Positions 1 through 37,465 of a DNA stretch of 37,465 bases are shown here, in pieces. Where the stretch lies: contig CALXDC010000029.1 of the NCBI GenBank assembly GCA_944386975.1, positions 1-37,465 of the forward strand. The letters are read 5' to 3'. Under the pieces are notes generated by a model. The model worked only from the letters and a program-made list of their open reading frames with translations, was not told where the DNA came from and did no database searches. Position 1 is the first letter of the stretch. Each line of letters starts with the position of its first letter. This stretch comes from an uncultured Oscillospiraceae bacterium. Lineage in GTDB: Bacteria > Bacillota > Clostridia > Oscillospirales > Oscillospiraceae. The position numbers and the translations under genes were made by a program.

Positions 1-1
1 C

Positions 2-31
2 GCCGCTGAGATCGCTTCCATGATCAAGTAA
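2..31 (+). CDS. C-terminal end of an unidentified protein (partial)
   Basis: An open frame entering from the left edge ends with codons for AAEIASMIK and a TAA stop at 29-31. A strong terminator follows immediately, which supports this being the true end of a rightward gene. Nine residues are too few to assign a family. Confidence 0.5.
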   Translation, partial: AAEIASMIK

Positions 32-42
32 GACTTCCCCGA

Positions 43-75
43 AACTCCCCGGAACCACTGTTCCGGGGAGTTTTT
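43..75 (+). terminator. Rho-independent terminator of the upstream gene
   Basis: A perfect 13-bp stem (43-55 with 60-72) and a CACT loop are followed by a T run to 75. It starts 11 nt after the stop codon of the partial gene. The stem also has A residues on its left, so it could stop leftward feo transcripts. No other obvious terminator is seen between 76 and 267, a stretch in which I find no gene. Confidence 0.9.
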
Positions 76-267
76 GCGTGCCCTCGCCCTTCTCCCGCGT
101 CTCCGGCGCGTACAAGCGCTTTACTCGAAAGAAAACCACACCCCGATCGCCAAACAGCGCATTACGCCGTGTAACAACCGAGGTGTGGTCTTAACGGAAC
201 AGAAGCTCTCCAACCGGATTTCAGTCCTGAGGATTTATCTTCCGCTCAATGGAATGGATCCTTTTCT

Positions 268-456
268 TTACGACGGAGAGGAGCGGTGCTCCTCATGACA
301 AATTCCCTTGCTGGGACAGTCCGCGCAGCCGCATCCGCAGCCGCCGTGTCCGGACTGGCGCTGCCGGACCATGTGAACCAGGATGGCGCACACCATCCCC
401 AGAAGGACCAGTCCCACCACCAGGGAGCCCCAATTTGCCTGCAGCCAGGCAGCCAT
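268..456 (-). CDS. FeoB-associated Cys-rich membrane protein
   Basis: Small 62-residue protein with one N-terminal membrane segment (about residues 8-28), a short basic stretch, then a Cys-rich tail (GGCGCGCADCPSKGIC). This is the layout of the FeoB-associated Cys-rich family, thought to act with the FeoB ferrous iron permease, perhaps as a metal-handling partner like FeoC; that role is not proven. It lies 32 bp downstream of feoB on the same strand and is probably cotranscribed. The ATG at 456 is preferred because AAGG sits 8 nt upstream; an in-frame GTG at 465 overlaps the SD. The last codons contain a GAGGAGC/GCTCCTC hairpin. Confidence 0.85.
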   Translation of the reverse strand: MAAWLQANWGSLVVGLVLLGMVCAILVHMVRQRQSGHGGCGCGCADCPSKGICHEEHRSSPS

Positions 457-488
457 ATCTGTCACCTTCCTTTTTCACACCTGTTTTC

Positions 489-2669
489 TTACGCCCGCAC
501 GGGAATGTCCTGCAGGCGCTCTCCCTCCCGGCTGGGCCGCACCACCAGGAATACCAGCACCGCGAAGAGAACCAGGGCCACTGCCGTCCAAACGCTGAAG
601 GGCACCGTACCGGTGATCAGCCCGCCGATCTGGTAGACCATCATGGCCACAACATAGGCAAAGCCGCACATGTAGCCGATAGCGCCCAAGGCCCACTTGG
701 GGTTGTTCATCTCCCGCTTGATGGCGCCCATAGCGGCAAAGCAGGGGGCGCAGAGGAGATTGAAGATCATGAAGGAGTAGGCGCTGAGGGCGGTGAAATC
801 CGCCGCCACCAGGGCCCAGATCTCGTCGCCGTTTTCACTAAGTTCCCCTGTGTAGTGATAGAGCACGCCGAAGGTGTTCACCACCTCCTCCTTGGCGATA
901 AGACCGGTGAAGGTGGCCACCGTGGCCTTCCAGGCCATGTCGCCCATCCAGCCCAGGGGGTAGAAGATCCAGGCCACCGCGTTGCCGATAATCGCCAGGA
1001 GGCTGTCGTTGTTGTCCTCCACCTCCTGGAACACGCCGTCAATGAAGCCGTAGCCCTGGAGGAACCAGAGGACAATGGAGCTGAGCAGAATCACGGTGCC
1101 GGCCCGCTTGATAAAGGACCAGCCCCGCTCCCAGGTGCCCCGGAGGACATTGCCGCCGGAGGGGATGTGGTAGGCGGGCAGCTCCATGACAAAAGGAGCG
1201 GGCTCCCCGGCAAAGACCTTGAATTTCTTCAGCATGACGCCGGAGACGATCACCGCCGCCACACCGATGAAGTAGGCGGAGGTGGCCACCCAGGCGGAGT
1301 TGCCGAAGAGGGCCCCGGCGAAGAGGCCGATGATGGGCATTTTCGCCCCGCAGGGAATGAAGCCGGTGGTCATAATGGTCATCTTCCGGTCCCGGTCCTG
1401 CTCGATGGTCCGGGAGGCCATGATGCCGGGGACGCCGCAGCCGGTGGCCACCAGCATGGGGATGAAGCTCTTGCCGGAGAGGCCGAAGCGGCGGAAGATC
1501 CGGTCCATGATGAAGGCGATGCGGGCCATGTAGCCGATATCCTCCAGAATACACAGCAGGAAAAACAGCACCAGCATCTGGGGCACGAAGCCCAGTACCG
1601 CCCCCACGCCGGCCACAATGCCATCCTGAATGAGCCCGTAGAGCCAGGTACCCTCCGCCACATGGAGGGCGCTCAAGAGGCTATCAAACCAGCCGGGAAC
1701 CCACTGACCGAAAAGGACGTCATTGGCCCAGTCGGTAGCCCGGGTACCGATGGAGACGGACCAGCTGCCCATAGAGATGGCATACACCAGCGCCATGACC
1801 ACCACAAAAATAGGCAGGGCCAGAATCCGGTTGGTGACCACCTTGTCGATCTTGTCGGAGGTGCTGAGGGCCCCCCGGCTCTTCTTTTTGCAGCAGCCGC
1901 CGATGATGGAGGCAATCCAGTCGTACCGCTCGCCGGTGATAATGGACTCGGCGTTGTCATCCAGCTCCTTTTCACAGGCGGCAATGTCCGCCTCCACATG
2001 CCGGAGGTCCGCCTCGCTGAGCTTCAGCTGCTCCGCCACTTTCCCATCCCGCTCGAAGATCTTGATGGCATACCAGCGCTGCTGCTCCTCAGGGACGCTA
2101 TGAAGGAGATACTCCTCAATGTGGGCCAGGGCGTGCTCCACAGAGCCGGAGAAGGTGTGCATGGGGATGGTCTTCTCTCCGCTGCGGGCAATATCCACCG
2201 CCGCCTGAGCCGCCTCCATGACCCCGGTGCCCTTCAGGGCGGAGATCTCGCACACCGTGCAGCCCAAGGTTTCACTGAGCTTCGCCGTGTTGATCCGGTC
2301 GCCGCTGCGGCGCACCACGTCCATCATGTTCACCGCCACCACCACCGGGATACCCAGCTCGGTGAGCTGCGTGGTGAGGTACAGGTTCCGCTCCAGATTG
2401 GTACCGTCCACGATGTTGAGAATCACGTCCGGCCGCTCCTGAACCAGATAGTTCCGGGCCACCACCTCCTCCAGCGTATAGGGGGAGAGGGAATAGATTC
2501 CCGGCAGGTCCATAATGACTACGTCCTTGTGACCTTTCAGCCGGCCCTCCTTCTTCTCCACCGTCACCCCGGGCCAGTTGCCTACGAACTGGGCGGAACC
2601 GGTCAGGGCGTTGAACAGCGTGGTTTTACCACAGTTGGGGTTGCCCGCCAACGCAATTTTGATCGACAT
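489..2669 (-). CDS. feoB: Ferrous iron transport protein B
   Basis: 726-residue Fe(II) transporter of the inner membrane. The N-terminal G domain has G1 GNPNCGKT (residues 9-16), G3 DLPG, G4 NMMD and a G5 SAL motif. It is followed by the GDI-like helical linker and a polytopic membrane domain with the two gate motifs carrying conserved cysteines (CGVPG and IPCGAKMP). Length is usual for the family. The ATG at 2669 is chosen because GAAGGGA lies 8 nt upstream. The longer open frame to 2729 runs through the promoter at 2701-2729, so it cannot be the start. It has its own metal-box promoter and lies downstream of two feoA genes. Confidence 0.97.
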   Translation of the reverse strand: MSIKIALAGNPNCGKTTLFNALTGSAQFVGNWPGVTVEKKEGRLKGHKDVVIMDLPGIYSLSPYTLEEVVARNYLVQERPDVILNIVDGTNLERNLYLTTQLTELGIPVVVAVNMMDVVRRSGDRINTAKLSETLGCTVCEISALKGTGVMEAAQAAVDIARSGEKTIPMHTFSGSVEHALAHIEEYLLHSVPEEQQRWYAIKIFERDGKVAEQLKLSEADLRHVEADIAACEKELDDNAESIITGERYDWIASIIGGCCKKKSRGALSTSDKIDKVVTNRILALPIFVVVMALVYAISMGSWSVSIGTRATDWANDVLFGQWVPGWFDSLLSALHVAEGTWLYGLIQDGIVAGVGAVLGFVPQMLVLFFLLCILEDIGYMARIAFIMDRIFRRFGLSGKSFIPMLVATGCGVPGIMASRTIEQDRDRKMTIMTTGFIPCGAKMPIIGLFAGALFGNSAWVATSAYFIGVAAVIVSGVMLKKFKVFAGEPAPFVMELPAYHIPSGGNVLRGTWERGWSFIKRAGTVILLSSIVLWFLQGYGFIDGVFQEVEDNNDSLLAIIGNAVAWIFYPLGWMGDMAWKATVATFTGLIAKEEVVNTFGVLYHYTGELSENGDEIWALVAADFTALSAYSFMIFNLLCAPCFAAMGAIKREMNNPKWALGAIGYMCGFAYVVAMMVYQIGGLITGTVPFSVWTAVALVLFAVLVFLVVRPSREGERLQDIPVRA

Positions 2670-2700
2670 GACTGCGTCCCTTCTTTCCTGTTTCACACAA

Positions 2701-2729
2701 ATATTAGTTTTAACTAACGTCAAGTTCAA
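2701..2729 (-). promoter_or_regulatory. feoB promoter with embedded metal-regulator box
   Basis: On the minus strand: -35 TTGAAC (2729-2724), a 17-nt spacer and -10 TAATAT (2706-2701). The palindrome TTAG-N6-CTAA at 2704-2717 covers the spacer and edge of the -10, so a bound repressor would block RNA polymerase. The expected start is near 2694, about 25 nt before the feoB ATG. A short GC hairpin (2736-2751) followed by a T-rich stretch lies just upstream and may partly stop transcripts from feoA. Confidence 0.75.
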
Positions 2730-2761
2730 AGAAATGGGCGGCCCGCCGCCCCATGGCCCCT

Positions 2762-2983
2762 CTATTGGACCTCAATCATCTCCGCATCCGCCTTGCGAAG
2801 GCTCAGCTCATAGCCCCGGACGTTGATCTCGATGGGGTCCCCCAGAGGGGCCACCTTGCGGACAAAGATTTCCACGCCCTTGGTGATGCCCATGTCCATG
2901 ATCCGACGGCGCACCGCGCCCTCGCCATGGAGCCTGGCCACCGAAACCGTTTCGCCAACCTTGGTCTCTCTCAGTGTTTTCAA
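2762..2983 (-). CDS. feoA: FeoA family protein (second copy)
   Basis: 73-residue FeoA/SH3-like domain protein: MKTLRETKVGETVSVARLHG, then the RRRIMDMGIT-KG segment and the PLGDPIEINVRGYELSLRKADA segment typical of FeoA. FeoA is a small cytosolic partner that is thought to bind or regulate FeoB. It follows another FeoA-like gene (25 bp gap) and precedes feoB. Tandem feoA genes before feoB are common in Firmicutes. Confidence 0.93.
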   Translation of the reverse strand: MKTLRETKVGETVSVARLHGEGAVRRRIMDMGITKGVEIFVRKVAPLGDPIEINVRGYELSLRKADAEMIEVQ

Positions 2984-3008
2984 TGTGCTCTCTCCTTCCC
3001 TGTGGGGC

Positions 3009-3218
3009 TCACACCATGATCTTGCAGGCCATCTCCTTGCTGATGGCCACCCGGGTGTCCTTCACCTGAACAATTACGTTGCCGCTCATCTCGCTGAGCA
3101 CCCGCACCATCGTTCCGGTGACAAACCCCATGCTCTCCAAAAACTGCCGGGTCTCGGTCCGTCCGCCGATGTGCTTGATGTACCGCTCCTCACCGGCGGC
3201 GGCCAATGTCAAAGGCAT
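3009..3218 (-). CDS. feoA: FeoA family protein (first copy)
   Basis: 69-residue FeoA-like protein, more divergent than its neighbour but with the same core: RQFLESMGFVTGTMVRVLSEMSGN followed by VIVQVKDTRVAISKEMACKIMV. It is first in the feo operon. Two adjacent ATG codons (3221 and 3218) follow GGGGAGGAG; 3218 is preferred because its spacing is 8 nt, against 5 nt for 3221. A still longer open frame to 3257 lacks an SD. The gene has its own strong promoter with two metal-regulator boxes at 3264-3301. Confidence 0.88.
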   Translation of the reverse strand: MPLTLAAAGEERYIKHIGGRTETRQFLESMGFVTGTMVRVLSEMSGNVIVQVKDTRVAISKEMACKIMV

Positions 3219-3263
3219 CATGGTCTCCTCCCCGGGCCGTACCACGGCCCAACGCATTAATAG

Positions 3264-3313
3264 TTAGGTTTTCCTAACGGAATGATATTAGCATACACTA
3301 ACACTCTTGTCAA
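3264..3313 (-). promoter_or_regulatory. feoA operon promoter with two TTAG-N6-CTAA operators
   Basis: Minus-strand promoter: -35 TTGACA (3313-3308), 17-nt spacer, -10 TAATAT (3290-3285). Operator 1 (3288-3301, TTAG-CATACA-CTAA) overlaps spacer and -10. Operator 2 (3264-3277, inside the perfect palindrome GTTAGGTTTTCCTAAC at 3263-3278) covers the predicted start site near 3278. The arrangement is that of a repressor-controlled promoter. The likely repressor is the DtxR-type protein encoded at 3663. Confidence 0.8.
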
Positions 3314-3353
3314 CAATTTTTTCCAGCTCCGGTGCACTTTGCTATTTGGACAC

Positions 3354-3382
3354 GAAAAAGCCCCCGTTTCGGGGGCTTTTTC
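3354..3382. terminator. Bidirectional intrinsic terminator between divergent genes
   Basis: A perfect 13-bp stem (3354-3366 with 3370-3382, loop TTT) has a GC core flanked by A5 and T5, so it can work in both directions. It lies between the feoA promoter and the dtxR gene, where no coding gene needs ending. It is the expected end of the transcript from the promoter at 3488-3516. Confidence 0.85.
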
Positions 3383-3481
3383 GCACAATCTGACGAATGT
3401 ATGAGAAGTGAGAAAGGAGAATGGTATCGAAGGTGTCAGGGCTCTTCCGTTACCCATCCGGAAGTTTGTTTTCCCTAACTT
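3354..3481 (-). ncRNA. Candidate iron-regulated small RNA
   Basis: A minus-strand promoter at 3488-3516 would start RNA near 3481 and end at the terminator 3354-3382, giving about 128 nt. I find no credible ORF: the only open frame runs through the terminator and lacks an SD. The RNA holds a pyrimidine-rich single-stranded-looking stretch (about 3401-3425) containing CTCCTTT, complementary to AAAGGAG Shine-Dalgarno sequences. Such stretches are a feature of iron-sparing sRNAs such as FsrA. The promoter is a near copy of the feoA one, so the RNA should be made when the regulator is iron-free. This is inference from layout; a decayed duplicate of the feo promoter region is the main alternative. 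Confidence 0.5.
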
Positions 3482-3516
3482 GCCTATATGTTAGCATGGA
3501 CTAACTTTTTTGTCAA
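3465..3516 (-). promoter_or_regulatory. Third metal-box promoter, reading left with no gene
   Basis: Minus strand: -35 TTGACA (3516-3511), 17-nt spacer, -10 TAACAT (3493-3488). The box TTAG-CATGGA-CTAA at 3491-3504 occupies the same place as in the feoA promoter. A second, imperfect box (TTTG-N6-CTAA, 3465-3478) covers the start region. It drives the candidate RNA that ends at 3354. The boxes lie over 80 bp upstream of the dtxR promoter, so they probably do not serve that gene. Confidence 0.65.
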
Positions 3517-3586
3517 CCCTCTTTTTTACATTTTTTCCGGCGTCCGCTCCTCCCCTCTCACCTTCGCCCGACAAGCGGTCTTTTCA

Positions 3587-3615
3587 TTGAAAAAATCCCG
3601 CTTTCGTGGTATACT
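3587..3615 (+). promoter_or_regulatory. Promoter of the DtxR-family regulator gene
   Basis: -35 TTGAAA (3587-3592), 17-nt spacer, -10 TATACT (3610-3615); expected start near 3622, about 40 nt before the ATG at 3663. No TTAG-N6-CTAA box overlaps it. Confidence 0.8.
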
Positions 3616-3662
3616 AATAGAACTTGGCAGAAAACGGGAATCCCCGGGAACAGGAGGCGTTT

Positions 3663-4043
3663 ATGAAGGAATCGGGCGAGAACTATCTGGAGTCCATCTA
3701 TGTGCTCTCCCAGCGGCAGAAGGAGGTCCGGGCCACGGACATCTGCGCCTATTTCGGGTACTCCCGGCCCACGGTGTCCGTGGCGCTGAAGCACTTTAAG
3801 GAGCAGGGCTATGTGGAGGTGGACGAGAACAATCACATCACCCTCACCGACGCAGGCCTGGCCATCGCGGAGAAGATCTATGAGCGCCATGTGGTGATCA
3901 CCCGGATGCTGGTACACCTGGGAGTCAGCGAGGAGGTGGCCGCCGCCGACGCCTGCAAGATCGAGCACGACCTCAGCGACGAGACCTTCCGCTGCATGAA
4001 GGCGCACTTTCAAGGCATTGCCCAAGGAGAGGAGACCCATTGA
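3663..4043 (+). CDS. DtxR/MntR-family metal-dependent repressor
   Basis: 126-residue repressor: winged helix (about residues 5-62) and the metal-binding/dimerization domain, without the SH3 domain of long DtxR proteins. Ligand positions can be read by alignment: E10, H76, and the C98-x-x-E101-H102 motif. A cysteine at this place is the DtxR/IdeR (iron) form, whereas MntR has Glu there, so iron sensing is likely. The neighbouring feo genes with palindromic boxes are the natural targets. The ATG at 3663 has AGGAGG 7 nt upstream; the longer frame from 3624 lacks an SD. Direct binding to the boxes is inferred. Confidence 0.9.
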   Translation: MKESGENYLESIYVLSQRQKEVRATDICAYFGYSRPTVSVALKHFKEQGYVEVDENNHITLTDAGLAIAEKIYERHVVITRMLVHLGVSEEVAAADACKIEHDLSDETFRCMKAHFQGIAQGEETH

Positions 4044-4765
4044 CCATGTTTACCGGTTTTACCCCGGACGCCCAAACCTTTTTGTGGGAGATCCGGCTGA
4101 ACAACGAGCGGAGCTGGTTTGAAGCCAACAAGGAGCGGTATCTCACCCAGGTTCTCCAACCCCTGCGGCTGCTGGGAGAGGAGTTATATGACTACATGGC
4201 GGAGCAGTATCCCCAGCTGGGGCTGAACCTCCACGTGTCCCGGATCTACCGGGACGCCCGGCGGCTCCACGGACGGGGACCCTACAAGGACCACCTGTGG
4301 TTCACCCTCCGCCACGAGAATGAGAACTGGACCAGCCGTCCGGTATTTTACTTCGAGCTGATGCCTGAGGGGATCAGCTACGGCATGGGCTTCTACTGCG
4401 CCGCCCCCAGCCTCATGGAGCGGTTCCGCCGGGAGGCGGCGGAGGACCCTGCGCCTCTCAGCAGACTGGCGAGGAAGCTGAACCGCCAGGACCGGTTTCA
4501 CCTGGAGGGGGAGGAATACGCCCGGAAGAAGCCGGCCCCTGCTCCGGTTCTGGTCCCCTGGATCAGCCGCAAGCACATCACCGTCTGCCGGGACGAGGAC
4601 TATAGCAGCCGCAGCGAGAGCCGGGCGCTGGTGGCGGATTTGAAAACAGGATTTGACTTTCTCATTCCCTACTATCAATTTTTTGAAAAGCTGTGTCGGG
4701 AGGAGTTCCACAATTTACAGATTGGTGACAACTCCGCCGCCCCTTTCGGGTATAATGCCCGGTAA
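4040..4765 (+). CDS. DUF2461 domain-containing protein
   Basis: About 241 residues of the DUF2461/TIGR02453 family, recognised by FTGFTPDAQTFLWEIRLNNERSWFEANK near the N-terminus, the ISRIYRDARR-like segment (VSRIYRDARRLHGRGPYKDHLWFT) and a C-terminal FFEKLCREE segment. The function of the family is unknown. The TTG at 4040 overlaps the dtxR stop (TTGA) and has GGAG 5 nt upstream; an ATG at 4046 is the alternative start, two codons in. Probably cotranscribed with the regulator, though no functional link to iron is visible. Confidence 0.85.
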   Translation: MTMFTGFTPDAQTFLWEIRLNNERSWFEANKERYLTQVLQPLRLLGEELYDYMAEQYPQLGLNLHVSRIYRDARRLHGRGPYKDHLWFTLRHENENWTSRPVFYFELMPEGISYGMGFYCAAPSLMERFRREAAEDPAPLSRLARKLNRQDRFHLEGEEYARKKPAPAPVLVPWISRKHITVCRDEDYSSRSESRALVADLKTGFDFLIPYYQFFEKLCREEFHNLQIGDNSAAPFGYNAR

Positions 4766-4798
4766 GGATGGAAATGGAATCATAAGGAGGGCTTTCCC

Positions 4799-5659
4799 TT
4801 GGATAAGCTGCACGACAGCATCAATCGCTTCTGTGTCAAGCACCCCTATTGGGGTATTCCCAATCTGATGCGCTATGTGGTCATCGCCACGGTGGCGGCC
4901 TACGCTCTGGGTCTGGTGACCAACGGCGTGGCTACGCTGTATATGTACCTCTCCCCGGAGGCCATTCTTCACGGGCAGGTCTGGCGGCTGGTGACCTTTA
5001 TTTTCCTGCCCTCCGCCAGCAGCCCTATCTCCCTGCTGCTGTTCCTCTACTTCTACTACTGGATCGGCTCCATCCTGGAGAACTACTGGGGCACCCCCAA
5101 GTTTACCCTCTACTACATCAGCGGCGTGGTTTTGACCATTATCGGGGCTTTTGCGGCCTACCTCCTCCCCGGGGGCTACTCCTACGTCTCCGGCCTCCAC
5201 TATGTGAATATGGCCATGTTCCTGGCCTACGCGGCCCTGGCCCCGGACGCCATCATCTACTTTATGTTCTTCCTGCCGGTGAAGATCAAGTGGCTGGCCT
5301 GGGCGGATCTGGCCTATTTCGCCTATGAGGTGCTGGTGCAGGTGGGACAGCGCAACTGGGGCAGCGCCCTGGCGCCCATCATCGCCCTTTTGAACTTTGT
5401 GGTGTTCTTCTGGCCCTATCTCTGCCGGAAGGCCCGGGTGGAGCGTGCGGGCCGCAGCAGACAGGCCACCCGGTTCCGCCAGACGGTGAAGGCCTCCCAG
5501 CAGCCCAAGAGCTACAACCACAAGTGCGCCGTCTGCGGCCGCACCGACACGGAGTATCCCAACCTGACCTTCCGCTACTGTTCCCGCTGCGCGGGGTACC
5601 ACTGCTTCTGTGAGGACCACATCTTCAACCACGTCCACTTCACCGAGGACGACCATTGA
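4799..5659 (+). CDS. Rhomboid-like membrane protein with C-terminal zinc finger
   Basis: 286 residues with about six membrane segments (roughly residues 25-210) and a soluble tail. The membrane part resembles the rhomboid/derlin fold (first loop with LSPEAILHGQVWRLVTFIFLP), but the place of the catalytic GxSG serine motif reads GLHYVNMAMFLAY, so it is probably not a protease. The tail has CAVCGRTD...YCSRCAGYHCFCEDHIFNHVH, a likely zinc-binding finger. The start is a TTG with AAGGAGG 8 nt upstream. A TATAAT at 4751-4756 could be part of its own promoter, but no good -35 is seen. A terminator follows the stop. Confidence 0.75.
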   Translation: MDKLHDSINRFCVKHPYWGIPNLMRYVVIATVAAYALGLVTNGVATLYMYLSPEAILHGQVWRLVTFIFLPSASSPISLLLFLYFYYWIGSILENYWGTPKFTLYYISGVVLTIIGAFAAYLLPGGYSYVSGLHYVNMAMFLAYAALAPDAIIYFMFFLPVKIKWLAWADLAYFAYEVLVQVGQRNWGSALAPIIALLNFVVFFWPYLCRKARVERAGRSRQATRFRQTVKASQQPKSYNHKCAVCGRTDTEYPNLTFRYCSRCAGYHCFCEDHIFNHVHFTEDDH

Positions 5660-5666
5660 CCTCCTT

Positions 5667-5698
5667 CCCCCGCCGCTTCCGCGGCGGGGGAATTTTTT
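5667..5698 (+). terminator. Terminator after the rhomboid-like gene
   Basis: A 10-bp GC-only stem (5667-5676 with 5681-5690, loop TTCC) is followed by AATTTTTTT. It starts 8 nt after the stop codon at 5659. Confidence 0.93.
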
Positions 5699-5699
5699 T

Positions 5700-5781
5700 G
5701 CCCGCTGGCCGGGCGGGACTGTTTTTTTGCCCTCTGACGAGGGTGGGGCTGTTTTTCGTCGGTGGCCGACGGTGTTTCGGT
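5700..5781 (+). repeat. Tandem array of small hairpin-plus-T-run units
   Basis: Three consecutive units of about 28-29 nt follow the terminator. Each is a short hairpin (GCCCG/CGGGC at 5700-5714; CCCTC/GAGGG at 5730-5743; CGTCGG/CCGACG at 5757-5771) followed by a short G-rich spacer, then GTTTTTTT, GTTTTT and GTTTC. Stem sequences differ but are compensated, so the structure is kept. Convergent with the ftsZ terminator; no gene seen in 5660-5889. Confidence 0.5.
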
Positions 5782-5837
5782 AGGTGTTCTGCCTCCGGCA
5801 GCCGCCGACAAAACAGACCATTCCCTTGTCAGCGCAT

Positions 5838-5872
5838 AAAAAAAGCCTGTCCCCGTTCAGGAGGGACAGGCT
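5838..5872 (-). terminator. Terminator of the dcw cluster after ftsZ
   Basis: Minus strand: 10-bp stem (5863-5872 with 5844-5853) followed by a T7 tract (A run at 5838-5844 on the plus strand), 17 nt after the ftsZ stop. Confidence 0.92.
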
Positions 5873-5889
5873 TCTTTCGATATGTCCAA

Positions 5890-7071
<1,182 letters not shown>

Positions 7072-7145
7072 GACAGTTCCTCCTACTATCCGTTGTATTC
7101 CATTGGGCCAGGAACGCCCAAGATAAAGTGCTTACAAGTATGTTT

Positions 7146-7174
7146 ATTGTATTCCACTTTTTTAGGCAGGTCAA
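7146..7174 (-). promoter_or_regulatory. ftsZ promoter
   Basis: Minus strand: -35 TTGACC (7174-7169), 17-nt spacer, -10 TACAAT (7151-7146). The expected start near 7139 gives a leader of about 68 nt to the ftsZ ATG. Confidence 0.85.
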
Positions 7175-7263
7175 TAGCAAACCCTTGGTTTTTTGAGTTT
7201 TTTTCCGCGAAAGAGGAGAGCCTGTCCCAGCGCTTCAGCGCCGCCGTTCGCCTTTGAAATCCT

Positions 7264-8022
7264 CTATTTGGCGGGCTTGAAGCTGCCTTTGTCCGGCATG
7301 GTGAGGATGATCGTCCCCTTCTCATTCTCCTCCAGCTGGGGCACGATCTGCTCCAGGGCAAGGAGCTTTTTGTCGAAGTCGCTGTCGTAGGGGATCTCCA
7401 CGTCGAAGCGGCCGGCATATTCCAGCACCAGCACTTCCTCGTCGCTGCAGTCAATGGCCGCCGTATCCCCCAGCATTCCCCGGCTCTCCAGACAGTCCAC
7501 CAGCTCCAAAAGCCGGTCTCGGGAGATGGTCCCCTCCTGGGGCAGCTCCAGGGTGGAGGACACCGTGGGCAGCAGCAGCTCCACCCCTACCACCTGGAGA
7601 TAGCCGCCTGCCTTCGCGGCCTCCACCTTCTCCAGCAGCTTTCCCTTCCGGCTCACCAGCCAGGCATCCTGGCCCTGGACCACCGCCATCACCGGTGTAC
7701 ACTCCTCCACCTGGATGAGAATGGTGTCCGGCAGGCTCCTACGAATCTGCACCGATTGAATATAGGGCAGCTGGCTGGTGAGCTGGCCGGAAATGGCATA
7801 CTTGTTGAGGAGGAACATGTTCTCCCCCAGCTCGATCTCCGTCACGTCCAGAATCTCCTGGTCGGTATAGCGGCTGTTGCCGTCCACCACCACAGTCTGG
7901 ACCTTGAAGAAGAGAATCATGGCCGCCGCAATGGCCCCGCAGATCAGCAGGAAGGACAAAAACCGGAGGGGCACCGTCAGCCTGCTGCGGCGGTAGCGCC
8001 TGTTTCTCCGTCTCCGGGCCAT
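7264..8022 (-). CDS. ftsQ: Cell division protein FtsQ/DivIB
   Basis: 252-residue divisome protein: a very basic cytoplasmic N-terminus (RRRRNRRYRRSR), one membrane helix (about 18-40), then the POTRA domain (VDGNSRYTDQEILDVTEIELGENMFLLNK...) and the beta domain. It forms a complex with FtsL and a third partner outside the membrane. Length and layout are usual for DivIB. The start ATG has GGTGAGGA just upstream. It lies 30 bp after murA and 192 bp before ftsZ. Confidence 0.9.
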   Translation of the reverse strand: MARRRRNRRYRRSRLTVPLRFLSFLLICGAIAAAMILFFKVQTVVVDGNSRYTDQEILDVTEIELGENMFLLNKYAISGQLTSQLPYIQSVQIRRSLPDTILIQVEECTPVMAVVQGQDAWLVSRKGKLLEKVEAAKAGGYLQVVGVELLLPTVSSTLELPQEGTISRDRLLELVDCLESRGMLGDTAAIDCSDEEVLVLEYAGRFDVEIPYDSDFDKKLLALEQIVPQLEENEKGTIILTMPDKGSFKPAK

Positions 8023-8052
8023 GTCCTCACCTGCCTTTCTCTCTCGTATGGG

Positions 8053-9303
8053 CTACCGCTCCTCCGCCTGGGCGCCCAGAAGGCGCAGGTCCCGGAGGAT
8101 ATCCTCATAGCCCCGCTGGATGTGGCGGACGCTGCCGATGCGGCTTTCTCCCTCCGCTGCCAGGGCGCCCACCACCATGGCCGCCCCGCCCCTGAGGTCG
8201 GTGCACTCCATGGCCGCGCCGCAGAGCCGCTCCACGCCGCACACCACCGCCACACGGCCCTCCACCCGGATGTCCGCCCCCAGACGGCACAGCTCATCCA
8301 CGTGGCGGTACCGGTTTTCAAAGATGTTCTCCACAAATACCGTGGTTCCCCGGCTGCGCAGCAGGGCCGCCATCACCACCGCCTGGGCGTCGGTGGGAAA
8401 GCCGGGATAGGGGGCCGTCCGTACCGGGCGGATGGCCTTCAGCCGCCCGTCGCTCCTGAGGCGGATGGCGTCGCCGCTGCTGTGGATACGGCAGCCCGCC
8501 TCGTGGAGGGCGGCGGTCACCGTGGAGAGATGGCGGTAGTCCACTCCCCGCAGCTCAATGTCGCCCCCGGCGGCGGCCGCCGCCGAGAGGTAGGTGGCCG
8601 CCACAATCCGGTCGGGCATCACGGTATGTACCACGTCGTGGGTCCGCCGCCGGCCCTCCACCGTCACGGTGGAGCTGCCCGCCCCCTGCACCCTGCAGCC
8701 CATGGCCTGCAGGAAGGTCTGAAGGTCGGCGATCTCCGGCTCCCGGGCGGCGTTGAGAATCACGGTGGTGCCCTCGCAGCCGCAGGCGGCCAGCATGGCG
8801 TTCTCCGTGGCCCCCACGCTGGGAAGGCCCAAGGTCACCTCGCAGCCTAAAAGCCGCTTTGCCTCGCACCGGAGCCGTCCGCCTCCGTCCCGGATCTCCG
8901 CCCCCAGCTGCCTGAGGGCCGCCAGGTGGAGATCAATGGGCCGGGGCCCCAGCTCACAGCCCCCGGGCATGGACAGCTCCGCCCGGCCGAAGCGGCTGAG
9001 GATGGCCCCCAGAAAGATCACTGAGGAGCGCATCTCCCGCATCAGCCGGTCCGGCACGTCCCATCGGTCCGCCCCGGCGGCGTCCACCAGAAGCGCGTCC
9101 TCCGTCCACTCCACCCGGCAGCCCAGGTGGCGCAGAATCTCCACCGACGCCGCCACGTCCCGCAGCCGGGGACAGTTGTGCAGAACAGTGGTCCCCCGGT
9201 GGAGAATGGTGGCCGCCAGAATGGGCAGCACGCTGTTTTTCGCTCCCTGGACCGTCACCGTTCCCCTCAGGGGCTCGCCCCCTGTGATGAAAAACTCTCC
9301 CAT
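8053..9303 (-). CDS. murA: UDP-N-acetylglucosamine 1-carboxyvinyltransferase
   Basis: 416-residue MurA, which transfers enolpyruvate from PEP to UDP-GlcNAc in the first committed step of peptidoglycan synthesis. Seen: GAKNSVLPILAA near the N-terminus (substrate-binding Lys-Asn) and the active-site cysteine C116 in PGGCELGPRPIDLHL, the residue attacked by fosfomycin. The ATG at 9303 has GGAGGGG 5 nt upstream; a longer frame to 9333 has no SD. Its place between murG and ftsQ, where murB or murC is often found, is a noteworthy variation. Confidence 0.96.
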   Translation of the reverse strand: MGEFFITGGEPLRGTVTVQGAKNSVLPILAATILHRGTTVLHNCPRLRDVAASVEILRHLGCRVEWTEDALLVDAAGADRWDVPDRLMREMRSSVIFLGAILSRFGRAELSMPGGCELGPRPIDLHLAALRQLGAEIRDGGGRLRCEAKRLLGCEVTLGLPSVGATENAMLAACGCEGTTVILNAAREPEIADLQTFLQAMGCRVQGAGSSTVTVEGRRRTHDVVHTVMPDRIVAATYLSAAAAAGGDIELRGVDYRHLSTVTAALHEAGCRIHSSGDAIRLRSDGRLKAIRPVRTAPYPGFPTDAQAVVMAALLRSRGTTVFVENIFENRYRHVDELCRLGADIRVEGRVAVVCGVERLCGAAMECTDLRGGAAMVVGALAAEGESRIGSVRHIQRGYEDILRDLRLLGAQAEER

Positions 9304-9368
9304 AGTACCCCTCCGCATACGATGATGGCTCAAACTACACCATCCTATGCGTCGGAATAGGTTTTTGC

Positions 9369-10490
9369 TTATCGGAGAAGGCCCATCACCGTCTCATAAA
9401 TCCGCTGGTTGGCGTCGGGAATCCCCAGAGCCGCCATTTTCTGCTCCATCTGAAGGCGGCGGCTCTCGTCGTCCAGGATGGCCCGGGTCTCCGCCAGCAG
9501 CTTCTCTCCACTGCTCTCCGCCTCCAGAATCATCTCTGCCGCTCCGTGGTCCAAGAGCACCCGGGCGTTCTTCTCCTGGTGGTTGTTGGCCACGTTGGGG
9601 CTGGGCACAATGATGGCCGCCACCCCCAGAGCCGTCAGCTCGCTGATGGTGGAGGCCCCCGCCCGGCAGAGCACCACATCGGCGGCCCGCATCACTGTGG
9701 GCATGTCATAAATATACTCCCGTACCTCCACCAGAATCTGGCGGGTGAGGTCGATGTTCCGCTCCCCCAAAATCCGGTTGATCCGAGGAATGCCGTAGGT
9801 CCCGGCTCCGTGAATGTGGTGAAAGCGGCAGGTTTTCAGCTCCTCGGTAATGAAATCCGCCATTTGGATGTTCATCTCCCGGGCCCCGAGACTGCCCCAG
9901 AAGGACAGCACCAGGGGCTTGCCGTCATCCACCCCCAGCCGCCGCTTTGCCTCAACCCGGTTCATGGTGAAAAACTCCCCCCGGATGGGGGTACCGGTGA
10001 CCTGCACCTTCTCCGGGTGGCGGTAATTCTTCCGGCAGTCCTCAAAGCCCACCATGATGACGCCCGCAAAGGGCTCCAGAAGCTTGGTGGTGAGGCCGGG
10101 AATGGCGTTGGACTCGTGGACCGCCGTGGGAATCCCCATGGCGGCGGCGGAGCGAATCATGGGATAGCTGGCATAGCCGCCGGTGCCCACCACCAGGTCC
10201 GGCCGGAACTCCTCCAGCATCTTCTTTGCCTCGTGGGGGGCGGTAAAGTAGTGGTGAAGGGACTGAAGGTTATAGGCCAGCTCTTTTGGACTGAGCGAGC
10301 GGTGGAAGCCGGAGATTTCCACCGACCGGAAGGAATACCCCGCCTGCTCCACCAGCCGCCGCTCCATGCCCCGGTTGGCCCCCACGAAGAGGATCTCCGT
10401 GTCCGGCATCCGCCGCTGCATGAGGCCCGCCAGGGCCAGAGCCGGATTCACATGTCCCGCGGTTCCGCCGCAGGTAAAAATCACTTTCAT
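9369..10490 (-). CDS. murG: UDP-GlcNAc--lipid I GlcNAc transferase MurG
   Basis: 373-residue GT-B glycosyltransferase that converts lipid I to lipid II on the inner face of the membrane. The N-terminal glycine-rich loop CGGTAGHVNPALALA (7-21), second G loop GTGGYASYP, and the C-terminal donor-site block with CRAGASTISELTALG are present. The start lies 5 nt after the ftsW stop, implying translational coupling. Confidence 0.97.
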   Translation of the reverse strand: MKVIFTCGGTAGHVNPALALAGLMQRRMPDTEILFVGANRGMERRLVEQAGYSFRSVEISGFHRSLSPKELAYNLQSLHHYFTAPHEAKKMLEEFRPDLVVGTGGYASYPMIRSAAAMGIPTAVHESNAIPGLTTKLLEPFAGVIMVGFEDCRKNYRHPEKVQVTGTPIRGEFFTMNRVEAKRRLGVDDGKPLVLSFWGSLGAREMNIQMADFITEELKTCRFHHIHGAGTYGIPRINRILGERNIDLTRQILVEVREYIYDMPTVMRAADVVLCRAGASTISELTALGVAAIIVPSPNVANNHQEKNARVLLDHGAAEMILEAESSGEKLLAETRAILDDESRRLQMEQKMAALGIPDANQRIYETVMGLLR

Positions 10491-10495
10491 TGCCG

Positions 10496-11692
10496 CTACC
10501 CCGCTTTCGGTGCCGGAATCTGCCGGGAGACGCTGAGGACGATGCCCACTTCAAAAAGCTGAATCATGAGGGCGGTGCCGCCGTAGCTGAAGAAGGGCAG
10601 CGCAATGCCGGTGGTGGGCAGAAAGCCGGTAACCACGGCAATGTTCAGCATGGCCTGCAGGCCGATCTGGGTGGTGACGCCCACCGCCAGCAGAGCCCCG
10701 TACCGGTCCCGGGCCTTGATGGCGATCCAGTAGCCCCGGACCACCAGCACGGCGAAGAGAATCAGAATCAGGCCGGCTCCGATATAGCCCAGCTCCTCGC
10801 AGACCACGGCAAAAATGAAGTCGTTGTGCTCCTCGGGAAGAAACATGAACTTCTGCCGGCTCTTGCCCAGGCCCACGCCCAAAAGCCCCCCGGAGCCGAT
10901 GGCGATCAGGCTCTGGGCCAGCTGCCAGCCGTCCCCCCGGAAATCGGACCAGGGGTCGTGCCACAGGGCGATCCGGCTGGAGTTATAACCGATAATCTCC
11001 ATAAGGGGCGTGAACAGCACGGCGTAGGAGGCCGCGCCGGCCCCCAGCACCCCGGCGGCCACCCAGCCTCCGTGCATGCCGCCCACCACCATCATCACCG
11101 CGCCGATGCCGAGAATCAGAATGCAGCCGGAGAGGTGGGGCTCCTTCAAAAGGAGAACGGCGTAGACCATCAAAATCACCGCATAGGGCAAAATGCCGTA
11201 GCGGAAGGTCCGCATGCGCTCCTTTCGCTGGGCGATGGTGGCGGCAAAGTACAAAATGACACCCAGCTTCCCCAGCTCCGAGGGCTGGAACTGGGGTCCC
11301 GCCACGATGAAGAGATGGAGCCACCGGGTGGCGTTGTTGCGGGTAATGCCGAGGCCCGGCACCAGCACCAGGGCCAGCAGCACCAGAGAGCCCAGAAGGG
11401 CGATGGTGGAAAAGCCCAGAAGGCGGTGATAGTTGATCTTGCTGACCACCATCATCACCGCCAGCCCCGCCGCGGCGAAGACGGCCTGATCCCGCACATA
11501 GTAGAAGGGGTCCCCCTCCTCATTGATGGCGGAAGGGAAGCTGGCGGAGAACAGCATGATGAGGCCGATGCCCGTCAGCATCAGCACCAGAATAAGGAAG
11601 GGCAGATCCACCGGCCCCTTGGCCAGCTCCTGCAGCTCCCGGACCTTATGCCGTTTTTCCCGCAGCCTGCGCCGCTTTTCCTCTTGGGTCAT
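10496..11692 (-). CDS. ftsW: SEDS family peptidoglycan polymerase FtsW
   Basis: 398-residue polytopic protein of the SEDS family (FtsW/RodA/SpoVE), a glycosyltransferase that polymerises lipid II with a partner class B PBP, here the one encoded at 14442. Conserved segments include FQPSELGKLG, the LLKEPHLSG loop, FLPEEHNDFIFAVVCEELG and PFFSYGGTALM. The ATG at 11692 is chosen because AAGGGAGAG precedes it; a further 48 codons upstream are open but basic, without an SD or family match. Confidence 0.95.
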   Translation of the reverse strand: MTQEEKRRRLREKRHKVRELQELAKGPVDLPFLILVLMLTGIGLIMLFSASFPSAINEEGDPFYYVRDQAVFAAAGLAVMMVVSKINYHRLLGFSTIALLGSLVLLALVLVPGLGITRNNATRWLHLFIVAGPQFQPSELGKLGVILYFAATIAQRKERMRTFRYGILPYAVILMVYAVLLLKEPHLSGCILILGIGAVMMVVGGMHGGWVAAGVLGAGAASYAVLFTPLMEIIGYNSSRIALWHDPWSDFRGDGWQLAQSLIAIGSGGLLGVGLGKSRQKFMFLPEEHNDFIFAVVCEELGYIGAGLILILFAVLVVRGYWIAIKARDRYGALLAVGVTTQIGLQAMLNIAVVTGFLPTTGIALPFFSYGGTALMIQLFEVGIVLSVSRQIPAPKAG

Positions 11693-11804
11693 GAAACTCT
11701 CCCTTCCGCTCGTCTTCCCGAAAAAGCCTCGCAGAGTTGGCGCCCACAGGCGCGAAATCCATCCAATCCGTTTTTTCCGGGACATGCGCCCCGAAAAGCA
11801 CCTC

Positions 11805-12797
11805 TCACCCCATGAGGTTGCGGCCCATGGCCCCAAAGTAGGCCAGAGCGCAGAACACGGCGGAAACGGAGGTAAACACCACCACGATCTTCATCTCGCT
11901 CCATCCGCACAGCTCAAAGTGGTGGTGGAGGGGGGCCATTTTAAAAAACCGCTTGCCGTGGGTCAGTTTGAAGTATCCAACCTGTATAATATCCGACAAA
12001 GTCTCCAGGATGTAGATGATCCCCACCAGGATCAAAATAAGGGGAATGTCGAAGGCGAAGGCCAGAGCGGCCACCGCGCCTCCCAAAAACAGGGAGCCGG
12101 TATCCCCCATGAACACCTTGGCAGGGTGGGCGTTGAAGATGAGGAAGCCCAGAAGGCCCCCCAGCATAGCCCCGGCGAAGACCCCCAGCTGACGGTAGCC
12201 CCACCAGGTGGCCACGGAGACGAAGAAGAGGGTCACCGGAATGGTCACCGAGGTGGCCAGGCCGTCCAGTCCGTCGGTAAGGTTCACGGCATTGACCGTG
12301 CCCACAATAACGAAGGCGGCAAAGACCATGTACACAAACCAATTGAGATGAATGGTGGTCTGCAGGAAGGGTACGTACAGATTGGGGGACAGCATCCCCT
12401 CCAGCCGCATGAGCTGGAGGAAGGCGATGGCCGCCGCCACCTGCAGAAGAAACTTCTGACCGGCGGTAAGTCCCAGATTCTGCTTCTTGTGAACCTTCTC
12501 ATAGTCGTCAAAAAAACCGATGAGGCCGAAGACCAGGGCGAAGGCGTAGACGTAGAGATGGGTAAAATCCCCCGCCATCATCCGCCGCCAGCCCACCGCC
12601 GTAATGGCCACGCCGATGCCGAGAATGAACATCAATCCTCCCATGGTGGGGGTGCCGGCCTTGCCGGCGTGCCACTTGGGTCCGTCCTCCCGGATGCTCT
12701 GGCCGGCCTTCAGCCGCCGCAGGGCGGGCAGAATCACCTTGCCCCCCACCACGGCGGTGACGGCAAAGCTGATGAGACATGCAAGAATCATATCCAT
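11805..12797 (-). CDS. mraY: Phospho-MurNAc-pentapeptide transferase MraY
   Basis: 330-residue, ten-helix membrane enzyme that links UDP-MurNAc-pentapeptide to undecaprenyl phosphate (lipid I). Seen: early KWHAGKAGTPTMGG, the Asp pair in FFDDYEKV, NAVNLTDGLDGLA, the FMGDTGSLFLGG loop and the HHHFELCGWSE loop. The ATG at 12797 has GGGAG 9 nt upstream; the longer frame overlaps murE and is rejected. An 18-bp palindrome (12816-12833) lies in the 52-bp gap after murE. Confidence 0.96.
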   Translation of the reverse strand: MDMILACLISFAVTAVVGGKVILPALRRLKAGQSIREDGPKWHAGKAGTPTMGGLMFILGIGVAITAVGWRRMMAGDFTHLYVYAFALVFGLIGFFDDYEKVHKKQNLGLTAGQKFLLQVAAAIAFLQLMRLEGMLSPNLYVPFLQTTIHLNWFVYMVFAAFVIVGTVNAVNLTDGLDGLATSVTIPVTLFFVSVATWWGYRQLGVFAGAMLGGLLGFLIFNAHPAKVFMGDTGSLFLGGAVAALAFAFDIPLILILVGIIYILETLSDIIQVGYFKLTHGKRFFKMAPLHHHFELCGWSEMKIVVVFTSVSAVFCALAYFGAMGRNLMG

Positions 12798-12849
12798 TGG
12801 TACTTTCTCCCTCGCGCCCGCCTGCAGGCGGGCTCTTTCGTTGTTCTGC

Positions 12850-14304
12850 TTATTTCCTATGCGCCCGGAGGGCCAGATATTCCGCCACCACTTCCCGCTC
12901 GTCCAGATGGTGCTTTTCATGGCCGATGACCTGATAATCCTCGTGGCCCTTTCCGGCCAGGACGATCACATCCCCCGGCTGGGCGTGGTCGATGGCGTAG
13001 TGGATGGCCTCCACCCGGTTCTCCACCACCACATAGGGGGTGTCGGTGTGGGACATGCCCTCCAGGATGTCCCGGATGATGGCCCCCGGCTCCTCGGTAC
13101 GGGGGTTGTCGGAGGTGACCACCACAAAATCCGCCTTCTCCGCGGCAATACGCCCCATTTTGGGCCGCTTGGTCCGGTCCCGGTCGCCGCCGCAGCCGAA
13201 GAGGGCCACCACCCGGCCCCGGGCAAAGCCCCGGACCGCCGTGAGCACGTTCTCCAAAGCGTCGGGGGTGTGGGCGTAGTCAATGAGGATGGCGTAATCC
13301 CCGTCGGTGGGCACCGGCTCCACCCGACCCTTCACGTGGGCCGTGGCGGACAGCACCTTGGCGCTCTCCTCACAGGAGATCCCCAGCGCCTTGGCGGCGC
13401 CTATCACTCCAAGGGTATTATATACCATAAATCCACCGGGGATGGCAACCGCAATGTTCACCGAAATTTCGCCCTCCCGAGCGGTAAAGGCAATACCATC
13501 GGCACAAAGCCGGATGGCTTCCGCCCGGAGATCGCCGCTGTGCTCGCCGAAGGTGGTCACCCGGCAGGTCGCATTCTCCAGCAGCCGGGCGCACCAGGGG
13601 TCGTCGGCGTTGCAGACCCCCACGTCACAGTGGGAGAAGAGAATGGCCTTGGCGTCGCAGTAGGCCTCCATGGTGCCGTGGAAGTCCAGGTGGTCCTGGG
13701 TGAGATTGGTGAAGATCCCCACGGCGTAGCGGATCCCCCGGACCCGGTCCAGATAGAGGGCGTGGGAGGACACCTCCATCACCACGTGGGTGCACCCGGC
13801 GTCGGCCATCTGCCGGAGGAGGCCCTGGAGCTCAAAGGACTCCGGGGTGGTCCGCTCGGTGTGGAGGACCTCGCTGCCGATCATGTTCTGGTTGGTGCCG
13901 ATGAGGCCCACCTTGGCCCCCCGGGTCTTCTCCAGCACGTCCTTCAAAAGATAGGTGGTGCTGGTCTTGCCGTTGGTGCCGGTAACCCCCACCATGGTCA
14001 TGGCGGCGGCGGGGTGGCCGTAGTAGTTTCCTCCCACGTCCGCCAGGGCCTTCCGGGTGGAGGCTACCCGGATATAGGGCAGCTCCACCCCCTCCGGGGC
14101 CCGCTCACACAGCACGCAGGCCGCCCCCTTCTCTGCGGCGGCGGGGATGAATTTATGTCCGTCGGTCTCATAGCCGGTCATGGCCACGAAGAGGTCCCCC
14201 TCTCCCGTCCTCCGGGAGTCGTAGCTGACGGTGGGGATCTCCATATCGAGATCCGCCCGGACCTCCAGAAGCTCGATTCCCTCCAGCAGTTGGCGCAGTT
14301 TCAT
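12850..14304 (-). CDS. murE: UDP-MurNAc-L-Ala-D-Glu:meso-DAP ligase MurE
   Basis: 484-residue Mur ligase that adds the third residue of the stem peptide. ATP loop GVTGTNGKTSTT (about 106-117), central domain with MEVSSHAL and TNLTQDHLDFHGT (the Lys-carbamylation region follows), and C-terminal DNPRTEEP. The DNPR motif is the mark of meso-diaminopimelate specificity, so the wall is predicted to be of meso-DAP type, fitting a spore former. murF, murD and murC are missing from the neighbouring cluster. Confidence 0.96.
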   Translation of the reverse strand: MKLRQLLEGIELLEVRADLDMEIPTVSYDSRRTGEGDLFVAMTGYETDGHKFIPAAAEKGAACVLCERAPEGVELPYIRVASTRKALADVGGNYYGHPAAAMTMVGVTGTNGKTSTTYLLKDVLEKTRGAKVGLIGTNQNMIGSEVLHTERTTPESFELQGLLRQMADAGCTHVVMEVSSHALYLDRVRGIRYAVGIFTNLTQDHLDFHGTMEAYCDAKAILFSHCDVGVCNADDPWCARLLENATCRVTTFGEHSGDLRAEAIRLCADGIAFTAREGEISVNIAVAIPGGFMVYNTLGVIGAAKALGISCEESAKVLSATAHVKGRVEPVPTDGDYAILIDYAHTPDALENVLTAVRGFARGRVVALFGCGGDRDRTKRPKMGRIAAEKADFVVVTSDNPRTEEPGAIIRDILEGMSHTDTPYVVVENRVEAIHYAIDHAQPGDVIVLAGKGHEDYQVIGHEKHHLDEREVVAEYLALRAHRK

Positions 14305-14441
14305 CGCTTTGTCCCTCGTTCCTTTCGTGATGGCCGCCGCGGCGGCGGCTCCCTGTTAGTATAGTACGAAGTTTTACCCTATGATTCGCGAAATGTGCCA
14401 AAAGCCATGCAAAACCTGCTCACTTTCAGGGGCGCGGCTCC

Positions 14442-16796
14442 TCAGTCCTGAATGGAGGTGTCGCCAAAGCGGACCTCCACCACCGAGCCGGCCTCCAGCT
14501 GTGTTCCCTGCGCCTGACTCTGGCTGATGGCGATGACGGTTTTGCTGCTCTGGTTGGTGTTGCCGGTTACTTTCATGATGAGTCCCGCCTCGCTGAGACG
14601 CTTGTTGGCCTCAGAGGCGCTGAGCCCCACCACGCTGGGCACGGTGCAGAGGGTGTCCGGCTTCTCCTCCCCCAGATAGAGGATAATCTCCGCGTTGCCG
14701 GGGACGATGGCGCCGCCCAGGGGAGTCTGATCCGTGACGGTCTCGCCGCCGCCTACGGTCTTGTAGTGGGCGAAGCCGTAGTCCTTCAGCCGCTGCTCCG
14801 CCTGCTCCAGCGTCATGCCGATGACGTTGGGCACGGTGGCGTCGGCCCCCACCACCTCCTCGGCGGTATACTCCGGATCAATGCCCAGATAGGGCAGGAT
14901 GTTTTCCAGAATCTCGCTGGTGGCCGGAGCCACCATCTGGCCGCCGGAGACATAGGTACCGGTGTCCCGGCCGGGGCTGTCCAGGGTCATCAGCAAAATC
15001 ACCTGGGGATCGTCGGCGGGGGCCATGCACACAAAGGAGACCACCACATCGTCGCTGCCGTTCTTCTCGGCGGTGCCGGTCTTGCCGCCCACCTTGTAGC
15101 CCAGTACCGCTCCGTTGCGGCCTGTGCCCTCATCCACCACGTACTGGAGAATCTGGCAGACGGTTTTGCTGGTCTCCTCGCTGATCACCTGGCGGACGGG
15201 GGTAGCGTCGTGCTGCTCCACCACGTTGCCGCTGCTGTCCACGATCTTCTCCACCACGTAGGGGACGTAGAGATAACCGCCGTTGATGCAGGCGGCCTGG
15301 GCGGCGATGAGCTGAAGGGGGGTGACGGTGAAGTTCTGGCCGAAGGAGTAGGTAGCCAGATCCACGATACCGAAGCCATCCCGGTCCTTGGCCACGCCCT
15401 TCTGCTCGCCCTGAAGATCCACCCCGGTCTTGTCCAGAAGGCCGAAGGCCTCCATATAGTCGTAGAAGGTGTCGGTACCCAGCTCCATGGCCATGGTCAT
15501 GAAGGCAGGGTTGCAGGAGTTGGCGGTGGCCTCCGCCAGAGTCTGGTGACCGTGACCGGTGCGCTTGTCGCAGTGGATGGGCAGGCTCCAGCCGGGCACC
15601 ATCAGATAGCCCTTGCAGTCGTAGGTGGAGGAGGTGGAGGCCGCCCCCTCCTCCAGGGCCATGGACAAGGTCAGAATTTTAAAGGTGGAACCGGGCTCAT
15701 AGGTATCGTTGATGCATTTGTTGCGCCACTGCTCATACTGCAGCTGCTGGAGAAGGGCGCTATACTCCTCCTCGGAGGCCAGCTCCAGTTCCTGCTGCAG
15801 CACCTGGCTATAGATCTCGGTGTAATTTTCCAAATCGTAGTTGGGGTAGGAGGCCATGCCCAGAATCGCCCCGGTATTCACGTCCAGGCAGATGGCGGTG
15901 CCGCCGTTTTTCACCTGGTACTTCAACACCGCCTCCTCCAGCCCGCTCTCCAGATAGGACTGAATGGTGGTGTCGATGGTGAGATAGACGCTGTTGCCGT
16001 CCTGGGCGTCGAAATACTGCTCATACTGGTAGAGCATGGGCTGGTTGTTGGCGTCCTTGGCAGAGACGGTGAGGCCCGAGACCCCCTGAAGGACACTTTC
16101 GTACACCGCCTCGGTGCCGTAGGCCCCACGGTTCTCCTTGTTGATAAAGCCGATGACATGGGAGGCCAGGGTGTGATAGGGGTAATAGCGCTTGGAGTCG
16201 GCGGAGAGATAAATACCCCGCAGGCGCAGGCTCTTCTGGTCGTCCTCCGGCACCTCGTTACCCTGGTCGTCAATTTCTCCGTTGATGAAGCGGCGAACCT
16301 GATCGGCCACGTCCTGCTCCGCCTTCTCCCGGATCACCTCGTACTGAGAATAGGTCTTCTCCATCACCTGCAGGAGATAGTCCTCCTCCAGATCCAGAAT
16401 CCGAGCCAAGCCCCGGGCCACATACTCCTCATACTGGTTTTTCAGCCGGGAGTTCTCGCTGGAGCCGTCGATGGCCTCGCTGCGCTCGGCGATCTCCAGT
16501 GGAGAGAGGAAAATGGTCTCCGTGGAGGCGGACACCGCCAGCGCGTTGCCGTTGCGGTCGTAGATGGTGCCCCGGGAGGCGGTGATGGTGGTGGAGAGGG
16601 TCTGCTGGTCCGCCGCCCGGGCCTGCAGCTCATCGTGCCGGTTGATCTGCAGCTGAAAGAGCTGATAAAATAGAGTGACGGTACACACCAGGCCAAAAAA
16701 CACCATAAACCAGACCGTCCTGCGCTGGATGGTCTGGCTGGCCCGGCGGGCGTTCTCCTCTCTGCGTCTGCGCTTGTCGTCTCGTCTCTGGATCAA
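14442..16796 (-). CDS. Class B penicillin-binding protein with two PASTA domains (FtsI/SpoVD type)
   Basis: 784-residue septal or sporulation transpeptidase. Basic N-terminus, one membrane helix (about 28-48), dimerization domain starting at TTITASRGTIYDRNGNALA, transpeptidase domain with STFK (370-373), SCN (427-429) and KTGT (572-575), then two PASTA domains after about residue 650. The start is taken as TTG at 16796 because AAAAGGAGGAAC lies 8 nt upstream; there is no ATG before the membrane helix, and the open frame to 16922 has no SD. Its place in the dcw cluster between ftsL and murE makes it the likely FtsW partner. Whether it serves division, spore cortex, or both cannot be told here. 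Confidence 0.93.
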   Translation of the reverse strand: MIQRRDDKRRRREENARRASQTIQRRTVWFMVFFGLVCTVTLFYQLFQLQINRHDELQARAADQQTLSTTITASRGTIYDRNGNALAVSASTETIFLSPLEIAERSEAIDGSSENSRLKNQYEEYVARGLARILDLEEDYLLQVMEKTYSQYEVIREKAEQDVADQVRRFINGEIDDQGNEVPEDDQKSLRLRGIYLSADSKRYYPYHTLASHVIGFINKENRGAYGTEAVYESVLQGVSGLTVSAKDANNQPMLYQYEQYFDAQDGNSVYLTIDTTIQSYLESGLEEAVLKYQVKNGGTAICLDVNTGAILGMASYPNYDLENYTEIYSQVLQQELELASEEEYSALLQQLQYEQWRNKCINDTYEPGSTFKILTLSMALEEGAASTSSTYDCKGYLMVPGWSLPIHCDKRTGHGHQTLAEATANSCNPAFMTMAMELGTDTFYDYMEAFGLLDKTGVDLQGEQKGVAKDRDGFGIVDLATYSFGQNFTVTPLQLIAAQAACINGGYLYVPYVVEKIVDSSGNVVEQHDATPVRQVISEETSKTVCQILQYVVDEGTGRNGAVLGYKVGGKTGTAEKNGSDDVVVSFVCMAPADDPQVILLMTLDSPGRDTGTYVSGGQMVAPATSEILENILPYLGIDPEYTAEEVVGADATVPNVIGMTLEQAEQRLKDYGFAHYKTVGGGETVTDQTPLGGAIVPGNAEIILYLGEEKPDTLCTVPSVVGLSASEANKRLSEAGLIMKVTGNTNQSSKTVIAISQSQAQGTQLEAGSVVEVRFGDTSIQD

Positions 16797-16889
16797 ATCA
16801 GGTTCCTCCTTTTGGGCCTTCCACCCGTGACAAAACAGAGCTTTCGCTCCCCGGCGCTTCCGTCCGCCGGTTCCCCCTGTGTAGTCGGA

Positions 16890-16920
16890 GGGGAGTAAGA
16901 GAGACACTCTCTTACTCCCC
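16890..16920. other. Perfect 14-bp hairpin in the ftsL-PBP gap
   Basis: Arms 16890-16903 and 16907-16920 pair perfectly around a 3-nt loop. There is no T run on either side, so it is not a normal terminator. It sits in the leader of the PBP message, about 95-125 nt before the TTG start, and may mark an RNA-processing or stability element. Confidence 0.7.
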
Positions 16921-16950
16921 ACACGATCACATCATAACACTATAGCGGTC

Positions 16951-17526
16951 TCAACGGAAATATTCCACCGTGCGGAGGATAGACTGCCAGATTTCCTCCA
17001 ACACCTTGGTCACACCGCCGCTCTCCTGCTCGTAGACCACGGCGTTGTCCGGATCGGACAGGTCGATGTAGTAGACCTGACTGTCGCTGGGCAGGCTCAT
17101 GCCGGCGGCCTCAGCCTTCTCCTTGATGGTTACCAGATCGAAGGCCTGCTCATACTGGGTCATCAGCGCCACCTGACGGGTCTCCAGATCCGCCACCTGG
17201 CTGCGCATGGACACCACGCTGCTGGAGATGGAGGCCAGCTCCACATAGCACAGCACCGTCAGCACCATCAGCGCCGCTACCGCCACACTGCCCAGAACCA
17301 GTACCGGAGAAAGATGCTGGGCGGGCCGAACCTTGGCCTTGGTGTGTTCATGGGCCCGGGAGATTACATCCGCGGAGGTCTCCTCAAGGGGCAGGGAGTA
17401 CAGGTCCGGATCCATCCGCCCGGTGTCCTCCAGCTGACGCTCCAGCGTCCCGAAATCATAGGCCAGAGACCCGTTCACCATTCCCGCCATGGCGCGGGGT
17501 TTCTTATAGGTTGCGGCAGCAGCCAT
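16951..17526 (-). CDS. ftsL: FtsL-like septum formation protein
   Basis: 191 residues: a long cytoplasmic N-terminus, one membrane helix (about 74-95, SPVLVLGSVAVAALMVLTVL), then a coiled-coil (SMRSQVADLETRQVALMTQYEQ) and an alpha-helical extracellular tail. This is the layout of FtsL/DivIC-type proteins, and the place between rsmH and the class B PBP is the classic ftsL position. Sequence conservation in this family is weak, so the call rests on layout and position. The ATG at 17526 is chosen; a GTG at 17532 is an alternative. Confidence 0.8.
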   Translation of the reverse strand: MAAAATYKKPRAMAGMVNGSLAYDFGTLERQLEDTGRMDPDLYSLPLEETSADVISRAHEHTKAKVRPAQHLSPVLVLGSVAVAALMVLTVLCYVELASISSSVVSMRSQVADLETRQVALMTQYEQAFDLVTIKEKAEAAGMSLPSDSQVYYIDLSDPDNAVVYEQESGGVTKVLEEIWQSILRTVEYFR

Positions 17527-17547
17527 GTGCACACGTTCCTTTCTCCG

Positions 17548-18498
17548 CTAAGTTTCCCAGCTCGTCCGTTCCGCCACCCGGAGCTTGGCGCTGCGGGCGC
17601 GGGGGTTTTCCTCCAGTTCCGCCTCGCCGGCGGTAATGGGCTTTCGGTTGATCAGGGTCATCCGGGGCTTTTTCCCGCACACGCACACCGGAAACTCCGG
17701 CGGGCAGGTGCACCCGGTGGCCAGCTGCTTCATGGTTTGTTTGACAATACGGTCCTCCAGGCTGTGGAAGGTGATCACCGCCAGCCTTCCGCCCGGCTTC
17801 AGCCGCTCCGCCGCGCTCTCCAGCATGGGGGGCAGCTCCTCCAACTCGCCGTTGACGGCGATGCGGATGGCCTGAAAGCTCCGCTTGGCAGGATGCTGCT
17901 TCTCCCGCAGGGCCGGGGGAGGCATAGCGCCCTTGATGATCTCCACCAGCTCCAGGGTGGTCTCGATGGCCTTCTCCTGCCGCCTGCGGCAGATGGCCCG
18001 GGCAACCCTGGGGGCGTAGCGCTCCTCGCCGTAGTCGAATAAAATCCGCCGCAGCTCCTCCTCGGAGAAGGTGTTCACCACCTCCCGGGCGGTGAGGGCG
18101 GCATCCCGGTCCATCCGCATGTCCAGGGGAGCATCCTGCATGTAGCTGAAGCCCCGCTCCCCCTCGTCCAACTGGGGGGAGGACACACCCAGGTCAAACA
18201 GCATCCCGTCCACCTTGTCGATGCCCAGGCTGTCCAGGGCTTCGGCAAGGCGGCTGAAATTGGTGTGGACCAGCAGCACCCGGTCCCCGAATTCCGCCAA
18301 CCGCTCCCGGGCGGCCTCAATGGCGGTGATATCCCGGTCCAGTCCCACCAGCCGCCCCGTGGTCAGGCGGCGGAGAATTTCCAGGGAGTGGCCCGCCCGG
18401 CCCAGGGTACCGTCCAGATAGATGCCGTCGGGGCGGATGTTGAGCCCCTCCAGGCACTCCTCCAGCAGCACCGGCCGGTGTCCATAGTCTTTTTCCAT
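17548..18498 (-). CDS. rsmH: 16S rRNA (cytosine(1402)-N(4))-methyltransferase
   Basis: 316-residue RsmH (MraW). SAM-binding motif region YLDGTLGRAGHSLEIL, then FDLGVSSPQLDEGERGFSY, PLDMRMD and the C-terminal HSLEDRIVK motif are all clear. The start at 18498 (MEKDYGHRPVLLEE) lies just after the mraZ stop, with a GGAGGAG inside the end of mraZ, implying coupled translation. Confidence 0.97.
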   Translation of the reverse strand: MEKDYGHRPVLLEECLEGLNIRPDGIYLDGTLGRAGHSLEILRRLTTGRLVGLDRDITAIEAARERLAEFGDRVLLVHTNFSRLAEALDSLGIDKVDGMLFDLGVSSPQLDEGERGFSYMQDAPLDMRMDRDAALTAREVVNTFSEEELRRILFDYGEERYAPRVARAICRRRQEKAIETTLELVEIIKGAMPPPALREKQHPAKRSFQAIRIAVNGELEELPPMLESAAERLKPGGRLAVITFHSLEDRIVKQTMKQLATGCTCPPEFPVCVCGKKPRMTLINRKPITAGEAELEENPRARSAKLRVAERTSWET

Positions 18499-18499
18499 A

Positions 18500-18916
18500 T
18501 CAGAAGTCCAGCTCCTCCATGGCGGCGAAGAGCTTGTCCGGATCCAGCTCCTCCTCTTCCACCGCCAGCCAGCGCTCGGCGTTCCAGATCTCCGCCCGGT
18601 TGCTGACGCCGATGACCACCACGTCCTTCTCCAGTCCCGCATAGGCCCGGAGCTTGGCGGGAATCAGAATACGGCCCTGCCCGTCAGGCTCGCACTTGGC
18701 GGCGTTGGCGAAAAGGGCTCGCATGGCCTTGGTCTTGGTATAGGGTAGTTCCTCAAACTTGGCAGTAAATTTGGCCCAGCTCTCGTCGGAGTACACCGAC
18801 AGACACCGGTCCATGCCGATGGTAACATAGAAAGTCTCCCCCAGCTCCTCCCGGAGCTTGGCGGGGATGAACAGGCGGCCTTTGGCGTCGATGCTGTGCT
18901 GGTACTGCCCCGTCAT
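18500..18916 (-). CDS. mraZ: Transcriptional regulator MraZ
   Basis: 138-residue protein with two AbrB-like MraZ domains, each with the DxxGR signature: IDAKGRLFIPAKLR and PDGQGRILIPAKLR. MraZ binds repeats upstream of its own operon and usually represses the dcw cluster. The ATG at 18916 gives the usual MTGQYQHSIDAKGR start; the longer frame to 18979 runs through the operator repeats and is rejected. First gene of the cluster. Confidence 0.96.
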   Translation of the reverse strand: MTGQYQHSIDAKGRLFIPAKLREELGETFYVTIGMDRCLSVYSDESWAKFTAKFEELPYTKTKAMRALFANAAKCEPDGQGRILIPAKLRAYAGLEKDVVVIGVSNRAEIWNAERWLAVEEEELDPDKLFAAMEELDF

Positions 18917-18963
18917 CGAACATCCACCGCCTTTCTCTCTTGTGGGATGAGTGTGGGAAAATT

Positions 18964-18988
18964 CCCTACTGCCCACCACTTTTCACCA
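18964..18988 (-). promoter_or_regulatory. MraZ operator: three 10-bp-spaced repeats
   Basis: On the minus strand, TGGTG (18988-18984), TGGTG (18978-18974) and TAGGG (18968-18964) repeat with an exact 10-bp period, just downstream of the predicted transcription start. Direct repeats with this period are the known form of MraZ sites. The assignment to MraZ is by position and form. Confidence 0.7.
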
Positions 18989-18997
18989 CTTGGGAAT

Positions 18998-19026
18998 AGT
19001 ATAGCAACTCGTTATGTAAATTGCAA
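18998..19026 (-). promoter_or_regulatory. dcw cluster (mraZ) promoter
   Basis: Minus strand: -35 TTGCAA (19026-19021), 17-nt spacer, -10 TATACT (19003-18998); start expected near 18991, directly before the MraZ repeats. Confidence 0.85.
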
Positions 19027-19305
19027 GAAGAAGTTTTGCATTTTTATGGTCAAAATGTGGCGGTTTTTATGAAAAACGACTGGTTTTCGGTATATAAAAC
19101 AGATGTTCGAATATCTTATAGCAGGATGCCACAAGATATTGTGTCGAATAATTCAGACCACCACTAATTGTATTAAATTCCATAATTTTCCTATTTTTTG
19201 CGTTTCTGCCGTGGTCAGATTCGACAGTTTTCCTTTTTCTTTTTCTGCATTTTGCACAAGACAATTTATGGGCGCTTTTCCGTCACGCCTATTCTGACGA
19301 AATGG
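19027..19305. other. AT-rich gap without a gene
   Basis: No credible ORF on either strand: frames lack an SD and do not resemble proteins. It holds an inverted repeat (AATATCTT 19110-19117 with AAGATATT 19133-19140) around a loop of 15 nt, which could act as a weak terminator for the dpa transcript. Otherwise nothing seen. Confidence 0.5.
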
Positions 19306-19343
19306 CCAGCGGCCGGCAGCCCTTTCAGGCCGCCGGCCGCTGG
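19306..19343. terminator. Large GC hairpin after dpaB
   Basis: 12-bp perfect stem (19306-19317 with 19332-19343) with a 14-nt loop, starting 2 nt after the dpaB stop. On the minus strand it is followed by CCATTTCG rather than a T run, so it is a weak terminator or an mRNA 3'-end stabiliser. Confidence 0.5.
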
Positions 19344-19345
19344 AT

Positions 19346-19915
19346 TTATAGCAGAACAGGCTGAAGTTGACAATTCTCCAGGGCAGCGCCGACAGTCTCC
19401 TCAATGCGGGAGAAGTCGGCCATCAACGACCGCGGCTTCTTCTCCGGGTCATCCTGACCAAAGGGGACAAAATAGTATCCCTTGCGGTTCAGAAGGGCGC
19501 CGATGGAGGCGGCGCTGGCACTGAGCCCGTCGTTGGTGGCCAGGGCCAGCACCACCGGACGATCATTGCGCAGATGGGCCTTGACGGCCATTGTGACGGC
19601 GGTATCGGTGATGCCGGCAGCCAGCTTGCCCAGAGTGTTGCCGGTGCAGGGCGCTACCACCAGCACATCCAGCAGCTTCCGGGGACCAATAGGCTCTGCC
19701 TCCGCCACCGTTGTCATGGGCCTATGGCCGGTCATCTCCTCCAGCTGCCGGATCAGGTCCCCGGCGGTTCCGAAGCGGGTGTCGGTGGCGGCGGCAGCTT
19801 CTGACAGAATGGGCAAAATCTCATATCGGGCGCAGAGCGCCTCCATCTGCTTTAGAACCTTGGCATGGGTACAGAACGAGCCGCACATGGCCCATCCGAT
19901 CCGTATATTTTTCAA
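19346..19915 (-). CDS. dpaB: Dipicolinate synthase subunit B
   Basis: 189-residue flavoprotein-like subunit of dipicolinate synthase (SpoVFB), which makes dipicolinic acid in the mother cell for export into the forespore. Family marks: IGWAMCGSFCTHAKV at the start, LDVLVVAPCTGNTLGKLA..ITDTAVTMAVKAHLRN in the middle, and YFVPFGQDDPEKKPRSL near the end. The start is TTG at 19915, overlapping the dpaA stop (TTGA), with a GGGGGGA SD upstream. It depends on transcription from dpaA, whose 5' half is 9.6 kb away in this arrangement, and a terminator (20471-20503) separates it from the element. So dpaB is probably silent until dpaA is rejoined. Confidence 0.95.
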   Translation of the reverse strand: MKNIRIGWAMCGSFCTHAKVLKQMEALCARYEILPILSEAAAATDTRFGTAGDLIRQLEEMTGHRPMTTVAEAEPIGPRKLLDVLVVAPCTGNTLGKLAAGITDTAVTMAVKAHLRNDRPVVLALATNDGLSASAASIGALLNRKGYYFVPFGQDDPEKKPRSLMADFSRIEETVGAALENCQLQPVLL

Positions 19916-20399
19916 ATGGGTTCCCCCCGTTCCTCTAAGATGTAACCGATGGCGTCCCGGACGGCCCTGGCAGCGGTGAGCGGGGCCACACGGCCGGGGA
20001 GGGCCAGCTCCTGAAGTGCAGCAATTCCCAGCTCCCGGGCGGCGGAAACATCCACGCCGCCCGGAGAAGAAGCCACATCAATGATCACGCAGTCCGGCCG
20101 GATTTCCTCCAGGCGCTTTCGGTCCAAAACCAGGGCGGGGACGGTATTGAAGATCAGATGGAAGGGCCGGAGGCGGCCCTCCAGCCGGTCGGTGCGCAGG
20201 GGCGCGTATCCCAGGGCTCGGATCCAGGCCAGATGCTCCTGCCGCCGGGCGGAGACGGCCACCTGGGCGGCCAGGCCCCGCAGACGGCAGGCCAGAAGCT
20301 TTCCGATGCGGCCAAAGCCGATGACCAGGCACCGGGACTCCTGGATGGTGCGGTCGGTGGCAGCCATAGCGGCGGCCAGGGCTCCCTCGGCAGTGGGGA
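19912..20399 (-). CDS. dpaA: Dipicolinate synthase subunit A, C-terminal half (interrupted gene, 3' part)
   Basis: This part codes for the C-terminal Rossmann domain of DpaA: PTAEGALAAAMAATDRTIQ, then the NAD(P) loop VIGFGRIGKLLACRL, NTVPALVLDRKRL, IIDVASSPGGVD and ALPGRVAPLTAA, ending at a TGA that overlaps dpaB. About 125 N-terminal residues expected in DpaA are absent here and found at 29977-30360. Homology stops exactly at the repeat GCAGTGGGGA (20390-20399). The open frame runs on to 20472, but that part (MPVPPCFHRFRRG...) belongs to the element and has no dpaA match. It carries no promoter. Frame and motifs are intact, unlike a decayed pseudogene. Confidence 0.92.
20390..20399 (+). repeat. 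Left attachment core of the dpaA element
   Basis: GCAGTGGGGA, identical and in the same orientation as 29981-29990. The matching bases stop sharply at both ends. The flank to the left is dpaA 3' coding sequence; the flank to the right belongs to the element. Confidence 0.8.
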
Positions 20400-20470
20400 G
20401 CGGTTTGGCGATGGGACCGGAGGCAGGCATCCATCCCCGTCGAAAGCGGTGAAAGCACGGCGGAACCGGC

Positions 20471-20503
20471 AAAAAAACAGCCAGACCCGATTGGGTCTGA
20501 CTG
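20471..20503 (-). terminator. Terminator of the adhesin gene, insulating dpaA 3' part
   Basis: Minus strand: 11-bp stem (20503-20493 with 20488-20478, one G-T pair) followed by T7 (plus-strand A run 20471-20477). It lies inside the element between the adhesin stop and the dpaA 3' part, so adhesin transcripts should not reach dpaB. Confidence 0.92.
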
Positions 20504-20552
20504 TTTTCGCTTAAGGGTTTGCCTTCGCATCTGCGTCGGCCGGGTCAGGGAC

Positions 20553-23500
20553 TCAGTCCTCCTCGCGCTTGCCGCTCTTGGTGCGGGTAAGCACCAGGCC
20601 GGCGGCAGCCATGGAGGCGGCCAGGGCCATGAAGCCCGCGGTAGCGAAGGGATTCACCGCCTCGGCGGCGCCGGTCTGAGGCAGATCGCCCAGGGGGGTC
20701 TCGGGATCAATGATCTCGGTGCCGTCGTCCATGGGGGTCTCGTTCTCGCCGATGTCGATCACATCGTCATCGGGGGCGGGATTCAGCGGAGTCTCTTCGT
20801 CGGGGAGCTCCTCGTCCGGCTCAGGATCAGGCGTCGGGGGAGTCCAGCCACCGCCGCCGCCACCGCCGGTGCCGGGATCGGTAGGCGTGGTGTACCGGTA
20901 CTCATAGGTCAGGGTAATGACATACTCGCCGGGCTCCGTCAAAGTCACGCCGACCTTGACCGTATCGCCATCCGTAAAGGTGGGACCGCCGCTGATGTAG
21001 TTATACTCGCTCTTGTTATCCGTGTTCTTGTAGGAATCGGTGTTCAGATCGGTGACCACCTGGCCCTTGCTGCCGCTGATCAGATCACCCTTCACCGTAT
21101 CAGTGGACTGCAGGACGCCGTCCACATAGTAGTTGTAGATACGGTCCACACGATACATGTACTCGTCGCGGGTGAGGTAGGTATTGATGATGTTGCCGTT
21201 TTCGTAGGTCACGGTGAAGTAATTATCACCATACTTGACCAGGGTCTGCTGAATGGCACCCTCGGCGTCCAGAGTGGTCACGCCGTAAGCGCCCACCTCG
21301 CGGACGGAGTACTCAATGGGCATATGGGTCTCGCTGTTGTAACGCTGCAGGCCGGTCCACTCATAGGCCCAGTTGTCCTCCGCGTCCACCGTCTTGATCT
21401 CGCCGGTGGCCACATCGTCGGCGTACAACTCCACCTGGATGGAAGCGGGAGCGTTCACATCGGCAGGCGCGCCGTCCAGAACCCACTGCTTCACGCCGGA
21501 GATAGAGGCGTCGTTGGTCTCGTTGACCGTGTTAGTGAAGATCATGGTATTGCCGGACTGCTGAGAGCTGGCAGTATAGGTGATGCCGTCAAGAGAGACG
21601 ATGCCGCTGGTCACCGCGAAGGTATCCTCTTCCAGGGTGAAGATCTCCTTGACCACGTAGTTGATCCGCTGGCCGTTGTCGTCATACTTGGGAACGGCGG
21701 CAAAGGTGCCGACCCAGACGTTCTCCGCGTTCAGCAGAGCCACCATATCCTGGCCGCTGATGGTCTGGATAGGATCAGCAGCGGTATTGCTCTCGTACAG
21801 GCCGAAGGAAACTGCGGTGCTGCTGGGACCGTTCCACACCTTGTTCACGGAGTAGACCACCTGGCTGCCGTCCACGTCACCCTCCATGGTGTTGGTGATG
21901 GTGCCGCTCAAAATGGTCACAGTATAGGTATTGTCGCCAAGGGTAATCTTTTCGCCGGACACGACGCCCTCGGTATCGCCTGCGTCGGCCATCTCACGGA
22001 CGGTATAAGCAATCGTCTTGTTGACGTCGCTGTACATGGGCTGATAGGGGAACTCACCGCTCCAATTGTTGGCCGCAGTCAGCTCCATGTGATCCTTGTA
22101 CACGCCGTCAGCGAACAGACCAACCCAGATGCTGTCGGGGCGGGTACCGCTGTTGCCGGGATCCTTCCACAGCTTGTTGACCTGAATATGGGTGGTTCCC
22201 GCGTCAAAGCTGTTGGTGAACTGATAGCTGACATTTACGCTCTCTGTGCGGGAGCTGTGGGTCATGGTATAACCGGCCGCCTTCTCCTCTTCCACGGTAT
22301 AGCGGATGGCATGACCGTCCAGATCCAGGCTCACGCTGGTGCCGTTGATGGTGGTGGTGCCGGGGATGGCATACCGGGGCAGGTTCTTAAAGGTATAGCC
22401 CCAGCTCTCCTCAGCGGTCAGGTTGTAGCTGCCGACCTTGATGTCATCGGCGTACAGGGTAACCTCCAGATCGGCGGGGACGGTGGCCGTGCCGTTGTCC
22501 CAGGTCTTCTGGACAGACACTTCCATGGTGTTATCCTGCTCAATGGTGTTGGTGATGTTCCACACGCCATTCTCCAGAACGGGCGCGCTGGGAGTATAGC
22601 CCGCAACAGGATCTTCCTTCACGGTGTAGTTGATCTTCTTCCCGTCGCTGCCGTACATGGGCAGATCGGTAAACTCATAGGTCCAGGGAGTTGTCTCCGT
22701 GCCGTCAAGGGTCTTAGAAGCTGCCTGCTGATCGCCGTTCATGACATAAACCGTTACAGACAGGCCCTCCGTGCTGGGAGCAACCCAATTCTTATGAACC
22801 GTGACGGAAGTAGTGGCGCTGCCGGTATTCAGGGAGTTGATCGCGGTGGTGTCTTCATAGCGCACAGCATACTTCACACCATCCTTGCCAGCCAGCAGGT
22901 TACCCTGCTCGCCCTCCTCCTTCACGGTGTACCGATACTCGTAACCAGCCTCATCGTAGACAGGCAGATTTTCGAAGGTGTAGGTCTGCGTGACCTCATA
23001 GACTTCCGTATCCTGAAGGAAGGTATAGGTGTGATTCGCGCTGTTGAAAGTATCATCCGCAGTACCATTGGAGCTGCGCTGGAGGATGAGCGTCACGCTG
23101 TCAGGCCGGGTGTCGTCAGCGTTCTTATCGTCCTCCCACTTCTTGGTGATGGTGACCTCATCGGTATCCGCGATATCCTCCCGGGTATTGGTCACGGTAT
23201 ACCCGTTGTCAGCGGTACCCTCGCTGGTCATGGCGTAACCGTCCACACTGTCCTTGACCGTGTATTCGATCTCATGGCCGTCGGCGGTCAGGCCCTCTGT
23301 CGTGCCGTAGGTCAGACTACCAACCTGAGTTTCGGGAATAGCGTACTTGGGAAGGCTGCTGCCAAAGTCGAAGGTCCAAGTAGTACCCGTCGCGGTGGCA
23401 GTCAGGCCGGTATCCTTGCCGTCGGCGTACAGATTGACCACAACGCTATCAGGGCGAATAGCTCCGGTGTTGTTGCCGTCCACCCACTCCTTGTGACCGC

Positions 23501-26033
23501 TGACGGTAACGCTGGTTTCCTGCGCAATGGTGTTGGTCACGGTATACCCGCTGGTGGAGACAACGTACTTCACACCGCCGATGTCATAGGCACCAGTGGA
23601 AACCCACTTCGTAACCATTGCGCCGTTCTCTTCAACGGTTACTTTCTCCATCACGCGGTAGTTGTAAGGATCACCATTATCGTCATACAACTCAACTGAG
23701 GGGAAAGTATGAGAGAGGTTGTTCTCAGACAGCTCAACGGTCAAGCCAGCAGCCGGCGTGGTCTCTCCCATAGCAACCAGGCCCAGCGTAACAGAGGGAT
23801 GATTTTCACCACCCACCCATGTCTTGGTCACGGTAATATCATCCTGCCCGCTGCGGACATTGGTCACTGTACATGTATAAGTTCCACTTTCCTCGTCGTA
23901 GTTAACCTTAAATGCCTGACTGCTGGGTGTGCTCCCGCTGGGATGATCCGTTTCCTTCACGGTATACGAATCTGTCAGAGAAAGGCCAGTGTCCTCATCC
24001 ACAGTGGGAATAGCAATGGTCACTGTCCAATTGTTGCTGGAAGAAATCTGTATATTCTGCTTAACTAAATCCTCGCCACAGTACAGATCCACAGTAACGG
24101 AGCCGGTGGAGGGTGCAATTGTGGCAGGCAGCCACGCCTTGGTGATCGTGAGGTCCCGATTTTCAGGATTGTGCTTGTTGGTGATGACCATACCGTCGAT
24201 GTTAACGGGTTCGCCGTTCTTGGTCACCGCCGCTACACCATAGACAACAGAGACCTCATAGGTATCTTCCAGGGGCTGATAACCGTCGTGCTCCGTCTCT
24301 CTCAGGGTATAAGTGTGTCCGGAGGGAATCCCCTTGCCCTGATTAGCAGCGAAGGAAACCTTGCCGGCCACAGCGGTTGCCGGCCCAACGGTAAGGCCGC
24401 AATCCTTACAAGTCAATGTAAACTGCACGCCGTTAATAGCATTCTCTGCGGGGTCCTCTTTGTCAAAGGTCAGGTCGACCCGATAGCCCTTGACCTGAGG
24501 CTTGGTAAATTCGCTGGTATAAAGCTTCTGCTCTCCTGCGTAATGCTGCACACCGTTCTGGTCAGTGAAGTCCTCCTCATACAAATCATCCTCAAAGGAA
24601 TAGGTCAGCGTGGCGACCTGGTTCGTGTCATACGCACTACCATCACGGGCGCCATTGTCCAGGGTCACATAATACTGGCAGGTGTAAACATACCATTCGC
24701 CCTCTTTTTTGTCGTAAGCAGCTAGGCTCTTCAGGTTCCAGGTAAGCTGCTTTCCAGTTCCATCCATCTTAGCGCCGGCCTGCTTGCCACTCACAAAGCC
24801 GGCAAAGGTAACATCCTGGCCCATGGTATCAGACACAATCCAGGCGTTGGTCTTGACCGTAATGTTGGTCTCAATAATTTCAAAAGCCTTGTTCAGCTGC
24901 TCTGCCAGCTCAGTACCAGAACCTGCTTCACAATTGATGTAGTGACTCTCATAGCCGCCCTCGTCGCTGGTAACGCTGTTGTACATGGTATATTTAGCGG
25001 CTGCACTGTTCTGAAGGCTGATGCCCACGCCGTAAATCTCAATTCCAGCATTTTTCAGCAAAAGGGCCTCAGAAACCGTGTTATAGGCATGATTTTTCCC
25101 CGTGCTGCTGCCGGTGCCTTTAATATCACTATAGTCAAATCTGGTATAAATGTAGTCCTGCTGGTAGGTGGTCTCATAGTATCCCCGCCCGTCATACTCA
25201 TCTACAGCTATAAACTGGCTCTTATCCACGTTCGTTTGCCATCCCGAGCCGTCATAATAATACGTCGGCTCGCCATCAGAGAGGAGCAGCACATACTTAT
25301 ATTCCGCACTGGAACCACTCAGGATATCCCGGGCTTTCTTGAGACCAGCCTGAATGTTGGTACCTGTATTATAGAGATTTTTGATATTGTTGATGGCGCC
25401 GCCTTCATATGCATTTTCAGTAGCAGGCACCCAGACCTGCTTTTCCTCATAATGCCCAGGAATCCAGTACCAATCTTCCCAATGGCCCTCTACCCAGACC
25501 CACTCAGTCTTCCACTCGCCCTCTTTCGGCTTTCCCCGAAGGCCTTCCAAATCATAGCTGAGCTCGCTCTTGGTATCGGCGGTTTTTCCATAGGTCACCA
25601 CCGCCACCTTACGGTTGCCGTCGGGCTCATCACCCAGGAAGGAGTTTATAAACTGCGTAGCCGCCTGCTTGGCAGAATCCAATCGGTCACCATTATTCAT
25701 GCTGCTGGAGTTATCAATGACCAGCACTACATCAATGGTGGGGGCAACCTCTGTGGTGGTCTGTTTGATTTCATCTTTGGTTTTGACCTGCAGCGTCATC
25801 AGAAACTTTCCTTCTTCTTCGGTAAGCTCCGCTGTCTTGGTCATCTGAACGTTGCCTTTTCCATCTTCCGGCAAAATAGTCCCACCAGAAGACACAATCT
25901 GATTATTTCTGTTCTGCTGCTGTTCCGCCGTAAGGCCACCCTGCGCGAACACGCCGACGGGCAGCGTGCTCAGGCACATGATCAGTGCCAGCAGCATGGC
26001 TAAAAATCGTTTGCTTCTTGTTGCCAACATCAT
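20553..26033 (-). CDS. LPXTG-anchored VWA/Cna-B repeat adhesin
   Basis: 1826-residue cell-wall protein. Signal peptide (1-30, ending GVFA), VWA domain (about 95-400) with MIDAS DNSSS, an aromatic insert (about 170-210, with repeated W-V/W-E/W-I-P-G-H-type segments), one SpaA-like domain near VDLTFDKEDPAENAINGVQF, about nine Cna-B repeats that each start like ITxxKxW (for example ITVTKTWVGG, VTITKKWEDD, ISGVKQWVLDG), a YxYRVDRIYNYYVDG domain, a Pro/Asp/Glu-rich stalk, then LPQTG (1784-1788), a hydrophobic helix and KREED tail for sortase. Likely an adhesin or pilin-like protein. GGAG lies 5 nt before the ATG. A c-di-GMP-I riboswitch-like aptamer precedes it. No sortase gene is in the element. 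Confidence 0.93.
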   Translation of the reverse strand: MMLATRSKRFLAMLLALIMCLSTLPVGVFAQGGLTAEQQQNRNNQIVSSGGTILPEDGKGNVQMTKTAELTEEEGKFLMTLQVKTKDEIKQTTTEVAPTIDVVLVIDNSSSMNNGDRLDSAKQAATQFINSFLGDEPDGNRKVAVVTYGKTADTKSELSYDLEGLRGKPKEGEWKTEWVWVEGHWEDWYWIPGHYEEKQVWVPATENAYEGGAINNIKNLYNTGTNIQAGLKKARDILSGSSAEYKYVLLLSDGEPTYYYDGSGWQTNVDKSQFIAVDEYDGRGYYETTYQQDYIYTRFDYSDIKGTGSSTGKNHAYNTVSEALLLKNAGIEIYGVGISLQNSAAAKYTMYNSVTSDEGGYESHYINCEAGSGTELAEQLNKAFEIIETNITVKTNAWIVSDTMGQDVTFAGFVSGKQAGAKMDGTGKQLTWNLKSLAAYDKKEGEWYVYTCQYYVTLDNGARDGSAYDTNQVATLTYSFEDDLYEEDFTDQNGVQHYAGEQKLYTSEFTKPQVKGYRVDLTFDKEDPAENAINGVQFTLTCKDCGLTVGPATAVAGKVSFAANQGKGIPSGHTYTLRETEHDGYQPLEDTYEVSVVYGVAAVTKNGEPVNIDGMVITNKHNPENRDLTITKAWLPATIAPSTGSVTVDLYCGEDLVKQNIQISSSNNWTVTIAIPTVDEDTGLSLTDSYTVKETDHPSGSTPSSQAFKVNYDEESGTYTCTVTNVRSGQDDITVTKTWVGGENHPSVTLGLVAMGETTPAAGLTVELSENNLSHTFPSVELYDDNGDPYNYRVMEKVTVEENGAMVTKWVSTGAYDIGGVKYVVSTSGYTVTNTIAQETSVTVSGHKEWVDGNNTGAIRPDSVVVNLYADGKDTGLTATATGTTWTFDFGSSLPKYAIPETQVGSLTYGTTEGLTADGHEIEYTVKDSVDGYAMTSEGTADNGYTVTNTREDIADTDEVTITKKWEDDKNADDTRPDSVTLILQRSSNGTADDTFNSANHTYTFLQDTEVYEVTQTYTFENLPVYDEAGYEYRYTVKEEGEQGNLLAGKDGVKYAVRYEDTTAINSLNTGSATTSVTVHKNWVAPSTEGLSVTVYVMNGDQQAASKTLDGTETTPWTYEFTDLPMYGSDGKKINYTVKEDPVAGYTPSAPVLENGVWNITNTIEQDNTMEVSVQKTWDNGTATVPADLEVTLYADDIKVGSYNLTAEESWGYTFKNLPRYAIPGTTTINGTSVSLDLDGHAIRYTVEEEKAAGYTMTHSSRTESVNVSYQFTNSFDAGTTHIQVNKLWKDPGNSGTRPDSIWVGLFADGVYKDHMELTAANNWSGEFPYQPMYSDVNKTIAYTVREMADAGDTEGVVSGEKITLGDNTYTVTILSGTITNTMEGDVDGSQVVYSVNKVWNGPSSTAVSFGLYESNTAADPIQTISGQDMVALLNAENVWVGTFAAVPKYDDNGQRINYVVKEIFTLEEDTFAVTSGIVSLDGITYTASSQQSGNTMIFTNTVNETNDASISGVKQWVLDGAPADVNAPASIQVELYADDVATGEIKTVDAEDNWAYEWTGLQRYNSETHMPIEYSVREVGAYGVTTLDAEGAIQQTLVKYGDNYFTVTYENGNIINTYLTRDEYMYRVDRIYNYYVDGVLQSTDTVKGDLISGSKGQVVTDLNTDSYKNTDNKSEYNYISGGPTFTDGDTVKVGVTLTEPGEYVITLTYEYRYTTPTDPGTGGGGGGGWTPPTPDPEPDEELPDEETPLNPAPDDDVIDIGENETPMDDGTEIIDPETPLGDLPQTGAAEAVNPFATAGFMALAASMAAAGLVLTRTKSGKREED

Positions 26034-26065
26034 TCATTCTCCTTTTTCTAAAAAATGTAGAATGG

Positions 26066-26156
26066 ATTCTGTGGCGGCCGGACTGGCCTGGCGTTTCCGC
26101 TGTAGCCTCCTGAGCTTTGCGTCCCGGGGTTTCCCCTCGGTTTGCCCTGTTTCACA
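26066..26156 (-). promoter_or_regulatory. c-di-GMP-I (GEMM-I) riboswitch before the adhesin
   Basis: The minus strand carries the GEMM-I core: ACAGGGCAAACC, a GAGGGGAAACCCC tetraloop-type hairpin, GGGACGCAAAGC, then GGCTA, a second hairpin and GCCAGGCC..GTCCGGCC, closed by TGTG/CACA pairing. The binding-pocket sequence AGGGCAAACC matches the c-di-GMP class. Downstream, CATTCT can pair with AGAATG, which lies within GGAGAATGA in front of the adhesin start, so control could be by SD masking; on or off cannot be told from sequence. Confidence 0.85.
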
Positions 26157-26210
26157 ATGCTTCGCGGGACCTCCGTCCCGCCGGGTCTCGACATCCTCCG
26201 ACGCCCTGGG

Positions 26211-26387
26211 TCACGTTCCCTCCTCCTTCTCTTCCTCTTCCTCCCGGGGAAGGGAGCTGTCGATGAGCCGGAGCAGCTCCAACGCGCTGCGAAAGGGTTC
26301 CTGCCGCTTCCCTTCTGCCCAGGTCACCGTGCCCTGCCAGGTGGCATTCTCCGTGCTTCGGACCTGGACTACGAAGGTCTCTCTCAT
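26211..26387 (-). CDS. Small protein in the adhesin leader (58 aa)
   Basis: ORF of 58 residues between the promoter and the riboswitch. It starts with ATG at 26387, has AAGGAGGG 5 nt upstream, and reads RETFVVQVRSTENATWQGTV, then FRSALELLRLID and an acidic tail. It is a small cytosolic-looking alpha/beta protein with no known function to me. Similar short ORFs (with ENATWQG..TW and FRSALEL..LID) seem familiar near Cna-B surface proteins in this bacterial group, but that is recollection, not a search. The second adhesin leader lacks this ORF. Confidence 0.65.
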   Translation of the reverse strand: MRETFVVQVRSTENATWQGTVTWAEGKRQEPFRSALELLRLIDSSLPREEEEEKEEGT

Positions 26388-26421
26388 CCTCTCCCTCCTT
26401 CCTCTCGCTTGTTATGGTCTA

Positions 26422-26443
26422 AGTATACACTGTAAGAGTTACT
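26422..26443 (-). promoter_or_regulatory. Putative adhesin promoter
   Basis: Minus strand: -10-like TATACT (26427-26422) preceded by GTG and, 10 nt further upstream, AGTAAC (26443-26438). The same AGTAAC-N7-GTG-TATACT layout with equal spacing occurs at 28161-28182 before the second adhesin. No standard -35 is seen, so an activator or another sigma factor may be used. Confidence 0.5.
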
Positions 26444-26701
26444 TTTTGGTTACACCGGGAAAATGGATATTTTGCGTATTGAAAGCCTGCCCTTTCAACT
26501 TATATATTTGTCTTATTTTTTTATTGAAATCTAAAATTTTTTTGATATATTAATAAGATTAATTTTACGCTCCACTGTTTTTTCTTTTTAATTTTTTGAA
26601 TATTATTTCATTAACTTCAATGATTATAGATTTTTATTCACTTCTACCGTTACATTTTCTACGGAGAAGTTACTTTTCCCGCCTCCTGTTTTATTATTTT
26701 T
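26444..26701. other. AT-rich stretch without a gene
   Basis: Very AT-rich (long T and A runs) in contrast to the GC-rich surroundings; no ORF with an SD on either strand. It contains GTTAC repeats (about 26652 and 26666) like those of the adhesin promoters, so it may hold remains of a promoter. Otherwise nothing seen. Confidence 0.5.
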
Positions 26702-27999
26702 TTAAAAAGAAACCGCTCTGTCACTTTTCGTTCCCGTGCAAAAAAGCGGCCGGACCACATAAGTCTTCCCATTGATGGTGGCGCCGTCCTTGTAGTACGT
26801 CACCACAAAGTCGTAGCTGCCGCTGCCGTCGCCGCCGAAGCCGTAGGAGGTCTCGCTGATGGCATACTTCTCCAGCGCCACGCCGTCTACAGTGAGGGTC
26901 AGCTTCTCCATGTCGTTGACAAAATCGAAGTGGTATTCCAGTTGTTGGCCACGTGCAGCTGCGCCACAGATTCGCCGTCCTCATTGATCCACACACGGGC
27001 AGCGCCGTCGGAGAGGATAATCATATACTTATTCTCAGCAGCCACGTTGGGATCTCCATTCAGGATCTCCCGGGCAGCCTCCACACCGGCCTGCAGGTTG
27101 CTGCCGGAGCGAAGCTTGTAGGAATCGGTTTCATCCTTCATATCGTTGTAATCTGTGGTCAGAACATCATCTCGCAGCGTCTCAATTGTCGTGCTGTCGA
27201 GGACAGTCAATTCAGTGGTAGAGAGAACCGGCTCATAGCCGCCGAAGATAACAACTCCTACCTTCACCGTCAGATTATGATAGCCAGCGAGAGTATTCAG
27301 AAGTCCCGCAGCTGTCTTTGTCAAATCCACCTTATCACTGCTGGTGGAGCCGTCCAGAACAAACACCACGTCCAGGTCGTCCTGATAGTCCGCCGCCGGA
27401 AGAGACAGCGTCACCTTGGACTCAAAGTTCTCATCCAGCCCGGCGGCTTCCTTGGACTTGGACAGCTCCCACTCCACAGCCTCGGGAGGCTCCACAGGGG
27501 TAGGCTCCTGGGGCTGCCCAGGCTCCTGAGAATCGCTCCCCTCCCCAGGGGTATAGACGCCGTAATCCAGGTGGCTGATCTTATCAAGAGCAGAAATGGT
27601 GACCGTACCGGCGCTAAAGTCAACAGAATATTCGCCGAGGTTCCCCTCGCCCTGGTAGGACGCCGCACCGTTCTCATCCGCGGCGAAGAATAACCAGGTG
27701 TCAACCCCGTTGTTCAGGGAGGCATCCTCTTCCGCAGCCAGCTCTTTCAGCTCACTCTGCCCGTCCTCGCTCAGATTGTCGCGCAGGAAAACCACGGCGG
27801 TGGTCGCCTGCTTCACAATGACAAAATTGGTGTCCGCTTCAATGGTGTACGTAAGATCGGACAAGTTCTCAACCTTATGAAAGTCATCCACCGTTCCTTT
27901 GTCCGCTGCGGCCGTACCCACGGCCATGGTGCCCATGCTCATAATCAGCGCAAGGAGCATGGCTAATATGCGTTTCCCTTTGTTACCAACATCATACAT
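26702..27999 (-). pseudogene. Broken second VWA surface protein
   Basis: Starts at ATG 27999 (GGAG upstream) with a signal peptide nearly like the first adhesin (ILAMLLALIMSMGTMAVGTAAA) and a VWA domain (VVFVLDGSTSS as MIDAS). At about 26935 the frame is lost: one frame ends at 26899, and a second frame (26702-26911) goes on with FDFVNDMEKLTLTVDGVALEKYAISETSYGFGGDG. The end is cut off after INGKTY, with no Cna-B repeats and no LPXTG. So frameshift or internal deletion plus truncation. If translated, it would give a secreted VWA fragment without wall anchor. Confidence 0.85.
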
Positions 28000-28021
28000 T
28001 CTCCTTCTTCTATAGAATGGA

Positions 28022-28112
28022 CTCTGTGGCGGCCGGACCGGCCTGGCGTTTTCGCTATAGCCTCCGAGCTTTGCGTCCCGGGGTTTCCCCTCGGTCTGCC
28101 CTGTTTCACACC
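28022..28112 (-). promoter_or_regulatory. Second c-di-GMP-I riboswitch copy (before the broken adhesin)
   Basis: About 90% identical by eye to the aptamer at 26066-26156 in the same strand and layout. One change falls in the highly conserved core: GGGCAGACC in place of GGGCAAACC. There is also a one-base shortening in the CTCAGGAGG segment. It may have weakened ligand binding, in step with decay of the gene it serves. Confidence 0.8.
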
Positions 28113-28160
28113 GTCTTTCCACCGGTCGTCTGCCGGTGACATCTCGCTTGTTACGGTCAC

Positions 28161-28182
28161 AGTATACACTCGCTCGGTTACT
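28161..28182 (-). promoter_or_regulatory. Putative promoter of the broken adhesin
   Basis: TATACT (28166-28161) with AGTAAC (28182-28177) at the same spacing as the promoter at 26422-26443. The leader from here to the aptamer is only about 50 nt and lacks the small ORF. Confidence 0.45.
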
Positions 28183-28398
28183 TTCAATAAATGTATATTA
28201 CCTCAAACGTATCAAAATATATGGAAAATTCCTATTAATTCTTAAAATTTTAGATATTATCTCACAATATTTGTATGATAAAAATTTTTTATCCTGTATT
28301 CTTCGCTAATATCGCCCGGATTATATTCGCATATTATGCTTATAATATACCTTTTTCCTGTTATACAGGTTACTGTTCCTTTCTTTCAAAGCATCCTT
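28183..28398. other. AT-rich stretch without a gene
   Basis: Low-GC sequence between the recombinase stop and the second adhesin promoter. No ORF with an SD; no clear terminator. Nothing else seen. Confidence 0.5.
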
Positions 28399-29907
28399 TC
28401 AGCTAATATGAAACTTTTTTGTCACCTCTTCCGACAGGCGGCAGGATAGCACCTCCCCGCGGCTGCCCGCCCCGGTTCCCAGAACCCGCGCCTCCAGCCG
28501 CAGCACCCCGGACAGTTCCCGCAGCCGCACCAAAAAAGCTCCCGGCACCGCGGTGATCTCCTCCACCGCCTCCGCCAGCGCAATTTTCTCCAGCGCCGCC
28601 TCTGCGGCCTTTGCAGCATCCGGGTCTGCCGGTTCTCTCCGGTCGGACACAGGCGGGCAGCGGCAGTCCGCCGTCGTCCGCTCCAGCTCCTCCAGGGACA
28701 AGCGTCCCTCCAGATACGCCTCCACCGCCCGGCGGCGGCGTTCCTCCTGCCGCGCCAAGGCCCGCTGCCGCATCAGCGGATCCCGGGCCGGTTCTCCCAG
28801 GGCTGCCGCCAGAATCCGCTCCCGGCTGAGGGGCAGGCAGTCCACCGCATACCGGGCGCAGGCCAGAATCACCGCCCCGTTGATTCCCGGCAGCGTGCAT
28901 CCGTCCCGCCTGCCCCGGCAGACAAAACGGACATAGGCCGTTCCGTCGGCCCGCCGGGTGCTCTTGGCCGCCAGACTACGGCCGCAGAGCCCGCAGCGGA
29001 GCTTGCCGGAGTACCAGTGTCCCCCGGCGTGGCGGCGGCCCTCCGCGCCCAGCCCCGCCCGGCGGCGCAGCTCCGCCTGCACCGCCAAAAATGTCTCACG
29101 GCTGACAACCGGCGGATGGTGGGCCGTCAGGCAGACCCGCTCCTCCTCCCCCCGGTTGACCGCCCGGTGGTGCGTAAGATAGTCCGTGGTGCGGGACTTT
29201 TTCTGCACCAGGTCCCCGCAGTATTTCTCATTGTGGAGGATGGCCAGCACCGTCTGAGACGTCCAGGCTTGCCGGGGCGGGGAAATTTCCGCCGTTGTCA
29301 GCCTGCGGGCGATGGTCCCCGCCCCCAGCCCTTCCTCCAGGCACATCCGGTAAATCTCCTCCACCACCTCCGCCTGATGGAGCTGAAGGACCAGGCGCCC
29401 CGACCGGAGCGCGTAGCCATAGGGCGCCTCTCCGAACACCACCCCCCGCCGCATGGCCTGGAGCTGCCCCCACCGGGTCCTCTGGGAAATCTTCCGGCTC
29501 TCCTCCTGGGCCACGCTGGCCATAATGGCAAGGCGGAACTCCCCGTCGCTGTCCCGGGTGTCGATGCCGTCGGTGAGGAACACCACTCCCACCCCCCGCC
29601 GCCGCAGGCGGCGGGTAATTTCCAGGGCGTCCACCGTATTGCGGGCAAACCGGGACACCTCCTTCGTGACAATGAGGTCAATTCCGCCCCACAGCGCCCG
29701 CTCCACCATCTCCATAAACCGGGGCCGCCGGTCCGCCGCCGTGCCGGACAGCCCCTCATCAGCGTAGATGCCCTCCAGCCGCCACCCCTCCCGGCCCTCG
29801 ATGTACTCCTCAAAAAATCGCCGCTGGGCCTCCAGCGAGTGGAGCTGATCCTCCTTGTCCGTGGACACTCTGCAGTAGGCCGCCACCAGCAGGCCGCTCT
29901 CCCCCAT
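28399..29907 (-). CDS. Large serine recombinase of the dpaA element (SpoIVCA-like)
   Basis: 502-residue site-specific recombinase. Resolvase catalytic domain with AAYCRVSTDKEDQLHSLEAQ (nucleophile S15), FARNTVDALE and the arginine-rich active-site region; recombinase domain (about 150-260) with EAPYGYALRSG and LAILHNEKYCGDLVQKK; zinc ribbon LRCGLCGRSL...CRGRRDGC; C-terminal coiled-coil region. Size and order match SpoIVCA of the B. subtilis skin element. The ATG at 29907 has GGAGGG 8 nt upstream. It begins only 74 bp from the right attachment repeat and is read in the same direction as the dpaA 5' part, so the dpaA promoter could also drive it. No excisionase-like gene is seen. Confidence 0.95.
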   Translation of the reverse strand: MGESGLLVAAYCRVSTDKEDQLHSLEAQRRFFEEYIEGREGWRLEGIYADEGLSGTAADRRPRFMEMVERALWGGIDLIVTKEVSRFARNTVDALEITRRLRRRGVGVVFLTDGIDTRDSDGEFRLAIMASVAQEESRKISQRTRWGQLQAMRRGVVFGEAPYGYALRSGRLVLQLHQAEVVEEIYRMCLEEGLGAGTIARRLTTAEISPPRQAWTSQTVLAILHNEKYCGDLVQKKSRTTDYLTHHRAVNRGEEERVCLTAHHPPVVSRETFLAVQAELRRRAGLGAEGRRHAGGHWYSGKLRCGLCGRSLAAKSTRRADGTAYVRFVCRGRRDGCTLPGINGAVILACARYAVDCLPLSRERILAAALGEPARDPLMRQRALARQEERRRRAVEAYLEGRLSLEELERTTADCRCPPVSDRREPADPDAAKAAEAALEKIALAEAVEEITAVPGAFLVRLRELSGVLRLEARVLGTGAGSRGEVLSCRLSEEVTKKFHIS

Positions 29908-29976
29908 TGTCTCTTCCCTCCCCATCTGCCGGATATCATAATAAAGGTAAGGAATCCTATGCGCCGGTCCCTTGGG

Positions 29977-30360
29977 CTATGCAGTGGGGACTGCATTGGC
30001 CACCTGCAGCTCCTCCCGGAGAAAATAGTCCAACAGCTCCACTCCCGCCGTCCGGGCGGACCGCTCCACAGCCGGATCCACCCGACCGCCCAGCACCACC
30101 CGACCGCCGCCGCTCACCAGCGGCCACAGCTCCTCCAGCCGGAGTTCTCCCCGGCAGAGGTTCAGATGCACCCCGTCCCGGCTCACCGGCTGAGGCAGCA
30201 CCACGATCTCGCCGGAGGCTGCCTCAGCCAGCGGTGGTTCCGCCTCCGGCGGCGCCAGCCCCCAGGTATGTACGCGGTGCCCCTCCTCCCGGAACAGCTC
30301 CGCCAGATACAACTGCCGGGGATCGCCCCCCAGCACAGACACGCTTCGCTTCACTTCCAT
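29977..30360 (-). CDS. dpaA: Dipicolinate synthase subunit A, N-terminal half (interrupted gene, 5' part)
   Basis: 127 codons coding the N-terminal domain of DpaA: VSVLGGDPRQLYLAELFREEGH (compare the VIGGDARQ start of B. subtilis DpaA), LPQPVSRDGVHLN, ELWPLVSGGGRVVLGG and ending LLDYFLREELQVANAVPTA, after which the element supplies a TAG stop. The rest of the protein is at 19912-20399, continuing VPTA-EGALAAAM. The ATG at 30360 lies right after GGGAGGG; a GTG at 30354 has better SD spacing. Both halves are open and in phase, so the gene is interrupted, not decayed. Confidence 0.92.
   Translation of the reverse strand: MEVKRSVSVLGGDPRQLYLAELFREEGHRVHTWGLAPPEAEPPLAEAASGEIVVLPQPVSRDGVHLNLCRGELRLEELWPLVSGGGRVVLGGRVDPAVERSARTAGVELLDYFLREELQVANAVPTA
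29979..29996 (+). repeat. Right attachment site of the dpaA element, with dyad
   Basis: The repeat core GCAGTGGGGA (29981-29990) lies inside a perfect inverted repeat ATGCAGT-GGGG-ACTGCAT (29979-29996). The dyad centre (GG) is a natural crossover dinucleotide for a serine recombinase; it is not self-complementary, so it would set direction. Confidence 0.7.
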
Positions 30361-30373
30361 CCCTCCCTTAGCC

Positions 30374-30402
30374 CATAGTATGGCGTGCCGCCGCCGCTGG
30401 TG
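30374..30402 (-). promoter_or_regulatory. Possible mother-cell (SigK/SigE-like) promoter of dpaA
   Basis: Minus strand: CACC (30402-30399), 16-nt spacer and CATACTATG (30382-30374), close to the SigK form mACm-N16-CATAnnnTA; CATACTAT also resembles a SigE -10. It lies only 13 nt before the ATG, so the leader would be unusually short. A GC-rich match of this kind could be chance. Confidence 0.35.
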
Positions 30403-30428
30403 CAGGGGAAACGGGAGCATCCTTTCTG

Positions 30429-30472
30429 TTGACAAGTGTAGACTCTCCTGCTACAATATGTTTACAGATGTC
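30429..30472 (+). promoter_or_regulatory. blaI promoter with BlaI-type operators
   Basis: -35 TTGACA (30429-30434), 17-nt spacer, -10 TACAAT (30452-30457). BlaI/MecI-like ACA..TGT dyads overlap it: ACAAGTGTA (30432-30440), TACAATATGT (30452-30461) and TACAGATGT (30463-30471). This suggests BlaI represses its own operon. It is divergent from dpaA. Confidence 0.75.
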
Positions 30473-30495
30473 ATCACAAGGGAGGGGGAACGGGC

Positions 30496-30888
30496 ATGAC
30501 CGAGGACGGCATCCGTCTGACACAGGCGGAGTGGAGCGTGATGGAGTACTTGTGGGATGAGGGACCCCGGACAGGCCGGGAGATAACGGAGCGGATGGCC
30601 CGGCGCTGCGGGTGGAGCCGGAGCACCACCCTCACCCTGCTGGGCCGTCTGGAGGCCAAGGGAGCGGTGAAGAGCGCCCCTGCGGAGCGGGGGCCCAAGG
30701 TATTTTCGCCTCTTCTGCAGAGGGAGGCCGCCGCCCTGCGGGAGACAGAGGATTTTCTCAGCCGGGTATATCAGGGGAGTCTGAGTCTGATGGTCAGCGC
30801 TCTGACCAGGAAGCAGGCGCTGCCCCGGGAGGAATTGGATCAGCTCTACGCGCTGCTGAAGGGATTGGAGGAAGAGGGACATGATTGA
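30496..30888 (+). CDS. blaI: BlaI/MecI/CopY family repressor
   Basis: 130-residue winged-helix repressor: LTQAEWSVMEYLWDEGPRTGREI, STTLTLLGRLEAKGAV and KVFSPLL, followed by a helical dimerization tail. Length is usual. In the bla/mec systems a BlaR1 sensor protease causes BlaI removal on beta-lactam binding. Here the neighbouring blaR1 (8-nt overlap) is broken, so BlaI may be a constitutive repressor or answer to another signal. AGGGAGGGGGAA precedes the ATG. Confidence 0.9.
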   Translation: MTEDGIRLTQAEWSVMEYLWDEGPRTGREITERMARRCGWSRSTTLTLLGRLEAKGAVKSAPAERGPKVFSPLLQREAAALRETEDFLSRVYQGSLSLMVSALTRKQALPREELDQLYALLKGLEEEGHD

Positions 30889-32136
30889 ATGGGCGGCGGC
30901 CTCCAGCGTATTGATTCTGGTGGTGCTGGTCCTGCGCCGGTGCCTGATGGGAAACATCAGCCTGCGGCTGCAATACGGCCTGTGGGCGCTGGTTTTGCTG
31001 CGGCTGCTGGTACCGTTGAGTTTCGGCGGCACGGCAATCAGCGTTCTCAACCTCGTGGAGAGAGCGGACATTCCCCCCGGGACGGGGAGCTGTGCTGCGA
31101 CGAGGCCGTGGTGAAGCGTCTCGGCGAGAGGGAGCGGGCGGCCTACGGCCGCACCCTGCTGGCCGTCACCTGCCGAAACCCCGCCGGCCCGCTGCTGATC
31201 GCCACCAGCATGACAGGCGGCAGGGATATCCGGCAGCACATTGTCCTGCTGGCCAAACGCCCCCGGACGGCATCCTGCACGCTTGCGGCGGTGCTTCTCA
31301 TTGCCGCCGCGGCGGTGGGCTGCACCTTCACCGGGGCCAGGCAGGAGAACGCCGCCCCCTGGGAATGGGCGCAGGACATGACGGCGGAGAGACTGGCGGA
31401 GGAGAACAAGGGCTTCGACACGGAACAATTGGCGCGGATTCTCAGCGATCTGGAGGAGGCGGATTTTACGCCGGACCCGTCCTTTTCCGGCGGCGCCTGT
31501 ATCCTGGTGGTAAACGACCGGGGCGCCCAGTACGCCTTCCATCTGACAGAGGAATCGGAAGACACCTGGCTGGAGTTTGAGGGCGATTTCTGGCGGGTGG
31601 CGTATCCGGCCCTCCACGCCTTCGTCAAAAAGTATGACGCCCCTCTCTCCGTTCAAACCGTCGCTTCTGCCGACCTGGACCGGGACGGGGAGGCGGAACA
31701 GGCGGTCGTGCTGGAGATGGAGGACGGCCTCTGGCTGCTGGAGATCCGCAAGCAGGACGGCGCCGTGCTGCTGCAGACGGCGTTCAGTCAGTCCCATACC
31801 GGCTGGAACACGGTCTATCTCTACACAGATCCCCTCAGCGGTGCGCAGTCCCTGCTGCGCTACAGCCCCTACGCCTCCACCGGCCTGGCCGCCTACTCCT
31901 ACACGCTCTTTTCTCTGGAGGGCGGGAAGGAGACGGTGCTGGAGGAGGGCGGCGTGTCCTTTTCCTTCGATCAGGTCCAGGAGGTTCAGGAGGAGCTGCG
32001 CGCCTTCGCCGGTCAGGTCAACGGCCTGCTGCAGCACAGCTCGCTGCTTTTGAGCACCCAGGACGGGGCCCTGATCATCGGTCCCGGTAAGGAGGGAGTC
32101 TGTCTGGAGCACCTGGATGGTCTGGAGCATTTTTAA
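30881..32136 (+). pseudogene. blaR1 (M56 peptidase) remnant with internal deletion and frameshift
   Basis: The N-terminus is intact (membrane helices in IEWAAASSVLILVVLVLRR and LRLQYGLWALVLLRLLVPL), but after about 65 codons (near 31075) the frame shifts and the sequence jumps to RDGELCCDEAVVKRLGERERAAYGRTLL, a segment that in M56 proteases follows the HExxH helix. The zinc-binding HExxH part and its flanks are missing. The remaining frame continues to TAA 32136 with a membrane helix (TAAVLLIAAAAVGCTFTG-like) and a large extracellular domain (DMTAERLAEENKGF...). It cannot be an active protease. A restart giving a membrane-bound sensor domain is possible but without evidence. Confidence 0.85.
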
Positions 32137-32145
32137 GAAAAAAAG

Positions 32146-32175
32146 ACCGCTGCAGAGCGATTGCTCTGCAGCGGT
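32146..32175. terminator. Bidirectional terminator between blaR1 remnant and dacF-like gene
   Basis: 12-bp perfect stem (32147-32158 with 32163-32174, extended by A-T) with a T-rich tail to the right and an A run to the left (T run on the minus strand), serving convergent genes. Confidence 0.93.
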
Positions 32176-32183
32176 TCTTTGTC

Positions 32184-33599
32184 TCACCGGCGCTTGCGGC
32201 CCCGGTAATTGCTGCGATACCCGCCGTATCCGCCGCCCCGGCCGTAGCGGCGGCGGCGCCGTCCGGAGGTTTTTACCAGAATCAGAATGACCAGAATCAC
32301 CGCCACCACGGCGATGGCCCCCAGCTGGACCTCCCGGCGGGAGACAAACTCCGTCACATCCCGGCGGAACACCAGCAGCCGGGAGGCGGCTACATCGTCC
32401 TGGGCCAGCAGATCCACGGTGGCGTATTCCACCTCTCCGTAGCTCACCGTCAGCTGCCCCAGCACGTCGCCCTTGGACACCGGGGCCTCCACCTCCTCGC
32501 TGGGGTAGAACTCCGTCAGCGTCAGGTCCTCCACGTCCAGATCCTTGGGCAGCAGCCGTTCCACATCCTTGGCAGGCTGAACCACCACATGGTCAATCTC
32601 CGACAGGGAGACCTTCACCTCCCCCATGAAGCTCTTGGTGGTGAGGATGGTCTTGCGGCTGAAGTTGTCAAAGCCCCAGTCAAAGAGCTTGATCATGCCG
32701 GAAAAGCTCTGATTATCGCTGTTTCCGTTTTCATCGGTAACGGTATCCGCCCCCAGGATAACCCCCAGGAGGGACCGCCCGTCCTTGGTGGCGGTGGAGA
32801 TGAGGCAGTTGCCGGCGGGGGTGGTGGTGCCGGTCTTGATGCCCTGGGCAGCGGAGTAGACATAGCCCCGGCCCCGGTAGGGGCTCAGGAGCAGATTGGT
32901 GGTATAGAGGGTCCGCTCCCCGTGATACTGGGTGCCGTCGGCGGCGGTGGTGGCCGGGAGGGTGAAATAGGCAGTATCGGCGATGGGCATGAAATTTTCA
33001 TGGGCCATGGCCGCCTTGGTGATGAGGTACATGTCCCAGGCGGTGGTGTAGTGGTCGTCGTCGTGGAGGCCGCTGGTATTGACGAAATGGGTGTCCTCAC
33101 AGCCCAGCGCCTGGGCTTTGGCGTTCATGGCCGCTACAAAAGCGTCGATGCTGCCGGACACAGCCTCTGCCAGAATGTTGCAGGCCTCGTTGGCCGACAC
33201 CACCATCACGCAGTAAAGAAGGTCCTGGACGGTGAGGGTCTCCCCCACCTTCAGATCTGCGGTACTGGCGTTGTCCGGCACCGGGTCCAGGGCCGAGGCC
33301 GTGGCGGTGATCTCCTGGTCCATGGTCAGCTTGCCGCTGTCCACCGCCTCCAGCACCAGGAGAGTGGACATGATTTTGGTAAGGCTGGCGGGATAGAGCC
33401 GCTCATGGATGTTGTCCTGATGGAGAATCTCCTCTGTCTCCGGGTCGATGAGGAGGGATGCCTTGGCCGGGATTTCAATGGTGGGCATGACCACCACCCC
33501 GTCCTCCTCCGTCTCCTCCGCGGCGGCGAAGGGGGTCAGCACGGTGACGAACGTCAGGATACACAGGAAAAAAACAGAGAGAAGACGACGATTTTTCAT
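32184..33599 (-). CDS. D-alanyl-D-alanine carboxypeptidase (DacF-like, S11 family)
   Basis: 471-residue low-molecular-weight PBP. Signal peptide (1-27), catalytic domain with SLTK (S72-K75), SANE (S135-N137) and KTGT (255-258), then the PBP5-type C-terminal beta domain, and a membrane helix (about 430-450, LGAIAVVAVILVILILV). The tail ends in a very basic, Gly/Tyr/Arg-rich stretch (RRRRRYGRGGGYGGYRSNYRGRKRR). It trims the last D-Ala of peptidoglycan stems outside the membrane. DacF in bacilli works in the forespore; whether this one is vegetative or sporulation-linked is not clear. GGAG lies 8 nt before the ATG at 33599. Confidence 0.93.
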   Translation of the reverse strand: MKNRRLLSVFFLCILTFVTVLTPFAAAEETEEDGVVVMPTIEIPAKASLLIDPETEEILHQDNIHERLYPASLTKIMSTLLVLEAVDSGKLTMDQEITATASALDPVPDNASTADLKVGETLTVQDLLYCVMVVSANEACNILAEAVSGSIDAFVAAMNAKAQALGCEDTHFVNTSGLHDDDHYTTAWDMYLITKAAMAHENFMPIADTAYFTLPATTAADGTQYHGERTLYTTNLLLSPYRGRGYVYSAAQGIKTGTTTPAGNCLISTATKDGRSLLGVILGADTVTDENGNSDNQSFSGMIKLFDWGFDNFSRKTILTTKSFMGEVKVSLSEIDHVVVQPAKDVERLLPKDLDVEDLTLTEFYPSEEVEAPVSKGDVLGQLTVSYGEVEYATVDLLAQDDVAASRLLVFRRDVTEFVSRREVQLGAIAVVAVILVILILVKTSGRRRRRYGRGGGYGGYRSNYRGRKRR

Positions 33600-33618
33600 G
33601 GCATACTCCGGTTCCTTA

Positions 33619-33685
33619 TGATATACTACCAGATAGCAGTACGAATTTCTGACAAAATGCGACAGTAAACATAAGTAGTATATCA
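33619..33685. promoter_or_regulatory. Symmetric divergent promoter region (dacF-like / comEA-like)
   Basis: TGATATACTAC (33619-33629) and GTAGTATATCA (33675-33685) form a perfect 11-bp inverted repeat 45 bp apart. Each strand thus reads GTAGTATATCA about 20-23 nt before a start codon, as a shared -10-like element. No clear SigA -35 is found for either, so the sigma factor is open. Confidence 0.45.
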
Positions 33686-33707
33686 AATTCTATGTAGGAG
33701 TTCAACC

Positions 33708-34097
33708 GTGAAGGCCAGGAGATTTTTTACAAAAAGTGAATGGGGCCTTCTGGTTTTGACCGCCATTTTTCTCTGCCTGCTGGTAACCGCCGCCCGGGCC
33801 GGAGACCACAGAGGCAGCTGGGATTACCGCATTCTTTCCAGCGCTTCCCGGACGGACGTCACCCCGGAGGAGGCGCCGCCGGTCAATCTCAACACCGCGG
33901 ACGCGGAGGAGCTGGACACTCTGCCCGGTATCGGACCGGTGCTGGCGGAGCGGATCATTGCCTGGCGGGAAGAATTCGGCCCCTTCACGGAGATCGGGCA
34001 GCTATTGGAGGTCAGCGGCATCGGCGAAGCCACCCTGACGGACCTCCAGGGCCTGGTCACCGTGGAGGAATCGCAGACACAGGAGGAACCGGAATGA
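33708..34097 (+). CDS. ComEA-like helix-hairpin-helix protein
   Basis: 129 residues: N-terminal membrane anchor (about 11-31), short linker, and a ComEA-type double HhH domain: VNLNTADAEELDTLPGIGPVLAERIIAWREEFGPF...LLEVSGIGEATLTDL. ComEA binds DNA on the outside of the membrane during uptake in competent bacteria; no comEB/comEC lies here. GTG start with GTAGGAG 8 nt upstream. It overlaps the response regulator (ATGA), so it belongs to that operon. Confidence 0.85.
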   Translation: MKARRFFTKSEWGLLVLTAIFLCLLVTAARAGDHRGSWDYRILSSASRTDVTPEEAPPVNLNTADAEELDTLPGIGPVLAERIIAWREEFGPFTEIGQLLEVSGIGEATLTDLQGLVTVEESQTQEEPE

Positions 34098-34774
34098 AAA
34101 TTTTAGTGGTGGACGACGAGCGTCTTCTGGTGAAGGGCATCAAGTTCAACCTTGAGAACGAAGGCTACCAGGTGGAGACGGCCTACGACGGCCGCACCGC
34201 CGTGGAGCTAGCCAAAAACAACGACTATGATCTGATCATTTTGGACCTGATGATGCCGGAGATCGACGGGCTGGAGGCCTGCGTCCAGATCCGGCAGTTC
34301 TCCAACGTGCCCATCATCATGCTCACCGCCCGCAGCGAGGACACGGACAAGATCATCGGCTTTGAGTGCGGGGCGGACGACTATGTCACCAAACCCTTCA
34401 ACATTCTGGAGCTGAAGGCCCGCATCCGGGCCATGCTCCGCCGGGCGGGGGCGGGGACCGGAACCAAAGCCTCCTCCGCCATCACCGTGGGGGACATCAC
34501 TTTGGACACGGAGCAGCGGGTGGCCCTGCGGGACGGGAAGACCGTGGAGCTGACGGCCAAGGAGTACGACCTTATTGAGCTTCTCATGAAAAACCCCCGG
34601 CGGGTCTACAGCCGGGAGAGCCTGATGAACGTGGTGTGGGGCTACTCCTACGCCGGGGACTACCGGACGGTGGACGTCCACATCCGGCGTCTGCGGGAAA
34701 AGCTGGAGGCCAATCCCGCCCAGCCGGAGTATATTCTGACCAAGTGGGGAGTGGGCTACTATTTTAAAGGGTAA
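34094..34774 (+). CDS. OmpR/PhoB-family response regulator
   Basis: 226 residues: receiver domain with acidic pair VVDDE, phospho-acceptor D51 (ILDLMMP), T78 region and K100 (VTKPF); then an OmpR-type winged helix (about 130-225) ending RTVDVHIRRLREKLEANPAQPEYILTKWGVGYYFKG. The ATG overlaps the comEA-like stop by 4 nt, and a cognate kinase follows directly. The sequence resembles WalR/PhoP-type regulators, but the exact subgroup is not certain. Confidence 0.95.
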   Translation: MKILVVDDERLLVKGIKFNLENEGYQVETAYDGRTAVELAKNNDYDLIILDLMMPEIDGLEACVQIRQFSNVPIIMLTARSEDTDKIIGFECGADDYVTKPFNILELKARIRAMLRRAGAGTGTKASSAITVGDITLDTEQRVALRDGKTVELTAKEYDLIELLMKNPRRVYSRESLMNVVWGYSYAGDYRTVDVHIRRLREKLEANPAQPEYILTKWGVGYYFKG

Positions 34775-34826
34775 GACCAGCCTGCAGTACAAGATCGGGC
34801 TGAGCTACATCCTGGTCATCGCGGCG

Positions 34827-36173
34827 GTGCTGGTGTTCATGAACACCTACCCCCTGTCGGTGTCCCGGGATATGATCTTCTCCTCCAAGGAGAGCAGTCT
34901 CAGAAGCAGCATGGAAACCATGACCAGCGCCATGGCCGGTCTCAGCCAGCTGACGGAGGAGAATGTGGCCCAGGCCCTGGCGGTGATGGAGATCACCGGC
35001 GTGTCCCGGGCCATCGTCACCGACAGCGCCGGGAAAATTCTCTACGACACCCGGGAGGTGGGCAACGCCACCGGCTACCAGGTGTTCTACACGGAGCTGG
35101 TGGAGGCCCTCCACGGCAACGACGCCTTCTTCTTCGCCTATCAGGACGGCGCTTTCCGCACCTGCGCCGCCGTGCCGGTGATCTACCGCAGCGAGACCAT
35201 CGGGGCGGTGTACGTCTACGAGTACGACCGCACCCAGGGGGAGGTGCTGGAGGGGCTGCAGAAGAGCCTGCTCACCATCTCCATTGCCGTGGGCGCGGTG
35301 GTGCTGACCCTCAGCACCCTTTTGAGCAAGCTCCTCACCAGCCGCATCGAACAGCTGCTCTCCGCCATCCGGGGCGTCCGGGAGGGGTCCTACAACCACC
35401 GGGCCGACGTGGGGGGCCACGACGAAATTGCCCAGATCGCCGATGAGTTCAACGACCTCGCCGGCCGTCTCCAGGTAACGGAGGAATCCCGCCGCCGGTT
35501 TGTCTCCGACGCCTCCCACGAGCTGAAGACCCCCCTGGCCACCATCCGCCTGCTCACCGACTCTATTTTGCAGGCGGAGGATATGGACGGGGACATGGTC
35601 CGGGAGTTTGTTATGGACATCGGCCTTGAGGCGGAGCGGCTGACCAACATCACCGAAGATCTCCTCCGCCTCACCCGCCTGGACAGCGGGGTGATGGAGG
35701 CAGCAGAGAGCGTGGAGGTGGAGCCGGTGATCCGCCGGGTATGCCACTCCCTCCAGATGCCTGCCGCCGGACGGCGGATCACCCTGGAGGTGTTGGTGGA
35801 AAACCCCTGCTGGGTGGTGGCCACCAAGGGGGAGGTCCACCAGATGATCTACAATCTGGTGGACAACGCCATCAAGTACAACCACGATGGAGGCTTTGTC
35901 CGGGTGCTGCTGTCTGCGGGAGAGACCTGGGCCTACATCACTGTGGAGGACAACGGCATCGGCATTCCAGAGGAGGACCTGGACCACGTGTTTGAGCGGT
36001 TCTACCGGGTGGACAAGGCCCGGTCCCGGGCCGCCGGAGGAACCGGGCTGGGACTCTCCATTGTCCGCGACACCGTGCGCCGCCGGGGCGGCACCATTGA
36101 CGCCGGTCCCCGTCCGGGGGGCGGCACGGTGTTTACCGTACGCCTGCCCAGGGAGAGGAGGGACGAGCCGTGA
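34827..36173 (+). CDS. Membrane sensor histidine kinase
   Basis: At least 448 residues: first membrane helix, an extracytoplasmic sensor region of about 125 residues (single Cache/PAS-like), second helix (LLTISIAVGAVVLTLSTLL), HAMP, H box FVSDASHELKTPLA, N box NLVDNAIKYN, G1 DNGIGIPEEDL, F box FERFYRVDKARS and G2 GGTGLGLSIV. Start uncertain: the frame is open from 34740, and the first helix (YKIGLSYILVIAAVLVF) begins before the GTG at 34827. The only upstream candidates are ATT 34761 and CTG 34782 (AAAGGG 10 nt before it). Pairs with the response regulator. Confidence 0.93.
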   Translation: MLVFMNTYPLSVSRDMIFSSKESSLRSSMETMTSAMAGLSQLTEENVAQALAVMEITGVSRAIVTDSAGKILYDTREVGNATGYQVFYTELVEALHGNDAFFFAYQDGAFRTCAAVPVIYRSETIGAVYVYEYDRTQGEVLEGLQKSLLTISIAVGAVVLTLSTLLSKLLTSRIEQLLSAIRGVREGSYNHRADVGGHDEIAQIADEFNDLAGRLQVTEESRRRFVSDASHELKTPLATIRLLTDSILQAEDMDGDMVREFVMDIGLEAERLTNITEDLLRLTRLDSGVMEAAESVEVEPVIRRVCHSLQMPAAGRRITLEVLVENPCWVVATKGEVHQMIYNLVDNAIKYNHDGGFVRVLLSAGETWAYITVEDNGIGIPEEDLDHVFERFYRVDKARSRAAGGTGLGLSIVRDTVRRRGGTIDAGPRPGGGTVFTVRLPRERRDEP

Positions 36174-37090
36174 GAAAATGGATCGCCCTGCTGCTGGCAG
36201 CGCTGCTGGCGCTGCCTGCCGCCGCCTGCACCCGGCGGGAGCCGGCGGGAGAGGAGGGAGACTACCTGCTCTACGGTCTGGCCGGAGAGAAGGAGGCCGC
36301 AGGAGGGGACGCCATCCAGGCGGTACCGGTGGATCTCAGCCTGCCGGAGGACGCCTCCGTCACGGAGGTGGCCCAGGCGCTGATGGAGCGGCTGTGTCAG
36401 GGCGCAGGGGAGGTATCGAGTCCCTTGCCGGAAAATGTGACCCTCAACAGCATCCGCATCCAGGGGCGGCGTGCCTATGTGGATTTCAGCGTCCGTTACG
36501 CCGCCCTCACCGGCATTGACCTGAGTCTGGCGGATTATTGTGTCACCCTGACACTGACTCAAATTGAGGAGATCACGGCGGTATCCATCACCGCTGCCGG
36601 GCGGGAGCTTCCTTACCGGGCCACTCAGGTGCTGATGGAACAGGACGTACTGCTCAGCGGTATGACCGACATCATCGAGACGGTGGAGGTAACCCTCTAT
36701 TTCTCCGGGGAAGACGGCGCTCTTGTGCCGGAGGCGCGGACTCTGGAGCTCTATGAGGGGCAGAGCGTGGCCGAGAGCCTCATGGCCGCCCTGTTGGAAG
36801 GGCCCAGAGAGGATGAGCTGACCGCTCTTCTACCGGAAAATTTTGTCATCAACGGCGTGTGGGTGGAGGGGCGAACCTGTTATCTCAGTCTTTCCGCCAG
36901 GACCTTGGAGCGGCTGCCCGAGTCCGCCGAGGATCAGGAACAGATACTGGCCTCCATCGCATGGAGCATCTACTCCATGGAGGGAGTAGATGAGTTGCGT
37001 CTGTTGGTGGATGGCCAGGAGAGCAATCTATTCGGCCAAATTCCTTTGGACGCTTACGCGATTCGGCCCGAGACCTCGGGAGAGCCTTAA
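36170..37090 (+). CDS. Lipoprotein with GerMN domains
   Basis: 306 residues: lipoprotein signal with lipobox LPAAAC (lipidated C20), then two repeats of the GerMN (sporulation/germination) domain, each with VAQALMERLCQG or VAESLMAALLEGP followed by LPENVTLNSIRIQGRRAYVDFS or LPENFVINGVWVEGRTCYLSLS. GerM-type proteins act in the outer face of the membrane in sporulation and germination; similar lipoproteins (LpqB/GerM type) sit beside two-component systems in other Gram-positives. GTG start overlaps the kinase stop (GTGA) with GGAGG 8 nt upstream, so signal proteins and this lipoprotein are translationally coupled. Confidence 0.9.
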   Translation: MRKWIALLLAALLALPAAACTRREPAGEEGDYLLYGLAGEKEAAGGDAIQAVPVDLSLPEDASVTEVAQALMERLCQGAGEVSSPLPENVTLNSIRIQGRRAYVDFSVRYAALTGIDLSLADYCVTLTLTQIEEITAVSITAAGRELPYRATQVLMEQDVLLSGMTDIIETVEVTLYFSGEDGALVPEARTLELYEGQSVAESLMAALLEGPREDELTALLPENFVINGVWVEGRTCYLSLSARTLERLPESAEDQEQILASIAWSIYSMEGVDELRLLVDGQESNLFGQIPLDAYAIRPETSGEP

Positions 37091-37121
37091 ACCTCAGATA
37101 CTTTGGCAAGGTATATTGGGA

Positions 37122-37152
37122 GGGCGGCGCAGAGGGGCCATCTGCGCCGCCC
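37122..37152 (+). terminator. Hairpin after the GerMN lipoprotein operon
   Basis: 12-bp perfect GC stem (37122-37133 with 37141-37152), loop of 7 nt, followed by TGTTTC. The T tract is poor but the stem is strong and sits 31 nt after the stop. Confidence 0.65.
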
Positions 37153-37231
37153 TGTTTCAGGAGGATTTCATCAGATGGCGCGCTCCTGGTCTTGCGGCGA
37201 AACATTTTTTATATTTTTTGTGGCAAGGGGG

Positions 37232-37260
37232 TTGACAATCCGTAAGAGGTGTGGTATTCT
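37232..37260 (+). promoter_or_regulatory. tRNA promoter
   Basis: -35 TTGACA (37232-37237), 17-nt spacer, -10 TATTCT (37255-37260), 17 nt before tRNA-Leu. Confidence 0.88.
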
Positions 37261-37277
37261 AACTTCTGCCGATATCT

Positions 37278-37364
37278 GCCGGTGTGGTGGAATTGGTAGA
37301 CACAAGGGACTTAAAATCCCTCGGTAGCAATACCGTACCGGTTCGAGCCCGGTCACCGGCACCA
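37278..37364 (+). tRNA. tRNA-Leu (anticodon UAA)
   Basis: Acceptor stem GCCGGTG/CACCGGC, class II long variable arm, anticodon loop with TAA (in GGACTTAAAATCCC), T arm with GGTTCGAGCCC, and encoded CCA at 37362-37364. Confidence 0.96.
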
Positions 37365-37390
37365 TCGGGATTTTAAGAACAAGTAGATAT

Positions 37391-37465
37391 CGCGGCGTAG
37401 AGCAGTTGGTAGCTTGTCGGGCTCATAACCCGGAGGTCGCAGGTTCGAGTCCTGCCGCCGCAACC
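37391..37465 (+). tRNA. Initiator tRNA-Met (anticodon CAU), last base cut by the window
   Basis: Anticodon CAT in GGGCTCATAACCC; three G-C pairs close the anticodon stem and the first acceptor position is a C1:A72 mismatch (5' CGCGGCG, 3' CGCCGCA), both marks of the initiator tRNA. The terminal A of CCA lies outside the window. Confidence 0.92.

Follow-up and report, generated by a model that had tools for sequence, protein, structure and literature searches.

The locus raises the question of whether a dpaA gene that is broken in two has been lost, or can still be put together again. In the window, i.e. the whole stretch of 37,465 nucleotides from an uncultured Oscillospiraceae bacterium that we analyzed, dpaA is split between ..NAVPT and AEGA.. 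by an element of 9,591 bp (20397..29987, core to core). All features are given here in window coordinates and lie on the minus strand. The N-terminal half (29977..30435, with an ATG at 30360) matches the Pfam domain DpaA_N with E 4.4e-17 and ends in ..VANAVPTA, followed by a stop codon contributed by the element. The C-terminal half (19912..20399) reads ..PTAEGALAAAM..GEPI, and the ORF that contains it (19912-20472) has a Pfam match to the NAD-binding family of the 2-hydroxyacid dehydrogenases with E 3.8e-6. An intact dpaB (19346..19915; Pfam Flavoprotein, E 2.2e-27) overlaps the dpaA stop. Dipicolinic acid, the product of the dpaA pathway, is the compound that fills spores.

The initial annotation had proposed that the exact excision of a 9.6-kb element would rebuild the gene, and that the two ends share a core in the same orientation and codon phase. 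Our analysis bears out both claims. The 10-bp core TCCCCACTGC is common to attL (29981..29990) and attR (20390..20399), its orientation and codon phase being identical at both ends, and the inferred crossover dinucleotide CC lies at 29988-29987 and 20397-20396, respectively. Joining the flanks in silico gives a 315-codon stop-to-stop frame with no internal stops, or 285 codons when counted from the ATG at 30360, which reproduces the continuous dpaA overlapping dpaB as first described. The halves were also said to be free of stops and frameshifts, and the joined DpaA indeed aligns without gaps to that of an uninterrupted congener, with 78.6% identity over 299 residues. We regard the splitting of dpaA by an element whose exact removal would restore the gene as confirmed in the window. 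A second intact dpaA, which the initial annotation had named as evidence against its reading, was looked for by a profile search, and the host genome (96 contigs, 90%-complete assembly) gave a single DpaA_N match; a second copy could still lie in the missing ~10% of the genome.

Counting the window, 18 genomes from 11 genera have a dpaA whose sequence diverges at this very codon. This is a minimum count among 150 listed places, a set taken without a completeness filter, and 11 of the 18 interrupted genes are in genomes with at least 90% completeness. Twenty of the listed places have a frame shorter than ~275 aa, 19 of which were fetched; G198 was set aside for its Ns and G150 was left out for its position at a contig edge. 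The 11 genera come from one family sample, and named Butyricicoccaceae strains carry the interruption at this site as well. As a control we used spoIVA in a draw of 150 genomes of at least 90% completeness: a match was found in 135, and in three of these (G056, G212 and G254, judged by eye and not fetched) the gene is in two pieces with no adjoining contig end. The window is the whole contig of a 96-contig genome resembling a metagenome bin, as an assembly artefact of such bins would have it, but the same break in the single-contig G206, in the six-contig G179 and in the named strain assemblies L080 and L109 makes an artefact extremely improbable.

Relatives agree with the initial annotation as well. 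A long dpaA frame is present in all 10 congeners searched, and joining restored full-length DpaA with no internal stops in 10 of the 10 genomes having all pieces on fetched contiguous DNA. Compared with the best intact relative, five of the joined proteins are gap-free and five have 1-6 gaps. Four of these 10 genomes need two excisions, the second element sitting at another fixed dpaA site, ..PGG before VD (site 1 being ..PT before A), with a recombinase of a different family. An example of a genome with two elements is G206. Among named strains, both halves were seen in Agathobaculum butyriciproducens DSM 100391, and the C half and the recombinase in Flavonifractor sp. An10. The C half was not found in 8 of the 18 genomes; the contig ends in six, and no C half was found within ~38 kb in G032 or ~58 kb in G057. 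Relatives of the site-1 recombinase were not found in G039, G104 and G417, and G032 has a weak match. Site 1 separates the DpaA_N domain from the NAD-binding half, which would suit a split enzyme whose pieces act as separate polypeptides. We consider this highly improbable, since the N halves end in unrelated element-encoded tails of varying length and dpaA is in three pieces in four genomes, the last piece having only ~46-50 residues.

The halves of dpaA look constrained, as judged by dN/dS ratios below 1. The ratio between the window and the uninterrupted congener L011 is 0.36 for the N half and 0.089 for the C half, and that for the uninterrupted pair L011-L012 is 0.28 and 0.17, respectively. 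Over the 15 pairs with defined values the N-half ratio ranges from 0.10 to 0.59, and the 0.36 of the window is not below the uninterrupted pairs. The insertion in the window could be recent, and hence its selection signal alone is weak. G136 and G259, both interrupted and with related recombinases, have an N-half dN/dS of 0.105 at dS 0.37. The host genome retains spoIVA and two SpoVAC/AEB matches. The insertion could have killed dpaA in a host that lives without DPA or makes it by another route, and in line with this no excision was seen and one adhesin gene of the element has decayed. Such a loss is improbable in our judgement given the open and constrained halves, the intact recombinase, the retained spoVA genes and the related interruption in two species at the above dS. 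A working, reversible interruption rather than decay, as the initial annotation had it, is favored also by the 10 joins, the long dpaA frames of the congeners, the retained spoIVA, the sigmaK-like box ahead of the window dpaA and the place of the recombinase in a dpaA-linked clade (see below). The serine recombinase, the recurrence in other genomes and the second dpaA site go beyond what the initial annotation mentions.

The element encodes a large serine recombinase (28399..29907; 502 aa from the ATG at 29907, or 508 aa from the ATG at 29925), whose gene starts 78 nt inside attL and runs in the same direction as dpaA. The ORF is intact and has the Pfam domains Resolvase, Recombinase and Zn_ribbon_recom, and the serine motif YCRVST is invariant in all 14 aligned recombinases. 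YokA/SprA of SPbeta is the solved relative, matched over positions 51-480 of the 523-position recombinase profile. The joined ends of the window element show 14 of 25 dyad pairs at the crossover point, and only 14 of 20,000 mononucleotide shuffles are as good. In nine of nine elements, joining the ends gives a dyad (attP) that has the same CC at its centre, with 11-21 of 25 pairs compared to ~6.5 in shuffles. The predicted att sites fit the large serine recombinase type, being dyad-symmetric around a 2-bp crossover. A small ORF ahead of the recombinase was found in 6 of the 15 scanned dpaA elements, with two further weak cases, and not detected in the window element. G136 and G179 are among the relatives with this ORF. 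It is a possible candidate for a directionality factor in the relatives; as it was not detected in the window element, we rejected it as a universal one.

We built a recombinase tree of 94 rows, 32 of them linked to dpaA and 62 without such a link. One clade of 28 rows is linked to dpaA throughout and includes the window recombinase. The other four dpaA-linked recombinases fall outside it, on the side of the cotJC ones; 54 of the 62 rows with no dpaA link have cotJC pieces in their locus. The dpaA label requires two changes on the tree, compared to 26.9 in shuffles. In the window's own genome cotJC shows no break (its frame has 238 aa), and no cotJC piece was found in the seven other recombinase loci of this genome (~3-4 kb each).

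The cargo of the window element includes surface proteins. An adhesin of 1,826 aa (20553..26033) has a VWA domain, eight Cna_B stretches and, near its C terminus, an LPQTG that we take to be a sortase motif; a c-di-GMP-I riboswitch (26070..26156; Rfam RF01051, 53.6 bits) precedes it. A second riboswitch of this class (28025..28110; RF01051, 52.9 bits) lies ahead of a decayed copy, a truncated and frameshifted VWA-domain surface protein (26899..27999, its start set after the riboswitch by inspection). A 58-aa ORF (26211..26387) has no assigned function. No gene for phage structure or replication was recognised by Pfam in the three large ORFs of the element, a degenerate attP pattern had no match in viral_contigs, and the recombinase alignment retrieved 80 viral loci, none of which has a dpaA piece. 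We rejected a phage origin for the element on these grounds.

dpaA is transcribed in the mother cell. Ahead of it lies the box CACC-N16-CATACTAT (30375..30402), resembling what we take to be the sigmaK consensus. Such a box was found at 14 of 24 loci (the window and 23 uninterrupted ones), compared to 0.3 expected from shuffles, and at only 3 of the 18 interrupted loci, the window included. Late in sporulation the recombinase would probably be supplied by dpaA transcription itself, given that this takes place in the mother cell, that the recombinase gene comes directly after the N half and that no terminator-like site was found between the two. Of the 14 mapped recombinase genes, only 6 follow the N half and share its orientation, so read-through from dpaA is not general. 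A sigmaK-like promoter of the recombinase itself is unsupported, with a box in 1 of 14 upstream regions and 0.34 expected. The recombinase, encoded at the dpaA-proximal end, would recombine attL with attR at the CC within the conserved Pro codon and release a 9.6-kb circle, leaving the dpaA-dpaB operon uninterrupted again. The mother cell is terminal, and hence the spore would retain the element.

An alternative hypothesis could be that dpaA is merely an integration hot spot, with excision being stochastic or stress-induced and a working dpaA present in a subpopulation only. Interrupted and long-frame dpaA genes occur within single genera, e.g. g23, g107, g40 and g45, suggesting that insertion and loss are frequent, and the near absence of the sigmaK-like box ahead of the recombinases points the same way. 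The yin element of Clostridium botulinum was found to be excised at every time point (PMC10747680). We nevertheless consider a mere hot spot unlikely: the two dpaA sites and cotJC are all in spore genes and the recombinases sort largely by site, which suggests selection for genes of the terminal cell, and no mobilisation or phage structural family is listed among 40 scanned cargo ORFs, 14 of which have no Pfam match. The element interrupts a spore gene, has a core that restores the frame and encodes its own recombinase, as sporulation gene-intervening elements do. It is likely, in our view, a non-prophage, skin-like intervening element that the recombinase excises in the mother cell, restoring the dpaA-dpaB operon; we infer the excision, its timing, the control of its directionality and the need for it in making DPA.

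Similar systems are compared here as far as they are covered in excerpts of PMC10747680, PMC4191935 and PMC5595907. One of them, vfbin, lies within spoVFB (dpaB) of Bacillus weihenstephanensis (Abe 2013, cited in PMC10747680 and PMC4191935). It also interrupts a dipicolinate synthase subunit gene and is described as being excised in sporulation, rebuilding the gene. It differs in having dpaB as the target, phage-related genes and a host in the Bacilli, whereas the elements reported here are at two fixed sites of dpaA in Oscillospiraceae and Butyricicoccaceae, with no phage gene recognised. Skin in sigK of B. subtilis and C. difficile is likewise joined in frame, and in B. subtilis its recombinase gene lies just 3' of the 5' half and is co-directional, as here (PMC10747680); skin is prophage-like and in a sigma factor gene, while dpaA is a biosynthetic gene. 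By its description, gin in gerE of B. cereus ATCC10987 is also a non-prophage intervening element, though in another gene and host group (PMC5595907). SprA, the relative of our recombinase, excises SPbeta from spsM in sporulation and so rebuilds a mother-cell gene, but SPbeta is an active prophage that needs the small SprB (PMC4191935), no counterpart of which was found in the window. In the yin element, located in yabG, the recombinase comes immediately behind the 5' half of a spore gene, as here, but yin is a prophage and is said to occur in a single strain (PMC10747680), whereas the dpaA elements are in many genomes. The kind of element is known, as vfbin illustrates; dpaA as a target, its two sites and the dedicated recombinases appear to be new.

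As far as these excerpts go, reports of excisable elements in spore genes deal with single cases, in Bacilli and in a small number of clostridia. Here dpaA is struck at two fixed codons, sometimes twice per genome, by recombinases sorting largely by site, and a sister set lies by cotJC. We lean slightly towards a broader reading, that old, target-dedicated serine recombinase lineages inhabit late sporulation genes of clostridia (the two dpaA sites and, for a sister lineage, cotJC), many of their hosts coming from animal guts. The mother-cell chromosome would then be a 'soma' that is rearranged as a matter of routine, two excisions being required for some genes, and host-type cargo such as adhesins, rubrerythrin and cell-wall genes would be lost from the mother cell but stay in the spore. 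Surveys of sporulation genes may score dpaA and cotJC as missing or broken, and the elements are a source of many recombinases that come with their natural attachment sites. The named strains Agathobaculum butyriciproducens DSM 100391 and Intestinibacillus massiliensis P3216 are open to a direct test. If excision is confirmed, programmed rearrangement in the mother cell would be common in these commensals.

dpaA is genuinely split on this contig, the split recurs in other genomes, and the halves can be joined. Read along the minus strand, the N half (29977-30435) is followed by a 9,591-bp insert, the C half (down to 19912) and then dpaB. TCCCCACTGC is common to both element ends in the same phase, with 10 bp of letter-for-letter identity between attL, the end at the N half, and attR, the end at the C half. 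The joined halves make one open frame, which aligns gap-free over 299 residues with an uninterrupted congener at 78.6% identity. The initial annotation held that dpaA is split by a 9.6-kb element whose removal would rebuild the gene, and the shared in-phase core and the open joined frame bear this out. The genome (96 contigs, 90% complete), of which the window is one whole contig, gave a single DpaA_N match.

A large serine recombinase is encoded within the element, its ATG 78 nt inside attL. A simple terminator scan of 29700-30600 found three coding-strand hairpins, two in the N half and one in the recombinase gene, and none between these two genes. Two VWA-domain surface proteins are also encoded, one decayed and one intact, and each of the two adhesin genes is headed by a c-di-GMP-I riboswitch (28025-28110 and 26070-26156, minus strand). 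The first adhesin gene (26899-27999, minus strand) is the decayed one, truncated by a frameshift with the remnant readable in another frame. Given the two riboswitches, this adhesin cargo looks to be regulated by c-di-GMP. A 58-aa ORF also lies within the element, and Pfam recognised no phage genes in its three large ORFs.

A first search covered 99 related genomes, 73 of them with a match; DpaA frames were 286-365 aa in all 10 congeners, full length when inspected, and short in some other genera. The family-wide DpaA_N search covered 400 genomes (271 with a match), and its short-frame places were then fetched. We found that dpaA diverges between VPT and A (site 1) in 18 genomes of 11 genera, the window counted. 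Two genomes, G246 and G306, with 4-5 kb fetched each (L060 and L058), diverge after DLASKPGG, a second fixed site (PGG/VD, site 2), and in four others (G206, G179, G197 and G433) both sites are interrupted, leaving dpaA in three pieces that in G206 are spread across about 78 kb. Among the 150 places in the matches listed, at least 18 have an interrupted dpaA, 16 of them at site 1, with four of these carrying a site-2 break as well, and 2 at site 2 alone; these 150 do not include the window or G039.

For 10 of the 18 site-1 genomes the contiguous fetched DNA includes the C half, and in all ten joining yields DpaA at full length and free of internal stops, at 52-85% identity to the best intact relative, five gap-free and five with 1-6 gaps. 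Site-1 joins were placed at the CCx/ACx codon pair, the letter-for-letter identity of attL and attR being only about 4 bp in G054, while site-2 joins were set by the conserved PGG/VD motif and not by a long shared core. The element sizes range from 2.7 to 44.5 kb. In the other eight genomes the C half was not found: six loci hit contig ends, and none was seen within about 38 kb in G032 and 58 kb in G057.

We built attP by joining the element ends of nine site-1 elements. Its best dyad is centred between both C of the Pro codon in 9/9, with 11-21 of 25 pairs versus about 6.5 in mononucleotide shuffles. Such shuffles matched the window dyad (14 pairs) in 14 of 20,000 cases, and the weakest dyad, that of G054, in 592 of 20,000. 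The element-side codons of attL are variable (PTA, PNA, PVA, PIS), while the attR sequences inspected have PT and EGA on either side of an A, C or S (L083 has one ambiguous base), which is the pattern expected from a crossover at CC.

Named genomes were searched with an alignment built from the recombinases of dpaA elements (14 sequences). Of the 561 confirmed relatives the best 80 were kept; 18 of these 80 loci carry a dpaA piece, a weak match at L149 being uncounted. Both halves are seen in Intestinibacillus massiliensis P3216 and Agathobaculum butyriciproducens DSM 100391; for Flavonifractor sp. An10 and Butyricicoccus Q5471 the fetched flank showed the C half alone. A tree of 94 rows was built by a quick method with SH-aLRT as its only support measure; the named rows L077 and L084 duplicate the genomes G433 and G197. 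One clade of 28 rows is dpaA-linked in 28/28, and 2 label changes suffice for the 32 dpaA rows, versus 26.9 in shuffles. Four dpaA rows are on the other side of the tree (L091, L055 and two from L043). The six site-2 recombinases are a separate set, with 38-60% identity among compared pairs and about 25-33% when set against the site-1 recombinases. The G054 element carries two related recombinases (L043:5307-6905, minus strand, and L043:9233-10861, plus strand), with a small partner ORF before each.

The recombinases linked to cotJC are a sister set (L094, L098, L101, L107, L120, L134 and 48 other loci). A cotJC piece (Mn catalase, Pfam PF05067) occurs in 54 of the 62 tree rows without dpaA, and CotJB was found in 34. 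Both cotJC halves are present more than 2 kb apart in 18 loci. In the 13 two-half loci inspected, the break falls around TDIG/TEEL, the N piece ending near DIG (in one locus DVG) and GTEEL or GTEEM opening the C piece, and 10 of the 13 have a shared word of at least 6 bp. In many cotJC loci a 50-65-aa ORF, which may be a directionality factor, has its end at or close to the start of the recombinase gene; these ORFs fall in two clusters of 22 and 11. A scan of 15 dpaA elements with the first-cluster model found 7 small ORFs, distributed over 6 of the elements, two further weak matches came from a model already including these 7, and the small-ORF model scan detected none in the window element.

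The interrupted spore genes named in the accessible parts of the literature are sigK, spsM, spoVFB (dpaB), spoVR, gerE and yabG (PMC10747680, PMC5595907, PMC4191935, PMC5025042). We found no account linking dpaA to a serine recombinase, of spoVFA interrupted by a prophage, or of a cotJC intervening element, an absence that is weak evidence in a search with subscription papers mostly outside it. We also observed spoIVA in two pieces on different contigs in G212 (C129 and C7) and G254 (C105 and C56), possibly another interrupted spore gene.

Pairwise NG86 dN/dS between the window and its uninterrupted congener L011 is 0.36 for the N half and 0.089 for the C half, and for the uninterrupted pair L011-L012 the values are 0.28 and 0.17. 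For G136 and G259, two interrupted genomes whose recombinases share 78% identity, the N-half value is 0.105 at a dS of 0.37. Over all pairs the range is 0.10-0.59 for the N half (15/16 defined) and 0.089-0.39 for the C half (10/11 defined). The window genome retains spoIVA, two SpoVAC/AEB matches and an unbroken cotJC frame. The box nACn-N14..17-CATAnnnT, which we take to be similar to the sigmaK consensus, is found upstream of dpaA in 14 of 24 loci (the window and 23 uninterrupted; 2 further loci dropped, having no anchor), with 0.3 expected from mononucleotide shuffles, and in 3 of the 18 interrupted loci, window included.

The cargo scan took 40 large ORFs, a subset chosen by size, from eight other elements. 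Pfam families were assigned to 26 of them, which are metabolic, surface or regulatory, 14 were unmatched, and no phage structural family was listed among the 40. The smallest element, that of G179 (2.7 kb), holds a rubrerythrin (L055:18727-19272, minus strand), the recombinase and the small ORF, and no other nameable ORF. In G282 the dpaA element is 4.6 kb long and includes genes for a penicillin-binding transpeptidase and an FHA-FtsW/RodA protein (L050:14923-18079, plus strand). Among the readings of the window element, a skin-like function has the best support in these sequence comparisons, with excision and its timing as inferences. Excision of the G282 element would cost the mother cell its penicillin-binding transpeptidase and FHA-FtsW/RodA gene.
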